From positions 1-55,094 of IMG/VR virus record IMGVR_UViG_3300044955_000042: DNA of 55,094 nt; one strand, written 5' to 3'. This stretch comes from a virus. A model generated the notes under the pieces. The model had not been told where the DNA came from and did not search any database. It saw nothing but the letters and a program-made list of their open reading frames with translations. This document shows positions 1 to 55,094 of the stretch, piece after piece (position 1 is the stretch's first letter; each line of letters begins with the position of its first letter). A program made the translations under genes and the position numbers.

Positions 1-2
1 AG

Positions 3-299
3 GGTGTAGTTGATGTCCAATATAAATATCTGGATGAAGCATTAACTCAGCCTTGGTTCCTCTACAAAGAACTCTTGGCTGAAGGTGTAGCACCTGAACA
101 AGCACGTATGGTCTTGCCTCAGTCCACGATGACCGAGTGGTACTGGTCAGGTTCACTGGATGCCTTTGCTGACATGTGCCGCCTTCGTTGCAAGGAAGAC
201 ACACAGTATGAGTCACGCCTTGTGGCTGACCAAGTGTCTACTATCATGCAAGACCTGTATCCTGTATCATGGTCTGCACTTATGGGAGAAACACAATGA
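3..299 (+). CDS. thyX: Flavin-dependent thymidylate synthase ThyX, 3' part only
   Basis: The last 98 codons of a ThyX-type thymidylate synthase, cut by the left edge. ThyX makes dTMP from dUMP with FAD and methylenetetrahydrofolate. The visible part has the family's C-terminal pattern: an ARMVLPQSTMTEW stretch followed by a gently amphipathic helix and RLRCKEDTQYESR, where ThyX proteins carry the substrate-binding Arg region. The N-terminal RHRxxS motif lies outside the window. The frame is open from base 3; no internal start is needed. It ends in an ATGA overlap with the next small gene. ThyX, class II RNR and two MazG-type enzymes in one phage give a coherent nucleotide-supply module. Confidence 0.85.
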   Translation, partial: GVVDVQYKYLDEALTQPWFLYKELLAEGVAPEQARMVLPQSTMTEWYWSGSLDAFADMCRLRCKEDTQYESRLVADQVSTIMQDLYPVSWSALMGETQ

Positions 300-433
300 C
301 TGAAGAACAGTATGACGAAGCAATGTACGAACTAGATGATATGTTTCTTGCTGGTGAGATAGATTATGCTGACTATATGGAATGGGTCAAAGACCTAAAC
401 GAGGAGTACAGAGAAGGAGAAACGAATGACTGA
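296..433 (+). CDS. Small acidic protein, unknown function (45 aa)
   Basis: Not recognised. It starts in an ATGA overlap with the stop of thyX and its last codons overlap the next start by 8 bases, so it sits in a tightly coupled early operon. The product is rich in Asp, Glu and Tyr (MTEEQYDEAMYELDDMF at the N terminus) and looks like one amphipathic helical hairpin. Called from overlap and composition only. Confidence 0.6.
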   Translation: MTEEQYDEAMYELDDMFLAGEIDYADYMEWVKDLNEEYREGETND

Positions 434-797
434 CCGTAAATTCACACCACCAACAGAGTTTCCCGCTGAGTATGTCGATGGGAATGGCAACAAAGCTGTC
501 ATCTTGGGGCGAGGGCCAAACAAATTGTTTCCGTTTATTGGTCATAACGCTGCTGGACATGCTCGATATTGGACTGCGAAAGGGGTGGACCCCACTGACG
601 ACACATGCCTCCACGACATCCCCAAGCGCATCACAACGTGGCACAATGTTTATCAGGACGCCACTTTAGGTTACAATAGTTTTACCAGCCGTGATCAAAC
701 TTTCCCACACAGCGTTGGCTTGAAGGGCATCTGCGTCTACCGCATTGAACGTGATGAGGATGGCGGCAACCCTGAGATATTCGTGGAGGAAGTGTGA
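426..797 (+). CDS. Conserved-looking phage protein, unknown function (123 aa)
   Basis: Not recognised. A GGAG ribosome site lies just upstream of the ATG at 426. The product is a soluble alpha/beta-like protein with several aromatic residues and a short Gly-Gly-Asn stretch near the C terminus (DEDGGNPEIFVEEV). It has no membrane segment and no clear metal motif. Its stop overlaps the ATG at 797 (ATGA-type junction). The longer - strand reading frame over the same bases has no ribosome site and is ignored. Confidence 0.65.
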   Translation: MTDRKFTPPTEFPAEYVDGNGNKAVILGRGPNKLFPFIGHNAAGHARYWTAKGVDPTDDTCLHDIPKRITTWHNVYQDATLGYNSFTSRDQTFPHSVGLKGICVYRIERDEDGGNPEIFVEEV

Positions 798-1052
798 TGG
801 CTACGATCATGAAGAAACTAAAGCCTCGACGAGCGTGAGGACTGGGACGCACTAGAAGAGGTCACGGCAGAGCTTGAGCAGGCAGAGGCACGGATCGAGG
901 CGCTGGAGGGTAAGCTGGCGGAATTGCTTGTAGTGGTAAAACGTGCGGTGCGGCTGTCAATAGATCACAGTAATTTCAAACTGTATGCGATGGAGCCTCT
1001 GGAACGGGCAATAGCCGCCGCAGAACGCCTTACTAAAAGGACAAGACGATGA
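797..1052 (+). pseudogene. Coiled-coil early protein interrupted by a +1 frameshift
   Basis: ATG at 797, coupled to the previous stop, opens a frame that ends after 13 codons at the TGA at 836-838. The frame one base further on (codons from 837 to the TGA at 1050-1052) encodes a convincing coiled coil (EDWDALEEVTAELEQ, then EARIEALEGKLAELL) but has no usable start of its own. Joining the two by skipping one base gives an 84-86 residue protein like its two downstream neighbours, which share the ExLExxLAKAVEAL style. The cause could be a one-base insertion (mutation or sequencing error) or a prfB-like +1 shift at the UGA. The end joins the next gene by an ATGA overlap, as expected for a real gene. 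Confidence 0.55.
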
Positions 1053-1630
1053 CTAGCATTCAACGGTACGATGCGTGGCCCCAAGAGTGGCCGTTTGAAG
1101 CTGAGGATGGGGACTTGGTGACCTACGAAGATCACAGAAAAATTGTAGAGGAACTGGAAGCCAAGCTGGCGAAGGCGGTGGAGGCACTGCAATCCATTAC
1201 ATTTGAATGTGTTGGGGATAGTGGGAGGTGCGGTTCCCGTGCGGCCCTCGCAGAACTAAGCAGCACAATGAAAGGACAAGACGATGAGTAATGATCTAGT
1301 GGAGCGGCTATATGACCGACGTGTTTGCAGCCCCGCACAAAACTCTTGCCGTAATGATTGGGTGCTAGATCAAGCCGCAGCCCACATCGAGGAACTTGAG
1401 GCAGAGTTGAAATACTGGAGGAAGGATAGTGCGGATGCATGGGACAAGTGTGAGGAAAACAGACTTAAACTGGCGAAGGCGGTAGAGGCTTTGGGTGGCA
1501 TGGTGGGCTTGTTCTCAGGGTATAGCCTACTGCTGAAGGGTATGCACCTGAACATGGAGCTAGATAACGCACGAGCAGCCCTCGCAGACCTATCAAAGGA
1601 ACGTAGTGACGAGAAAGGACAAGACGATGA
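1034..1630 (+). repeat. Repeated gene junction AAAGGACAAGACGATGA, three copies
   Basis: The same 17-base sequence occurs at about 1036-1052, 1271-1287 and 1614-1630. Each copy holds the ribosome site (AAAGGA), the end of one coiled-coil gene and the ATG of the next. In the second and third copies it is read as KGQDD; in the first it is read in another frame (RTRR), in line with the frameshift of that gene. It looks like a duplicated translational-coupling cassette. Confidence 0.8.
1049..1291 (+). CDS. Coiled-coil early protein (80 aa)
   Basis: One of three tandem genes with similar coiled coils. The central part (EELEAKLAKAVEALQSI) is heptad-like; the protein ends in MKGQDDE, encoded by a stretch that is also the ribosome site of the next gene. 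Start at the ATG at 1049, preceded by AAAAGGAcaagacg. No enzyme motif. Proteins of this style are common in phage early regions; function unknown. Confidence 0.65.
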   Translation: MTSIQRYDAWPQEWPFEAEDGDLVTYEDHRKIVEELEAKLAKAVEALQSITFECVGDSGRCGSRAALAELSSTMKGQDDE

Positions 1631-1634
1631 GTGA
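1284..1634 (+). CDS. Coiled-coil early protein (116 aa)
   Basis: Third member of the tandem coiled-coil family. It contains HIEELEAELKYWRKDS and a second heptad stretch with LAKAVEALGGMVGL, followed by NARAALADLSKE, which resembles RAALAELSS of the preceding gene. It also ends in KGQDDE. The ATG at 1284 overlaps the previous stop region and is preceded by AAAGGAcaagacg. A duplication origin of the three genes is inferred from shared sequence and shared junctions. Function unknown. Confidence 0.65.
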   Translation: MSNDLVERLYDRRVCSPAQNSCRNDWVLDQAAAHIEELEAELKYWRKDSADAWDKCEENRLKLAKAVEALGGMVGLFSGYSLLLKGMHLNMELDNARAALADLSKERSDEKGQDDE

Positions 1635-1854
1635 CTACTGGCACTACCAACTGATGTATCACAAGCGGGAAAACCCTGCCGCCTTTGAGGGTGATGGCTA
1701 CTATGCTATCCACGAGTACTACTCTCTAGAGGGAGGTGATACTTGGACAATCACCCCTGTAGAAATAACAGGAGAGGACATTGAAGACGTTAAGAAGTCT
1801 CTTCTACTTATGCTACATGCCATTGACAAACACGGAGTGAAAGACTATGCCTGA
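1627..1854 (+). CDS. Small protein, unknown function (75 aa)
   Basis: Not recognised. I chose the ATG at 1627 because it carries the repeated AAAGGA junction at the right distance; an earlier GTG at 1606 lies inside the preceding gene. The product starts MSDYWHYQLMYHKREN, is rich in Tyr and acidic residues, and has a C-terminal helix (DVKKSLLLMLHAIDKHG). Its end overlaps the start of the four-cysteine protein at 1847. Confidence 0.6.
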   Translation: MSDYWHYQLMYHKRENPAAFEGDGYYAIHEYYSLEGGDTWTITPVEITGEDIEDVKKSLLLMLHAIDKHGVKDYA

Positions 1855-2023
1855 TATTAGTATGTGCAGCAGCACAACCTGCCCACTAAAACATAAGTGT
1901 TACCGTAACCCTGCTAGTGGTACTCAACCAAGCGAGTTTAGGCAAGCGTGGTTTGTTTCTTATGAAGGTTGGGGTGAAGATTGCAAGTATTACTGGCCAG
2001 TAAAGGAAAAACACAATGACTGA
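1847..2023 (+). CDS. Small four-cysteine protein, likely zinc-binding (58 aa), copy 1
   Basis: Starts MPDISMC and carries Cys at about residues 7, 12, 18 and 46 (C-x4-C-x5-C ... GEDCKYYWP). The spacing suggests a small zinc-binding fold, but the metal is inferred. A paralogue at 51683 aligns over the first 51 residues without gaps and with about two thirds identity, including CYRNPASGT and GEDCKYYWP. Its start overlaps the preceding gene by 8 bases and its stop overlaps the next start by 8 bases. Function unknown; small zinc-finger-like proteins in phage early regions often bind nucleic acid or host proteins. Confidence 0.75.
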   Translation: MPDISMCSSTTCPLKHKCYRNPASGTQPSEFRQAWFVSYEGWGEDCKYYWPVKEKHND

Positions 2024-2309
2024 CTACAACGTAACCCGCAGTGCAGCTACTCAGGTCACAGACCGCTTTAGCCGTATGTTGCGTGACCTAGAGGATGACT
2101 TCGAAGAAGAGATCGTAGTGTGTAGCCTAATGAAGTATTACAACATGTGCTCAGTACCCGTTAAGGACGAGGGTGGGATGGACATGGGTGTAGATGAAGA
2201 CCTACTGTGGGCTATTGAACGTGTGCTGCAGGACTTCATGACTACATCTGACTTCAACGCATGGATGCTTACTGTCAAAGGTAAACGACCGAGTAAATGC
2301 GGAGATTAA
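2016..2309 (+). CDS. Acidic protein, unknown function (97 aa)
   Basis: Not recognised. The protein is acidic and probably helical, with an N-terminal region (RFSRMLRDLEDDFEEEIVV) that could form a coiled coil, and a lone Cys near the end. It overlaps the upstream four-cysteine gene by 8 bases and is followed by about 100 bases without a gene, so it may close the first sub-operon. Confidence 0.65.
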   Translation: MTDYNVTRSAATQVTDRFSRMLRDLEDDFEEEIVVCSLMKYYNMCSVPVKDEGGMDMGVDEDLLWAIERVLQDFMTTSDFNAWMLTVKGKRPSKCGD

Positions 2310-2414
2310 CCCCTGTATTTACCGCAAATGGTAAGTAGAATGTAAGCTTCGTAAGACATATTCAGCCGTTACGACTTACACGCACTACAAACACGCAAAA
2401 GACGGAGAACAACT
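2310..2414 (+). other. Intergenic segment with GTAAG repeats
   Basis: 105 bases without a gene. GTAAG occurs three times within about 25 bases (around 2331-2355), followed by a partial inverted copy (CTTAC). I see no convincing -35/-10 pair and no terminator. A ribosome site (GGAG) for the next gene lies at its end. Confidence 0.4.
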
Positions 2415-2651
2415 ATGGATGTTAAAAACGTAATGATGAGTGTACTACAATCGAACGCAGCAGTGGAGCTTATGGATAAAGTGGTAATAGCTGCACTCCA
2501 AAGCTCCCGTGATACGTGTACTGAGCTACGTGAGGAGCTAGACTTCAAAGTTGGCACAGGAAATGCTACGCCAGCTCAAATGAAGGACTGGGAAAGCCTT
2601 GTACAAGACATAGCAGCACTTAACCGTGTGATTGACTATCATGGAGGATGA
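2415..2651 (+). CDS. Helical protein, unknown function (78 aa)
   Basis: Not recognised. Preceded by GGAG at a good distance from the ATG. The product looks all-helical, with no motif I can name; the middle (CTELREELDFKV) is amphipathic. The last codons overlap the ribosome site of the next gene. Confidence 0.6.
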   Translation: MDVKNVMMSVLQSNAAVELMDKVVIAALQSSRDTCTELREELDFKVGTGNATPAQMKDWESLVQDIAALNRVIDYHGG

Positions 2652-2652
2652 T

Positions 2653-2859
2653 ATGACTGACGAAGTAGGATACATGCAGGTGACAAAGCTCACTGAACAT
2701 GAGGACGGTAGTGCTACCATAGAGTTTGACATGGATGACACCACAGCAGCACTAGCACAAGAGCTAGGGCTAAAGCTCCTGATCTACTGTGGGATTACTG
2801 GTACTAACTTAGACTATGTATTCGATAGCATCCTAGGAAGGGGATTAGACAATGAGTAA
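2653..2859 (+). CDS. Small acidic protein, unknown function (68 aa)
   Basis: Not recognised. I placed the start at the ATG at 2653 because GGAGG lies five bases before it; in-frame starts at 2632 and 2641 have no such site. The N-terminal half reads as short strands (VTKLTEHEDGSATIEFDM), the C-terminal half as a helix (LAQELGLKLLIYCG). It overlaps the start of the DUF5664-like gene by 8 bases. Confidence 0.6.
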   Translation: MTDEVGYMQVTKLTEHEDGSATIEFDMDDTTAALAQELGLKLLIYCGITGTNLDYVFDSILGRGLDNE

Positions 2860-3190
2860 TGTTAAGAAGTCTTTTGGCGGCATAAAATATGACAGCGGTA
2901 AGCCAAGGTATGACTTACTTCCGCCAGAACTTCTTGAAGAAGCCGCAAAGGTGTTGACCTTTGGTGCCCAAAAATATGAGCCCCGTAACTGGGAGGCTGG
3001 CATGGACTGGTCACGACCATTTGCGGCAATGATGCGACATCTGTGGTCATGGTGGAGGGGTCAAGACAAAGACCCAGAGACAGGATTCTCTCACCTAAGC
3101 CACGCAGTATGTTGTGTGGCATTTTTAATTGCCTACGAGAACAGGAGAATAGGAACAGATGACCGACACAAGATTACAGGTGATGACTAA
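2852..3190 (+). CDS. dATP/dGTP diphosphohydrolase-like protein (DUF5664/MazZ-type)
   Basis: A 112 aa protein with the signature of the family formerly called DUF5664: KYDSGKPRYDLLPPELLEE, then VLTFGAQKYEPRNWEAG and a helix with MMRHLWSWWRGQD and HLSHAVCCVAFL. The family is all-helical and MazG-like; members linked to modified-base phages hydrolyse dGTP or dATP to the monophosphate. Here no PurZ or DatZ is seen, so a general nucleotide-pool role is more likely than a Z genome. It lies immediately before the replication genes. Confidence 0.7.
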   Translation: MSNVKKSFGGIKYDSGKPRYDLLPPELLEEAAKVLTFGAQKYEPRNWEAGMDWSRPFAAMMRHLWSWWRGQDKDPETGFSHLSHAVCCVAFLIAYENRRIGTDDRHKITGDD

Positions 3191-3305
3191 GGGTGAAGAA
3201 AATTTATTGCGGGAGGCCTTGAAGGTTTGTCCTGACGTATCTATTGTTGATGTAGTCCACCTAATCTTTCTCAGACAAGCTGAGTTAGAACAAGAGCCCG
3301 AATAA
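3159..3305 (+). CDS. Small protein, unknown function (48 aa)
   Basis: Starts inside the end of the preceding gene at an ATG with AGGAG/AGG upstream, and ends 10 bases before the primase-helicase. The product begins MTDTRLQVMTKGEEN and is one or two helices ending in acidic residues. Unknown function; called on position, ribosome site and the lack of any gap otherwise. Confidence 0.5.
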   Translation: MTDTRLQVMTKGEENLLREALKVCPDVSIVDVVHLIFLRQAELEQEPE

Positions 3306-3315
3306 GGAATTAACT

Positions 3316-4908
3316 ATGAGCGACAACCCACACCTTGCCTGTCCATTTGTTGATTGTGGATCTTCGGATGCCTTCAACTGGAATGATGATGGGTACGGAC
3401 ACTGCCACTCTTGTAGCGAGTCTTATCCAAGCAAGGGCATGGGAGAGACATTTGACTGGGCCAAAAAGGAGTACCCACTGAAAACCATGATAAACCCAAA
3501 AACAGCAGAGATTACGGGCTTTACCTATAAGGGCATCCGTGGGCTTGATGAAGAGGTAGCAAAACTTTACGGCATCCAAGTTCAGATGTCTAATGGTGAG
3601 CCTATCCGTTATGCTTACAAATACCCACACACAGTAAAGTATCGAGACTACAACAACAAGGCTAACTCCTGGGTCAAAGATGTCGGTCTTGGGATGAAAC
3701 AATTCTTTGGTCCAAACTTTAACTCCGGCTCTTCTAAGCGGCTCTATATCACTGAGGGTGAGTTTGATGCAGCCTCACTGTTCCAGATCTTGGGACAGAC
3801 ATTCCCTGTGGTGTCGCTCCCCAGCGCATCTATCGGTGAGAAGTTTCTTAAGGCCAACCATGAGTATCTTGCAAACTTCCAAGAGCTTGTCTATGCAGGT
3901 GAGCTAGATGATGCAGGCAGGAAGGCAGCTGATAAGCTCTACGAGGTCTTCCCAGAGAAGTTCTACTATGTCCCAATGAACAAGTACAAGGATGCTAATG
4001 ACTTCCTTACAAACGGTGACAGTGAACTTCTCAAGTGGGCAGCACTCAAACCACAGCGGTACTCACCAGAGAACTTCTTCTGTAGTGATGAGGCTGTTGA
4101 GACTGCTATCACTCAGGAGAACCCATACGAGTATACACCAACTGGCCACGAAGAACTTGATAGCATGTGTCGTGGTCTTGTGAAGGGTGGAATCACATTC
4201 ATCAAAGCACCGCGTGGTACCGGTAAGACTGAGATCATCCGCTTCTTTGAGACTGCAATGCTTCGTACAGAAACTTGCCGTGTTGCCATGCTCCATATGG
4301 AAGAGATGAAGTCTACAACGTATCGTGCTATGGCCACCTATCAGCTTGGTGTGAATGTCCGTACTAAGGATGATGCGTCATGGAACGGTATCTCTGAAGA
4401 CGAGGTTGTCACAGCAGCTAAAGATGCTACCAAGGGTGAACGTACTATCATCTTCGAGATGATGGCACACGACGATCCTATGAAGCTCCTAGACTATGTA
4501 CGGTTGGCTTCTACAGTCTACGGTGCTGAGTATATCTTCATCGACCACGTTCAACGTCTAGCATACCTCTCAGATGCAGGTGTTGATGGTGCAACCTCAA
4601 CTCTAACCACACTAGGTTCAAGAATGGCACAGCTTGCCAAACAGCTGAACATTGGGGTGATCTTCATCTCACAGGTCAATGATGATGGACGTACCAAGTA
4701 TGCTGCTTCACTTGAAGAAGAGGCCATCATCTGCATCAAACTTGTACGAGATGTAGAAAGCGAAGATCAACTGTTGAGAAATACTACCGGTCTCTATGTT
4801 GATAAGAACAGACCATTCAGTAAGCTGGGTAAAGCTGGTGCTGTTTATTATGAGCCAGAAACAACACTCTTAGAAGAGACTACTTGGCCAGAGGGGCTTG
4901 CAGCATGA
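3316..4908 (+). CDS. T7 gp4-like DNA primase-helicase
   Basis: A 530 aa bifunctional primase-helicase. At the N terminus, Cys9, Cys14, Cys30 and Cys33 form the zinc-binding domain that reads the priming site. A Toprim domain follows (YITEGEFDAASLF with the catalytic Glu; ELVYAGELDDAGRKAA with the acidic pair). The C-terminal half is a DnaB/RecA-like helicase: Walker A at about residue 298 (APRGTGKT), Walker B near residue 410 (YIFIDHVQRL). In T7 this enzyme unwinds DNA as a ring and lays down primers for the phage polymerase. It is somewhat shorter than T7 gp4 (566 aa). Start ATG 3316 follows AAGGAA. Next downstream is the DNA polymerase, as in T7-like modules. Confidence 0.93.
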   Translation: MSDNPHLACPFVDCGSSDAFNWNDDGYGHCHSCSESYPSKGMGETFDWAKKEYPLKTMINPKTAEITGFTYKGIRGLDEEVAKLYGIQVQMSNGEPIRYAYKYPHTVKYRDYNNKANSWVKDVGLGMKQFFGPNFNSGSSKRLYITEGEFDAASLFQILGQTFPVVSLPSASIGEKFLKANHEYLANFQELVYAGELDDAGRKAADKLYEVFPEKFYYVPMNKYKDANDFLTNGDSELLKWAALKPQRYSPENFFCSDEAVETAITQENPYEYTPTGHEELDSMCRGLVKGGITFIKAPRGTGKTEIIRFFETAMLRTETCRVAMLHMEEMKSTTYRAMATYQLGVNVRTKDDASWNGISEDEVVTAAKDATKGERTIIFEMMAHDDPMKLLDYVRLASTVYGAEYIFIDHVQRLAYLSDAGVDGATSTLTTLGSRMAQLAKQLNIGVIFISQVNDDGRTKYAASLEEEAIICIKLVRDVESEDQLLRNTTGLYVDKNRPFSKLGKAGAVYYEPETTLLEETTWPEGLAA

Positions 4909-4927
4909 GTTAGACAGGTGCTATAAT
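4898..4927 (+). promoter_or_regulatory. Candidate sigma70 promoter before DNA polymerase
   Basis: TTGCAG at 4898-4903, an 18-base spacer and a perfect TATAAT at 4922-4927 with an extended -10 TG two bases before it. It overlaps the end of the primase-helicase gene and would start transcription about 20 bases before the polymerase ATG. Confidence 0.55.
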
Positions 4928-4951
4928 TAGCCATAACAAAAAGGAGACAGG

Positions 4952-6829
4952 ATGAAAGTATTTGATATTGAGGCGGATGGCCTACTAGATACGATCACAA
5001 AGATACACTGCGTCTCTTACTCTTCCGATGGCAAAAACTTCCACACTATCTATGACTATGATCATATGCGTAGGTTCTTCACTGAAGAGAAAGTACTCAT
5101 TGGTCACAACATCATACGTTATGATAACAGGGCTATACAGAAAGTTCTTGGGGTCAAGGTAAGTGCAAAGGTTTATGACACACTTGCAATGTCTTGGGTA
5201 TTTGCGCCTAGCAGGTCTCGTCATGGGCTTGACTCTTGGGGTGAGACACTTGGAGTGCAGAAACCAGAGATCGACAACTGGGAAAGTCTAAGCTTAGAGG
5301 AGTACACCCACAGGTGTGAAGAAGATGTTAAGATCAACTGGGGAGTCTGGCAAAACCTTATACGAAAAGCAAAGATGATCTACGACGATAAAAAAGATCT
5401 GGATAGGTTTCTTCAGTACCTTACCTTCAAGATGGAATCAGCCGCTAAGGCAGAGGATGCTGGGTGGAAGGTTGACCTAGATTTAGTAGAGAAGAGCATC
5501 GAGACCCTCACACAGCAACAGCTTGAGAAGGTCGAAGAGCTTAGACAGCACATGCCACTTAACAAGAAGTATACCACTAAGAGGTTCCCAAAGAACCCAC
5601 TCAAAAAAGATGGTACACTATCTGTTCAGGGTCAGAAGTGGAAAGAACTGCTTAAGTCTGAAAATAGACCAAGTAGCTACAAGGGTGATCTGAAGGTTCT
5701 TAAGGAGCTTGAACCAGCAAACCCTGGCTCATCTGATCAGGTAAAGAACTGGTTGTTTAGCCTTGGTTGGGTTCCATGCACATTCGACTATAAAAAGAAT
5801 GATGATGGTTCAGAGCGCGCAGTACCACAGGTCCGTAAAGATGGTGAGCTTACAGCATCAGTAAAGCTCCTCATAGAGGATAACCCAGGTGTTGCAACTC
5901 TTGATGGACTAACTGTTATTCAACACAGGTTAGCTATCTTCAAGGGTTTTAAAGAGTGTCAGGTTGATGGGTATCTCAGGGCTGAGGTCGATGGCCTTAC
6001 CAACACGTTGAGGTTCAAACACAAGAAACCTCTTGTCAATCTTCCGGGTGTTGATAAGCCTTGGGGTAAAGAGGTACGTGGTGCACTGACAGCCCCAGAA
6101 GGTTTCATACTTTGCGGTGCAGACATGGTATCCCTTGAGTCCACAACCAAGCGTCACTATCTGCACCCTTATGACCCAGACTATGTGGAGGAGATGTCAA
6201 CTCCAGGTTTTGATGAGCACCTTGACCTAGCGGTTAAAGCTGGTTACCTAGACCCTGATGACTACCGCTTCTACACAACTTCCGATGAGGATACTGTCAA
6301 TGACAAAGATCGTTACTACAAGATCCACAAGATCCGCAAGAAGTTCAAGCCGGTCAACTACTCCGCTATCTACGGGGTGGGAGTTAAGAAGCTCCACAGG
6401 GCCACTGGTATTGCAATGGGCGAGGCCAGCAAATTGCTTGAGGCTTACTGGGATCGCAACTGGGGTATCAAGAAGTTCTCTGAAGATGTCTTGAAGACAG
6501 TCAAGATGATCGGTGGGGAGATGTGGGTTAAGAACCCTGTTAGTGGCTTCTACCACTCTCTTCGTTATGAGAAGGATGCCTTCTCCACCATCAATCAGAG
6601 TACAGGCGTATACTGTTTTGACAACTGGCTTGCAGCATACCTCACTGTAAGACCTAACATTGTCGGACAGTTTCACGACGAATCAATTAACTGCATCAAG
6701 GAGGGTGATGAGACTCAGCATGAGCACACTTTGAGAAGAGCAATCCAAAAGGTCAACAACAAGCTTCGGCTAAACATTGACCTAGATATCGACGTAAAGT
6801 TTGGGTATCGGTACTCAGACATACATTAA
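4952..6829 (+). CDS. Family A DNA polymerase with 3'-5' exonuclease
   Basis: A 625 aa replicative polymerase of the T7 type. The N-terminal exonuclease domain shows ExoI (FDIEADG, Asp5/Glu7), ExoII (GHNIIRYDN) and ExoIII (YTHRCEEDVKIN). The polymerase domain shows motif A (LCGADMVSLE, Asp391), motif B (RKKFKPVNYSAIYG) and motif C (QFHDE, His575-Asp576-Glu577). The residue matching E. coli Pol I 762 is Tyr470, as in T7, where Tyr is linked to fast, less discriminating synthesis. No 5'-3' exonuclease domain is fused. It is preceded by AAGGAGacagg and its own candidate promoter. It presumably works with the primase-helicase, the SSB and possibly a host thioredoxin; the phage glutaredoxin at 12580 is not a known processivity factor. 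Confidence 0.95.
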   Translation: MKVFDIEADGLLDTITKIHCVSYSSDGKNFHTIYDYDHMRRFFTEEKVLIGHNIIRYDNRAIQKVLGVKVSAKVYDTLAMSWVFAPSRSRHGLDSWGETLGVQKPEIDNWESLSLEEYTHRCEEDVKINWGVWQNLIRKAKMIYDDKKDLDRFLQYLTFKMESAAKAEDAGWKVDLDLVEKSIETLTQQQLEKVEELRQHMPLNKKYTTKRFPKNPLKKDGTLSVQGQKWKELLKSENRPSSYKGDLKVLKELEPANPGSSDQVKNWLFSLGWVPCTFDYKKNDDGSERAVPQVRKDGELTASVKLLIEDNPGVATLDGLTVIQHRLAIFKGFKECQVDGYLRAEVDGLTNTLRFKHKKPLVNLPGVDKPWGKEVRGALTAPEGFILCGADMVSLESTTKRHYLHPYDPDYVEEMSTPGFDEHLDLAVKAGYLDPDDYRFYTTSDEDTVNDKDRYYKIHKIRKKFKPVNYSAIYGVGVKKLHRATGIAMGEASKLLEAYWDRNWGIKKFSEDVLKTVKMIGGEMWVKNPVSGFYHSLRYEKDAFSTINQSTGVYCFDNWLAAYLTVRPNIVGQFHDESINCIKEGDETQHEHTLRRAIQKVNNKLRLNIDLDIDVKFGYRYSDIH

Positions 6830-6832
6830 CTA

Positions 6833-6862
6833 TTGACCCCCACTTTCAATACATGCTAAAAT
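6833..6862 (+). promoter_or_regulatory. Candidate promoter before SSB
   Basis: TTGACC at 6833-6838, 18-base spacer, TAAAAT at 6857-6862, in the 61-base gap between polymerase and SSB. A separate promoter would suit a protein needed in large amounts. No terminator is visible in the gap. Confidence 0.45.
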
Positions 6863-6890
6863 TACTTCACAGCAACAGAGGATACACACA

Positions 6891-7457
6891 ATGGCAAGTG
6901 ACATCAAAAACGTATACGTAGAGCTCGACGGCATCATCGAATGGGCCAAGCTCTTTGAACACAACCGAGACCAGAAAGGTTACAACGATGCGTATGTAGA
7001 TACCAACGGACGTACAACAGTCAACTTCATCCTTGATGATGACAACATGGCAAAGCTTAAGAAGACTGGATCACTTAAGCGGGGGAAACCAGACCCGGAA
7101 GGCCGAGGTACCTCAGTTAAGTTTGACCGTAAGTGGGAGACAGGACGTGAGTGGGACAGTGGTGCACCTGCAGTCTACCGTGTAGATGGTAACCCATGGA
7201 ACCACGAAGTAGATGGTGAGATTGGTAACGGCTCTATCGGACGTATCCAGCTCGTTGTTACTTACTTCCCATCGGTCAAGACCTTCTCCACACGAATTGA
7301 GAAAGTTAAGATCCTGGAGCATGTACCTTACGAAGGTCCAACAGACCCCTTCAAGGTAGATGAGAGTGGTAAGGCACCTGCACCACAGAAGGCAGCAACA
7401 CCTACAACGACTCCACCACCAATGGAAGAAGACCTGAGCGACGAGATCCCATTCTAA
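6891..7457 (+). CDS. Single-stranded DNA-binding protein (T7 gp2.5-like)
   Basis: A 188 aa protein: an N-terminal beta-rich core fitting an OB fold (strand patterns around residues 50-145, ending YFPSVKTFSTRIEKVKILEH), then a Pro/Ala/Thr-rich linker and an acidic tail ending MEEDLSDEIPF. An acidic tail with a terminal Phe is the hallmark of gp2.5-type SSBs, which use it to contact the polymerase and helicase. Size and gene order after the polymerase also fit. Confidence 0.82.
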   Translation: MASDIKNVYVELDGIIEWAKLFEHNRDQKGYNDAYVDTNGRTTVNFILDDDNMAKLKKTGSLKRGKPDPEGRGTSVKFDRKWETGREWDSGAPAVYRVDGNPWNHEVDGEIGNGSIGRIQLVVTYFPSVKTFSTRIEKVKILEHVPYEGPTDPFKVDESGKAPAPQKAATPTTTPPPMEEDLSDEIPF

Positions 7458-7466
7458 GGAGCCCAC

Positions 7467-8321
7467 ATGGCCAAGACTATTGACACACTCATTAACGACA
7501 TGAATAACGTGATACTTGGCCTTGGTGGTTGGGATAGTGCTATCACGAGGTATCTTGCAGAAAGCATCTCTGAAGTTGCAGAGAACAGGTTTTCAAAACC
7601 GCAAGAACCTCGTGGCTATCTCAGTCTGTCAGCTCTTGGCGATCCTTGTGAGCGTAGTTTGTGGTATAAAGTAAACATGTCTGACAAGGGGGAACCACTC
7701 TCAGCAGAGTCACTTGGGACATTCTTTTATGGAGACCTCTTGGAGGCTTTCATAATCGCTGTCGTAAAGGCCTCTGGCCACAAGGTAGAGGGTGAGCAGG
7801 ATAGGCTCGATGTTCATGGCATCAAAGGTCACCGAGATGTCATCATTGATGGCGTGACTGTTGACGTTAAGTCTGCATCATCATACGGGTTTGAGAAGTT
7901 TGCAAAGGGGTCTCTTAGAGAAGATGACCCTTTTGGTTATATAAGCCAGCTATCTTCTTACGTCTATGCAGGTAAAGATGACCCCAAGGTTACGGATAAA
8001 AAACGTGGGGCATTCCTTGCAGTAAAGAAAGACCGCTTCAAGCTTGCTTTGGATATGTATGACTTCTCTAAAGAGCTTGAGACCAAGGAGAAAGAGATTG
8101 AACAAAAGAAGGCTCTCGTAGCTGGTGACATACCAGAGGATCGCCTAGCACCTGTACCACAGAGTAAGACAAGCCCAAACATGAAGCTTAATACAAAGTG
8201 TGGTTACTGCCAATTCCGCAAGATCTGTTGGCCAGAGGTTAGAACTTTCATCTACTCTTCTGGACCACTATTTCTTGCAGAGGTTAAGAAAGAGCCAAAC
8301 GTACCGGAGTTAGTCGAATGA
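7467..8321 (+). CDS. Cas4/RecB-like PD-(D/E)XK nuclease with iron-sulfur cysteines
   Basis: 284 aa. The nuclease core shows Glu93 (GDLLEAF), GHRDVIIDG with Asp124, the VDVKSAS motif (Asp133, Lys135) and a following Gln161 (QLSSYVY). Four cysteines at about 61, 245, 248 and 254 (CERSLWY and CGYCQFRKIC) match the split 4Fe-4S site of Cas4 and AddB-type nucleases. In the replication operon it probably does the job that gp6 exonuclease does in T7: resecting DNA ends for recombination or degrading host DNA. No cas1, cas2 or CRISPR repeats are nearby, so a CRISPR role is not supported here. Confidence 0.85.
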   Translation: MAKTIDTLINDMNNVILGLGGWDSAITRYLAESISEVAENRFSKPQEPRGYLSLSALGDPCERSLWYKVNMSDKGEPLSAESLGTFFYGDLLEAFIIAVVKASGHKVEGEQDRLDVHGIKGHRDVIIDGVTVDVKSASSYGFEKFAKGSLREDDPFGYISQLSSYVYAGKDDPKVTDKKRGAFLAVKKDRFKLALDMYDFSKELETKEKEIEQKKALVAGDIPEDRLAPVPQSKTSPNMKLNTKCGYCQFRKICWPEVRTFIYSSGPLFLAEVKKEPNVPELVE

Positions 8322-8674
8322 GTAGGGCAAGGTCAGCCAAACAAAAGGGTAGACTTGGGCAGCAAGAGATCAGGGACATGTTCTATGAACTCTTTCCCCA
8401 GCTTGAACAAGGGGATATCAAGTCAGCAATTATGGGTGAGGGTGGTGCAGATATACAACTCTCACCCGCTGCACATAAACTCATGCCAATATCTGTGGAG
8501 GTTAAACGGAGAAAGTCTGGCATGAAGACTCAGTATGACTGGCTTGATCAAGCAAGGTCACACACAAACGATCCACCAGTTGTCTTCTTTCGTGCAGATA
8601 GATCAGACTGGTTGGTTATAACTCCGGTAGAGCACTACCTAGAACTTCTGAAAGGTTGGAAAGATGTGGAATAG
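8318..8674 (+). CDS. Small PD-(D/E)XK endonuclease, possibly Holliday-junction resolving
   Basis: 118 aa. Basic N terminus (MSRARSAKQKGRLGQQEIRD), then the nuclease pattern Glu17, Asp45 (GGADIQLS) and Glu61-x-Lys63 (VEVKRRK). Small single-domain enzymes of this type in phages act as resolvases or debranching nucleases; in T7-like modules the matching job is done by gp3. It overlaps the Cas4-like gene by an ATGA junction, so the two nucleases are probably made together. The exact activity is inferred. Confidence 0.7.
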   Translation: MSRARSAKQKGRLGQQEIRDMFYELFPQLEQGDIKSAIMGEGGADIQLSPAAHKLMPISVEVKRRKSGMKTQYDWLDQARSHTNDPPVVFFRADRSDWLVITPVEHYLELLKGWKDVE

Positions 8675-8969
8675 GTTAGTGAACTTATTTAGACCAAGAC
8701 GGAGGCAGTCATACGAAAATAATGAGCAATATGTTCTTGTGTGGGCAGTGCTAGATGGGCCAATTCAAGATGGTTTAAGTGTCTGGACACTAATAGTTAA
8801 GGTTTCTATTGAGGGTGAGTTAATTATCACAGAGCTACACTTCTCAAATTTTGAAGACGCAAACAACTTCTCAAACCTGGTTATGACTTCTGAAAAAGCA
8901 ATTAGCCTCAGTATTCCATCTGACTTAGATATAGCAGAAAGCGAAAGAGTATGTCAAAAACAGCAGTAA
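8664..8969 (+). CDS. Unknown protein (101 aa)
   Basis: Not recognised. N terminus MWNRLVNLFRPRRRQS is a basic amphipathic helix that could touch membrane or DNA; the rest looks like an alpha/beta fold with strands (YVLVWAVLDG; LIVKVSIEGEL). It overlaps both neighbours, so its expression is coupled to the nuclease before it and the phosphoesterase after it. Codon use is a little more AT-rich than its neighbours. Confidence 0.6.
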   Translation: MWNRLVNLFRPRRRQSYENNEQYVLVWAVLDGPIQDGLSVWTLIVKVSIEGELIITELHFSNFEDANNFSNLVMTSEKAISLSIPSDLDIAESERVCQKQQ

Positions 8970-9724
8970 TTCTTACCTGTGCCCATGCTGACCCCAGTGT
9001 AGGCAATGATCGGTTTAGTTGGCTTGGAGAGTTTCTCTTTGACCTCAAACCAGACTACGTTGTAGACCTTGGTGATGGGGCCGATATGAGGTCTCTCAAC
9101 ACTTATGATACACGATACCCACAAGCAATTGTGTCTCAGTCTTATGAAAAAGATATTGACTCCTACAATGATGCGCAAGAAAGGATGCGTTGGAAGTTTA
9201 AGAGCAACAAAAAGAAACGTCCATTTTGGATTGGCTTTGAGGGCAACCATGAAAACCGTATTAAGAAAGCTATCGCAAACGACCCAAGAATTGAAGGTGA
9301 TCGTGTGGGCATTTCTTTCAAACATCTTCAGACCTCGCACTGGTTTGATGAATATCACGAGTATGAAAATTCTGCCCCCTCCATCGCTGATTACGATGGT
9401 GTTAGTTACGCTCACTACTTTAGCTCTGGTAATTATGGGACAGCTACTTCTGGTACTCACCATGCTTATTCCCTCCTTCAGAATCGGAACCACTCTAGCA
9501 CTTGTGGTCACTCTCATAAGCGGAGTCTCTATTTTAAAGACGGTGCACACCCACGCGGGATTATTGGTCTCGTTGCTGGCTGTTTCAAAGGCCACGAAGA
9601 AAGCTGGGCTGGACAAGCAAACCACGAGTGGTGGAAAGGGATCGTAGTTAAACGTCAAATTGAAAACGGTATCTATGAACCTGAGTTTATCTCACTTGCA
9701 ACATTGGAGCGTATGTATGGCTGA
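8951..9724 (+). CDS. Calcineurin-like metallophosphoesterase
   Basis: 257 aa. The two-metal motifs are present: His12 near the N terminus (CAHAD, where many families have DxH), Asp42 in DLGDGAD, Asn99-His100-Glu101 in GNHE, and His187/His189 in GHSHKR, with another His in SGTHHAY. Such phage enzymes are usually DNA or cyclic-nucleotide phosphoesterases. The substrate cannot be read from sequence. It sits between nucleases and MazG in the early operon, which suggests nucleic-acid or nucleotide turnover. Confidence 0.82.
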   Translation: MSKTAVILTCAHADPSVGNDRFSWLGEFLFDLKPDYVVDLGDGADMRSLNTYDTRYPQAIVSQSYEKDIDSYNDAQERMRWKFKSNKKKRPFWIGFEGNHENRIKKAIANDPRIEGDRVGISFKHLQTSHWFDEYHEYENSAPSIADYDGVSYAHYFSSGNYGTATSGTHHAYSLLQNRNHSSTCGHSHKRSLYFKDGAHPRGIIGLVAGCFKGHEESWAGQANHEWWKGIVVKRQIENGIYEPEFISLATLERMYG

Positions 9725-9890
9725 GCCAAGAGAACTTTCACAGACACACCTAAATACTTTTGTCACAGGCATTCAAAAAGGCTACCCAGTCACCTATGTA
9801 GAGGGTGCAAACATCTTAGCAGTAGATGATCCAGCCTTGGGTTATATTACCTTGCAGCTACTTGATAAAATCGTTGACACAAAAGAATGA
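9717..9890 (+). CDS. Small protein, unknown function (57 aa)
   Basis: Starts at the ATG at 9717 (MAEPRELSQTHLN), overlapping the phosphoesterase stop by 8 bases. Alpha/beta composition without motifs; ends in a helix (LLDKIVDTKE). Function unknown. Confidence 0.6.
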   Translation: MAEPRELSQTHLNTFVTGIQKGYPVTYVEGANILAVDDPALGYITLQLLDKIVDTKE

Positions 9891-9903
9891 AGAGGTATAA
9901 CTA

Positions 9904-10086
9904 ATGCCCCGTTTCTTGAAAGAATATACAGTGAACATGGTCATCTATGTTGAGCCAGATGCACCATTTCTTGAACTTGAGAATAACGAAAATGTAGACG
10001 TTATTGGGGACATGCTTAAAGGTTTAATCTATGATCTTGATGACATGACTATAAAAGAAATTGAAGTTGAGTACACCGGAGAGTGA
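9904..10086 (+). CDS. Small acidic protein, unknown function (60 aa)
   Basis: Preceded by AAGAGG. Pattern of strand, helix, strand (EYTVNMVIYVEPDAP; IGDMLKGLIYDL; IKEIEVEYTGE), which resembles a small ferredoxin-like half fold. No known family recognised. Confidence 0.6.
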   Translation: MPRFLKEYTVNMVIYVEPDAPFLELENNENVDVIGDMLKGLIYDLDDMTIKEIEVEYTGE

Positions 10087-10113
10087 CTTATCAAATAAAT
10101 AAAGGGGATATCA

Positions 10114-10449
10114 ATGCTGAGTGGTGAAGACTTGTACAACTTAGATTACTACAACAAGTGGGTTGAGGATAAGATTCTAACAGAGGGTCATGAAAGGCTT
10201 GTAGAGAATACACTAGGCCTTGTAGGTGAGGCAGGTGAAGTAGCAGAAAAGATAAAGAAGCTCATTCGAGATAGCTCAAGGTTCACAGAAGAAGATATTG
10301 CCAAAGAGTTGGGAGACGTAATCTTCTACACAACTGCCCTTGGTAACATCTATGGACACTCTCTTGAGTCAATCATTAAGTTGAACATGGATAAACTGAA
10401 TGGGCGACAGGCCCGTGGAACACTAAAAGGATCAGGCGATGACAGGTAA
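10114..10449 (+). CDS. mazG: MazG-like nucleoside triphosphate pyrophosphohydrolase
   Basis: 111 aa, one MazG domain. The metal-binding pattern ExxE ... ExxD is seen as GEAGEVAEKIKKLIRD followed by ELGDVIFY. MazG enzymes cut NTPs or dNTPs to monophosphates; in marine phages they are thought to adjust nucleotide pools or blunt the stringent response. Its stop overlaps the start of the RNR gene, so the two are coupled. AGGGG lies ahead of the ATG. Confidence 0.88.
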   Translation: MLSGEDLYNLDYYNKWVEDKILTEGHERLVENTLGLVGEAGEVAEKIKKLIRDSSRFTEEDIAKELGDVIFYTTALGNIYGHSLESIIKLNMDKLNGRQARGTLKGSGDDR

Positions 10450-12457
10450 CTATCAAAAAGTATCGACACGTGCAGAGGTAGTGACACGGCGTACCTACAA
10501 CCGCCCTCTCAATGATGAGGGTACAGTGTTTGAGACATGGGAGCAGACAGTAGACCGTGTGATTGGACACCAGCGCTGGCTCTGGGAACGTCAACAACGT
10601 GCGGAGCTTAGCGAGAAACAGTCCGCAGAACTTGCGGAGCTTAGACAGCTTATGATTGACCGCAAGGCCACTACATCAGGACGTACACTGTGGCTCGGTG
10701 GTACAGACGTAGCTAAGACACGTGAGGCATCACAGTTCAACTGTAGCTTCGGTAACGTAGAGACGGTACATGATGTTGTTGATGCTCAGCACTTGCTACT
10801 GCAAGGTTGTGGTGTTGGCTTCTATCCAGCTGTGGGTATCCTTAGTGGCTTCACTTCACCTGTTGAAGTACAGGTAGTACGCTCTGAGAAGCAGAAGGGT
10901 GACCCCAAGGGTGCAGAAGATAATGTAGAGGCTTTCTACCAAGAAGATGGCAAGACAGTCTGGGAGGTTGTTGTTGGAGACTCTGCAGCTGCTTGGGCCA
11001 AATCCTTTGGCAAGCTAGTAGCTATGAAAAAGCGTGTAGATATTGTGCGTCTAAACTACCGTGAGATCCGGGCTGCTGGTATGCGCTTGAAAGGCTATGG
11101 TTGGATTAGTTCTGGTGACGCAGACCTCTCAGTATCACAGACAGCTATCTGTGGTATCCTCAATGATCGTGCAGGTCAGCTACTACGACACATGGATATC
11201 CTTGACCTATTGAACCACATGGGTACTGTGTTGTCGTCACGCCGTAGCGCAGAGATCGCTGTACTACCTGTGACTAACCCAGAGGTTGATGCCTTCATCT
11301 CGGCTAAAAAAGATTTCTGGCTGCATGGTAATGAGCACCGTCAGCAGTCTAACAATTCAATCATGTTCGACACAAAGCCCACCAAGTGGGAGCTGTCTTA
11401 CATCTTTGACAAGATTGTAGAAGCGGGTGGTTCAGAACCAGGATTCATCAATGCTGAGTCTGCTCGTAAACGTGCTCCATGGTTCAAGGGTGTTAACCCA
11501 TGTGCTGAAATCCTTCTGGGTAACAAGTCTTTCTGTAACCTCGTAGAGGTGGATTGGGGTAAGTTCCTTGGTGATCAAGAGGCTCTTGAACATGCTATCT
11601 GGCTTGCTGCCAGAGCTAACTACCGTCAGACTTGTGTGAACCTTGACGATGGTATCCTGCAACGTTCATGGCATGAGCTGAACGAGTTCCTACGCCTGTG
11701 CGGTGTTGGTGGTACAGGTATCGTTAAGTATGTCGACTACTATCAGGGTCGAAACAATGTACCGGTAATGCTTCAGTCACTTCGGTCTATGGCACGTAGG
11801 GGTGCTGACTCTATGGCTGACGAGCTTGGTACTCCAAGGGCTAAGGCAGTCACCACAGTTAAACCCTCTGGTACCTTGTCAAAGATTATGGACACTACAG
11901 AGGGTGTACACAAACCACTCGGTAAGTATCTCATCAACAACATCACGTTCTCCAAGGATGATCCTACTGTTGGTCTACTTGAGGAAGCAGGGTACAAGGT
12001 GTTCGACAAGCCGTTTGAACCTTCAAGCAAGCTCGTAGCTATGCCTGTGTGCTATGATGATGTCGTCTTTGATAAAGTAGAAACATCTCGTGGTGTTGTA
12101 GAAGTTAACCTTGAGTCAGCAGTAGACCAGCTTGAGCGTTACAAACTGTTGATGGATAACTATGTAGATCACAACTGTTCTGTCACTATTAGCTATGATC
12201 CTTCTGAGATACCTGCTATAATTGACTGGATCTTAGCAAACTGGGACACATACGTAGGTGTTTCATTCATCTATCGTAATGACCCAACAAAGACAGCGGA
12301 GGATTTAGGTTACCCCTATCTACCACAGGAAGTCATCACGGAGGAAGCATATGTGGCTTATACGTCACAGTTGAAACCTCTTGATCTTTCTGGCCTTACA
12401 TCAGACGATGATTTGGTAGATGAAGCTTGTGCAACTGGTGCTTGTCCTATTCGGTAA
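10439..12457 (+). CDS. nrdJ: Class II (B12-dependent) ribonucleoside-triphosphate reductase
   Basis: 672 aa, similar in style to the monomeric Lactobacillus-type enzyme. It reduces ribonucleotides to deoxyribonucleotides with adenosylcobalamin as radical source. Visible active-site parts: Cys102 (QFNCSFGNV) and Cys366 (SFCNLVEV) as the redox pair, Cys355 and Glu357 in NPCAEI as the thiyl radical and acid/base residues, and a C-terminal Cys664-x4-Cys669 (CATGAC) for re-reduction. No NrdB is needed and none is seen. The glutaredoxin just downstream is a plausible reductant. The phage then depends on host cobalamin, as known for SIO1-like and cobavirus phages. Confidence 0.93.
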   Translation: MTGNYQKVSTRAEVVTRRTYNRPLNDEGTVFETWEQTVDRVIGHQRWLWERQQRAELSEKQSAELAELRQLMIDRKATTSGRTLWLGGTDVAKTREASQFNCSFGNVETVHDVVDAQHLLLQGCGVGFYPAVGILSGFTSPVEVQVVRSEKQKGDPKGAEDNVEAFYQEDGKTVWEVVVGDSAAAWAKSFGKLVAMKKRVDIVRLNYREIRAAGMRLKGYGWISSGDADLSVSQTAICGILNDRAGQLLRHMDILDLLNHMGTVLSSRRSAEIAVLPVTNPEVDAFISAKKDFWLHGNEHRQQSNNSIMFDTKPTKWELSYIFDKIVEAGGSEPGFINAESARKRAPWFKGVNPCAEILLGNKSFCNLVEVDWGKFLGDQEALEHAIWLAARANYRQTCVNLDDGILQRSWHELNEFLRLCGVGGTGIVKYVDYYQGRNNVPVMLQSLRSMARRGADSMADELGTPRAKAVTTVKPSGTLSKIMDTTEGVHKPLGKYLINNITFSKDDPTVGLLEEAGYKVFDKPFEPSSKLVAMPVCYDDVVFDKVETSRGVVEVNLESAVDQLERYKLLMDNYVDHNCSVTISYDPSEIPAIIDWILANWDTYVGVSFIYRNDPTKTAEDLGYPYLPQEVITEEAYVAYTSQLKPLDLSGLTSDDDLVDEACATGACPIR

Positions 12458-12579
12458 GGGGCCGATACGTAACCTTATGACCGAACGTCACTGTACTGGT
12501 CTTGTCACCTGTATACACCTCGGTCGTCTGACCCTGAGCATAGTTTAAAACTGCTCACCTTAACACAGAAAGGATAGAC

Positions 12580-12798
12580 ATGCAGAAGTATGTAATGTTA
12601 ACTCAGGACAACTGTAAGTACTGTACGGCAGCGCTGGGGTTACTTCAGGGTTATGGGCATGAGGTTGAAGTCTACGATGTGAAGAACGAGAGTGTTGCAT
12701 CACTTGTACGACTAGACACAGTACCACAACTGTACGGCCCTGATGAAGAGTTCATCGGTGGATACATGGAACTTATCGACCACTTAGCAAAGGCTTAA
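12580..12798 (+). CDS. grx: Glutaredoxin
   Basis: 72 aa with the redox pair Cys12-x2-Cys15 (DNCKYC), the conserved TVPQLY cis-Pro segment and GGYMEL near the end, all typical of glutaredoxins. It lies one gene after the class II RNR and probably feeds electrons to it. An AAGGA site precedes the ATG. The 122 bases between RNR and this gene hold no gene I can support. Confidence 0.9.
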   Translation: MQKYVMLTQDNCKYCTAALGLLQGYGHEVEVYDVKNESVASLVRLDTVPQLYGPDEEFIGGYMELIDHLAKA

Positions 12799-12802
12799 AA
12801 TA

Positions 12803-13501
12803 ATGGTCCAACAACCCAAGAAGCTAAAGACACGGCGAACAAGAACCAAGCACGATGAGGGTAAGCAGCGTCTGGAGTTAATCCCACGCAACGACAATCA
12901 AGAAAGATACATTAAGGCCCTAAACACATCTGATCAGGTTATCGTGTTTGGTCCAGCAGGTACTGGTAAGACTTATGTTGTATCTACCTATGCAGCAGAT
13001 GCCTTCAAGATGAAAGAAATCGACAAGATTGTCATTACCAGACCTCATGTTGCTGTTGGAAGAGATGTAGGTTATCTTCCAGGTACACTAGAAGAGAAGT
13101 CTGCTCCTTGGGCTCTGCCAGTACTTGATGTCATTGAGAAGCATCTTGGGAAGGGTGTAGTAGAGACAGCACTTAAGAGTAAGAACATTGAGGTTGCACC
13201 TCTTGCGCTTATGAGGGGTAGATCTTTTGAAAAGTGTTTTGTTATCTGTGACGAAACACAGAACATCACCATCCAAGAACTTAAGATGCTTGTCACACGT
13301 ATCGGCTCTGGGTCTAAGCTAGTGCTAAACGGTGACATTCAACAGAGCGACCTTAAAGAGGCTGACGGGTTATCAAAGATTGTGCACCTAGCAAAGAAGC
13401 ACCAACTCCCAATACCTATTATTGAATTTGGCGTAGGTGATATTGTCAGATCAGATATCTGCCGTCAGTGGATCACAACCTTTATGAAGGAGGGACTATG
13501 A
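12803..13501 (+). CDS. phoH: PhoH-like ATPase
   Basis: 232 aa. Walker A at residues 50-57 (GPAGTGKT), the PhoH segment TRPHVAVGRDVGYLPG, and the Walker B stretch CDETQN near residue 150 followed by LKMLVTRIG and NGDIQQSD. PhoH is common in marine phages; in bacteria it is phosphate-responsive, and the family is related to RNA helicase/RNase-linked ATPases. Its phage role is not settled. Its stop overlaps the start of the next gene. Confidence 0.92.
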   Translation: MVQQPKKLKTRRTRTKHDEGKQRLELIPRNDNQERYIKALNTSDQVIVFGPAGTGKTYVVSTYAADAFKMKEIDKIVITRPHVAVGRDVGYLPGTLEEKSAPWALPVLDVIEKHLGKGVVETALKSKNIEVAPLALMRGRSFEKCFVICDETQNITIQELKMLVTRIGSGSKLVLNGDIQQSDLKEADGLSKIVHLAKKHQLPIPIIEFGVGDIVRSDICRQWITTFMKEGL

Positions 13502-13692
13502 TGTTTGTAGGGATCATATTAGCCTGTAATCTTATGACTAATGAGTGTTCTACTTTGTCTTCACCAAACACATTTAACGATAAAGCTACATGCAATATTA
13601 TTGCCGGAGCTTTCAGAGAGCAACTTATTGATACCTTACCAAAATATGCACTTGTCATGTTTAAGTGTGTAGAATTTCCAAAGCCAGCCTAA
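13498..13692 (+). CDS. Small secreted or membrane-attached protein (64 aa)
   Basis: Start at ATG 13498 with AAGGAGGGA ahead, overlapping the phoH stop. N terminus MMFVGIILACNL is hydrophobic and contains a Cys in a possible lipobox position; three further Cys residues follow (ECS, TCN, KCV). It may be exported and disulfide-bonded. Function unknown; a superinfection-exclusion type role is only a guess. Confidence 0.6.
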   Translation: MMFVGIILACNLMTNECSTLSSPNTFNDKATCNIIAGAFREQLIDTLPKYALVMFKCVEFPKPA

Positions 13693-13895
13693 TGTCAGAC
13701 AGCTACGATGGTGTTGACCCCTTTGATATCTGTATGAGCGCACTTGCTCAAGGACTTGTTACAGATATCTCAGACGAAGACTTTTGGATAGCTTGCAACA
13801 TTGCACAAAGTGCAGTTGAGTTTGACGTAGCAGTCTCAGCCTCGTGTGACTTAAAAGAATTGGTGCAACTGCACTACAACAAAGGAAATAAGTGA
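13692..13895 (+). CDS. Small acidic protein, unknown function (67 aa)
   Basis: Start at ATG 13692, overlapping the previous stop by one base. Acidic, helical, with Cys at the ends of two helices (PFDICMSAL; WIACNIAQS; SASCDLKEL). Not recognised. Confidence 0.6.
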   Translation: MSDSYDGVDPFDICMSALAQGLVTDISDEDFWIACNIAQSAVEFDVAVSASCDLKELVQLHYNKGNK

Positions 13896-14068
13896 TGTTT
13901 TTTGAAGCAATGGTAGTCTTTAATCTTGCGGTTTTGTTCTTTTTGTACTATACTTTTGGTGCAATGGGTGAATATCTTGACGAGTTGGGCGAATCAATAA
14001 ACAACCTCTGGGATGTAATAGAGGAACAGGAAAAACAAAATGAGCGGCAGATCAACAAAGAGGGTTAA
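13895..14068 (+). CDS. Small single-pass membrane protein (57 aa)
   Basis: Begins at ATG 13895, overlapping the stop before it, and ends at TAA 14066-14068 inside the next gene. Residues about 5-22 (AMVVFNLAVLFFLYYTF) form a membrane segment; the rest is an acidic helix with EEQEKQNERQ. The topology would be a short outside N terminus or the reverse. Position at the end of the early operon suggests a membrane-directed early function. Confidence 0.6.
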   Translation: MFFEAMVVFNLAVLFFLYYTFGAMGEYLDELGESINNLWDVIEEQEKQNERQINKEG

Positions 14069-14297
14069 AAACTCCACAGAAGCCACCATGAAGAAGCTTG
14101 AAGAGGAAGCTAAGAACTTTAGCAAGAAGTCTTCAAGAACTGTTACTCCAGATACAGAAAAGCCCCTGACTGGTAGGCAGCACCTTGCAGGATTGATCCT
14201 ATCAGGGTTGCTGGCTAGAAGCCAAGGGCTAGTCAATACTGGAGATCTCAGGCGGGAAGCATATGAGTGGGCAGACCTTATGCTAGAGTACGAATAG
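14040..14297 (+). CDS. Small basic protein, unknown function (85 aa)
   Basis: Last gene of the left arm. Basic N-terminal half (MSGRSTKRVKNSTEATMKK), then a helical C-terminal half with HLAGLILSGLLARS and ending in WADLMLEYE. Overlaps the membrane-protein gene by 29 bases in another frame. Followed after 23 bases by a strong terminator. Function unknown. Confidence 0.6.
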   Translation: MSGRSTKRVKNSTEATMKKLEEEAKNFSKKSSRTVTPDTEKPLTGRQHLAGLILSGLLARSQGLVNTGDLRREAYEWADLMLEYE

Positions 14298-14320
14298 AAT
14301 ACTTTCCCGTCTTAAACTTT

Positions 14321-14350
14321 GGGGTCACCTTCGGGTGGCCCCTTTTTCTT
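14321..14350 (+). terminator. Rho-independent terminator of the left + operon
   Basis: Nine-base stem GGGGTCACC / GGTGGCCCC with a TTCG tetraloop (14321-14342) and TTTTTCTTTG after it. The one imperfect pair is G-U when read from the + strand but C-A from the - strand, and the T-run is only on the + side, so it acts on + transcripts. It separates convergent operons whose stops lie 57 bases apart. Confidence 0.9.
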
Positions 14351-14353
14351 TGT

Positions 14354-17300
14354 TTATTTTCTTGCTTGGCCTTCCATGCTTGTAAGCTGATCACCCCAAC
14401 GAAGGATTTGTTGCATCTTACCAAGTCTCTCTTCTACTGTTTCTGAGTCATCAATGTACTCATCAGCAGTTTGATCAGTTACACCGCCCCACTGCATAAC
14501 TGCATCTAGGCTTGCATAGCTCGAAGATTTAATCTTGTAATTATTCACAATAAATCCAGCAGCAGCTCTTGGGGCTTTTCTTGCAAAGTCATTGAAGCTT
14601 TTCTCTACACTATCTTCAATACCATTCTTGAAGCGAGAGATAAACTTCTCAAGCTCTACCTTGCGCAACTCTGGTGGAAGATCCTCATAGCCACGACCAC
14701 CAAGAAACTCTTTATTCTGCGACCACTCCTCAAAGGCTGGAGAGATTGATTTTGACATCAGCTCACGGACTGCAATATCTACATTTGGATTCTTTACTGT
14801 TGCTGACCCAAGAACCATGAATGGTTGTATGCCAAGCCGTACCATCTCACGTTCTATTGCGTTTCTCTTTGGTCGTGTATCAATACCAGTGATCTGGCTC
14901 ATCAGTGGGTTTACTTTTTGTACCGGCTCTGAACTAAAGCCATTGTACAAAGGTACGTCAGTCTTACCATTAAAGCTAGATGCAAACTGCAACCACTCAA
15001 AGTCTGGAAGGAAGCGGAGAGCTCTCTGTACAAGTTGTGTCTGACCAAGCTCTTGTGGACCAAGCTCATTTGCACCCATCTGCAAGTTTCTTGTATAGGG
15101 TGATGGCGTTGAGCTTGGATTAAACTGACCTTGGATATCTCTGACTGTTGCAGCAGGCATTGTTAGTGTTGCAGCCACATCACCCAACCACTTTGAGGCA
15201 CGTTCATTTAGCTGTCCATCTTCCACAGATGCCACCAATGGTTCAATAACACTGTTGCTATAACCGTAGGCATTTAGGCCTGCCAAAACCTTAAGGGCTT
15301 CAGCACCAGTGTCCTTAATACCAGCAAGAGGGGGTTCACCCTTCAACTGTCTTGCAATCATATCACCAATAAACAAGTGTGCCATGTATGGACCACCAGC
15401 ACGGCTCCAATCCATAACATCTCCAGACTCTGGATCAATTGATTCTCGGTATGTTGTAGCCGGGTCTGCGTAGTAGCGAGCACCTACAGCCCCAACCAAC
15501 ATCATTGTACCAGTAAGACCCTTTGCAATCTTCTCGTTGCTAGAGACCATAAGGCTTTTGCTAGTTTGCCCTGACGCCTTCTCCCAAAGACCTTGTGCAA
15601 GACCTGTTGGAAGGTGTCGGTGCATGTACTCCATCTGGTTAGCAACATATCTTGGGAAGGGCATACCGCCAAGACCAGATACAACAAACGGTAGGTTTTT
15701 GTTTGCGTTGATTACTGTTTTTGCAGTTTTGCCAAACCAATCTTCAGCACCCTCATAGCCATATTGGTAAGAGAAGCTAAGTGCCTGAGCTCTTGCTTTC
15801 TCAACCATCTCTTGTGGAAGTGCATCAAGACCAGCACTCTTCATAAGAAAACTGTCGAGAGATTTCGCAGCAACCTCGTCACCAGAGTCTCTGATCTGTC
15901 TCTGAAGAGATGCGTACAACACAGCCTCTTTGAACTGTGTATCAACTACGTTGTTGAGGGTGTTAAAAGCTCTTGCAGTTCTGGCCAAAACAGAGTTTGT
16001 ACCTGTCTCGGTTTCAATACGCGATACATCGTAGAACATTTTTGCCATTGGAGACTCGGGGTCAAGTTCTGCAAGGATGCGAAGAACATGAGCTTCTTCC
16101 TTACCCCAAGTAAGACCCTTAACCACATCAAGCGTACCGCTAAGAGGGTTTCTACCCTCAATGATATTAGTGAAGAGTCTATCTGAAGCATCTGTCGCAA
16201 TTCTGCCAACAGAGCTCCCCACGTTAGCTGCAGTAGTTGCAAGCTGAGTTGTCATCATACCAATACGGAATGAGTCAGCCTCTCGCAACATGGACACAAC
16301 ATCACCGGAGTTTAAACTACGTGCCATATCCTTGAGGGCTTCATCGGCAGGCGAGGTAATACCCTGCTTTGCAAAATCATCCAAGTTGCCTAAGAATGTG
16401 CCAATATCTTTTTTAGCTTTTTCAGCTGAGAGCTTTGCTTGAGACTCTGAAAGACCTTTCTTGATCTGACTTGCAATGTTCAAAGTTCTACCAGCCTCTG
16501 ACATGTCAGTCAGGAACATAAGAGAGAACTCACCTTTTGTAAGGCCATAATCTTTCCTCAGTGCCTGCAGCCCAGAAGAGTCTATCTTACCCTCAGCTAA
16601 CGCATCCGAAACCTTCTGAGAGATACGAACATCATCTGAAAGATTAAACCCAAGTTTCTCACTTAGATCAAGTGTAGCAGCTGAGACTTTACGAAGGGAA
16701 TCAGAGGTAAACCTTGCGGTGACTGGTTCACTACCAGTGCCATCAAACACCTTTGCTGCTACGTCTTTACCAAGCTCAACCATCTCCTCGTCAAGGGGTT
16801 TTTTAAACTTAGCAACAGTACCTGACTCACGCTTCTGTAGGAGGTCTACAAGGTTGGTCATACGTGTTTGTAGGGCTTGGTACTCTTTACTCTTAGGTGT
16901 GCCCTTAGCGGCCTTCTTTGCGGCGTCTAGGGCCTCTTTAGCCTTCTTTGCAGCAAGCACATCAGAGTTCTTCATCCGTGCACCCTGACCTGCCAGGATG
17001 TCGATTGCTTGGTTCTGCTTTTTTATTGACTGAGTACGAGCAAAAGCACCCAGACCCCCACCGAGAGCGCCTGAGATAGCTGCAGCAGCTGCAACCTTAC
17101 CCATGTTCTTTTCGTACCCTTCAATAGCGTCCTCTCGGATGCCCTCACGAAGGTACTCTGTACCACCCTCTATGCTACCCTCGATAGCAGCACCACGTAC
17201 AGCACCCTTAACAGCAGCTGCCTTAAGGCCCTCTTTAACGGCTTCTGTAGCAACCTTATCCCTTACAAAACCTTTTGCGGTTTGTTTGGTCAGGCCTTCG

Positions 17301-17833
17301 GTGATGACACCTTTTACAGATGCACTCTTCATTGCCGACTTTGCAACTTCCTTACTAACAAGACCTGATAGCATTTTTCTTACAGAGAGTTGACCGGCCT
17401 TCTTAGCACCAGCAGCTGCAACCTTACTCACAGGTCCACCAAAGCCAGCTGTCACAACAGTAGCAACGGTAGACGGAGATGTAGCAATGGCTTGGAAATA
17501 ATCAGATGCACCATCAAGCACACCTGTGCCAGCACCCTCAGAGTTATCCCATGCGGTAATCAGACGCCCAAAAGACTCAAGACTTTCTTGGTCTTTGTCC
17601 TTGGCGTTCTTTACATACCAGAGGTCTTTAGCAACGGTTGTCTCGTTACTCTCCTGCCAACGCATGTGGTCAATAAATTTATCAGCTAGACCCTCTGGAC
17701 CCATCTCTTTGATATCGTCCATTGAATACTTATAGCGGGAGCCAGTGAAGAAGTTGATGAGGTCTTTCTGCATGTCTGCATCGTTGACTAGACTGTTGAA
17801 CTTCTTCCCCTCTGCCTTCTCAAAGTAGCTCAT
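14354..17833 (-). CDS. Large internal virion / DNA-ejection protein (1159 aa)
   Basis: Last gene of the late operon, where T7-like phages carry the largest internal core protein (gp16). No lytic transglycosylase motif was found. Residues about 120-290 are Ala/Gly-rich with repeated stretches such as VAAAAAISGALGGGLGAF and KGAVRGAAIEG, which look like membrane-inserting helices. A long helical middle and a C-terminal region with short helices follow. The position suggests part of a trans-envelope channel during ejection; this is inferred from position, length and composition. The ATG overlaps the stop of the preceding gene. Confidence 0.7.
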   Translation of the reverse strand: MSYFEKAEGKKFNSLVNDADMQKDLINFFTGSRYKYSMDDIKEMGPEGLADKFIDHMRWQESNETTVAKDLWYVKNAKDKDQESLESFGRLITAWDNSEGAGTGVLDGASDYFQAIATSPSTVATVVTAGFGGPVSKVAAAGAKKAGQLSVRKMLSGLVSKEVAKSAMKSASVKGVITEGLTKQTAKGFVRDKVATEAVKEGLKAAAVKGAVRGAAIEGSIEGGTEYLREGIREDAIEGYEKNMGKVAAAAAISGALGGGLGAFARTQSIKKQNQAIDILAGQGARMKNSDVLAAKKAKEALDAAKKAAKGTPKSKEYQALQTRMTNLVDLLQKRESGTVAKFKKPLDEEMVELGKDVAAKVFDGTGSEPVTARFTSDSLRKVSAATLDLSEKLGFNLSDDVRISQKVSDALAEGKIDSSGLQALRKDYGLTKGEFSLMFLTDMSEAGRTLNIASQIKKGLSESQAKLSAEKAKKDIGTFLGNLDDFAKQGITSPADEALKDMARSLNSGDVVSMLREADSFRIGMMTTQLATTAANVGSSVGRIATDASDRLFTNIIEGRNPLSGTLDVVKGLTWGKEEAHVLRILAELDPESPMAKMFYDVSRIETETGTNSVLARTARAFNTLNNVVDTQFKEAVLYASLQRQIRDSGDEVAAKSLDSFLMKSAGLDALPQEMVEKARAQALSFSYQYGYEGAEDWFGKTAKTVINANKNLPFVVSGLGGMPFPRYVANQMEYMHRHLPTGLAQGLWEKASGQTSKSLMVSSNEKIAKGLTGTMMLVGAVGARYYADPATTYRESIDPESGDVMDWSRAGGPYMAHLFIGDMIARQLKGEPPLAGIKDTGAEALKVLAGLNAYGYSNSVIEPLVASVEDGQLNERASKWLGDVAATLTMPAATVRDIQGQFNPSSTPSPYTRNLQMGANELGPQELGQTQLVQRALRFLPDFEWLQFASSFNGKTDVPLYNGFSSEPVQKVNPLMSQITGIDTRPKRNAIEREMVRLGIQPFMVLGSATVKNPNVDIAVRELMSKSISPAFEEWSQNKEFLGGRGYEDLPPELRKVELEKFISRFKNGIEDSVEKSFNDFARKAPRAAAGFIVNNYKIKSSSYASLDAVMQWGGVTDQTADEYIDDSETVEERLGKMQQILRWGDQLTSMEGQARK

Positions 17834-18816
17834 CTAAAACCTCTGTTATTTGTACTTTCAAGGACACCTGGCTGGAAGGTATTTCCGGGAAGGACTTCTT
17901 CTTCCTCCTCTTCTGGAATTGAACCTGGAATACCCGTCATCTGTGGGATTGCGGCCTGAAGGTCTGTTGGTGTAGCTGCAGTTTCGTCGGCTGGTGTACC
18001 TGTTGGTCCAAGATCATACTTATCAGAAAGTCCACTTTCCCAAGCCTCAATTACCATACCCTCAGCCCTTGATGTACCGTACTTATACTGGTTTTCTTCC
18101 AACATAAGCTTAACATCATTCTGAACCCTTGCAAGAACTGGGCCATCAATATCAGGTGCCTCAACAAAATATTTACCATCCGAACCAATACGGAGCTTAG
18201 CCTTATCACCCAAGAGGTTTGATGTTAGTGTGGCAGCAGTTTTAGAGAGTCCCTCAGCAGAGTAGGTCTCTGGCTTACCGAGATCAGGCGTCATACCACT
18301 ATAGGTTGAACCACCAGAAGTTGGCAGATCAAAGTCCATAAATTCTTCATACGAGAGATAACCATCTGCAAGCACCTCACTGAGGAACTCATCCTGTGTA
18401 CCAATATCTGCAGAAGAGTACATAGAACCCTTCTTCAACAACTCTGTACCAAGAGCTTTTTGGTTTGGATCTTCAGATGTAAGGAGTGTGTTGATCTGGT
18501 CACCCACACGAGCTACAATAGCGTTAGCCCAGCCCTTATCAGCCTCTGTACCTTTGTACTGTGAAACCACCTCAGCAAGTGATCCCATATTCTCTAGGAC
18601 TGTTGCTGTCTCTTCCCCAAAAAGGTTCACACCCTTACGGTATACAGCAGCACTTGCTTTTGCTGCAGCTTTGGCTTGAGACCTACGTTCCATAAGAACT
18701 GGCAAAAGACGTTCTGTAATACGGTCTTTACGCTCTTGCTCCATAAGCTCACGCTTGAACTTACGATCTTCTTTTTCTTTAATGTACTCTGCCGCACCGG
18801 CCCATGACCAACCCAT
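17830..18816 (-). CDS. Virion-associated protein, unknown function (328 aa)
   Basis: Begins MGWSWAGAAEYIKEKEDRK, then a long charged helix (KRELMEQERKDRITERLL) and an Ala-rich helix; the middle is acidic, and the end is a Pro/Gly-rich tail with a run of six Glu. It starts in contact with the previous stop and ends in an ATGA overlap with the 1159 aa gene. Within the ejection-protein block it is probably a virion component. Not recognised by family. Confidence 0.65.
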   Translation of the reverse strand: MGWSWAGAAEYIKEKEDRKFKRELMEQERKDRITERLLPVLMERRSQAKAAAKASAAVYRKGVNLFGEETATVLENMGSLAEVVSQYKGTEADKGWANAIVARVGDQINTLLTSEDPNQKALGTELLKKGSMYSSADIGTQDEFLSEVLADGYLSYEEFMDFDLPTSGGSTYSGMTPDLGKPETYSAEGLSKTAATLTSNLLGDKAKLRIGSDGKYFVEAPDIDGPVLARVQNDVKLMLEENQYKYGTSRAEGMVIEAWESGLSDKYDLGPTGTPADETAATPTDLQAAIPQMTGIPGSIPEEEEEEVLPGNTFQPGVLESTNNRGFR

Positions 18817-19388
18817 TATACAGCTCTCCTGCTCATAAGACCCTTACTAGGCACTTCTTGTGGTTGTGGCATGTCCATATCAGCTGGAGCCTCTTCACCA
18901 CCTTCAAAGTCAGTGACCTCTGCGTCAGCTTCCTCTGTCGTCATTTCACCTTCTTCAGGTACATCCACATCTGGAATATCAATACCAGACTCTTTCAACA
19001 TCTTCTGTGCCCTTTGACGAACCATCTCTTTACGTGCTTCATCAGTTGAGCCATCATCAATACCCTCATCATATTCAACACCAAGAGAGTCAGCAGTCTT
19101 TTTAATAAACTCGTGAATAGCAGGTGCAACAATCAGGCTAACATCAATTGAGTGAATACCGTTTGCAACAGCTGCACGAACGATACCAGTGGTGACGGTC
19201 TTAATTGTGAGGCCAGCAACCTCAACAAGGTGAAGTACAGCCTCCATCTTGTCTGGGTCCATAAGGCGTCCAAGGTGCATATCAAGCGCCTCTCTTGGGT
19301 CAGTCACACTGGGTGGGTTCTCCCACGGAGCATTCTTAGGCTTCTGTGTAAGTGACATGCCCGGGATAGGGCCAGTAAAGTTATTCAT
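18816..19388 (-). CDS. Virion-associated protein, unknown function (190 aa)
   Basis: N-terminal Pro-rich lead, then helices (HLVEVAGLTIKTVTTGIV; LIVAPAIHEFIKKTADSL) and a very acidic, probably disordered C-terminal third ending in SKGLMSRRAV. Similar small proteins sit next to internal virion proteins in marine podoviruses, in my memory of the layouts. Function unknown. Confidence 0.6.
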   Translation of the reverse strand: MNNFTGPIPGMSLTQKPKNAPWENPPSVTDPREALDMHLGRLMDPDKMEAVLHLVEVAGLTIKTVTTGIVRAAVANGIHSIDVSLIVAPAIHEFIKKTADSLGVEYDEGIDDGSTDEARKEMVRQRAQKMLKESGIDIPDVDVPEEGEMTTEEADAEVTDFEGGEEAPADMDMPQPQEVPSKGLMSRRAV

Positions 19389-19391
19389 CTT

Positions 19392-20150
19392 TTAGTACTC
19401 CATATAGCCCGAAGCTTTAATCAACCTGCTACCCATGTGAGGTGTTCCTGGTCTAAGGAAGCTATCAGAGATAAACCTTGTGGCTTCTTCCAAGTCTTCA
19501 ATCTCCCTCAACCCAGCAAGTGTGTTGATACCCATTGATTGAATCTCTGAGTCTTTCTCTGTAAGTTCTTTTTTCAAGTAACCCCAGTTAGCTTCATAAG
19601 AAGATGGATCAAGACCGTTCTCAGCAGCCCAAGCTTCAAACATCTTACGACGAGGGCCTGTCCACTGTGCAAACCCATAACCACCACGAGAGCCCGCTAC
19701 CGTAGGGTTAATCTCTTGCATAAACTTAAAACCACCTGTTTCGTGAGCCAAGTTACCAACAAATGCTGCAGCCTGCTCTTTTGTAAGGCCAAGCTCCCCC
19801 TGTAAGTCTTCCATGAGACGGACACCAATTTCAGCGTTCTCTAGTGCATCACCACGACTAACTGGCTTAAGTACCTCTTCACTCTCTGAACCGGGTCTTG
19901 CTAGTGGTCTCAAGCTTTTCTCTGGAGCAAGGGATGACTCTGCCTCTACTGTATCAAGGTAGTCTCCAATATCTGAGAAGAGACTGTCTACAGATAGGAC
20001 TCCATAAGACATGGGCTCAATCATTTCACCAACATCACCAGATTCTGGTCTACGTCTAGAGGCTAGGCCAGAGGCTTTTGAAACCTCTGCCTGGTCCCTG
20101 ATCTCATCTGCCAAGCTTCTGGCTTTTGTATAACCTGCTGTATAATCCAT
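19392..20150 (-). CDS. Virion (tail) lysozyme, Phage_lysozyme2-like
   Basis: 252 aa. The N-terminal 100 residues are charged and probably link the enzyme to the virion. The C-terminal domain has the lysozyme2 pattern: LGLTKEQAAAFVGNLAHETG with the likely catalytic Glu137, then GGYGFAQWTGPRR and EAWAAENG. This enzyme would open a small hole in peptidoglycan during entry. It stands between the repeat protein and the small virion proteins, in the place where T7 has its ejection proteins. It is distinct from the M15 endolysin at 48135. Confidence 0.85.
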   Translation of the reverse strand: MDYTAGYTKARSLADEIRDQAEVSKASGLASRRRPESGDVGEMIEPMSYGVLSVDSLFSDIGDYLDTVEAESSLAPEKSLRPLARPGSESEEVLKPVSRGDALENAEIGVRLMEDLQGELGLTKEQAAAFVGNLAHETGGFKFMQEINPTVAGSRGGYGFAQWTGPRRKMFEAWAAENGLDPSSYEANWGYLKKELTEKDSEIQSMGINTLAGLREIEDLEEATRFISDSFLRPGTPHMGSRLIKASGYMEY

Positions 20151-20164
20151 ACTATATTATCCTA

Positions 20165-23100
20165 TTAGAACCAATCACCACCGAAGATTTTATCAGTGGC
20201 CCAAAGGTACATTTGTGTTTTACCAGAGTCTTCTTGAGAATCAAGTTGCATTTGAACTGAGTCCAAACTCAGTTCCCCAAGAAGTAGGTCGACATTTCTA
20301 TTAGCAGCATTTTCACCAGCAGAGAATGCGAAGGCCATAATATCACGCTCACGCTGCCACAGATCGTCAAGAGCTTTAGCAGTCATAGCATTAGCCGTAG
20401 CTGCCTCTTCTCTGTTAGCATCGTTCTGTGCCTCTGTGTCTGTAAGTGTGATTGTCTGACGCCACTTAGCATTTGCCTGTGCAATAATCAAACCATTAGT
20501 TGCGTTAAACTGATCTCTTGCAGACTCCAACTGTGTATTAAACCGCTCATTTGCGTTCTCTTCACCAGAGTTAAACTGAGCCATAGCATTTGATTGGTCC
20601 GCATTGAAGCGAGCAATGTTAGCCTCAAGATCAGCAAAGAACTGAGTTACTTGGTTCTCACTGGCAGCATTAAACTGTTCAGCAGCATTCTCAGCAGCTT
20701 GATCAGACAACATAGAGTTAATGATTGACTGACTTGCAAAGATAGATGCCTGCTGTTCATTACTCAAGTTTGTCAGATCCATTTGAAGAAGGTTCTGAGC
20801 GTTCTGCACTTGAGCTTGCTGACGGTTGTTCAGGTTCGTCATGTCCAGGTTAGACATAGCAGCTGCATCAGACAACAGTTTGGCAGAGCTTGAGTTAAGG
20901 TTTGCAAGGTCTACTGACTGTGCAAGCTTAGAGTTTTCAATGGCTCTTTGCTGGTCTGCAGTGAAGTTGATGTTTGCAACCTCACCAATACGTGCTGCAT
21001 TGAGTGTACCCGTTTGCTGTGCATTTGTCAACTCTTGACCACGCATAGCAGCATCAATTTGAGCGTTAGCCAAAGCAGTCTGCTGACGATTTGACAGGTT
21101 TGCCATATCAACATTAACAGTGTTTGTCATGTTAAATAGTCTGGTTTGCTGTTCGTTACTTAGCTCTAGGCCACGCTCTTGTATCAGATTAGATGTGTTG
21201 AAGATTGCAGTTTGTTGTTGGTTGTCAAGAACCTTACCTTCCATAGCAGCCTTTATGTTTGCATCTTGCATAAGTGCTTGCTGTGCGTTTGTAAGATTGA
21301 GGTTGTTGACCTCTGCATATCTAGATGCATTGAGAACAGCTGCCTGCTGTTGATTATCCAAAACCTTACCCTGAAGGCTTGCACGTAGTTGAGCGTTTGC
21401 AAGTGCTGTCTGTGACTCTGTTGAGAGGTTTGCGAGATCAACCTGAAGGTTCTCTGCGCTCCTTTGCAAAAGTACTTGCTGTTCATTAGATAGGTTAATA
21501 TCGTTTACTGTCGCAATACGTGAAGCGTTAAACAGGGATGTCTGCTGAGTAATATCCATAACCTTACCTTCCATGGCAAGGCGGGCAGAAGCATCTTGTA
21601 AGATTGCTTGTTGTTTTGCATTGGCAGTAAACTCAGCTGCTTGGAAGGCCTGAGTAGACTCAAGCATTGCCATCTGTTGGTCGTTTGTAAGTTCTTGACC
21701 ACGAAGAGATGCCTGTACCTGCAGGTTCGCAAGTGCAGTTTGTTGAGACGCATCAAGGTTAGTGAGATCAACTTGTAAGTTTTGTGCACTTCTCTGCAGG
21801 AGAGTCTGTTGTTCATTGTTCAAGTTAAGGTTGTTCAACTCAGCATAGCGTGAAGCATTTGCCATTGCTGTCTGAGTATACACATCCAAAACTTGACCCT
21901 GAAGAGCTGCCTTCATTTGAGCATTTGCAAGCACAACAGCTTGTTGGTTGCTAAGGTTTTGTGATTGAAGTGCAAAAGCATTTGAGCTGTTTTGAAGTGC
22001 TACCTGTTGCTCATTGCTAAGGTTAGCCAAGTCCATGTTTTGCTGTGCAGCTGCATTAGAAAGCGCTACTTGCTGACGGTTATCGAGGTTGGTCAGCTCC
22101 ATCTGCATGAACATTTGTGCATCAGCCTGTGCAATAGGCATAGCAGCCTCCATAGAGGCCTGTACAATAGCAGCTCCAGCCATAGAGGAGGCACCTAGCC
22201 CACGTGCACCCATAGCAGCATTAGCGGCTCTCATAGCCCCTGCAGCCCATGCTGGTGTGCCATCATTAAACTGCTCCATCAACTTGGTCATCTGACCTGA
22301 AATGGTGGCAGAAACTGGTACAGAACCTTGCTCAGCTATTGCAAGTGAAGCTTGGCTTAAGGTACCATTTACAGCTTGTGCGACAGAAGCATTATTGAGG
22401 GCTTCCATTGTTGCAGCAGTTGCTTCAATTGCTTCTGCAACTTTTGTGATATCTTTTGCATCAACTAACTCGTTTGCACCAACAGTACCTTGGGCAGCAG
22501 TTACAGTGCTTTCAAAAGAAGATTGAGCAGCCTCTGCAGTTGGAATATCCCCAACCTTTGCAGCGTCTTGGATTACAGTTTCATTTAGTGTGGCTGACTC
22601 TGTTGGTGGAAGGTTATAGGACGTTTGGGCATCTACAAGCTCACCACTCTCAACTGAACCTTCAGCTGATGTAAGTTTGTTTTCGTATTCAGTCTTCACA
22701 ACACCAGCTTGTTCAGGGCTAAGGCCCACACCTTGACCGTCAACAAGTTCATTTGTGTTTACTGTACCAGAAACTGTACCTGTTTGCACATCGGCATAGT
22801 CTACAACAGCTTCAGCGCCTGGTGTTGGTGTAGCAAACTTAGCTGCAACAACCTCACCGGGTTGACCTGTAGTCTGTGCAATAGCCTGTGGTAGTGGGAT
22901 ACCCTGATTGGCGAGTGTGGCGGCTTCAGCAAGTTGATCAGGTGTAACTTGAAGATCACCAGTGTCCAGTACTTGTCTAATTTCTTCGATCTGTGGTGCA
23001 GTGAGACCAAGCTGTGCAAGCTCTTCTGTATTCATGGTCTGAGGGGTTACAAGTTGTGTCACCTCACCGGTAGCTGCCTCAGTACCCTCTGCTTGAGCAC

Positions 23101-23710
23101 GAACACCGTCTATAGACTTTGTTGCATCATAGGTGGTGGCAGTCATAGCCTCTGGGCCAGCTGCAGTAGCTGTTGTATCAACAGTTGTGGTATCAGCCTC
23201 CCTGACTTGATCTACGTTACCTGTACCTGCAGCAATTAGTTGTTCTGGTGTTGCAGCACCAACTTTATCCACTGTAGCTGCTTCAACCATAGATGTAGGA
23301 TCACCAAAGATCTTACCCACTGTTTCGCCACCGGTCGGTACATTTTCAATACCAAACTGTGTTCTAGCAACGTTTAGGTCAGACTGTGCTTTTTGATAAG
23401 CCTCTTCTGCGCTTGCAAGAGATTCCTGTGCAGAAGCGTTATCTGGAGATGCTTCTGCAAGACGTGTGGCGTCTACTCTAGCTTTAGTAGCATCTGATAG
23501 TGCAGTCTTTGCATCTTCTAAGTTTGTGAAACTTACATCACCACCTGGAGCCATGCCAGTACGTTTTTGCATAACACGAGAGAACTTACCCATTTTGGCA
23601 GCAGCCCCTGGGTTAGAAGCAATAAAGGCTTCCATCATTTTAGAATCAGCAGGGCCATCATAACCCATCTTGCTGAGAAGGTTTTGTTGCTGTGTTGGGG
23701 TAAAATTCAT
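20165..23710 (-). CDS. Internal virion protein with 22- and 11-residue helical repeats (1181 aa)
   Basis: An Ala/Gln/Asn-rich protein. Residues 1-540 are a Thr/Ala/Glu-rich region with a few repeated ELVDxQ or NELVDA stretches. From residue 541 to 1002 there are 21 exact 22-residue units with the theme NLSNxQQtALxNA and no insertions or deletions; after eight residues, about seven 11-residue units of the type xxFNA(x)6 follow (from about residue 1011). Two 11s make 22, so the whole tract fits a hendecad helix. The C-terminal 100 residues differ (LWQRERDIMAF ... GGDWF). It has its own promoter. Position before the tail lysozyme points to an ejected core protein; no enzyme motif is seen. Confidence 0.8.
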   Translation of the reverse strand: MNFTPTQQQNLLSKMGYDGPADSKMMEAFIASNPGAAAKMGKFSRVMQKRTGMAPGGDVSFTNLEDAKTALSDATKARVDATRLAEASPDNASAQESLASAEEAYQKAQSDLNVARTQFGIENVPTGGETVGKIFGDPTSMVEAATVDKVGAATPEQLIAAGTGNVDQVREADTTTVDTTATAAGPEAMTATTYDATKSIDGVRAQAEGTEAATGEVTQLVTPQTMNTEELAQLGLTAPQIEEIRQVLDTGDLQVTPDQLAEAATLANQGIPLPQAIAQTTGQPGEVVAAKFATPTPGAEAVVDYADVQTGTVSGTVNTNELVDGQGVGLSPEQAGVVKTEYENKLTSAEGSVESGELVDAQTSYNLPPTESATLNETVIQDAAKVGDIPTAEAAQSSFESTVTAAQGTVGANELVDAKDITKVAEAIEATAATMEALNNASVAQAVNGTLSQASLAIAEQGSVPVSATISGQMTKLMEQFNDGTPAWAAGAMRAANAAMGARGLGASSMAGAAIVQASMEAAMPIAQADAQMFMQMELTNLDNRQQVALSNAAAQQNMDLANLSNEQQVALQNSSNAFALQSQNLSNQQAVVLANAQMKAALQGQVLDVYTQTAMANASRYAELNNLNLNNEQQTLLQRSAQNLQVDLTNLDASQQTALANLQVQASLRGQELTNDQQMAMLESTQAFQAAEFTANAKQQAILQDASARLAMEGKVMDITQQTSLFNASRIATVNDINLSNEQQVLLQRSAENLQVDLANLSTESQTALANAQLRASLQGKVLDNQQQAAVLNASRYAEVNNLNLTNAQQALMQDANIKAAMEGKVLDNQQQTAIFNTSNLIQERGLELSNEQQTRLFNMTNTVNVDMANLSNRQQTALANAQIDAAMRGQELTNAQQTGTLNAARIGEVANINFTADQQRAIENSKLAQSVDLANLNSSSAKLLSDAAAMSNLDMTNLNNRQQAQVQNAQNLLQMDLTNLSNEQQASIFASQSIINSMLSDQAAENAAEQFNAASENQVTQFFADLEANIARFNADQSNAMAQFNSGEENANERFNTQLESARDQFNATNGLIIAQANAKWRQTITLTDTEAQNDANREEAATANAMTAKALDDLWQRERDIMAFAFSAGENAANRNVDLLLGELSLDSVQMQLDSQEDSGKTQMYLWATDKIFGGDWF
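20705..22090 (-). repeat. 66-base tandem protein repeat, 21 units
   Basis: Coding repeat of 22 codons, first unit at residue 541, last ending at residue 1002. Every unit keeps its exact length, while the sequence has diverged. Units alternate loosely in type: NL-QQ types and VLD-QQQ types recur every third or fourth unit, for example units 4, 9, 12 and 14 share ASRxAxxN- or NTSN-like centres. Confidence 0.9.
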
Positions 23711-23757
23711 GTAGTACTACTCCAGAGATATTCTTGACTGTATCGGGGTTAGGGTAA

Positions 23758-23786
23758 GTTATATAGAAAACCACCCTATTTGTCAA
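23758..23786 (-). promoter_or_regulatory. Sigma70-like promoter for the internal virion genes
   Basis: On the - strand: TTGACA (23786-23781), 17-base spacer, TATAAC (23763-23758). This is a near-consensus promoter in the gap before the 1181 aa protein. Expected start of transcription near 23751, leaving a 40-base leader. Confidence 0.75.
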
Positions 23787-23851
23787 GCAAAGATGGTCAG
23801 GGCTTTGTGGGACACGCGACAGAATAAGGAAAGCCAGTCTGGTCAGTTATA

Positions 23852-23965
23852 TCACGAAGTGCCTGACGGCGATCCCGCAACAATAGAAACCCCAGAGAGT
23901 TCGTAGACGATAATCGCCCCATCATTACTCAGAGGAGCAGAGGCGAGGGGCGAAAATCCAAGCAT
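23852..23965 (-). CDS. Very small hydrophobic protein (37 aa)
   Basis: Begins MLGFSPLASAPLSNDG eight bases after the previous stop, with GGAG upstream of the ATG, and ends TGA at 23854-23852. Short proteins starting LGFxPLASAPL are often found in the tail region of marine podoviruses, in my experience of such genomes. It may be a minor tail or ejection-linked peptide. Small size keeps confidence moderate. Confidence 0.55.
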   Translation of the reverse strand: MLGFSPLASAPLSNDGAIIVYELSGVSIVAGSPSGTS

Positions 23966-23972
23966 TGTTTAT

Positions 23973-24218
23973 TTACTCCGTGAGAGTAGTATTACCAGCA
24001 GTAATCGCGTCATTAAGAGGCGTCATGTCCTCATTTGTCCAAAACGTTGCGTTTACCATGCCTTCTAGGTGCGACACGTTGCGCTGTAGCACCGTCTCGT
24101 CATCCGCATAAGCATCGGGGTCTGCAATAACCGCGTTAATCAAGTTCACACTATCCATGCAAGCGGAGTAGTGTTGTGCGATTTCTTCCGCCGTAGGCGT
24201 GTATACGTCATCGGTCAT
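23973..24218 (-). CDS. Small protein after the fibre gene, unknown function (81 aa)
   Basis: Acidic and helical (PTAEEIAQHYSACMDSVNLI), with TFWTNEDMTPLNDAI in the second half. Starts right after the stop of the gene before it. Its place behind the fibre suggests a fibre assembly or capping role, which is inference only. Confidence 0.6.
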   Translation of the reverse strand: MTDDVYTPTAEEIAQHYSACMDSVNLINAVIADPDAYADDETVLQRNVSHLEGMVNATFWTNEDMTPLNDAITAGNTTLTE

Positions 24219-24442
24219 TATTCTGCCTCCTCTTCAGGCTTTGGGTTTTCAAGCGCATCTACAAGACGCTGCGCAATGGCCTCACGGCCCATCATAAGTT
24301 GGTCCATGTTAAACTGGGTGTTCCCAATTTTGCGGTCCAAATCTTGCACATGGTTGAGCAAAATCTTTTGCTCATCTGTCATAGCGTCAACGTCATATTC
24401 TTTTTCGTTAACTGTAATGACGTTTGTTTTTTTCTCGGTCAT
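24218..24442 (-). CDS. Small coiled-coil protein (74 aa), DUF6447-like
   Basis: Contains VNEKEYDVDAMTDEQKIL then LNHVQDLDRKIGNTQFNM and an acidic end. This pattern is widespread in marine phages, and I recall it as DUF6447, without being able to check. A coiled coil next to an S74-type fibre could be an assembly helper. Function unknown. Confidence 0.6.
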   Translation of the reverse strand: MTEKKTNVITVNEKEYDVDAMTDEQKILLNHVQDLDRKIGNTQFNMDQLMMGREAIAQRLVDALENPKPEEEAE

Positions 24443-24443
24443 A

Positions 24444-26669
24444 TTAGTCTCCTGTGTTTAATTGAGCTTCTAGCTCGGTTACTTTAGCAGACAACTCTTG
24501 GATCGCCTTAACTAAAACTGGTACTAGCTTGCCGTAAGCAGCTTCAAGTTTCTCTGGGTTTTCATCAAAGACAAGGCCCGGAATTGTGACACCTGTGTCT
24601 TCTTGAGTTTGTTGTAAGTCTTGCGCAATAAAGCCTGTGTCAGGTATACCAACTTTACCACCATCACGCATGTTCCATGTAAATGAAACTGGATCAAGAC
24701 GTTCAACAAAGTCTAACCCTGCCTGTAGTGGTGCCACATCTGTTTTATCACGAGCATCTGAAATAGCCGTAATAGATGTAACCTGACAGCGGAGTGTAGC
24801 AATAGAAGAGTTACCAAGAGTAATCTCGTTATTTGCGGTGTTAGAAGATGCATTTGCAGAATAGCCAAGCAGACTGTTATTAGTTCCTGTAACAGCTTGT
24901 CCTGTTTGATAACCAACAAAAGTGTTGTTTGACCCTGTACAAATGCTACCAGACTCATAGCCAATTAACGTTTGACCATTCGCACCTGTAGAACTTCTAC
25001 CTGCATAATAACCCATATAAACGTTTTGTGAGCCGCCAACTTTTAAACCTCCTGCAAACGCACCTACTGCTGTGTTTCTATTATCTGTAGCAGAGGGTAA
25101 AACATTATAACCGACAGCCGTACTGTCATTGTCATTTGTGATTGCCCCAAGGCTAAAGCTACCAATAGCTACATTACGGATACCTGTCGTAATAGAAGAA
25201 CCAGCAGTTCTACCAAGAAGTACGTTATCACTAGCCGTAGTAACATTTGTCCCAGCATCTGCACCCATCGCTACATTGTATGACCCAGTAGTCAAAGCAT
25301 CTAAGGCATTGTATCCAATAGCATGGTTGTAGTCGCCAGTTGTAATACTATAAAGCGTTCTATTACCAATCGCTACGTTATACTCACGCACGTCTGTTGT
25401 AGTGACGCTGCTGCCAAACATCGCATCACGACCAATAGCAACACCGTAACGGTTACTAGCAGCGTTATACATAGCGTTAGGGCCAATAGAGGTGTTATAA
25501 AATGCACCACGAGGATTGTACATAGCGCTAGGGCCAACAGCAACGTTGTTATCGCCTGTACTTGCGGCCCCTCCACCAGCACTTGAACCGATGAAGACAG
25601 AGCTACTTGTTGTAGTGCCTGTTACATCAAGAGCTTCAACACCAATAACAATGTTCGAGCCATTGCTTAGATAAGCACCAGCAGACTTACCGATTGCAAT
25701 GTTGTTGCTTTGTGTCGTGACATTAAAGCCAGCGTTATAGCCTATAAACGTGTTGTATACACCAGTAGTCACATTTGCACCAGCATTTCTGCCTATACCT
25801 ATGTTGGAAGTTCCTGATGTTAAATCCTCTAAAGCGTCATAACCAATAGCTACGTTGTCATCACCAGATGCCGTAGTTGTTGTACCTATAGCATTATAAC
25901 CAATGGCTACGTTACGTTGGCCTGATGAAATACCCTGACCCGCTGCTCTACCAACACCAACGTTATTGTCTTCGTTTGTATAATACAACGCACGGTAACC
26001 AAGAGCTACGTTGAAGGATTTGGTGGTGGCTGTAAATAGGGCCTGCCTGCCGAAGGCAACGTTGTCTGTACCTGTAGTAATACTTAATCCTGCGCTTTTA
26101 CCAGCAGCAAAGTTATTAGCACCTGTAGTAAAATCTTTTAGTGCTTCGTAGCCTATGCCAATGTTATAATCACCAGTACCACCAGCAGTGCCACCCATAG
26201 CTCCACGATAGCCGATACCTACAGTGTAATCTGCTGTAGTTACGTTATACCCTGCTTGATAACCGACTGCGGTGTTGGAGGTTCCTGATGTTGTAGTAGC
26301 AAGAGCACCGAAGCCTACAGCGGTGTGATAATCACTTGTAGTTACAGTAGTTAATGCCGTGTATCCAACAGCAACGTTTTGACCACCGTTAGTAATAGCC
26401 CCACCAGCACTATAACCAAGCAATACGTTTTGGTCACCTGTCGTGATAGCTGTACCAGCACTTGTGCCTAAAGCAACGTTACGAATACCACTGCCAGCAG
26501 TAATACTGTCTAAAGCATTTGTACCTAAACCAAGGTTACCATCTGAGTCGTTAATACCATCGCTAAGTCCAGCGATATCTGAGGCACCACCTACAGAGGC
26601 ACCGTCTAGTGTAATAGAACCACTTGTAGCGGATATGTCATTAGTCTGATGGTTAATTGTAATTGCCAT
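24444..26669 (-). CDS. Tail fibre/spike with YadA-head-like repeats and S74 chaperone
   Basis: 741 aa. From about residue 50 to 600 it is built of repeats of the type NVAIGxxAL-xxxTTGxxN, as in trimeric adhesin heads and phage host-contact fibres. The last 105 residues start with SDARDKTDVAPLQAGLDF, the autocleaving S74 intramolecular chaperone signature, with a coiled-coil tail (LVKAIQELSAKVTELEAQL). In this family the chaperone helps the fibre trimerise and then cuts itself off before the conserved Ser-Asp. A probable receptor-binding protein. Confidence 0.88.
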   Translation of the reverse strand: MAITINHQTNDISATSGSITLDGASVGGASDIAGLSDGINDSDGNLGLGTNALDSITAGSGIRNVALGTSAGTAITTGDQNVLLGYSAGGAITNGGQNVAVGYTALTTVTTSDYHTAVGFGALATTTSGTSNTAVGYQAGYNVTTADYTVGIGYRGAMGGTAGGTGDYNIGIGYEALKDFTTGANNFAAGKSAGLSITTGTDNVAFGRQALFTATTKSFNVALGYRALYYTNEDNNVGVGRAAGQGISSGQRNVAIGYNAIGTTTTASGDDNVAIGYDALEDLTSGTSNIGIGRNAGANVTTGVYNTFIGYNAGFNVTTQSNNIAIGKSAGAYLSNGSNIVIGVEALDVTGTTTSSSVFIGSSAGGGAASTGDNNVAVGPSAMYNPRGAFYNTSIGPNAMYNAASNRYGVAIGRDAMFGSSVTTTDVREYNVAIGNRTLYSITTGDYNHAIGYNALDALTTGSYNVAMGADAGTNVTTASDNVLLGRTAGSSITTGIRNVAIGSFSLGAITNDNDSTAVGYNVLPSATDNRNTAVGAFAGGLKVGGSQNVYMGYYAGRSSTGANGQTLIGYESGSICTGSNNTFVGYQTGQAVTGTNNSLLGYSANASSNTANNEITLGNSSIATLRCQVTSITAISDARDKTDVAPLQAGLDFVERLDPVSFTWNMRDGGKVGIPDTGFIAQDLQQTQEDTGVTIPGLVFDENPEKLEAAYGKLVPVLVKAIQELSAKVTELEAQLNTGD

Positions 26670-26695
26670 TGTGCGGAACCTCTAATTAAAACTTA

Positions 26696-27001
26696 TTATA
26701 CAGCAGTAGAACCAGCCATATCGTCCTGATCCATTACCCAAGCATAGCACTTGTCTAAGAAAGTTGAACCAGTCTTTGCTTCTACGTCAGTCAGATTTGC
26801 GTTGTAACGCTTAAAGTCTACCTCACGAGTGTCGTCAGTAGGTGTGCTTGTAGCATATGCTGACAAGTCAATCATTACTGAGAACTTAGGGTCACTGCCA
26901 CGCTGACGACTAACTGCCGCTGTGACAATACGATAGTAAGCGTTGTTGAAGGCGATACCGTACTGGCTATTGCCTTCGGCGATATTGTTTTGAATAGCCA
27001 T
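26696..27001 (-). CDS. Small protein between two fibre genes (101 aa)
   Basis: Beta-rich with IAFNNAYYRIVTAAVSRQRG and ending in WVMDQDDMAGSTAV. No family recognised. It lies between two long fibres, so a fibre joint, collar or base role is likely by position. GGAG-type ribosome site (aaggag) precedes the ATG. Confidence 0.6.
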   Translation of the reverse strand: MAIQNNIAEGNSQYGIAFNNAYYRIVTAAVSRQRGSDPKFSVMIDLSAYATSTPTDDTREVDFKRYNANLTDVEAKTGSTFLDKCYAWVMDQDDMAGSTAV

Positions 27002-27013
27002 TGGTTTCTCCTT

Positions 27014-30000
27014 TTAGCTACGAATTACTTCAGATGAGTGTATTGTTGCCACCCAAGAGATGTTTGTTGATGCTGCGCCTGTTACAAGGAATTGAACAGC
27101 ATCATTTGTTGTATCGGCTGCCATTGTAAACCCCCAACCAGGTGTATTATCAATTACTGTAATCGCTGAGTTAACAAGTGTTGCAGTTGTTACATTATGC
27201 ATAAGACCTTTTACTTCCCACGCTGCAACATTTGAGCTACCCGCTTGTTTAGCAACAATAGTACCATGAAACGCAACTGCGCCATTGCTTTGAACAACAA
27301 GTTGGTTGTCGCTCCCTGCAGTAAGCGTATCAGTTGACAGAGCCGTTTGTGTGGCATCCGTTGTGTTTTTAGCTAAAACAAGAAGCCCGTACTGTGCATC
27401 ACCTTTAGTTCCATTTAGAGATAAACCTCCAGTACCTCTAGCAAGACGGCCTTTTACACCGTGAGAATCAGCATAGTAACCAGAAACAAAAGAATAGTTT
27501 GAAGCTGCATCATTGTCTCTGTTAAAGGCAACGGCATACTGACCGCTAACTGTGTTGCTATCTCCATAAGCGTGTCCAATTAACCCACTAACGGTATTAC
27601 TAGAGCCTATCGCTACGCCACGCATTCCCGTAACGTTGTTGTCTTGGCCAATAGCAATAGAGGTTTGTGATCCTGATGATATATTAGATTTACCAATGGC
27701 TACAGCGTTAGGGTCATTTGCTATGTTTTGATACCCCATCGCAATACTGTTAGCACCAGATGCACCATAAGAAGTACTGTTATTTGTAATGTTTACAGCA
27801 AAACTATCCGTTCCTGATGCTCTTGAATCACCGATAGCTACGGCTCGTACAGCTAAAGCGTAAGCATCTGATCCTAGTGCTAAACTGTTTGTTCCTGTAG
27901 ATAGTGTTGTATCACCAATCGCAATAGAATCAGCAGAAGTAGCTTTTGCTAAATTACCTATTGCAACAGAACCTGCACCCGTAGCACCATAGCTTGAAGT
28001 ATTATCACCAATAGCTGCTGCAAAGCTATCAGTGCCAGAAGCGTAGGAGCCACCAAGAGCTACTGCACCACTACCTGCTGCAACAGAACCTGCAGTAGCT
28101 CCACTAGAGTTGTTACCAATAGCAGTTGCATAGTCAGCAGTTACGCTTGTGTTTCTACCAAAGGCTTGAGAACCAGCACCTGACACAGAGCTAGACGCAC
28201 CGATTGCTAGAGACGCAACACCAGAAGTAGAGGCTGATGGGCCTATCGCAATAGAGTAACTGCCAGTAGCAGTAGGGCGTGTCGTAGAAGCAGAGTTTCC
28301 ATTCTCTGACCAATAGCGACTAGACTTAGTAGAACTACTATACCAATCTGTACCATTAGATACTAGTTCAACACCTTCCCATGCATACAAAACACGAGTA
28401 GTGAGTGTTCCACCGTCAATCTTTTCAGTACCAGCAGGGTCAATAGTAACCACACCGTTACTTGTATTCCATATAGTAACAACGAATCCTGCACCTAAAG
28501 TAGCAGCAGATGTTAAGGAAACAGTAAAGGTTGCAGAAGCTACGTTAACATAAATAATCTTACCTAGATCGCTTGACGTAACAGTATACGCTGAACTTTT
28601 ACCATCTAGTGTAAGTGTAGGAGAGGCTGCATCAGCAAATGTAACATTACCAGAACCATCAGTGGTTAGCACCTGATCAGCAGTACCATCAGATGTAGGT
28701 AGGGTGTAGGCACTTGTTACACCCAAAGAAGTAGCTGTGACAGTGCCTGTGATATTTACATTACCTGTACCTGTAATGTTATTACTATTAAGGTCTAAGT
28801 TACCACCTAGCTGTGGTGTAGTGTCTTCTACTACGTTAGCTAAGAAACTACCTGCAGTAAATGTAGCTTGATCCCAAGAAGAACCATTCCACGCATACAG
28901 TTCGTTTGACGTTGTATCCCAATACAAAGCACCTGTTAGTAGTGCATCACCATCGTTGTCTACAGAAGGTGCAGAAGATTTAGCACCCAAGTAACGATCA
29001 TCAAAGCTGTCATACGAAGCTGCAGCAGCAGAAGCACTTGTAGCTGCATTCGTTGCAGAGGTAGCTGCGTTAGACTCTGATGTAGCAGCAGCAGCCGCAC
29101 TTGCTGCAGCACTTGTAGCTGAACCAAGGATGCTATCTACGTATGTTTTATTTGTAAGGTCTTCACCGTTAGTAGGAGTATAAGATGTAGTAACCTTATT
29201 AGAACCCATTGCAAGGGTACCTGTCATAGTACCGCCTGAAAGGTTTAACTTCAATGCATCTGCTGTATCAACGTATGTCTTAGTAGTTAAGTCACTTGTT
29301 GCGCTGGGTGTATACGTAGCAGTAATCTTGTTGGTACCCATGCTGATAGCACCTGTCATAGTACCGCCAGCTAAGTCCAGCTTTAACGCATCCTGTGTGT
29401 CTACGTAGCCTTTACGTGTAAGTGTGTCATCTGTTGCAGGAGTAGCAGTAGATGTAGCTTTATTAGCACCTAGCGTAATGTCGCCAGTCATAGTACCGCC
29501 AGACAAGTTAAGCTTTGTAGCGTCTGCTGTATCTACGTACGTCTTAGTTGCTGCATCTTGTGCTAGAGTAGGATCACCTAATCCTGTGATCTTGTTTGTA
29601 CCCATAGCAATAGCACCTGTCATGGTGCCTCCTGCTAACGGTAGCTTAGTTGCAATACTTGTTGTAATTGTTGTGCTGAAGTTAGGATCGTCACCCAGCG
29701 CTGCAGCTAGTTCATTCAAAGTATCAAGAGTACCTGGTGCACTATCTACTAGGTTAGAGATAGAAGTATCTACATATGACTTAACAGATTGCTGTGTAGG
29801 TACAAGTGTTGCACTGTTAGATACCATCGTATCTTCATCAACGAAGGCTGTGATAGAGATAGTACCATCAGACAAAGTACCGAAAGTTACATCACCTGTA
29901 AGATCGCCTGTAACGTTTCCAGTTACATTGCCCGTCACGTTACCTGTCAGGTTACCTGTAACATCACCAGTTACGCCACCTGTTAAATCTCCTGTGACAT

Positions 30001-30856
30001 TACCCGTAACATTGCCTGTAAGATTACCTGTTACGTTACCTGTGACATTCCCTGTAACGCTTCCAGTTAAATCACCTGTCACGTCTCCTGTAACGTTGCC
30101 TGTTAAGTTACCCGTAACATTACCTGTGACATCACCAGTAACATCACCCGTTAGGTTACCTGTCACATTACCTGTAACGTTACCGCTTACGTTACCTGTT
30201 AAACCACCGACAAAGCCTGTGTTTGCTGTAATAGTTGTACCTGTAATCGTAGATGCAGTTGTAGCACCAATAGTAGTACCATCGATAGTACCACCATCAA
30301 TATTAACAGTAGCAAAAGCACCTTGACCAGATGTAGTCAGAGTAGTAAACGTACCTGCAGCAGAACTAGAAGCACCAATAGTAGTGCCATCAATAGCACC
30401 TCCGTTGATGTCTACAGTAGCGAAAGTAGCTGTGCCTGTAACACCTAGTGTACCAGCAACAGTAGCATTCTCGTCTACCGTAAGTGTGTCTACCTTAGCT
30501 GTACCATCAAGGTACAGGTTCCGAAATTCTAGTGTGGTTGTTCCGAGATCTACGTCATTGTCAACAACTGGAACAATCACACCGTCTTGGATGTAGACTT
30601 GAGCAGCTGGGGCAGAAGAAACCTCAGAGTAAAATTCAATACGGTTTTGACCGTTATTTACTGAAACCTTATTGTTGCCATCAGTATCTGCAATGACAGG
30701 GATATAGGCACCTTCTGTTGAAGAGCCATCATGTTTGTGCCCAGTAGAAAATGCAAAAGCATCTCTAAGAGCGTTAAGCTCTGCGTTTACCGGTGCTGAT
30801 CTAACAACAGCGGTAGGTACGATATCTGCAGCAGATTGACGGGAATATCCGGCCAT
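27014..30856 (-). CDS. Long tail fibre (1280 aa) with several repeat classes
   Basis: N terminus MAGYSRQSAADIVPTAVVRS is probably the virion-attachment part. In order: a HKHDGSSTEGAYIPV segment; GTATFATVDINGG-type repeats; about 27 four-residue units TG-N/D-V/L (see separate entry); four repeats of about 37 residues with the theme LNLSGGTMTG-I-MG-NKIT and TYVDT; a WDTTSNELYAWNGSSW segment; then adhesin-head repeats of the SVAIGxxAxA type; and a beta-rich C-terminal part. It is presumably a trimeric fibre for host contact. The strong mix of repeats is typical of fibres that evolve by shuffling. No self-cleaving chaperone is present here, unlike the shorter fibre. Confidence 0.87.
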   Translation of the reverse strand: MAGYSRQSAADIVPTAVVRSAPVNAELNALRDAFAFSTGHKHDGSSTEGAYIPVIADTDGNNKVSVNNGQNRIEFYSEVSSAPAAQVYIQDGVIVPVVDNDVDLGTTTLEFRNLYLDGTAKVDTLTVDENATVAGTLGVTGTATFATVDINGGAIDGTTIGASSSAAGTFTTLTTSGQGAFATVNIDGGTIDGTTIGATTASTITGTTITANTGFVGGLTGNVSGNVTGNVTGNLTGDVTGDVTGNVTGNLTGNVTGDVTGDLTGSVTGNVTGNVTGNLTGNVTGNVTGDLTGGVTGDVTGNLTGNVTGNVTGNVTGDLTGDVTFGTLSDGTISITAFVDEDTMVSNSATLVPTQQSVKSYVDTSISNLVDSAPGTLDTLNELAAALGDDPNFSTTITTSIATKLPLAGGTMTGAIAMGTNKITGLGDPTLAQDAATKTYVDTADATKLNLSGGTMTGDITLGANKATSTATPATDDTLTRKGYVDTQDALKLDLAGGTMTGAISMGTNKITATYTPSATSDLTTKTYVDTADALKLNLSGGTMTGTLAMGSNKVTTSYTPTNGEDLTNKTYVDSILGSATSAAASAAAAATSESNAATSATNAATSASAAAASYDSFDDRYLGAKSSAPSVDNDGDALLTGALYWDTTSNELYAWNGSSWDQATFTAGSFLANVVEDTTPQLGGNLDLNSNNITGTGNVNITGTVTATSLGVTSAYTLPTSDGTADQVLTTDGSGNVTFADAASPTLTLDGKSSAYTVTSSDLGKIIYVNVASATFTVSLTSAATLGAGFVVTIWNTSNGVVTIDPAGTEKIDGGTLTTRVLYAWEGVELVSNGTDWYSSSTKSSRYWSENGNSASTTRPTATGSYSIAIGPSASTSGVASLAIGASSSVSGAGSQAFGRNTSVTADYATAIGNNSSGATAGSVAAGSGAVALGGSYASGTDSFAAAIGDNTSSYGATGAGSVAIGNLAKATSADSIAIGDTTLSTGTNSLALGSDAYALAVRAVAIGDSRASGTDSFAVNITNNSTSYGASGANSIAMGYQNIANDPNAVAIGKSNISSGSQTSIAIGQDNNVTGMRGVAIGSSNTVSGLIGHAYGDSNTVSGQYAVAFNRDNDAASNYSFVSGYYADSHGVKGRLARGTGGLSLNGTKGDAQYGLLVLAKNTTDATQTALSTDTLTAGSDNQLVVQSNGAVAFHGTIVAKQAGSSNVAAWEVKGLMHNVTTATLVNSAITVIDNTPGWGFTMAADTTNDAVQFLVTGAASTNISWVATIHSSEVIRS
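29884..30206 (-). repeat. Tetrapeptide (12-base) repeat in the long fibre
   Basis: About 27 tandem copies of a four-residue unit, mostly TGNV, TGDV, TGNL or TGDL. The 12-base period means unit gain or loss keeps the frame. Because of the repeat, the opposite strand is also open for 300 codons, which is a shadow and not a gene. Confidence 0.9.
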
Positions 30857-30863
30857 AAATTAG

Positions 30864-32411
30864 TTACCTCCTGTCTGCAAGCGTATAAGAAATTACGATT
30901 GATTGGATTGTGTGGCTTGGTTGAGCTTCTGTTGTAACGTAAGTCAAGGAAATAGAATCTCCAGAGCCTTGCAGACTTGTTTTTCTAACTGGGCTTGGGT
31001 TACCATCAAAGATGTCTGTTGTGTCGTATGTGGCTAGACCCCAAAAAGCAGCTGCACCTTCTGTATTAAAAACGTAACCTGTTGGTGTTAGTGTATCACT
31101 GTTGCCATAATCAAACTCAACACCAATGTTGATAGATACTTGACCCTCTGACCTCATATAAGTATGGAGATCATAATAGATTTTTCTTAGGATGGGGTCA
31201 TCCATATAGATGTATGGGGTTTGGTAGAGAGAGAAAATTGGACTATCTTCAAAAGTGTTTCCAACTTCTTGCCTGTGCACCTTGCCGTTAGAGTCTCCGT
31301 GAATTACAAACTCCTCAGTACCGATATACCCAGAGTCTCCACAGGAAACTTCAACACCCACCAGCTGAGAAAACTCAAACCCAAGACCTGACTCACCAGA
31401 ACGACGAAGAGAGCCAATAAGGCCAAGAGCTTCAGCATTTGCAAAAAAGAGTCTAAACTGAGACTTCCTATTCAAGACCATCATTGTAATAGAGTCGAGG
31501 TTTTCGTTTTTGGAGTAAGCCTCAAAGATTGATTGAATGGGTTTTGTAAGTGTGCCCAACTCAAGGTCACCGATACGGTCAGTAGCACTTACAGGCCTAA
31601 TACCATCTGGGCTAAGGAAGATCAAATCACCGTTAAACTCTACCACAGCATCAGAGGAGATGCAACCAAGATTCTTTGTTACATCTGAAACCACAAAGTC
31701 AGCAATGCTTGTGCCAACCAATCGTTTAATATTGTTCACACCAAAGATATATAGTTGGTTACGGAAAGCCTTGATGGCCTTAACCTCAAAACCAACATTG
31801 ATAACGCCAGCACCACCTGCAGGTGTAAAGTCTGTCTCATTGAGTGGGGCTGAGAAGTAGACATTATTTGGTTCTGTAGAGTCACCAGACAAAAACAGGT
31901 GGCTAGAAAAGACCTCTGAGTACTTTGGATCTGAGGGTGCTTCACCACCAGTTAGCTGTACGTAAGATGTGCCATCCCATGTAGATGCAGGGTTGACACC
32001 ATCTGTAAGAATTATCTTTGGGACACCCCAGTTAATCTTAGTAAATCTAACTTTAGAAACACCAACCATTGTTGGGGAGCTAGAGAGAGTTGGGGTAACC
32101 CAAGCTTCTGTAGCATTGTCCCAGTAGTGGAGATAATCTGTACCAGATGCAGGTTTGCGACAGGCAAAGATACCATCGTTTACTTCGCTATACACAGCAA
32201 CACCAAGTACTGCAGTGTCAGCCTCTCCTGGAACTTCACCGTAGCTATTCTCATAGCCGCTTACACGACGGTACCCACCCTCAAGGGCAGGCTCATAGTT
32301 AATCATACGGATTGCAGATCCAGGGAGTGACGAACCTTGTGTGAGGTAATCTAGGTTATTTACCAAGCCACCCTGACAAGGTGCTGGAAAAGATCTAATG
32401 TTATCTGCCAC
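30864..32411 (-). CDS. Tail nozzle/tube protein B-like (515 aa)
   Basis: N terminus carries PGSAIRMINYEPALEGGY and RRVSGYENSYG, a pattern typical of podovirus tail tubular protein B (T7 gp12-like nozzle). The rest is beta-rich, as expected for a beta-propeller nozzle. Starts at an ATG overlapping the stop of the tube A-like gene and is followed by the long fibre, the order found in T7-like tails. Confidence 0.75.
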   Translation of the reverse strand: MADNIRSFPAPCQGGLVNNLDYLTQGSSLPGSAIRMINYEPALEGGYRRVSGYENSYGEVPGEADTAVLGVAVYSEVNDGIFACRKPASGTDYLHYWDNATEAWVTPTLSSSPTMVGVSKVRFTKINWGVPKIILTDGVNPASTWDGTSYVQLTGGEAPSDPKYSEVFSSHLFLSGDSTEPNNVYFSAPLNETDFTPAGGAGVINVGFEVKAIKAFRNQLYIFGVNNIKRLVGTSIADFVVSDVTKNLGCISSDAVVEFNGDLIFLSPDGIRPVSATDRIGDLELGTLTKPIQSIFEAYSKNENLDSITMMVLNRKSQFRLFFANAEALGLIGSLRRSGESGLGFEFSQLVGVEVSCGDSGYIGTEEFVIHGDSNGKVHRQEVGNTFEDSPIFSLYQTPYIYMDDPILRKIYYDLHTYMRSEGQVSINIGVEFDYGNSDTLTPTGYVFNTEGAAAFWGLATYDTTDIFDGNPSPVRKTSLQGSGDSISLTYVTTEAQPSHTIQSIVISYTLADRR

Positions 32412-33100
32412 TAGCCTCTCCCTGCAATCACAGAACTTCTGAGGTGCACTGGATCATCCATGAGAACCCTACGCATGGCTTTAATGCCACTCTCAAAGTT
32501 CTGTTGGTGCATACCTGCACTTTGCTCATTAGACCTAAAGCGCATCATGAACATCATAGCGCCATCAACAATGGTATGGTTAAATCTACCGGGTATAACA
32601 CAGTGGTCATTAAAGAGTGTTAGCTCTTCTGGGAATGACCAATAGACGTACTCAATCTCGTAAGCCTCATCTGGGGTAGGGCTCACACCAAACTTTCTGT
32701 CAAAGGTCTGATAGACACGCTGTGTTGGCCCTACAAGGCCGTTATCATCTAATGCCCTGTATTGGTCAGTGTACTCTTCGTAGGTAATTACATCAAGCTT
32801 ACGTGGCTCGTTATCAATACCAGAAGTCTTCTTCAGGTAAAAGGTGTCAATATCTGAAGATGACCAATCAGCTGGGTAATCATACTCTCTTGTACCAGCA
32901 GTAAGAGCTTGTGTGTAAGTTGTTTTAAGGAAAGGCCACTCCTGGGCCTCCTGCAAGATTAGACGTATACTGTTGTTGATTGAACTCTTAGCAAGAGCCT
33001 GTACACCCCTCACTGTGTCAAAGCCATCACCAGCAGGGTCAAGTGTAACTTCATTCAACCTTGTAAGAAGGAGATTTGTTAGCGTTACGTAGTTCGACAT
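32411..33100 (-). CDS. Tail tubular protein A-like head-tail adaptor (229 aa)
   Basis: Begins with YVTLTNLLLTRLNEV and a helix NSIRLILQEAQEWPFL, then FDRKFGVSPTPDEAYEIEYVYW and DHCVIPGRFNHTIVDGAM. This matches the gp11-like adaptor family (TTPA), which closes the portal and starts the tail tube. Coupled to the nozzle gene. Good size for the family (T7 gp11 is 196 aa). Confidence 0.78.
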   Translation of the reverse strand: MSNYVTLTNLLLTRLNEVTLDPAGDGFDTVRGVQALAKSSINNSIRLILQEAQEWPFLKTTYTQALTAGTREYDYPADWSSSDIDTFYLKKTSGIDNEPRKLDVITYEEYTDQYRALDDNGLVGPTQRVYQTFDRKFGVSPTPDEAYEIEYVYWSFPEELTLFNDHCVIPGRFNHTIVDGAMMFMMRFRSNEQSAGMHQQNFESGIKAMRRVLMDDPVHLRSSVIAGRG

Positions 33101-33486
33101 TACATTCTCCGGGGTTCTATTTCTGTCTCTTTATGGAGTCTCTTTACTTCTTCAAAGGACTCGACAATAAGAGCTTCTATGTGCGTGTAGCCATTGTCTA
33201 CAGCAAACTTATATCTATTGTTTCCGATCAAGCATCTGTAGCCTTGATCTATCTCTGGTTGCACTGGACGTCTTTCAAACTTTCTTATATCAGAATTTTT
33301 GAAGACCTCTTCGGCACAAACAAGTAGGGGGTTTAACATACCTTTTAGGTTTAGAGAGGTATGAAGCTTTTTCTCAAAGGCTTTATCCTGAAGGTTGTCA
33401 TTCAGGGAGTATATCTCATCTAGTGCCAAGATGACTGTGTTATACTTTGTAGACGTACAAAAAAGTGTTTTACGATCTTTTGTCAT
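33100..33486 (-). CDS. ParB/Srx-fold-like protein (128 aa)
   Basis: Contains GYRCLIGNNRYKFAVDNG and YTHIEALIVESFEEV, which resembles the ParB/sulfiredoxin core (GxxRxxAxxxxG). The canonical ExGERR is weakened, and an enzymatic role (CTPase or nuclease) cannot be claimed. It sits between the capsid gene and the tail adaptor, behind a hairpin at 33498. Such proteins occur at this spot in marine podoviruses, but the function is unknown. Confidence 0.6.
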   Translation of the reverse strand: MTKDRKTLFCTSTKYNTVILALDEIYSLNDNLQDKAFEKKLHTSLNLKGMLNPLLVCAEEVFKNSDIRKFERRPVQPEIDQGYRCLIGNNRYKFAVDNGYTHIEALIVESFEEVKRLHKETEIEPRRM

Positions 33487-33497
33487 AAAGTAGAATA

Positions 33498-33525
33498 GGG
33501 GGTACCCTAATTAAAGGATACCCCC
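33498..33525 (-). terminator. Hairpin after the major capsid gene (partial terminator?)
   Basis: On the - strand a ten-pair stem GGGGGTATCC / GGGTACCCCC with an eight-base loop, complete with one U-G pair. It is followed by CTATTCTACTTTAT, a weak T-rich stretch, so it may be a leaky terminator or a 3' processing/stability element that sets a high capsid to tail ratio. Confidence 0.65.
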
Positions 33526-33536
33526 AAGAACCAAGC

Positions 33537-34610
33537 TTACGCGAGGTTGTATTTTGCTGTTACCAGAGCTTCTGGACGCAGGATCTTACGACCGTAGAGG
33601 TGCATACCACGTACGATGTCTGCGAATGAGTCTGGGTCACGGTAGGTCTCTGTTTTAGAGATCTGCTCCGCAGTAGCAACTGCAGAATCGTGACCGGCAA
33701 CGATTGCGCCGTAGTTTGTGTTTTGGTTAGCAGTACCTGTAGTAGCTGCGCCAGTACCCACAACCGGAAGGTTGTTTGAAACATAAACACGGAAGCCGTT
33801 CCAGTTGTTGATAACCAGGCCGTTACGGAGACCACCTGAGTCACCGAAGTCAGCATTCAGGAAGCGGCTATCTTCATCAGACAGAACTTCGAGAAGTACT
33901 GGGTCAATAACGAGCCAGCGGCCAGACTTGTCAACATTTTGTTGGTCAAGAAGACGGCCCATACGGTTGATCATCATAACAGGTGAAACGTACTCTGTTG
34001 GAAGAGCAGTAGCGCCTGGGAGACGAGCAGCAACTGGGATCGCGTGATCGCCTGCAGCTGAAGTCGTGATGTTACCGAAGTCACCTTTTGTCAGCTTGTT
34101 GGCTGCAAGAAGTTCATCAGAACCTGCAGTTGTGTCAGCTTTAGTGCCGTTGACAACATCGTTCACAGTGTCAGCATTACCGTGGAGGGCAGACTGCTTG
34201 TAACCTGTCAGGTAACCAAGAACTTCTTGGTCGTGCTGGTCAGCCAAGCGGTATGCGGCACGGTTAGTTGCCATATCCATGAAGTTGACGTGTGAGTGAG
34301 CTTCTTCGATATCGTCGATTTTGAACGCGAAGTAGTTAGCGCGGTCAACAACGAGTGAGAAGTCATCGTCTGAAAGATCTTGAGCAGCAATCTGTGTACC
34401 ACGTGCATATGCAGATACAGAGATTTCTGGTTCTTTGATGATCTTTACTGTGTCGCCTTGGTTGGCGATCTCACCGAAGTAGTCAGAGTTGGTGATGTCA
34501 CCAGCTACTGTTGACTTACGGAAAGCGAGTTGTACTTTTTTGGAATAAATTACAGGTGAGAAGTTACCGTTTGGCAGGTTCCCATAACCCGAAACTGATG
34601 CAAAAGCCAT
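33537..34610 (-). CDS. Major capsid protein
   Basis: 357 aa, placed after the scaffold and flanked by a promoter with a 5' stem-loop and a 3' hairpin. It shows KIDDIEEAHSHVNFMDMATN and RAAYRLADQHDQEVLGYLTG, a pattern I associate with HK97-fold coats of marine podoviruses, with an N-terminal arm region (GYGNLPNGNFSPVIYSKK). The ribosome site is AGGAGG. Codon use is biased to a few codons as expected for a very highly expressed gene. Confidence 0.9.
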   Translation of the reverse strand: MAFASVSGYGNLPNGNFSPVIYSKKVQLAFRKSTVAGDITNSDYFGEIANQGDTVKIIKEPEISVSAYARGTQIAAQDLSDDDFSLVVDRANYFAFKIDDIEEAHSHVNFMDMATNRAAYRLADQHDQEVLGYLTGYKQSALHGNADTVNDVVNGTKADTTAGSDELLAANKLTKGDFGNITTSAAGDHAIPVAARLPGATALPTEYVSPVMMINRMGRLLDQQNVDKSGRWLVIDPVLLEVLSDEDSRFLNADFGDSGGLRNGLVINNWNGFRVYVSNNLPVVGTGAATTGTANQNTNYGAIVAGHDSAVATAEQISKTETYRDPDSFADIVRGMHLYGRKILRPEALVTAKYNLA

Positions 34611-34780
34611 GTTTGAATCCTCCTATGATTATTTGGCTTCGTTTGATGGACAAAGCTAAACATCTGCGTAAGAGGCTGATATTTTTCTAGGGTGCTTCAA
34701 TCTCTCAGTCGGCCAACCTCGAGATCTTAGGGCCTGTACTTTATCAGGTGAGTCTTGTTGTGTTTAGGCTTGTTTTAGTA

Positions 34781-34823
34781 TCAGACTAACCAGAGGTATC
34801 CATTGGGGCTCTGGTTAATCTGA
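34781..34823 (-). promoter_or_regulatory. Stem-loop at the predicted 5' end of the capsid mRNA
   Basis: Arms TCAGATTAACCAGAG and CTCTGGTTAGTCTGA pair over 15 bases with a 13-base loop when read from the - strand (one U-G pair); on the + strand there would be an A-C mismatch. The predicted start of the capsid promoter lies at about 34822, so the transcript would begin with the stem. Confidence 0.75.
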
Positions 34824-34828
34824 CTTTA

Positions 34829-34856
34829 GTTATACTGAGTCCATTAAATAAGTCAA
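34829..34856 (-). promoter_or_regulatory. Sigma70-like promoter for the major capsid gene
   Basis: On the - strand TTGACT (34856-34851), 16-base spacer, TATAAC followed by T (34834-34829). Same architecture as the promoter at 48755. It lies in the 251-base gap between scaffold and capsid genes, which holds no gene; the leader after the stem-loop is about 170 bases. Confidence 0.7.
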
Positions 34857-34861
34857 GTGGT

Positions 34862-35785
34862 TTATCGAGCACCACCAGACAAATCGTAAACAAATTTACC
34901 GTTACGCTGAGACTCGAGAATTGCTGTCTCGTTAGCCTCGTACTCTTTTAGGGACATTTTAGCCACTTGGCTTTCAGTAAATGAACCCCGTGATTGGGCA
35001 GCATCCAAGCTTGTCTTAGAGCGTGTACCAACCATTCTTGCTGCACTCTTTGTACCAGACTTTCTGGCACTTGAGGTCATACCCTTATCAACCTTATACA
35101 GATCAATAACTCGAATAACAGATGCAGGATCATCAGAGTTTTCATACAGAGCATCTTGAACCCATTTAGGTTGTTCATCTGCCCAATCATGGAACTCGTT
35201 TGAATCTCGAAGTGTGTCAAAGTCTTCATGTGTAGATCGAATAGAATCTTCAGCTTTCTTAAGCCGGGCTTCTTCACTAATTTTATCAAGCTCTTTCAGG
35301 CGAGAGTCTGCTGTTGAAAACATCTCCTGAGCTTTTTTCTTTGCGATAGTCTCTACAATGGAGGCAACGTCAGGATACTTCTTTGACCACTCTGCAATAT
35401 CTTCATCAGACTTTGGTGGGAGAATGTTTGTAGAGGTCTTTTGATTTTTAACCTCGTTAAACTTATCTTCCCACTCCTTTTCTTTAGCCTGCATGTGACG
35501 ACGAAGATCACCATAACGCTTCTTAAAGGATTTTTCCTCTGGGCTTAGATCTTCTTCTTTTTCAACAACCTCAATTGGATCTGGATCTTTAGAAATCTCT
35601 TCTTCTTGAGGGGTATCCTGAACAACCTCTTCTTCGTCAGGCTCCTCTTCCCCCCGGGAGATGGCTTCAAGACGTGCAATCTCTTTTTCTTCAGCCTCAA
35701 TCTGTTGTTGTTTTTTATTGTGGTTATAGCCACGATCAACAAAACCAGCAGTCTTTGGTGTTTCAACTTTAGTCATAGTAGCCAT
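34862..35785 (-). CDS. Capsid scaffolding protein
   Basis: 307 aa, highly charged and mostly helical. The N-terminal third is Glu-rich (several runs of E, PDEEEVVQD), the middle has a long coiled coil (SFKKRYGDLRRHMQAKEKEW), and the C-terminal part is basic (ARKSGTKSAARMVGTRSK). Composition, size and position just before the capsid gene are the standard evidence for a scaffold, which guides procapsid assembly and then leaves. An in-frame second ATG lies three codons in (35776). Confidence 0.82.
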   Translation of the reverse strand: MATMTKVETPKTAGFVDRGYNHNKKQQQIEAEEKEIARLEAISRGEEEPDEEEVVQDTPQEEEISKDPDPIEVVEKEEDLSPEEKSFKKRYGDLRRHMQAKEKEWEDKFNEVKNQKTSTNILPPKSDEDIAEWSKKYPDVASIVETIAKKKAQEMFSTADSRLKELDKISEEARLKKAEDSIRSTHEDFDTLRDSNEFHDWADEQPKWVQDALYENSDDPASVIRVIDLYKVDKGMTSSARKSGTKSAARMVGTRSKTSLDAAQSRGSFTESQVAKMSLKEYEANETAILESQRNGKFVYDLSGGAR

Positions 35786-35851
35786 TTGTTTTCCTTTTAT
35801 ATGGGGTCGCTTAAAGCGAGTGGCCTGTTATTGTTTGACTTGGTTAAAGGG

Positions 35852-36070
35852 TTATTTTTTAGGGCGTCTTGCAGCAAGACCTTTTTTAGGTTTTTCTGCG
35901 GGCCTTGGTGCTGCAAGGCTATTCATCAGGGGTTTAAAAGTGTCTCCAAGAAGGGATGAAAAAAGCTGACCCTCTTCACTCATACGAAAAGCACGAACCT
36001 TTTCTTTATCTTCTTCTGGTAGACTTGCGTACCTCTCAGCCAAACCTTTTGTGTATTCTTCAAGATCCAT
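35852..36070 (-). CDS. Small helical protein between portal region and scaffold (72 aa)
   Basis: N-terminal acidic helix (MDLEEYTKGLAERYASLPEE), C-terminal Pro/Lys tail ending AARRPKK. Overlaps the end of the giant gene before it. Likely a head-assembly helper by position; not recognised. Confidence 0.6.
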   Translation of the reverse strand: MDLEEYTKGLAERYASLPEEDKEKVRAFRMSEEGQLFSSLLGDTFKPLMNSLAAPRPAEKPKKGLAARRPKK

Positions 36071-39000
36071 TTACTTCTTCCTGTTTTGATTTACCAAGAG
36101 CCCTGCAGATTGGGTATCCAACAACCTGCAAAAATTTACCGAGCTTGTGTGGCTTGTAATCTTCTGGAGCCATTTGGTGGGCCATTTGTTGAGCCCAAGC
36201 TCTTGCGATAGGTGTGATAAACTCAAGAGCAATTTTTGAACCAAGGCTGTCACCCTGTATATACTGAGCAAAGGGTGTGGCCCATCGTTGATAGCCAAGA
36301 CGTAGTGCAGGGTCTTCTACACTAATACGCAGACCATATGCAGCATCAAGGGCATATATATCATCATCTAGTCTGCCCATTGCGTGTAGGGCGGTACAAA
36401 TAACAGTACCACCGTCACCACCTCCACCGTCACCACCGCCATAACCTGCTGTACCGTCTGGATTTGGTCCCTGGAAGCTTGGTGCAGGGGCACTCTCGTT
36501 ACCACCCTTAAAACTTGGTTGAGCTGGTGGGCCGGTAACTGCCGCAGATTCAGGACTGAACGAAGTCTCAAGACCTCTTGCATCATTAACCCCACCAGTA
36601 CCCAGACCCCCTTCAGAGGAGTAGCTCCCTGAATCTGCGTCATAGCTCATACCTGTAGGTGCAACTGCTTCCATAGCTTCATTAAAAGCGTCTACAGACT
36701 GAAAAGAGCTATTTGGGTCTGTTTCTGGGTTTGTAGCGTTAATCATCCCTGAGTCTACGGTTTCAAAACTAAAAAGTGCGTCCATAGCGGATTTTGTTTG
36801 GTTTTCTATTGAATTAATTGTCACAGACTTTGTAGACCCTTTAAGCCCATCTAACGCCTCATTGAGGGCTTCCTGAGCTTCCGTAACATCGTAACCAAGA
36901 GTTTCTGCAACAGCAATAGAAGCAGCTGCATCAGAGAGGGCATCCGCTGTACCAAGACCTTTACCTATATTAGTACCAATTCTTGCACCAAGCGGGCCAA
37001 GTCCAACCATACCAGCAAGTCCACCCAGCGTACCACCAATTTTACCAGCATTTGAAATTGTATCTGAAACACCACTTAGTGGGTCATTCACATCAATACC
37101 ACGTAGTCCCTGTCCAGATGTCGAGGAATTTGGATTGTTGTTATCAGGGTTGCCTGGACCTTCACCACCACCAGAGAAGCTACCGGTATTAACTCCAGTA
37201 CCTTGTGACTGTGTTGTCTCAGCGTTTTGTGCTTGTTCAAGTGCAGCTTTAGTTGCAGGAACAAAGTTCTTTGGGATAAAGCTGATAGGTTTACCGTTTA
37301 GAAACTGAAAAGTTCTTGTCTGACCTGTTGAAGTGTCAACATACTGACGGGCTTCAAAACCTCCGCTAGAGCCATAAGCACCCGCTGTGTTATATGCACC
37401 ACCAACTGAGTAAGGTGAAGTTGGAACATAACTTGTAGTCTGAAGCCCACCGTCAGAAAAACCTTTAACTACACCACCACTGGCCATGCCTTGTGGTTGA
37501 TCAGCAGCCATTGCTTCTGCAAGCATAGCTTCTTCTTCTGGTGTAAGGGCTTCGTCCTCTTCCAAAGGAATGCCATTGGTATCTACTGGTGTACCACCAA
37601 TACGTCCATCTGCTTCCATTTCCATCATATCAGACTTTGCTTCACCACGCAAGTCCTCAAAAAACTTCACACCAAAATATCTTACAACATCTGCTGGAAC
37701 CACATACTCACCCTCAGAAAGCTGTGCAGGTACATCGTCACGAACCTCAGAGGCCATTGAACCTGGTGGAATTTCATTACCTGTCACAGGCTCACGTTCC
37801 ATGCCGTCATCAGCAAGGCCACCTGCCTCAAAGAGGTTCATCTGTTTTTCCATAGTTTTTACTTCTCCACCCTCTGCATACTTTTGTTTTTTGGTTGTGT
37901 TCTTAGTGAGCCTAATATTAGCTGCTTTTTCTGGCATACTGACTAAAGAAGTACCATCTTCTTCTATTAATTTTTGAGGTATGACATCTACATAATCAAA
38001 ACTGTCTGGGTCGTTTTGTTGACCCCAACGTATTCCAGGGCCGTCCCCACCTTCACTAATAAGGCGAACAGGTATTGTGGTTTCACCCTGTTCTCTGAGA
38101 GCAATTGCACGGTGACGCCCATCGTGGCCTGTAACTTTGCCAGTTCCGTCTGCGTTATTCTTAAATGAGAGCGATGGCACCGAATCAAATGGCTTACCTT
38201 CGGAGACAAGCTTCCTGGTATTTTCTAGTTTTTCAGCACTAAGATCCTTTTTAGCAGCTTGAAGAAAATCCTCAATTGGCATATCCACAAGAATTTCTCT
38301 AGACTTATCATTTTGATTGGCTGCGACACGCAAGGCCTCTTCGTTAAAACGTGGAGGGTTTTTAATAGGCTTATCAGAGGGTTTTAATCTAACATTCCCA
38401 CCCAAAGAACCCACAGCATCGGGGTCGATCTCTACGCGCTTAGCTACATCAAAGACTTCTTTAGCACCCTTTTTAATAGCCTTAGCTGCAACGTCCCCAA
38501 GGCCAGGTATTAGTCCAATAAGAGTAGCACCTCCCAGAGCTCCAACTAAATAGTAGTTAGGCTCTTCCTTTTTAAGCTCCTCATATATGTCTTTAGCTGC
38601 CATAGCATCCCCAATAATAGGGGTCATTTCGGCAACAAAAGTCGCCAAATCTTTAAGCGTAACTTCCGTTAGTGGTTCATACTCAGATACAAGTTTGTCG
38701 GTATAATTTGACCACTCTTCTGGGGTTGCACCTAGTAAGGTGTCTGTCTGTTTATCTGCAGCAGTCTTACGTTCCATACCATCATCTGCAAGTCCACCCT
38801 CTGCAAACCCAATTTTATTTTTAAGTGTCTCAAACCAACTTGGCTTTCTTTGATATGAGCGTGGCGGTTCACCTTGCTCTTTTAAGAGGTCTTCTGCTGC
38901 AAGGGCTAAACCAACCGAACCTCTAAGACCGACACCAAGAAGTGTTTCAAGGCTGTGAACACCAATATTACTTAAGTCAGACGCTCTTGAACTTTTTAAA

Positions 39001-39644
39001 GCCTCTTGGAGTCTATCTCTGCCCTTTTCTACAGAGGGAGAAAAATCAGAGTCCGCATAACCAGACATATTTTCCCTAATACCATGAAGCTCTTTTGAAA
39101 GGTCATCAAACAACTCAGTAAAGGCTTCTTCTTTCTCGCCCCCCTTAGCCATTTTTTTAAGTAGATTGGTGGCGTCTACCCCATACTTTTTCTTAAAACC
39201 TTCAGGGTCTTTTTTGTAGTACTGCTCAAGTTTACCCACACCTTTGTGTGTGTATTCATGAGACCAAATTGGGGATTCAGCAAGGTTGGGTGTAAGAAAA
39301 ACATCCCCCGGAGATACTTTACCAACAAAATTAGAAAAATCTTTATTGCTTTTTAAGAGGTTATCTACGGACTCTTGTGTATTTGACTCGGGGATGTGTC
39401 CAGCAAATCCACCCTTACCACTAATAAGCTGATCTACTTTACCAGATTTTGGGTCATAGCCAAGTCTAGCAATTGGGTTCCAGGAAAGTTGGTCCTCGAG
39501 ACCTACTCTGAACTCTGTGTCACCAAAATCTTCAGAGGAGAGTCTTGCAGATTCTTCTTTAAACTCTCTTTCCTCTCTCTGTTTTAAAGCCTCTTCTCGA
39601 CTTTTTGGTCTTAGGGACTTTGAAACAATTGTTTTTCTAGCCAT
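36060..39644 (-). CDS. Giant virion protein with HExxH and ParB-like motifs (1194 aa)
   Basis: A mosaic protein. Residues 129-133 read HEYTH, with a plausible third ligand in EEAFTELFDD some 40 residues on: the pattern of a zinc metallopeptidase. Around residues 450-560 a ParB-like stretch occurs (GHDGRHRAIALREQG). At about 650-690 comes EGEYVVPADVVRYFG, a segment I recall from cyanophage structural proteins. Two copies of GGLADDGME flank these parts. A Gly/Asn/Ser-rich linker leads to a compact C-terminal domain (VICTALHAMGRLDDDIY ... YQRWATPFAQYI). It lies between portal and scaffold, where maturation proteases are often encoded. Function is inferred. Confidence 0.7.
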   Translation of the reverse strand: MARKTIVSKSLRPKSREEALKQREEREFKEESARLSSEDFGDTEFRVGLEDQLSWNPIARLGYDPKSGKVDQLISGKGGFAGHIPESNTQESVDNLLKSNKDFSNFVGKVSPGDVFLTPNLAESPIWSHEYTHKGVGKLEQYYKKDPEGFKKKYGVDATNLLKKMAKGGEKEEAFTELFDDLSKELHGIRENMSGYADSDFSPSVEKGRDRLQEALKSSRASDLSNIGVHSLETLLGVGLRGSVGLALAAEDLLKEQGEPPRSYQRKPSWFETLKNKIGFAEGGLADDGMERKTAADKQTDTLLGATPEEWSNYTDKLVSEYEPLTEVTLKDLATFVAEMTPIIGDAMAAKDIYEELKKEEPNYYLVGALGGATLIGLIPGLGDVAAKAIKKGAKEVFDVAKRVEIDPDAVGSLGGNVRLKPSDKPIKNPPRFNEEALRVAANQNDKSREILVDMPIEDFLQAAKKDLSAEKLENTRKLVSEGKPFDSVPSLSFKNNADGTGKVTGHDGRHRAIALREQGETTIPVRLISEGGDGPGIRWGQQNDPDSFDYVDVIPQKLIEEDGTSLVSMPEKAANIRLTKNTTKKQKYAEGGEVKTMEKQMNLFEAGGLADDGMEREPVTGNEIPPGSMASEVRDDVPAQLSEGEYVVPADVVRYFGVKFFEDLRGEAKSDMMEMEADGRIGGTPVDTNGIPLEEDEALTPEEEAMLAEAMAADQPQGMASGGVVKGFSDGGLQTTSYVPTSPYSVGGAYNTAGAYGSSGGFEARQYVDTSTGQTRTFQFLNGKPISFIPKNFVPATKAALEQAQNAETTQSQGTGVNTGSFSGGGEGPGNPDNNNPNSSTSGQGLRGIDVNDPLSGVSDTISNAGKIGGTLGGLAGMVGLGPLGARIGTNIGKGLGTADALSDAAASIAVAETLGYDVTEAQEALNEALDGLKGSTKSVTINSIENQTKSAMDALFSFETVDSGMINATNPETDPNSSFQSVDAFNEAMEAVAPTGMSYDADSGSYSSEGGLGTGGVNDARGLETSFSPESAAVTGPPAQPSFKGGNESAPAPSFQGPNPDGTAGYGGGDGGGGDGGTVICTALHAMGRLDDDIYALDAAYGLRISVEDPALRLGYQRWATPFAQYIQGDSLGSKIALEFITPIARAWAQQMAHQMAPEDYKPHKLGKFLQVVGYPICRALGKSKQEEVNGS

Positions 39645-39825
39645 TAACTTTCTCCCTAAGCATTTTTAGTCTTTTTAGGGCAGCAATCTCACCCTGTAGT
39701 CTGTAGACATCTGGCAGGTCAGTTACCTGTTCCAGTGCACGGTGCCGTTCTGACACCCTCTGGTCAAGTTCCTCCAGAAAATCTTTCCAGAGGACTTTAT
39801 CATTTACGAGTGGCTTCAGGTTCAT
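39637..39825 (-). CDS. Small coiled-coil protein after the portal gene (62 aa)
   Basis: Begins MNLKPLVNDKVLWKDFLEEL and continues as a helix (RVSERHRALEQVTDL; RLQGEIAALKRLKML). ATGA overlap with the portal gene and overlap with the next gene. Small helical proteins of this place occur in many podoviruses; the function is unknown. Confidence 0.6.
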   Translation of the reverse strand: MNLKPLVNDKVLWKDFLEELDQRVSERHRALEQVTDLPDVYRLQGEIAALKRLKMLREKVNG

Positions 39826-41930
39826 GCAGCTGCTCCACCGGTGTTACCTGAGAAGCCCTGTTCTCCCGGCTGAGGGGCTGTACCAGTACCTATGGTACCT
39901 CCACCTGCCCCAGTGGTGTCTTGGGCCTGTGCGCCTGCTGGAGGGCCTGCCTGAGCCCCCTGTGGGCCTGGGGTACCTGCTACCTGTCCTTGGACCATCT
40001 CTGGGGCTGGATTTTGCTCTTGGAACTTCTTGAGAATCTCTGCTTGAATAGCAGCATCAGACATAGAGTTGACAACCTTATCTGGATCAAGATCCATAGA
40101 CTTTGCAATCTCACGGATAATGTAGTCAGTGCGAGCAAATGGTGCAAGTGCAGGGTTCTGTACAACACCAAGGAATTGCATGAGGCGTTGACTACGTACC
40201 TCATTAGCCATCAGTGATTCTGTACCCTGAGCTTTAACTTCCAGATCACCAACAATCTGATCATCGAAATCAAACTGCATGTTGAAGTGGAAAAATGCTT
40301 TGCCAAGAGGGGAAAGAAGGTAGTCATCAATATTCTTGACGACAGAACGGATAGAGCCGTTAGCAGCGCTCATAAGCATTGAGATACCTGAAGCTGTACG
40401 CCCTACACCAGACACACCGGTTTGACCGTGTGCAAATGATGGGAAGCCTGTAGACTCGTCTGCAAGGACACGTGCCTTATCAAACAGCTGCATATTCTCG
40501 TTTGCTACGTTGGGGAACTTTGTACCAAAGATAGCTTGACCGGGAGCACCACCTTGGCGTCTAAAGACTTTACCGGGATAGACTGAGAGGTCTTGGCCTG
40601 GAACCAAGTTGGTCTCATCTACCTCAATGATCAGGTTGCCTGAGAGTGCAGCGTTATCCACTGCCATCCGCATAAACCCGTTCATCAGAGTTTGAGTGTC
40701 TTCCATGTTTTCTGCAAGACCAATGCCAAAGAAGCTGTATGGATTAACTTCGTAAGGTACGGCATAGTAGGGCAGGTATGATGGTGTGAACGGGTTAAGA
40801 ACAAGTCGCATTACTTGACCATTGCAGGTCCAGATATTAACGCTTACTTGCTCCAGATCACGCATGTCTTTTGGGATCTTAATGTCGTGATCTTCTAAGA
40901 GTTCAACATCAACGTAACCCCAGAACTCAAGAACTTCAAAGCGCTCTGCTTGCTCTCCGTTCTCGCCATCTTCCATTACCTGTTCCCACCACTCTTTGTC
41001 GTAGTTTTCACCATAACCAATAGCAGTATCAATAGCATTGCTGCGGAAGTGTGGTCTACGTTTAAGCCCACGCATTTGACTACGTGAAAGTTTGTGGCGC
41101 TCAATAACAAACTCGGAGTCATCCATATTTGCTGCGTCTGGATCTGGATAGAAGTTCCAAATAGAAACAGAAGAGGTCTTGGGTACAGTCTTTACTGTTG
41201 GTTCATAGTTACCCTCTTCATCCCAGCTTGGATATTCTTTATCGAGAGCAAATGGACCCTTCATAACACCAGTACCAAAAAGAGCACACTCAAAGGCTGC
41301 AGTACGTAGTTGCTTACGTGCATTAGACTCTTCAAGCTGATCGTGGATCTTTTTCTCCATCTTCTTTGCTGCAACTTGTGCAGGATGGAAGGTAACTTGT
41401 GTAGGTGATTGCGCTGGGCCCTCAACCAAACGGTCAGCTACTGGCTCAAGTTTTGCACCCATGCCACCAAGACGTTTACGGAGGTCAACCATTGTTTCAC
41501 CTGGACGCAACTCAGTCTCACCACTACCTGCAGCTTTGACAAGCTCTGGGTTTGTTTCAAGAGATACTGAGTCTGCAATACCCTCTGGCAGGGTGGTAGG
41601 GTCAATTGTGATCGGGAAGCGGTTTGCACCAAATAGGACATCAATGATTTGCCCATATGCAGCAAGAACTTTTGTTTTAGTTACTTTGACAAAGACCTGA
41701 GACTTCTCTGTGCTTGTGAACTGTACATCCGGACCGTAGATACCACGGTAGTTTCTGTAAGCTTTAATCCAACGCTCTTCATCTACAAGGCGAGAGTCTT
41801 TAGCTTTTTTAAACTTGTGCTGAACAAAACTCTCTACAGAACCTGAGTCCTTGTCGAAGCTTGCCGTTTCAGAGACATCTTCAAGAGCTTGTGAAAGCTC
41901 AGAGTCCATCATGTCCTCAAATTCGTCCAT
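39822..41930 (-). CDS. Portal protein
   Basis: 702 aa. After an acidic N terminus, KAYRNYRGIYGPDVQF leads into the portal core; SVSIWNFYPDPDAANMDD and YYAVPYEVNPYSFFGIGLAE are typical of podovirus portals, the latter near the wing/stem part, followed by TLMNGFMRMAVDNAALSG. The C-terminal tail is Pro/Gly/Gln-rich (low complexity). It directly follows the large terminase. The portal forms the dodecamer through which DNA enters and leaves. Confidence 0.85.
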   Translation of the reverse strand: MDEFEDMMDSELSQALEDVSETASFDKDSGSVESFVQHKFKKAKDSRLVDEERWIKAYRNYRGIYGPDVQFTSTEKSQVFVKVTKTKVLAAYGQIIDVLFGANRFPITIDPTTLPEGIADSVSLETNPELVKAAGSGETELRPGETMVDLRKRLGGMGAKLEPVADRLVEGPAQSPTQVTFHPAQVAAKKMEKKIHDQLEESNARKQLRTAAFECALFGTGVMKGPFALDKEYPSWDEEGNYEPTVKTVPKTSSVSIWNFYPDPDAANMDDSEFVIERHKLSRSQMRGLKRRPHFRSNAIDTAIGYGENYDKEWWEQVMEDGENGEQAERFEVLEFWGYVDVELLEDHDIKIPKDMRDLEQVSVNIWTCNGQVMRLVLNPFTPSYLPYYAVPYEVNPYSFFGIGLAENMEDTQTLMNGFMRMAVDNAALSGNLIIEVDETNLVPGQDLSVYPGKVFRRQGGAPGQAIFGTKFPNVANENMQLFDKARVLADESTGFPSFAHGQTGVSGVGRTASGISMLMSAANGSIRSVVKNIDDYLLSPLGKAFFHFNMQFDFDDQIVGDLEVKAQGTESLMANEVRSQRLMQFLGVVQNPALAPFARTDYIIREIAKSMDLDPDKVVNSMSDAAIQAEILKKFQEQNPAPEMVQGQVAGTPGPQGAQAGPPAGAQAQDTTGAGGGTIGTGTAPQPGEQGFSGNTGGAAA

Positions 41931-41942
41931 CAGTTTTTCCTT

Positions 41943-43400
41943 TTAGTATCCAAAAGTTGGGTCAGAAATTTGAAACCCAGATCTTCCGCCGGAAGAATCA
42001 AAATCAAATAAGTTGCTTCGGGGCCTTGTCATAACGCCATATCTTAGAGCGTCATAGAGGTGGTCTTCAGCTTTTGTGTCTACGTCTTCCGGGTTGTTTT
42101 TATCAAGTGGTAGTGAGGGAAGCTGTGCAATAATATTTCTGCAAGTGTCAAAGAAGACCAAACGTGGCTCTTCAGTAAATTCGTCGATCTGTAAACGTCT
42201 ATGCAGTTCGTTTTTACCAGCTACGCGAGATCCCCTACTTCTATCTGCAGGTCTCCACCTACAACCACGTACAATCATTTGCTCTGCAAGGCTTGGCCCT
42301 GTGTCACCTCTGTTGTGCCAGAGTGAGGAGTCAAGCACCCCATAACGCATCTTATCCCCTGCTTCGTGCTCAATCTCGTTGATTGTATCAGCAAGGTCAA
42401 CAGCTGTCATCTTGGAGACGTAAAGCTCCCTATAGACAATCAGTTGCTCAGAGGGGCTAACAGCAAACCATACAACACCTGTATAAGAACCATACCCATA
42501 GTCAGCAGCCCTAAATCGTGGCCAGTTGTTTGGTATGTCAAAGGGTTCAATAACGTGATCCCTATAAGTAAACTCTGGGAATGCTGCACCTTCATTCGTT
42601 GTCCAGTCACCCTCAAGAAGTTGTCTTCTTTGGTGCTCTGGTAGTGAGAGAAGGTTAGCCTCATACATACCATCTTCAGAAAGGTATGGGTTGTCAAAGA
42701 GTGTGGCTGGGATGAACCGCCTTTTAAAGAGTGGTTCACCTTCTTTAGCGTGTCCTTTTGGCCAAGTAATAGTTTCACCTGAATCGTAATCAGTGGCCCA
42801 AAAAGGTGTGTTGTGTGGTGCAGGGTCAATAAAGGTCTTTTTCACCCACATGTGACCAGCACCGCCAGGGTTTGTAGTAGCTCGTTGGTAGAGCTTAAGC
42901 CCACTGTCTCTTGAAGTACGGAGACGTGATCTCATATAGTTCCAGGCAAAAGGTGTTTGCCACTGTGTAAGTTCATCAAAGCCAATCCAGTTAAAGGCCT
43001 GACCCTGGTACCGTGTAACGTCATCGTCTCTGTCTAGGTAAGACATCCACAGTGTAGCACCCGAAGGGAACACCCAGGTCTTATCCCTTTCAAGAAACCT
43101 TGCCTCTGGAATAGCTTTTGGGTAAAGCTTTTTAGAGACTGAGATAAGTTCTCGAAGTTCCTCTGTACTACGACGAACAAGAAGCATGTTTGCATCTGGG
43201 TTGTTCACATAGCGGATAGGGTCAGCAACCATAGCGAAAGATTTACCACCACCAGCAGCACCACCGTAGAGAACTTCTTGCTCAGAAGACGAAAGAAAGT
43301 CTGTCTGTGGTCCTGGGTTAGGCTGAAAGATAATATTCTGAGCTTTTGCCGTATCAACCTTTGATGGTTTTATCGAGGCCGGAGTAGAGCTCATCATCAA
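41943..43400 (-). CDS. terL: Terminase large subunit
   Basis: 485 aa. ATPase: Walker A GGAAGGGKS at residues 46-54, Walker B WIGFDELTQW with Asp142/Glu143. The nuclease domain shows AADYGYGS and YGVLDSSLW, likely metal-binding acids of the RNase H-like fold. It packs DNA through the portal. Three ATGs stand together at the start (MMMSS), and it overlaps the upstream HTH gene by 47 bases. Confidence 0.93.
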   Translation of the reverse strand: MMMSSTPASIKPSKVDTAKAQNIIFQPNPGPQTDFLSSSEQEVLYGGAAGGGKSFAMVADPIRYVNNPDANMLLVRRSTEELRELISVSKKLYPKAIPEARFLERDKTWVFPSGATLWMSYLDRDDDVTRYQGQAFNWIGFDELTQWQTPFAWNYMRSRLRTSRDSGLKLYQRATTNPGGAGHMWVKKTFIDPAPHNTPFWATDYDSGETITWPKGHAKEGEPLFKRRFIPATLFDNPYLSEDGMYEANLLSLPEHQRRQLLEGDWTTNEGAAFPEFTYRDHVIEPFDIPNNWPRFRAADYGYGSYTGVVWFAVSPSEQLIVYRELYVSKMTAVDLADTINEIEHEAGDKMRYGVLDSSLWHNRGDTGPSLAEQMIVRGCRWRPADRSRGSRVAGKNELHRRLQIDEFTEEPRLVFFDTCRNIIAQLPSLPLDKNNPEDVDTKAEDHLYDALRYGVMTRPRSNLFDFDSSGGRSGFQISDPTFGY

Positions 43401-43812
43401 TCTCTTCTTCTAGTGGATCTCTTAAACCAAGTCGAGACGCTTCAAGTTTTTTAGCTTTGTGGTACGCATCTCGAAACTTCTTGGCGAGTCTCTTTGCATC
43501 GACGTACTCTTTAACTTTGTATTGTTCTGCGTTTACACGCTTTTGCAAACCAACATGTGATATACTACGCCCTGATTTTGTACTTAGCCAAGCTGCTACG
43601 TCCCGTAGGCTGTAGCTCTTTAAGTGTTGCTTAGCTACTTCAAGAAGAATTAACTCGTGTTCAACCGGTAGTAGAACCTCATCATCATTTGGATCTCTTT
43701 TATAGCCAAATGGGACAACCCGTCCTATTCTAACAATTGGATAAAACTTATAACCTGTATCGTCTTTATCAGGGGCCGGAATCCGGAATAGTTCTGGTTT
43801 TTTATTACTCAT
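43354..43812 (-). CDS. HTH protein next to terminase (152 aa)
   Basis: Contains SLRDVAAWLSTKSGRSISH and VGLQKRV, a resolvase-style helix-turn-helix, followed by a basic helical tail (LAKKFRDAYHKAKKLEASRL). Located between the two terminase genes and overlapping both. It may bind packaging-site DNA or help the small subunit; this is inference from place and fold. Confidence 0.65.
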   Translation of the reverse strand: MSNKKPELFRIPAPDKDDTGYKFYPIVRIGRVVPFGYKRDPNDDEVLLPVEHELILLEVAKQHLKSYSLRDVAAWLSTKSGRSISHVGLQKRVNAEQYKVKEYVDAKRLAKKFRDAYHKAKKLEASRLGLRDPLEEEIDDELYSGLDKTIKG

Positions 43813-44167
43813 CGCTCTTTGCTGGTAAAATAAACAGCGGGTTGGGGGCAGAAACTTCTACTTTCTCTTTTGGTTTAAAACCTGCACGGTCCAAAAGATC
43901 TTTTGCTGCCGTCATACGCTCCTTATTTCCCATCTCCGTGGGGTTAATAAGAACATCATACATTGTGTATGCAGCTTTTGCAGAGCTAATACCGATAAAC
44001 TCTTCAGTTTTCTCAGCAATGTGTTCACGCAGTACATTCACAATATCGGAAGTTGCAGTGTTTTCACTGTAACCAGCAAGCCGTTTAGCCTGCAAATAGT
44101 CTCCACCTGCCTCGGTAAAGAGTACATTCAAGAACTTCTGTTGTTTTTCGTTCAGGTTCTTAGCCAT
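43805..44167 (-). CDS. terS: Terminase small subunit-like
   Basis: 120 aa. N-terminal LNEKQQKFLNVLFTEAGGDY with AKRLAGYSENTATSDI is the helix-turn-helix seen in small terminases of this kind; C-terminal ERMTAAKDLLDRAGFKPKEK is also typical. It recognises the packaging site and feeds the large subunit. Confidence 0.82.
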   Translation of the reverse strand: MAKNLNEKQQKFLNVLFTEAGGDYLQAKRLAGYSENTATSDIVNVLREHIAEKTEEFIGISSAKAAYTMYDVLINPTEMGNKERMTAAKDLLDRAGFKPKEKVEVSAPNPLFILPAKSDE

Positions 44168-44177
44168 TCTGAATCCT

Positions 44178-44324
44178 TTAGTCTTCTCCGTAAACGATGT
44201 TATAAATATCGCCTCGATATAGACCTATATCTTTAAGTTGTTTGTCTGAGAGAGCACGTAGCTGCCAGTAAGCTGCACGTTTTGTTTGAATTTCAGAAAT
44301 TACGTCAAAAATCTTCTTAAGCAT
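44178..44324 (-). CDS. DUF1127-family small protein (48 aa)
   Basis: Begins MLKKIFDVISEIQ and carries the DUF1127 core: YWQLRALSDKQLKDIG then LYRGDI, which fits the family theme RELxxLsDreLxDIGlsRxdI. DUF1127 proteins are short, Arg-rich and mostly from alphaproteobacteria and other proteobacteria, where they are tied to RNA or phosphate and carbon regulation. A strong ribosome site (GGAGGTAAC) precedes the ATG. Its presence in the late operon of a phage suggests capture from an alphaproteobacterial host. Confidence 0.8.
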   Translation of the reverse strand: MLKKIFDVISEIQTKRAAYWQLRALSDKQLKDIGLYRGDIYNIVYGED

Positions 44325-44354
44325 TGTTACCTCCATGAACTTATGCTGGGGGTA

Positions 44355-44360
44355 GTTATA
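44355..44360 (-). promoter_or_regulatory. Possible -10 element before the DUF1127 gene
   Basis: TATAACT on the - strand, the same -10 as the other late promoters, about 30 bases before the ATG at 44324 in an 88-base gap. No good -35 at the right distance (nearest TTGCAA is too far), so this is weak. Confidence 0.3.
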
Positions 44361-44412
44361 CCTAATATAGTGTGTGGGAGTAGTGCTTATATTGCAACCC
44401 CGTTATGACCAA

Positions 44413-44775
44413 TTAGCCAACTGGCATAAAGGTTTCAACTACAGTGCACATAGCATCAATGTTTGGGGTTGAGTTACCTGAAGGGGTAATGTCAATTTCA
44501 TCACCCGGTTCAAGGACAAGTGTTGCCCCAGTAAGGAGGATAAACTCTCCGGCGGTCATATTCTTACCGCCAATAAGGCTGAAGCTGGTGGAGGCGCTAT
44601 GGTCATACCAAGTGCCACTTACTGTAGTGTTACCGTTAGCATTGACTACAAATAGCATCTCCACCTCAGCCCGGCAATTAGCTGGACAAGTGTACAAAAC
44701 TTCTGTTTGGTCCTCTGTTTCACAGGAAACACCAAAGCTTTGTCTACGTGCTGGTTTGCCGGGATTTGTCAGCAT
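44413..44775 (-). CDS. Unknown beta-rich protein with conserved-looking cysteines (120 aa)
   Basis: Contains GVSCETEDQTEVLYTCPANC and later NIDAMCTVVETF, so four Cys in total, and a jelly-roll-like run of strands (AEVEMLFVVNANGNTTVSG; ATLVLEPGDEIDITPSG). It could be a capsid decoration or other virion surface protein, judging by fold type and late position; not proven. Confidence 0.6.
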   Translation of the reverse strand: MLTNPGKPARRQSFGVSCETEDQTEVLYTCPANCRAEVEMLFVVNANGNTTVSGTWYDHSASTSFSLIGGKNMTAGEFILLTGATLVLEPGDEIDITPSGNSTPNIDAMCTVVETFMPVG

Positions 44776-45095
44776 TACTTTTTAGCAACCTTTTTCTTGA
44801 TCTTTGCCACCCAAGCCTCATTGACCTCTGGTGTAGAAGGGTCATCAGATACAAACTCACCAGATTCTGTACGTGCTCGTACAACTTCAACCTCTGGATC
44901 TTTTACTGAAGGCTTCTTAGCAACTTTTTTAGGTTTAATGGGTGTTTTAAGGGCCTCCAGCACTGCTGGATCTTTACTCTCAACAGTACCATAAGGGTTT
45001 ACTGAGGCAATAACGTCACCTTTTGGCCCAGTGACTTTATTACTATACACCTTATAGCCGAGCTTTTCAAGTTCTTTTTTATGACTTTCAAACAT
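44775..45095 (-). CDS. Small basic protein, unknown function (106 aa)
   Basis: Begins MFESHKKELEKLGYKVYSN and has KVTGPKGDVIASVNPYG, then a Lys/Pro linker and ends in KKKVAKK. Part of the run of small basic late proteins. Not recognised. Confidence 0.55.
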   Translation of the reverse strand: MFESHKKELEKLGYKVYSNKVTGPKGDVIASVNPYGTVESKDPAVLEALKTPIKPKKVAKKPSVKDPEVEVVRARTESGEFVSDDPSTPEVNEAWVAKIKKKVAKK

Positions 45096-45769
45096 TATTT
45101 AAAAAGACCTTTCTTACGGTGGTCTGTGTGACCTTTACGAGACTTGCTGACAAGACCGCCTTTAGCCATACCCGGAATAGAGGGGCCCTGTTTGCCAGGA
45201 ACAGAGTTCACACGTTTACGGCGAGCTCTCGCATCGTCTGTAGTGTCTACAGTTCTTTTGCTTGTCTTCTGAGACTCACGAGCTTTCTTCATAAACTCTT
45301 GTTTAGACAGGTTAGCAGGAAGACCATAAGCAAGCCTTTTAAGTGCGTTGTTGCCAGTGATGTCCAAGTACTCTTCCCAAGTAACACCGTTAAGCTTTAG
45401 CTTTGGGCCAGAGGGCGCATTGGTACGTCCTGAACGTGCATCATCTGTAGTGTCTACAGTGGACTTACGTTTTGTGCTTGGAGCATTGGTACGTGCTGAA
45501 CGTGCATCATCTGTGGTATCTACCATAGACTTTTTCTTTGCCGCAGGCTTTTTAGCAGCTGAAGATTTCTTTTTATTTTTCTTATCTTCGTCAGAGACTC
45601 TACGAGCACCCTTGAGTGAAGACTTCATACCTGGGCCTTGTACGCCAGCTTTACCATCGGCACCAATAAGGTCTCCAAGGAAGGTATCACCAAAGTTCTT
45701 CTTACCATCTTTGTTGATGTCTTTAAGCTTCTTTGAGTACAAGCCTTTTTTCTTTTTCTTCTCAGCCAT
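45095..45769 (-). CDS. Lys-rich protein with VDTTDDAR repeats (224 aa)
   Basis: N terminus LYSKKLKDINKDGKKNFGD leads into a Gly-rich loop. Three copies of VDTTDDAR (two followed by SARTNAPS or SGRTNAPS) are separated by Lys-rich linkers; a small folded part (LNGVTWEEYLDITGNNAL) lies between copies two and three. The high Lys and Ala content recalls histone-tail-like DNA-binding proteins. Function unknown; a DNA-condensing or virion-internal role is a guess. Confidence 0.65.
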   Translation of the reverse strand: MAEKKKKKGLYSKKLKDINKDGKKNFGDTFLGDLIGADGKAGVQGPGMKSSLKGARRVSDEDKKNKKKSSAAKKPAAKKKSMVDTTDDARSARTNAPSTKRKSTVDTTDDARSGRTNAPSGPKLKLNGVTWEEYLDITGNNALKRLAYGLPANLSKQEFMKKARESQKTSKRTVDTTDDARARRKRVNSVPGKQGPSIPGMAKGGLVSKSRKGHTDHRKKGLFK

Positions 45770-45936
45770 TATTTCTTCGCCTTACGGTTTGGTTTCATTG
45801 AGGCACCACAGTTCGCTTTAACCATGCCACCTTTTGCATAACCAGGTTTCTTCTTACCCATACCACCGGCCATATAGCCCATTGGTTTTTTAGTGTCCAT
45901 GGCCATTCCGCCACCCATATAACCTTGCTTTTTCAT
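45769..45936 (-). CDS. Gly/Met-rich small protein (55 aa)
   Basis: Begins MKKQGYMGGGMAMDTKKPMG and continues with YMAGGMGKKKPG and YAKGGMVKANCGAS. Its stop overlaps the start of the next gene. Proteins with this xGGM-KK pattern are frequent next to small basic genes in marine phages. It is likely disordered; possibly virion-packed. Confidence 0.65.
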   Translation of the reverse strand: MKKQGYMGGGMAMDTKKPMGYMAGGMGKKKPGYAKGGMVKANCGASMKPNRKAKK

Positions 45937-46196
45937 TACTTGCTCCTATGTTTTGCAGTCTTTTTAGCAATCTTCTTAGGCTGACTTGAGAACTGTTCTC
46001 CCTTTTTTGTGTCAGCCCGCTTCTTAGCAGAAGTAGCAGCATACTCTTTGGGTGAGAGGGCTTCTCTTGCTTTCTTTGGAAGGTACCGTTCTCCGGTAGC
46101 TTTTGGACCTTGTGTGGAGGGTTTACCAGACTTGGTACCCCACTTCTCTTTAGTCCATTTGTCTAAAGATTTCTGAGAAGACTTTTTAGCACTCAT
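45936..46196 (-). CDS. Small basic protein (86 aa)
   Basis: Contains SLDKWTKEKWGTKSGKPS and GERYLPKKAREALSPKEYA, ending in KKIAKKTAKHRSK. I recognise this as a recurrent marine-phage family without a settled function. Starts in an ATGA-like overlap with the previous stop. Confidence 0.65.
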   Translation of the reverse strand: MSAKKSSQKSLDKWTKEKWGTKSGKPSTQGPKATGERYLPKKAREALSPKEYAATSAKKRADTKKGEQFSSQPKKIAKKTAKHRSK

Positions 46197-46384
46197 TTGT
46201 AGCCACCGCCTTTAGCCTTGTACTCTTTAGCAAGCATTTGAGCCTTCCGTGCGGACCACTGCCCAGCCTTACCACCTTTAGTACCAGCCTTAATCTTTTC
46301 AAAGAGGTTCTTACGCATAGTAGGCTTTGTGTAGTTGCCTGCTTCGTTGACCTTCGATTTGGTTTTCTTTTTAGCTACAGGCAT
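46193..46384 (-). CDS. Small basic protein (63 aa)
   Basis: Core is YTKPTMRKNLFEKIKAGTKG then GKAGQWSARKAQMLAKEY, ending KAKGGGYK. This too is a recurrent marine-phage family. Basic and probably DNA-binding, though no direct evidence is visible. Function unknown. Confidence 0.65.
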   Translation of the reverse strand: MPVAKKKTKSKVNEAGNYTKPTMRKNLFEKIKAGTKGGKAGQWSARKAQMLAKEYKAKGGGYK

Positions 46385-46387
46385 GAA

Positions 46388-46873
46388 TCACCACTTAGCC
46401 TTATCAGAGACTGCTCTACACACTGCAATAAACTCATCCTGACTGTAAGATTGTTTCATCATGTTTACCTTAGACGTAACCCACTGTACGTTACCTTTAA
46501 TGTACCCCAAGGAACTGTCTATACGATCTAGTGAGGCGTTATTGTTGAGGCCCATTGCATCAAGGCTTTCCCCCGATAGTGCACACTCAAAGTCTTGCTC
46601 TATAAGCAAGTCCGCTAAGTCCTCAAAAGAAACGCTAAACTCAATCCCACGCGTCTCAGCACCTGTCTTATACTTATGTGCAAAAGAGGCTCGAAGAACA
46701 CCTTTGTAGTAACCCTTGTGGGCATTATTTTCAGGGTCGTTATTAGTACAAGCCTTGCAGCGCTTACCTAGCACTTTTGACTCGACTGCATAGTTCTTAC
46801 GCAGGTAGGTCTGCTGAACCCCGCACTGAGGGCAATCCTTAGCAAAACGTCCATTGTCTAATTCAGTCACCAT
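46388..46873 (-). CDS. HNH-type protein with zinc ribbon (161 aa)
   Basis: N-terminal CPQCG and CKACT form a zinc ribbon. Toward the C terminus, CALSGES and SLDRIDSSLGYIKGNVQWV match the treble-clef pattern of HNH endonucleases that carry D-R-x-D-x2-x-GY-x2-GN. The exact H-N-H is not clear, so an active nuclease is probable rather than certain. It may be a free-standing (homing-like) endonuclease set into the small-gene cluster. It overlaps the previous gene by 7 bases. Confidence 0.7.
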   Translation of the reverse strand: MVTELDNGRFAKDCPQCGVQQTYLRKNYAVESKVLGKRCKACTNNDPENNAHKGYYKGVLRASFAHKYKTGAETRGIEFSVSFEDLADLLIEQDFECALSGESLDAMGLNNNASLDRIDSSLGYIKGNVQWVTSKVNMMKQSYSQDEFIAVCRAVSDKAKW

Positions 46874-47163
46874 TTCGTACGGTCCGACCAGTAGGCAGCA
46901 CTCATCTTACCCTTAGCAATGTTCTTTGCGTGACGTGCCTTAAAGGATGCACGTTTCTTTTTCATCTTGTCAGATTCATTAACTTTAGGTTTACCAGCTG
47001 TGCTTGCACCCTGCTCTCCAAAACGGATAGTCTTGATCTTATCACCCTCTTTAGCGACAACGACGTGAGACTTCTTTGGATGATTGGGTGTGCGCTTTGG
47101 TTTATTAAAACCACTAACACCAGCTCGTTCAAGTCTTGAATCTTTTTTCTTTTTCTCGGCCAT
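46867..47163 (-). CDS. Basic protein with recurrent marine-phage domain (98 aa)
   Basis: Pattern GVSGFNKPKRTPNHPKKSH, then VVVAKEGDKIKTIRFGEQG and KKRASFKARHAKNIAKGKMS with AAYWSDRTKW at the end. I recall this family from cyanophages and other marine phages (a DUF6321-type annotation, unchecked). The Lys/Arg content suggests nucleic-acid contact. Confidence 0.7.
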   Translation of the reverse strand: MAEKKKKDSRLERAGVSGFNKPKRTPNHPKKSHVVVAKEGDKIKTIRFGEQGASTAGKPKVNESDKMKKKRASFKARHAKNIAKGKMSAAYWSDRTKW

Positions 47164-47423
47164 TACTTCTTACCAGCTTTTTTGTTTCTTGGGAAGGAAC
47201 GGTTTGCAGACTTTGACTTAACTGCTAGGTTTGACTTCTTGTTGTCTTTTGGATTACCGTTACGGTGATCAACATCTTTGCCGTCACCCTTTTTAACCTT
47301 ACCGGCTTTCATAAGCTTTGCACGTGCAGCGTTCCTAGAGGCTCTCTTCTTCTTTTGCTCTGGGCTTGCGTGGTACTTAGCCTCTTGCTTGTAGTTACGT
47401 TTATACCCGGGGCTTGAAGGCAT
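47163..47423 (-). CDS. Basic HNH-like small protein (86 aa)
   Basis: YKRNYKQEAKYHASPEQKKK, then SRNAARAKLMKAGKV and GKDVDHRNGNPKDNKKSNL, ending in RSFPRNKKAGKK. The DVDHRNGNP-x-N-x4-NL stretch is the HNH-like core (His, Asn, Asn), so a nicking or DNA-binding role is possible. A recurrent family at late positions in marine phages. Confidence 0.68.
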   Translation of the reverse strand: MPSSPGYKRNYKQEAKYHASPEQKKKRASRNAARAKLMKAGKVKKGDGKDVDHRNGNPKDNKKSNLAVKSKSANRSFPRNKKAGKK

Positions 47424-47802
47424 TTATAATTCCTCTCATAATTTCTGCTGGAGATGGGATCAGGAATCCGCAGAGAACTCCAAACAGTAATATCAGCCAG
47501 ACAGGTACCTCATTGATCACAATAGTGCTGGGAGCGTCTGTGCTGACCTTAGAGGTAGTAACTGACTGGTCTATGGTATCTACCCTGCCCTGAGGTCTTA
47601 CACTCACTGTAGGGGCTATATTATTTGTCGTACCCAGAGTTTGGGTATTTGTCTTCCCCGCCTGTACGTTGGCCGCTACGTTCGGACCTCCCCCGGTGAG
47701 TAGACTTAGTGGACCCTTGCTGCAGCTTGGCATACTGATCAAAACCAAAAGCAGCAGCAGCAAAAGAGAAGATCGGCCACACAAGAACTTCAACAATCTC
47801 AA
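47401..47802 (-). CDS. Spanin-like lipoprotein (133 aa)
   Basis: Signal with LLLLLLLVLISMPSC as a lipobox-like end, then GGGPNVAANVQAGKTNTQT and a segment with VRPQGRVDTIDQS, then a C-terminal membrane segment (VWLILLFGVLCGFLIP). The GGGPNVAANxQxGKTN stretch is what I recall from the 'spanin2' phage family. Its first 182 bases lie inside the holin-like gene in another frame, as nested spanin genes often do. With both a lipid anchor and a membrane segment it could fuse inner and outer membranes by itself (unimolecular spanin). Confidence 0.72.
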   Translation of the reverse strand: MRLLKFLCGRSSLLLLLLLVLISMPSCSKGPLSLLTGGGPNVAANVQAGKTNTQTLGTTNNIAPTVSVRPQGRVDTIDQSVTTSKVSTDAPSTIVINEVPVWLILLFGVLCGFLIPSPAEIMRGIINAFKPRV

Positions 47803-47875
47803 TCCCTTTTACCTCTACAATGTAGACCAACCAGAGAAGTAGGATTACTGCCAACTCCCTCTTGAAGGTCTTCAT
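47621..47875 (-). CDS. Holin-like membrane protein (84 aa)
   Basis: Two membrane segments (LAVILLLWLVYIV and VLVWPIFSFAAAAFGFDQY) separated by a short charged turn, and a basic, Gln/Gly-rich tail. This fits a class II-type holin with two spans. Placed between the endolysin cluster and the spanin gene. Starts in an ATGA overlap with the preceding gene. Confidence 0.68.
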   Translation of the reverse strand: MKTFKRELAVILLLWLVYIVEVKGIEIVEVLVWPIFSFAAAAFGFDQYAKLQQGSTKSTHRGRSERSGQRTGGEDKYPNSGYDK

Positions 47876-48138
47876 TTTTCTCTTGCCATACTGTCTAAGA
47901 TCATACGGATAGATTTTATATTCTCATCTATACGTCCAAGCGTAATTGCCTGACTCTGCACAACCTGCTCGAGGCCACTTGTACGTGTTTCAAGTCTTAG
48001 AAGCTCTTTTTGGTTAGAATCTACGTCATTACGTAGTGTTGCCACAAACCAAATCAATGCAATTGTTTGCATAATGATAGCTAAGATAAAAGTAATTGGG
48101 ACACTCTTTGACAAGTGCCACTGCGAGTCTTGGCTCAT
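47872..48138 (-). CDS. Single-span coiled-coil membrane protein of the lysis cluster (88 aa)
   Basis: N-terminal cytoplasmic WHLSKSVPITFILAIIMQTI leads into one membrane segment, followed by a periplasmic coiled coil (NQKELLRLETRTSGLEQVV) with a helix to the end. This is the layout of an i-spanin or of a holin-type accessory. Coupled to the endolysin by an overlap. Which lysis role it takes is not decided by sequence. Confidence 0.6.
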   Translation of the reverse strand: MSQDSQWHLSKSVPITFILAIIMQTIALIWFVATLRNDVDSNQKELLRLETRTSGLEQVVQSQAITLGRIDENIKSIRMILDSMAREK

Positions 48139-48509
48139 TTTGGATATGTTCCCCAGCTAAGTTGAAAGTGGGGGCCGTCTGGGAAACTATTCCAGTCACC
48201 ACCCCATTCGATATCTACCCCAAGCTCTTTTGCAGATTCTTTCATTGCATCAGCAATAGGGTAAAAGTGATCCCAGTCCCAAGAGATAGGCCAAGGAGCA
48301 ATATCAACAGCATGACCAGTCAGATGACGAGAGTTCATTGTGGTACTCTTACCAGACTCTACAAGCTCTTTCTGACGATCAATTGATCTCAAACCTTCAA
48401 GAACTGTGAAGTCCTGTTCAGTGATCTCAATAGCTCTTTTAACGACAGAGACAAGATCAGGGTGAACCCCATTAAGTCTGCTCTGACTCTTCACCCCCAA
48501 TTGGTACAT
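48135..48509 (-). CDS. Endolysin, M15 peptidase (L-Ala-D-Glu or D-Ala type)
   Basis: 124 aa when started at the ATG at 48509; a longer upstream frame overlaps the gene before. The zinc motif SxHxxGxAxD is complete as SRHLTGHAVD (His62, Asp69), and the second part SFPDGPHFQLS gives His114 with Asp111 as the likely catalytic acid. M15C-type endolysins cut peptide cross-links in peptidoglycan. No signal peptide, so a holin is needed, and one is nearby. Confidence 0.88.
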   Translation of the reverse strand: MYQLGVKSQSRLNGVHPDLVSVVKRAIEITEQDFTVLEGLRSIDRQKELVESGKSTTMNSRHLTGHAVDIAPWPISWDWDHFYPIADAMKESAKELGVDIEWGGDWNSFPDGPHFQLSWGTYPK

Positions 48510-48750
48510 CTTCCCAATCTCTTTTTCTCTGAGGTTCAAAAACATCTGAAGAAGATAACATACCTTCAAGGTACATACATCTCTCAATTCGATCTAGTGT
48601 CTCCCAATTCCCTGTCGCTTCGTAGTAAGCCCTACGAACGTAGAAGACATCAGACCTTGGAATATGTACTCTCCGTAGTCTGTTAGGGTCGCCACTGACA
48701 AGAGCTTTGTAGAACTCCTCAATGACATTATCACTAGAGTATACTTGCAT
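48472..48750 (-). CDS. First gene of the late operon, unknown function (92 aa)
   Basis: Helical and charged, with DVFYVRRAYYEATGNWETL and RIERCMYLEGML. Its ATG at 48750 lies five bases downstream of a promoter -10, so the mRNA may be nearly leaderless. It overlaps the endolysin start. Not recognised by family, though the position suggests a late-gene role. Confidence 0.65.
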   Translation of the reverse strand: MQVYSSDNVIEEFYKALVSGDPNRLRRVHIPRSDVFYVRRAYYEATGNWETLDRIERCMYLEGMLSSSDVFEPQRKRDWEDVPIGGEESEQT

Positions 48751-48754
48751 AGTA

Positions 48755-48782
48755 GTTATATGGAGTTAGTCATTGAAGTCAA
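48755..48782 (-). promoter_or_regulatory. Sigma70-like promoter opening the late operon
   Basis: On the - strand TTGACT (48782-48777), 16-base spacer, TATAAC (48760-48755), then TACT and the ATG. The same box sequences and spacing as the capsid promoter. Confidence 0.7.
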
Positions 48783-48864
48783 GCTCTTTACCTAAAGAGG
48801 ACGACAAAAACTCTTCTCCTCCTTTTTGGTTAGAGATCTAAAGATATTTTGGGATTTTGTGTAC

Positions 48865-49010
48865 ATACTTTAAGGTATTATTACCTATAATAGATATACT
48901 AATAAGAGATAATAAGACTCTAAGTTGTAAACCTATAAGTACTACCTTTAAGTATTACCTTTAAGGTAATAACCTCTAAGTATATACTTAAAGTATTATA
49001 TACCGCGAAC
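48865..49010. repeat. AT-rich palindromes (TTTAAG / AAGTAT family)
   Basis: Includes the 15-base palindrome TTACCTTTAAGGTAA at 48955-48969, the 12-base palindrome AAGTATATACTT at 48978-48989, and further partial copies (TTTAAGGTATTATTACC). Could be a DNA-unwinding element or protein-binding sites. Confidence 0.7.
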
Positions 49011-49472
49011 CAAAAGGATGTCAAGAGGGAGATGAAAATAAATTATAACTTTATTCACCTCCTCTACCCCCTCTCTCAAAAGCTAGGAAAGAGCCCTAAA
49101 TCACCTTTTGATGGTATTAACATGAAGGTAGACCGCCCGCCAGGGCTTAGAATAGTCGTAGGAGGCTCTGTAAGGGGGTCTACAGCGTCATCTTGGGCTG
49201 TTTGGCTACTACCCCCGCCCAGAGCTATTAGAGGCCTTCTCAGCGGCTTAAAATGCTTAGTTGTAAAATGGGGTAATATAGTACCTAATGTTATAATATA
49301 ACACTATTTTAGCAATCTGTTAACTTTTGCTGCTTTACAAAAGTAAAAATTCCCCCCGCTGTCAGTGTGGGTATATATATAACGTACATCCCCCCCATGG
49401 CCCACGCCCACCCCTTGTTTATAAGGCTCAAATTGATTCTCGCATAGGTAGAAAAAGAATATTATTCTCTCC

Positions 49473-49920
49473 TATAGGTTGAATTTGAATGTGTTTCTAC
49501 CTTGGGTTGCAAACTTTTACAGAATACACGTTGGGGGGAGTGCAACCTATAGGGCATATACAATCCCAGAAACTCTCCCATAGGTTGCACCAACCATCAC
49601 TCGCCCAAAGGTTGAACCAAAACCCCCCTTGCAACCTATAAGTGAATCCCTCCCGATTCTCGTGTGGGTTGTGTTCAATAACGCTTTGCAACCTCACGTT
49701 GTAAAACTAAAAAAGCGTGAACGAATGGGGAACAAACTAGGGGAACAAACCGTGAAAACGCCGTAGGGGTCGAAATTAGCCTCTCTGGTGGCCACCTTGC
49801 GTTTTGAGGTGGTTCAGGTGCTGAAAAAAGAGGTTCCTATCCTGTTCCTATCTTGTTCTCTTTTCGTTCTTGTCGTTCTCTTTTAGGTTGTGTTGCTGCT
49901 ATAGGTTCAACCCTAGGTTG
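49473..49920. repeat. Iteron-like array of TATAGGTTG / CAACCTATA motifs
   Basis: Copies in both orientations: 49473 (+), 49504 (+, GGGTTGCAA), 49541 (-, TGCAACCTATAG), 49580 (+, ATAGGTTGCAC), 49607 (+, AAAGGTTGAA), 49629 (-, TTGCAACCTATAA), 49665 (+, TGGGTTGTG), 49685 (-, TTTGCAACCTC), 49883 (+, TTAGGTTG), 49901 (+, TATAGGTTCAAC) and 49911 (+, CTAGGTTGC). A single outlier, ATAGGTTC, is at 50253. The core AGGTTGCA is imperfect but clearly over-represented. Confidence 0.75.
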
Positions 49921-49930
49921 CTCGCGGGTA

Positions 49931-49950
49931 GTTATATATACGCGCGCGTT
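49931..49950. repeat. Alternating purine-pyrimidine tract
   Basis: A run of TATATATA followed directly by CGCGCGCG (49933-49948), about 17 strictly alternating bases right after the last iteron. A similar TATATATATA run lies near 49371-49380. Such tracts can adopt left-handed DNA or melt easily. Confidence 0.75.
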
Positions 49951-50539
49951 TTCTATTTCTTTTAAAAGGGGGGTAACATTCCGAATGTTGAATGTGAAAA
50001 AAGATGAAAGAAAATTATTCAATAAAAACAATGGGTTAGCGGTAAGTCATTGAAATCATTGAAGAAAAAAGGTGTTGCACCTGGTGTTTTGCCTTGATAG
50101 AAACGTCTCAAGGTTTAGCGGATCACCGCAACGGCCTAGGGGGTTTCCCCCACGCTCTTTTGACCCAGACGCGGGGTTTATACGCGGAGCAGACAAAACC
50201 CTATGTAATAGGCGTTCGGATTTTCTTATGCGTGGTATAGGCCACAGCTTGCATAGGTTCGGCACAACATCTCTTTCAAGAATTGCTCGGCTTTTCTTGT
50301 TATTGGTAACGTGGAATACGCTTTCGGTTGACCGTGGCAACGGCTCAAGACCCCACACATACTAAGCGCGGCGAGCGCCCAAATTGGCACGGGCAAAGTG
50401 TATTGACACATGGACACACTCTCTATCCATATGCTGGGCCAACCCAGATAGATTATGTCTAATGGATAGGTGTGTGTTCCGTGTGTTAGTGTAGGGTGCA
50501 TCATGGTGGTGCATCTTAACCTGACACATGGAGAAAACT

Positions 50540-51064
50540 ATGTCTAATCTTTCAAGCCGTATCAAAAGACTACACACTCGTTCTAAGAATGCTGGACGCG
50601 ACTACGTTCTGTTATTCGTTGAATGTGTAGAGACTATGGAAGAAAACTGGACGCCATTGGCTGAGCTGATCAGTGGTGCCAACCCAAAAGACAGTGCGAC
50701 ACTTCGCAAAATGGCTGGCCACGTTCTGGCTGGTTGGAAGCTCTCAAAAGACACAAAGCACCGCACTGGCCTACGTTTCTCAAAAGAGACAGGTGCGACC
50801 TATAATAAAAACAGACTGGCTGAGCTCAAATCTTTGGCTGAGCAAGGCAATGTTCTTCAAGGCAAAGTGATTTCTGACCTCTTGCAAGGTGACAAAAAGC
50901 CTGACGTAAAGCCTGTATCGGCTGAGGATCTTGCCAAAGCCTATCTGACAAGCGTTCACAAAAAGCTGGACGCTGGGGCTATCTCTACCGCTGACGCCCT
51001 TCAAGCCCTTCGTATGGCCGCAAAAGCTCTTGAGGCAGAATTGACAGCTGAGTGCCCACACTGA
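50540..51064 (+). CDS. First gene of the right arm, unknown function (174 aa)
   Basis: I chose ATG 50540, which has GGAG seven bases before it, over an in-frame ATG at 50528. The product is helical and Lys-rich (SRIKRLHTRSKNAGRDYVLL; KLDAGAISTADALQALRMA) with no motif I recognise. It is followed by its own terminator at 51083, so it forms a separate, probably strongly made, early transcript. Function unknown; a host-takeover protein would suit the place. Confidence 0.7.
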   Translation: MSNLSSRIKRLHTRSKNAGRDYVLLFVECVETMEENWTPLAELISGANPKDSATLRKMAGHVLAGWKLSKDTKHRTGLRFSKETGATYNKNRLAELKSLAEQGNVLQGKVISDLLQGDKKPDVKPVSAEDLAKAYLTSVHKKLDAGAISTADALQALRMAAKALEAELTAECPH

Positions 51065-51082
51065 ATGGTGAAGTTTGACTGA

Positions 51083-51113
51083 GCCTCCCTGCACCAAACA
51101 GGGGGGCTTTTCT
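51083..51113 (+). terminator. Rho-independent terminator after the 174 aa gene
   Basis: Stem GCCTCCCTG / CAGGGGGGC (nine pairs, one G-U), seven-base loop, then TTTTCT. Clear and correctly oriented for the + strand. Confidence 0.85.
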
Positions 51114-51157
51114 AACCCCACCCCCTACTATCATGACACATGGCGAAAGGACACACT

Positions 51158-51412
51158 ATGAACACTTGGGCACACGTTAAATCTGACATGGCGCGGAGTC
51201 TCTTGGAAGGCCGCGTATTTGCCGACAAAATAAATCTTAGCATAGTTATTGACACAATGCTTAACGATCAAGCTGAGGACGCTGTAAACATGGACATACC
51301 TGAACGGGTTTTCTGGTCACGTGCTGATGCTTTGGACAGAGCACATGCGGCATACATGGTTGGTGACTTTGGCCTATGCATGAACCGTATCAAAACATTC
51401 TATCTCGTATAA
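51158..51412 (+). CDS. Small protein, unknown function (84 aa)
   Basis: Start at ATG 51158 with AAAGGA ahead; an in-frame ATG at 51140 lacks a site. Helical, with SDMARSLLEGRVFADKINLS and a histidine-containing second helix (DALDRAHAAYMV). Not recognised. Confidence 0.6.
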   Translation: MNTWAHVKSDMARSLLEGRVFADKINLSIVIDTMLNDQAEDAVNMDIPERVFWSRADALDRAHAAYMVGDFGLCMNRIKTFYLV

Positions 51413-51434
51413 TATGACACTGGAAGGACACAAG

Positions 51435-51680
51435 ATGTTTCACGTTATTATCTCTGCACACAATGACGCTGTGCTACACTCCACACAATACCCCGTGAGA
51501 GACACATACACAGCCGCTCTGTGGGCAACTAGACAAGGCGAGGTAGGGTATGCCCTAAATGACACAGAGGAGTTCCTACGGGACGGACACGGCTTAGGCT
51601 GGTGTGAATACACAGGTGACCCAGTATTCGTGACATGCCACGAGGTTGAAACTAATATCTTTACATCAGAAGGAAAATGA
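51435..51680 (+). CDS. Small protein, unknown function (81 aa)
   Basis: Start at ATG 51435 after GGAAGGA. Begins MFHVIISAHNDAVLHSTQYP; the middle is alpha/beta with a Cys pair (LGWCEYTGDPVFVTCHE) that could bind metal. Not recognised. The end joins the next gene at the repeated sequence GAAGGAAAATGAAGATG. Confidence 0.6.
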   Translation: MFHVIISAHNDAVLHSTQYPVRDTYTAALWATRQGEVGYALNDTEEFLRDGHGLGWCEYTGDPVFVTCHEVETNIFTSEGK

Positions 51681-51682
51681 AG

Positions 51683-51862
51683 ATGCCTGACATTTCTATG
51701 TGCTTTAGTGACACATGCAGCCTTATGGCTAACTGTTACCGAAACCCTGCTAGTGGGACAAAACCCTGTGAGTATCGACAGTCGTATTTTAAAGGTCTTG
51801 ACACAGAGGGTGAAGACTGCAAATACTACTGGCCACTGAGAAACACACAAGAAGGAAAATGA
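51683..51862 (+). CDS. Small four-cysteine protein, likely zinc-binding, copy 2 (59 aa)
   Basis: Paralogue of the protein at 1847. I chose the ATG at 51683 (MPDISMC) because it aligns with the paralogue and lies nine bases after AAGGA; an ATG six bases earlier is too close to the site. Cysteines at 7, 12, 18 and 46 are kept, with one extra (KPCEYRQ). Two copies in one genome suggest dosage or divergence in function; the second copy may hold another partner. Confidence 0.72.
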   Translation: MPDISMCFSDTCSLMANCYRNPASGTKPCEYRQSYFKGLDTEGEDCKYYWPLRNTQEGK

Positions 51863-51864
51863 AG

Positions 51865-52266
51865 ATGAAAAACTATGTTATCTTTGCAGTCGACAATGAC
51901 AATGACCTACACACTGTGTCTAAGTTCTTGCGGCATGTTGACACACAGCGAGCACTTGGGAACATTAAAGGGACACTCAAACCCTGTATCGGATCTTACA
52001 AGGGACAGATGGAGAACAGCTACATCATGCGCCTTGATGATTTTGACCTTGTTGTATCTGGCTCTGGCTATGTAGACAACCAAGAGTCAATACTGTTGGT
52101 AGAAGAAGGACATCGTGGCGTCCTATATGGCACACTGTTGTTCAGCTCAATATCTATGAAAGATCAACCTCTGGGCATACTTCGGGCTGTCCCACCAGAG
52201 ATGGCTATGACACATGACGGTTGGACATACCGACCAGACCTTGACACATACTATGTCGTAGTATAA
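51865..52266 (+). CDS. Unknown protein (133 aa)
   Basis: Begins MKNYVIFAVDNDNDLHTVSK at the ATG at 51865, preceded by the same GAAGGAAAATGAAGATG junction as the previous gene. Alpha/beta composition (YIMRLDDFDLVVSGSGYV; GTLLFSSISMKDQPLG). No motif recognised. Confidence 0.6.
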   Translation: MKNYVIFAVDNDNDLHTVSKFLRHVDTQRALGNIKGTLKPCIGSYKGQMENSYIMRLDDFDLVVSGSGYVDNQESILLVEEGHRGVLYGTLLFSSISMKDQPLGILRAVPPEMAMTHDGWTYRPDLDTYYVVV

Positions 52267-52291
52267 CACAAACACACTTAGGAGAACTATT

Positions 52292-52450
52292 ATGCAACCT
52301 ATCGGACTATTTCACACACCAAAAGACATGGATGAGCTACAGACATGGCTCAAAGAAACTCGTGAGCCCTTGGCAACTGTTGCCGCAATGATGATGTATA
52401 ACCTGCTTGTGACAAACTACAGCCTCGAAGAGAAGGAGATTGAATCATGA
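52292..52450 (+). CDS. Small helical protein (52 aa)
   Basis: ATG 52292 after GGAG; stop TGA 52448-52450 overlapping the next gene's ATG. Begins MQPIGLFHTPKDMDELQTWL; helical with a Met-rich middle (AAMMMYNLL). Unknown function. Confidence 0.6.
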   Translation: MQPIGLFHTPKDMDELQTWLKETREPLATVAAMMMYNLLVTNYSLEEKEIES

Positions 52451-53916
52451 AACCCTACACAGTTTGTAAAGTTGGCTCTAAAGAATCAAATGCCTTTAGG
52501 AATTTCATCTTTCAAGATGAGAAGTATCTTATCTCAGAAAACCTCTACCCAAACTTGGCAAAATGCTGTTCAAATAGCACAAGCGTATCATACTACGAGG
52601 TTGATGAACTTAGCCCAGAACTTGAGGTTTACCTCCCACCAGAGAAGATAAAGTTTGGGACGTTTGAAGAGTATGCAGAGACACTTGCAGTCCAACATCA
52701 GGGAAAGTTCTTTGTAGCACCAAACGACTACCCAAAACTTTCCAAACTTTTGAGTGAACATTATATCAATGAAGCTGATGTACAGATCTTGAGGTCTCCA
52801 ACAGTACACAATCAAATCTGCAATCTTTATCAACCAATCTTTATCAAGGAGGACAGATCATCACTGTCTATCTACAAGACCGCAAAAGACTGGAAGCGTG
52901 GACGTAGGACAGTTATGAAGTTTGGTCGTGCAATACGGTGGATGATGCCAGAACTGTCTGATTTTACCATTGAGAGTATCTCTAAAGCCTATGTTGACCT
53001 GTATGCAGAGCGTGTGTATACACTCCATACAGGTGTGGCCAGAGAGGATTTTGCACACGCATACTCTGATAATCTGTCACGCTCTTATAACGCATCTACA
53101 TCAAGCTCTCGTAAAGCTCTGCATAACTCGTGTATGAGAGGTGTTGAGACAGACTCAGGTATTAGTCCAGCTGAGTGTTATGCCTCTGGTGACTTCCAGA
53201 TCACATGGCTTGAATGTGAGGAGGGTAAGATCGCCGGTCGTGTTGTTGTTCTTAAAGGCACAGAGGATTGTGACGCACAGGCCGGGCCTGTATATGGTGT
53301 CTGTGAGCAGTCACTAGACTTGCTAGAGGCTCACCTTGAGAGGATCGGTGCTTGTAGCTACAGTAACGGTGCAAGCTGGTCTGGCGCTAAACTACTCAAG
53401 CTTGAAGATTGCGGGGGTCTTATCGGGCCATACTCTGACATGGACGAATGTGCATCAACATCAAGCTGTGGTAAGTATCTAATCTTTGACTCACGAGGTG
53501 AGCACCTCCTCTCTAGCACAAGTGGCTACATTGAGGACGAGGGTACGGAGTACTGTGCTGACTGTGGTGACCGCTTCAACATGGAAGACGGAGAGGGTGG
53601 CTATATTGATGACCATGGGTGTGTTTGTGATAACTGTCTACAATATAACTACACTTATGTTGAAGACCTAGAACAGTATGTCCATGACGAAGATGTTATT
53701 CAGGTCCGTAGTCGTGCACTATCTAATACAATTACAGTCACAGTCAACTATAGTACAGACTACGACAGTTATGTATGTTGTGAGTGTGTGGGTGAGCTTT
53801 GGGAGTTTGATGACACTACTTACTCCGAGAGCCATAACGACTATGTACCAACACACATGATCGGTGACTTCCCAGAGATGTTTGCCGAAGAAGAAGAAAA
53901 GGAAGAAGCAGCTTAA
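52447..53916 (+). CDS. Large protein with C-terminal zinc-type cysteine clusters (489 aa)
   Basis: Not recognised by name. Residues 1-330 are an alpha/beta region without catalytic motifs I can identify; a basic helix (TAKDWKRGRRTVMKFGRAIR) is near residue 145. The C-terminal part holds zinc-ribbon-like pairs: YCADCGDRF, then CVCDNCLQYNYTYVEDL, then YVCCECVGELWEFDDT and a final Glu-rich tail. Two or three metal sites are likely. The middle also has several Cys (TSSCGKY, DCGG). Proteins with similar tails are found in large phage early regions, presumably contacting nucleic acid or RNA polymerase; that is a guess. ATGA overlaps join it to both neighbours. Confidence 0.65.
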   Translation: MKPYTVCKVGSKESNAFRNFIFQDEKYLISENLYPNLAKCCSNSTSVSYYEVDELSPELEVYLPPEKIKFGTFEEYAETLAVQHQGKFFVAPNDYPKLSKLLSEHYINEADVQILRSPTVHNQICNLYQPIFIKEDRSSLSIYKTAKDWKRGRRTVMKFGRAIRWMMPELSDFTIESISKAYVDLYAERVYTLHTGVAREDFAHAYSDNLSRSYNASTSSSRKALHNSCMRGVETDSGISPAECYASGDFQITWLECEEGKIAGRVVVLKGTEDCDAQAGPVYGVCEQSLDLLEAHLERIGACSYSNGASWSGAKLLKLEDCGGLIGPYSDMDECASTSSCGKYLIFDSRGEHLLSSTSGYIEDEGTEYCADCGDRFNMEDGEGGYIDDHGCVCDNCLQYNYTYVEDLEQYVHDEDVIQVRSRALSNTITVTVNYSTDYDSYVCCECVGELWEFDDTTYSESHNDYVPTHMIGDFPEMFAEEEEKEEAA

Positions 53917-54872
53917 TGGAACAATTAAAACAAATGTTACAATGGAAGAGACCTGGGCGAGATATCGCCACTGAGGTCTTTGCCAACACATATCTCCTAC
54001 CTGTATTTGGAGAACCTGATGTATTTGGAAACTATATCCTTACCATCAATAACAAAGACGGTAGCCACCCAAACCTATGCTTTACTGCACACTACGATAC
54101 AGTACATGCTGCTGGTGGCTTCCAAGAGCTCAAGATAGAGGGCGACACCATCAAGGCTGTGGACTCTGACTGTCTTGGTGCTGACTGTACTACAGGTATC
54201 TGGCTCTGTCTTGAGATGATCAATGCTGGCATACCAGCCGTCTATGTAATCCATGCAGAGGAAGAGTCAGGTTGTATAGGTAGTACAGAGCTCGTAGCCT
54301 CTGAGCCTGTCTGGATCAGCTGTGTAGATGCAGTTATCTCGTTTGACAGGTTCGGTACTACGTCTGTTATCACCCACCAGTGTGGTCAGAGGACTGCAAG
54401 CAATGCCTTCGCTAAGTCTTTTGCAGATGCTCTTGATATGCCCCAGCTAATAGCAGATGATGGTGGTATCTATACCGACTCTAACGAGTACGCAGGTGTT
54501 GTATCTGAGTGCACCAACATTAGTGTTGGCTACTATCATCAACACACATCAAAGGAGTATCAAGACCTGTCATTCCTTGAGTCTCTTAGGGACTCTCTTC
54601 TAAAGGCTGACTGGTCTAAGCTGGTGTTCAAGAGAGACCCAAAGGTTGTAGAGCTTGAGGACTACTCATACTTCGGTAGTAACGACAAGAGCTATGGAAG
54701 TTCTTATTCAATGTGGGAGTACGAGGATCTACTAGATCTTGTAATGTCTGCACCAGAAGAGCTTGCACAGTACCTAAACAAACAAGGTATAACAGCAGCA
54801 GAACTTGCTGAGGAGGCTGGCATCGACTCTTCCTCATACCTATCACGATACCTAGAAAGGGAAGTCCTATGA
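53916..54872 (+). CDS. Zinc aminopeptidase/deacylase-like enzyme (M20/M28/M42-type)
   Basis: 318 aa. The two-metal site of the M20/M28/M42 clan is complete in order: His59-x-Asp61 (CFTAHYDTVH), Asp90 (CLGADCTTG), the acid pair in HAEEESGCIGS (Glu115-Glu117), Asp144 (SFDRFG) and a late His (GYYHQHTSKEY). A small extra region at the C terminus (GITAAELAEEAGIDSSSYLS) looks like a helix-turn-helix or a dimer part. Such enzymes trim peptides or remove acyl groups. Rare in phages; the substrate cannot be deduced. It overlaps the preceding stop and is coupled to the next gene. Confidence 0.82.
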   Translation: MEQLKQMLQWKRPGRDIATEVFANTYLLPVFGEPDVFGNYILTINNKDGSHPNLCFTAHYDTVHAAGGFQELKIEGDTIKAVDSDCLGADCTTGIWLCLEMINAGIPAVYVIHAEEESGCIGSTELVASEPVWISCVDAVISFDRFGTTSVITHQCGQRTASNAFAKSFADALDMPQLIADDGGIYTDSNEYAGVVSECTNISVGYYHQHTSKEYQDLSFLESLRDSLLKADWSKLVFKRDPKVVELEDYSYFGSNDKSYGSSYSMWEYEDLLDLVMSAPEELAQYLNKQGITAAELAEEAGIDSSSYLSRYLEREVL

Positions 54873-55090
54873 ATAGTAGCACTGCGTACCTTGCAGTGGT
54901 CTACCACAGTGACGGTAGAACCTCTGAGTTTGTAGATCAATATCAAGCTAATGTAGTCTCTGAAGCTTGCAATGCAGCCGAAGAGTACGAGGAGGTTCGT
55001 CTTTATGACATCATCTACGACTCTCTTGGTGAACCGCAAATTCAGGACTTGATTGCAGTTATCAATGCACCTATGAAAGATCAAGAATAG
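54869..55090 (+). CDS. Small acidic protein, unknown function (73 aa)
   Basis: Starts in an ATGA overlap with the peptidase gene. N terminus TAYLAVVYHSDGRTSEFVDQ forms strands, then a helix (VVSEACNAAEEYEEVRLYDI). Not recognised. It ends four bases before the right edge of the window. Confidence 0.6.
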   Translation: MNSSTAYLAVVYHSDGRTSEFVDQYQANVVSEACNAAEEYEEVRLYDIIYDSLGEPQIQDLIAVINAPMKDQE

Positions 55091-55094
55091 CATG

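Follow-up and report, generated by a model that had tools for sequence, protein, structure and literature searches.

What kind of protein is encoded on the minus strand at positions 20165..23710 of this viral DNA, where an ORF of 1181 aa carries a very long array of short repeats, and what might such an array do for a phage? The window analysed here is the whole 55,094-base record of an IMG/VR virus. Its portal protein shares at most 77% identity with those of Roseobacter phages CRP-13 and CRP-9, and 65% with that of Puniceispirillum phage HMO-2011, on which grounds we assign the window phage to the HMO-2011-type marine podoviruses, a group of marine viruses described as dominant and widespread (PMC9038755). 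Homologues of the repeat protein were found in 27 phage records (Roseobacter, SAR11, SAR116, Vibrio, Aeromonas, Pseudoalteromonas, and rhizobial phages) and, through a separate search, in 7 viral loci, and the family spans at least 569 viral loci. The same phage contigs (L192-L195) occur in two GTDB MAGs of different bacteria, TMED123 and MED589, an artefact that arose when contigs of free phage were binned. Nearly all homologues are annotated as hypothetical, and one record reads huntingtin. The question is of some weight, as this is a large conserved protein of that marine phage group and is without a match in the family libraries searched: no family for the repeat protein was returned when it and its homologues were scanned against Pfam, PHROG, and NCBIfam, and sequence and profile searches against the PDB gave no significant match and no solved structure. 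The best PDB sequence match (11mn_A, '66 kDa protein', E=0.042) did not come back with profiles. A literature search found no virion proteomics of relatives, and from its genome position the protein is probably a phage virion protein, as the original prediction had labelled it.

The repeats begin at residue 541 (base 22090). As predicted, 21 units of exactly 22 residues (residues 541-1002; 20705..22090, minus strand), all spaced at gaps of exactly 22, are followed by seven exact 11-residue units of the type QFNA... (residues 1012-1088; 20447..20677, minus strand), which continue the 11-residue frame of the 22-mers. The autocorrelation at 11 and 22 that had been proposed as a check yielded a lag-22 identity of 0.27 in the 22-mer block, compared with 0.10 in shuffles (z=12), and lag-11 identities of 0.15 in the same block (z=3.8) and 0.17 in the 11-mer block (z=4.4). 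The periodicity is neither chance nor low complexity alone. The strongest lag is 110 residues (5 x 22; identity 0.40), a super-period of the 22-mer block that was absent from the original prediction. A single 11-residue frame runs through both blocks without a break; it counts 50 hendecads, 33 of which have Asn at position 1, and corroborates the view of one long hendecad pattern. Across homologues, the consensus of the 22-mer reads N-L-[SNDT]-N-x-Q-Q-[AT]-A-[LVMI]-x-N-A-Q-x-x-x-Q-[MLV]-D-L-A, where position 3 is occupied in about 96% of the scored units by Ser, Asn, Asp, or Thr, which are typical N-cap residues. The anticipated Gln/Asn-rich, low-charge make-up was also borne out, with 17.6% Gln, 14.8% Asn, and 13% charged residues in the tract.

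The length of the tract was then compared among 191 homologous ORFs, measured between two conserved anchors, the Pro of PIAxxDA before the repeats and the Asn of NxxWR after them. The N-side anchor belongs to a conserved pre-repeat segment (residues 461-540, TPAWAAGAMRAANAAMGARGLGASSMAG...MPIAQADAQ; 22091..22330, minus strand), which was delimited by conservation and by an HMM that matches 192 ORFs. Anchor-to-anchor lengths equal 5 modulo 11 in 190 of the 191 homologues (two rhizobial members having been re-anchored for this count), although they take 18 distinct values: 148, 159, 170, 181, 214, 225, 236, 247, 269, 280, 313, 335, 423, 445, 533, 555, 643, and 665. The 11/22 signal expected of the homologues is thereby present as one mod-11 class, that is, an 11-residue period without slips, as hendecad proteins have it. 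A one-residue slip of the frame was observed in a sole homologue, L116 (314, not 313). Were the lengths independent, 18 of them would fall into a single class by chance with a probability of about 2e-18, the true figure being raised by relatedness; yet the N-part and the C-tail, which sit on the tract's own tree, are without phase lock and uniform modulo 11 (107 distinct lengths, P=0.78, and 37 distinct lengths, P=0.98, respectively). Modulo 22, one class holds 181 of the 191 lengths before re-anchoring, and 7 lengths are shifted by half a unit (mod 22 = 16). An array of 50 hendecads in strict phase, the length of which changes by whole hendecads only, constitutes a natural experiment on the register kept by a giant helix.

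Proline is entirely missing from the 43,815 tract residues of the homologues, compared with 6.1% in the N-part. AlphaFold2 predicted nothing but helix, at low global confidence, both for window residues 450-1181 (26 sequences; mean pLDDT 59, pTM 0.22) and for a shorter relative (44 sequences; mean pLDDT 61, pTM 0.23), which agrees with the proline count and with the alpha-helical nature of hendecad proteins; the globular non-helical fold named beforehand as the contrary outcome was not predicted. The last helix of the window model comprises 193 residues with a pLDDT of ~70-82 over the 11-mers, the shorter relative ends in one 178-residue helix, and pLDDT is mostly 70-87 over these C-terminal helices of the two models. 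A Foldseek search of the low-confidence model against the PDB gave no match at E<=0.001. Because of the single mod-11 class, the zero proline count, the all-helix models, and the random flanks, we conclude that the tract is a real, phase-locked hendecad helix, and by every test applied the protein is a hendecad helix protein. A beta-solenoid with 22 residues per coil, considered on account of possible Asn ladders and a 2.2-residue hydrophobic peak, was ruled out by the absence of proline, the low Gly content, and the all-helix models.

How this helix is arranged is less plain. The single helix of ~80 nm that had been proposed was retained only in part, since the long C-terminal helix of ~190 residues appears in the models, whereas the 22-mer block is broken at positions 1-3 (NL[SND]) of many 22-mers. 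These breaks, together with the N-cap residues at position 3, point to a folded internal helical bundle or solenoid, in which each 22-mer would form a ~19-residue helix capped at position 3 plus a short turn, and the whole would make a compact core or portal collar. A straight 555-residue helix would measure ~83 nm, which exceeds the periplasm and probably also the capsid interior for a 55 kb genome, so that the tract would have to be folded or bent if internal. Compact helical states beside the portal have precedents in the helical hairpin of N4 gp51 in virions (PMC12633501) and in the dodecameric ring of DEV gp72 in virions (PMC10925440). Nevertheless, the frame carries on through the 11-mer block, for which a single unbroken helix is predicted, and the seven half-unit lengths would be intolerable for a helix-turn unit if they lie within the 22-mer block. 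Considering in addition the low confidence of the models, we judge such a bundle unlikely. At the above pTM values, monomer AlphaFold2 cannot choose between a tube, a fibre, and a folded bundle.

The distribution of side chains around the helix was analysed as well. In the 22-mer block, hydrophobic residues make up 80-84% at hendecad positions 2, 8, and 10, charge is concentrated at positions 5 and 9 (36-39%), and amides account for 60-73% at positions 1, 6, and 7; when both blocks are pooled on the hendecad wheel, an angle of ~164 degrees separates the charged direction from the amide one. The first hydrophobic harmonic is close to zero and the second is dominant (permutation P=0.015 pooled; 0.20 and 0.27 per block). 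We regard this wheel geometry as only suggestive, since P22 gp26, a known trimer, is also without a significant alpha peak and has a strong 7/3 peak; different oligomers are thus not distinguished by this spectrum. For the same reason, the 2.2-residue hydrophobic peak was dropped as proof of a two-faced barrel helix, an analogous peak being present in P22 gp26. The original prediction had also considered an apolipoprotein- or synuclein-like amphipathic helix, which would be membrane-active and coat or remodel lipid. The relation 22 = 2 x 11 is indeed found in apolipoproteins, and Gly-zipper tails occur in homologues, but at a period of 3.67 residues hydrophobicity does not rise above the level of shuffles (P=0.18; whole tract P=0.91), which leaves no significant single hydrophobic face, in a weak test that P22 gp26 fails too. 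With the low proportion of charged residues and no basic/acidic class-A pattern besides, we consider this idea very improbable.

The gene neighbourhood bears on where the helix would act. Directly downstream lies a tail lysozyme of 252 aa (19392..20150; PF18013 Phage_lysozyme2, E=8.3e-20), and beyond it, likewise on the minus strand, are a 190 aa protein with a short hydrophobic segment (18816..19388), a probable internal virion protein of 328 aa (17830..18816) assigned by position and synteny only, and another of 1159 aa (14354..17833) that is gp16-like by position. Synteny marks the 190 aa protein as a conserved cassette partner, a homologue being located downstream in 149 of the 151 loci with enough sequence at a median gap of 239 bp; the 1159 aa homologue follows in 80 of the 151, many loci ending before it. 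Family scans of the neighbour genes gave no match to ejection families, and it is their place and size that suggest an ejection role for the 190, 328, and 1159 aa proteins. The hendecad gene holds the matching position in HMO-2011, CRP phages, pelagiphages, CHOED, phiM6, and Slicky01, and the gene order resembles the ejection gene position in other podoviruses (PMC8954989) and likewise the P22 map. Thus, the proposed location next to the tail lysozyme and probable ejection genes was confirmed, and the protein shares with P22 gp7/gp20-type (T7 gp14/gp15-like) proteins its place in what appears to be an ejection cassette. Upstream of the hendecad gene are spike/fibre genes with S74 and YadA-like repeats; a spike-like protein there (24444-26669, minus strand) combines 17-residue repeats with a C-terminal S74. 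Elsewhere in the window, a 1194 aa ORF (36060-39644, minus strand) near the portal gene (39822-41930) is without a PHROG or Pfam family at E<=0.001.

The variable N-part of the hendecad protein (residues 1-440; 22391..23710, minus strand) contains Ala, Thr, Gly, and Pro; before the anchor it measures ~180-1000 aa in homologues, at random modulo 11, and a Pfam scan of 59 N-parts revealed no recurrent domain. The window N-part contains loosely repeated ELVDA motifs (at about residues 320, 357, and 413). In the CRP-235 homologue, the N-part includes a LysM domain. The C-terminal helix and tail comprise residues 1089-1181 (20168..20446, minus strand). Many homologues end in a Gly-zipper hydrophobic helix (AIGGLIGTLGSAFI-type tails), and a few carry S74 or another C-terminal domain after the tail. 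Peptidase_S74 was found at the C-terminus of the CRP-3 (L025), CRP-738 (L027), CRP-235 (L029), and CRP-212 (L030) homologues; it is absent from the window protein. S74 is a trimerisation module and intramolecular chaperone of fibres and spikes. In HMO-2011 (L009) and 17 other loci, an alternative C-terminal domain of ~78 residues (from near CWVAREVYG) follows the Gly-zipper segment. The domain clues from homologues point both ways, S74 in one direction and LysM and the Gly-zipper tails in the other.

These S74 domains, along with the location of the gene between spike/fibre genes and the lysozyme, raise the main rival explanation, an external trimeric coiled-coil fibre or tail needle in which three parallel helices would form a long rod, its length set by the repeat number. 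Lengths of ~22-100 nm would be easy for an external rod, and the hydrophobic spectrum is analogous to that of the trimeric needle P22 gp26, which is likewise a podoviral helical rod of variable length encoded near ejection genes. P22 gp26 differs, however, as a heptad trimer with no 11-residue period, and profile comparison with it gave no match. Furthermore, S74 occurs in only four known members, and the C-terminal helix is best conserved while the N-part varies, which is the opposite of a usual fibre with its variable C-terminal tip. In many members the C-terminus is a short hydrophobic helix of the Gly-zipper kind, LysM resides in the N-part, and HMO-2011-type isolates have been described only with short tails (PMC6918029). 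On this evidence an external fibre or needle is rather improbable but a serious contender; if it were true, a short-tailed phage would bear a hendecad rod of unusual length.

The best explanation, which we favour tentatively and with somewhat less than even confidence, is a virion protein that is ejected and builds from its helices an amide-rich conduit, which would work like the phiX174 H tube. We prefer it because of the cassette, the membrane-like tail, the LysM domain, and the amide-rich, weakly charged tract; the LysM domain of the CRP-235 homologue would fit contact with peptidoglycan. The starting points are the hendecad frame, its conservation, the helicity (proline absence and prediction), and the gene neighbourhood. 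From there, we surmise an internal virion protein of HMO-2011-type podoviruses, the C-terminal two thirds of which are a phase-locked hendecad helix with a variable repeat number. Several copies would be expelled together with the neighbouring ejection proteins and might associate laterally as a helical barrel or tube, either lining the route of the DNA across the periplasm or prolonging it. A lumen rich in Gln and Asn side chains would face the DNA, and the C-terminal Gly-zipper helix might insert in or touch a membrane. The excessive length of a straight helix argues against such a conduit, as do the missing homology to phiX174 H, P22 gp7, gp20, or gp26 or any solved structure, the S74 on four homologues, the weak wheel pattern, and the low pTM.

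The comparison with phiX174 H is a mechanistic hypothesis with no kinship claimed, as hhalign gave a homology probability of <1%. Ten copies of H make up a helical tube with Asn, Gln, and Arg along its lumen (PMC7354561). Its central domain (PDB 4JPN, 4JPP) is, like the present tract, helical, hendecad-containing, and Gln/Asn-rich; in both, a Gln stands three residues before the core hydrophobic residue of the hendecad, and the amide side lies opposite the charged side, the angle being ~164 degrees in the three hendecads of H too. In contrast, H has only these 3 hendecads, followed by heptads, versus 50 here, and belongs to a ssDNA microvirus. H works in DNA delivery, and a similar role would be conceivable for the hendecad protein. 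Among tailed phages, Sf6 gp12 is a decamer that serves as a DNA-injection channel and can accommodate the H tube (PMC4755594), and DEV gp72, a nonameric helical ejection tunnel (PMC10925440), and N4 gp51 are portal-adjacent helical proteins for which a nonameric tunnel has been found or modelled (PMC10925440, PMC12633501). With these podovirus ejection proteins (Sf6 gp12/P22 gp20, T7 gp15, DEV gp72, and N4 gp51), the hendecad protein shares a similar genome place, an all-helical build, membrane-like segments, and neighbours comprising probable injection proteins and a peptidoglycan hydrolase; it differs in its period, since none of the three P22 ejection proteins has an 11-residue one. Profile comparison with P22 gp7 and gp20 gave no match, which also led us to reject a kinship with gp7 suspected from a GLGS motif and the Gly-zipper tail. 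At the level of sequence, no membership of the phiX174 H, P22 gp7, gp20, or gp26 families is thus detectable. The tetrabrachion stalk of Staphylothermus marinus is also made of 11-residue repeats, which form a very long, right-handed coiled coil of 70 nm (PMC5744192), but it is a four-stranded archaeal S-layer stalk, compared here by its description, the PDB sequence search being without a match. Long hendecad coils such as tetrabrachion and helical ejection proteins were already known; a phage hendecad array that stays in phase over such a length, and evolves its length in modules, is a fresh variation on these. If the conduit were true, the phiX174 H design would extend to tailed phages, with a tube length testable by module deletion.

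The evolution of tract length was followed among relatives. When two relatives are 60-90% identical over the C-terminal core, their tract lengths nearly always agree, and at most 1.4% of pairs differ. The 34 differing pairs above 60% identity show steps of 220 (20 pairs), 110 (8 pairs), 187 (4 pairs), and 11 residues (2 pairs). Independent 110-residue (330 bp) cases are L174/L176/L177 versus L180 (core 99% identical), the window versus L002 (87%), L178 versus L184, and L010 versus L003/L004. Identity between the extra 330-bp blocks and their neighbours is no higher than 40-62%, so that neither assembly collapse nor a fresh duplication accounts for them; the preference for 110 over 22 may reflect only which repeats are most alike. 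The repeat count reaches 50 hendecads in the window protein and 60 in a relative. In a more specific version of the conduit, each subunit would contribute one uninterrupted hendecad helix, and length would evolve in 110-residue (~16.5 nm) modules that set the injection reach, which we find distinctly doubtful. A genome or capsid ruler is unlikely, as tracts are shorter in phages with larger genomes (CHOED and phiM6, ~66-68 kb). For the 1159 aa neighbour, too, the best self-match falls at lag 110 (z=3.7), which may be a chance result.
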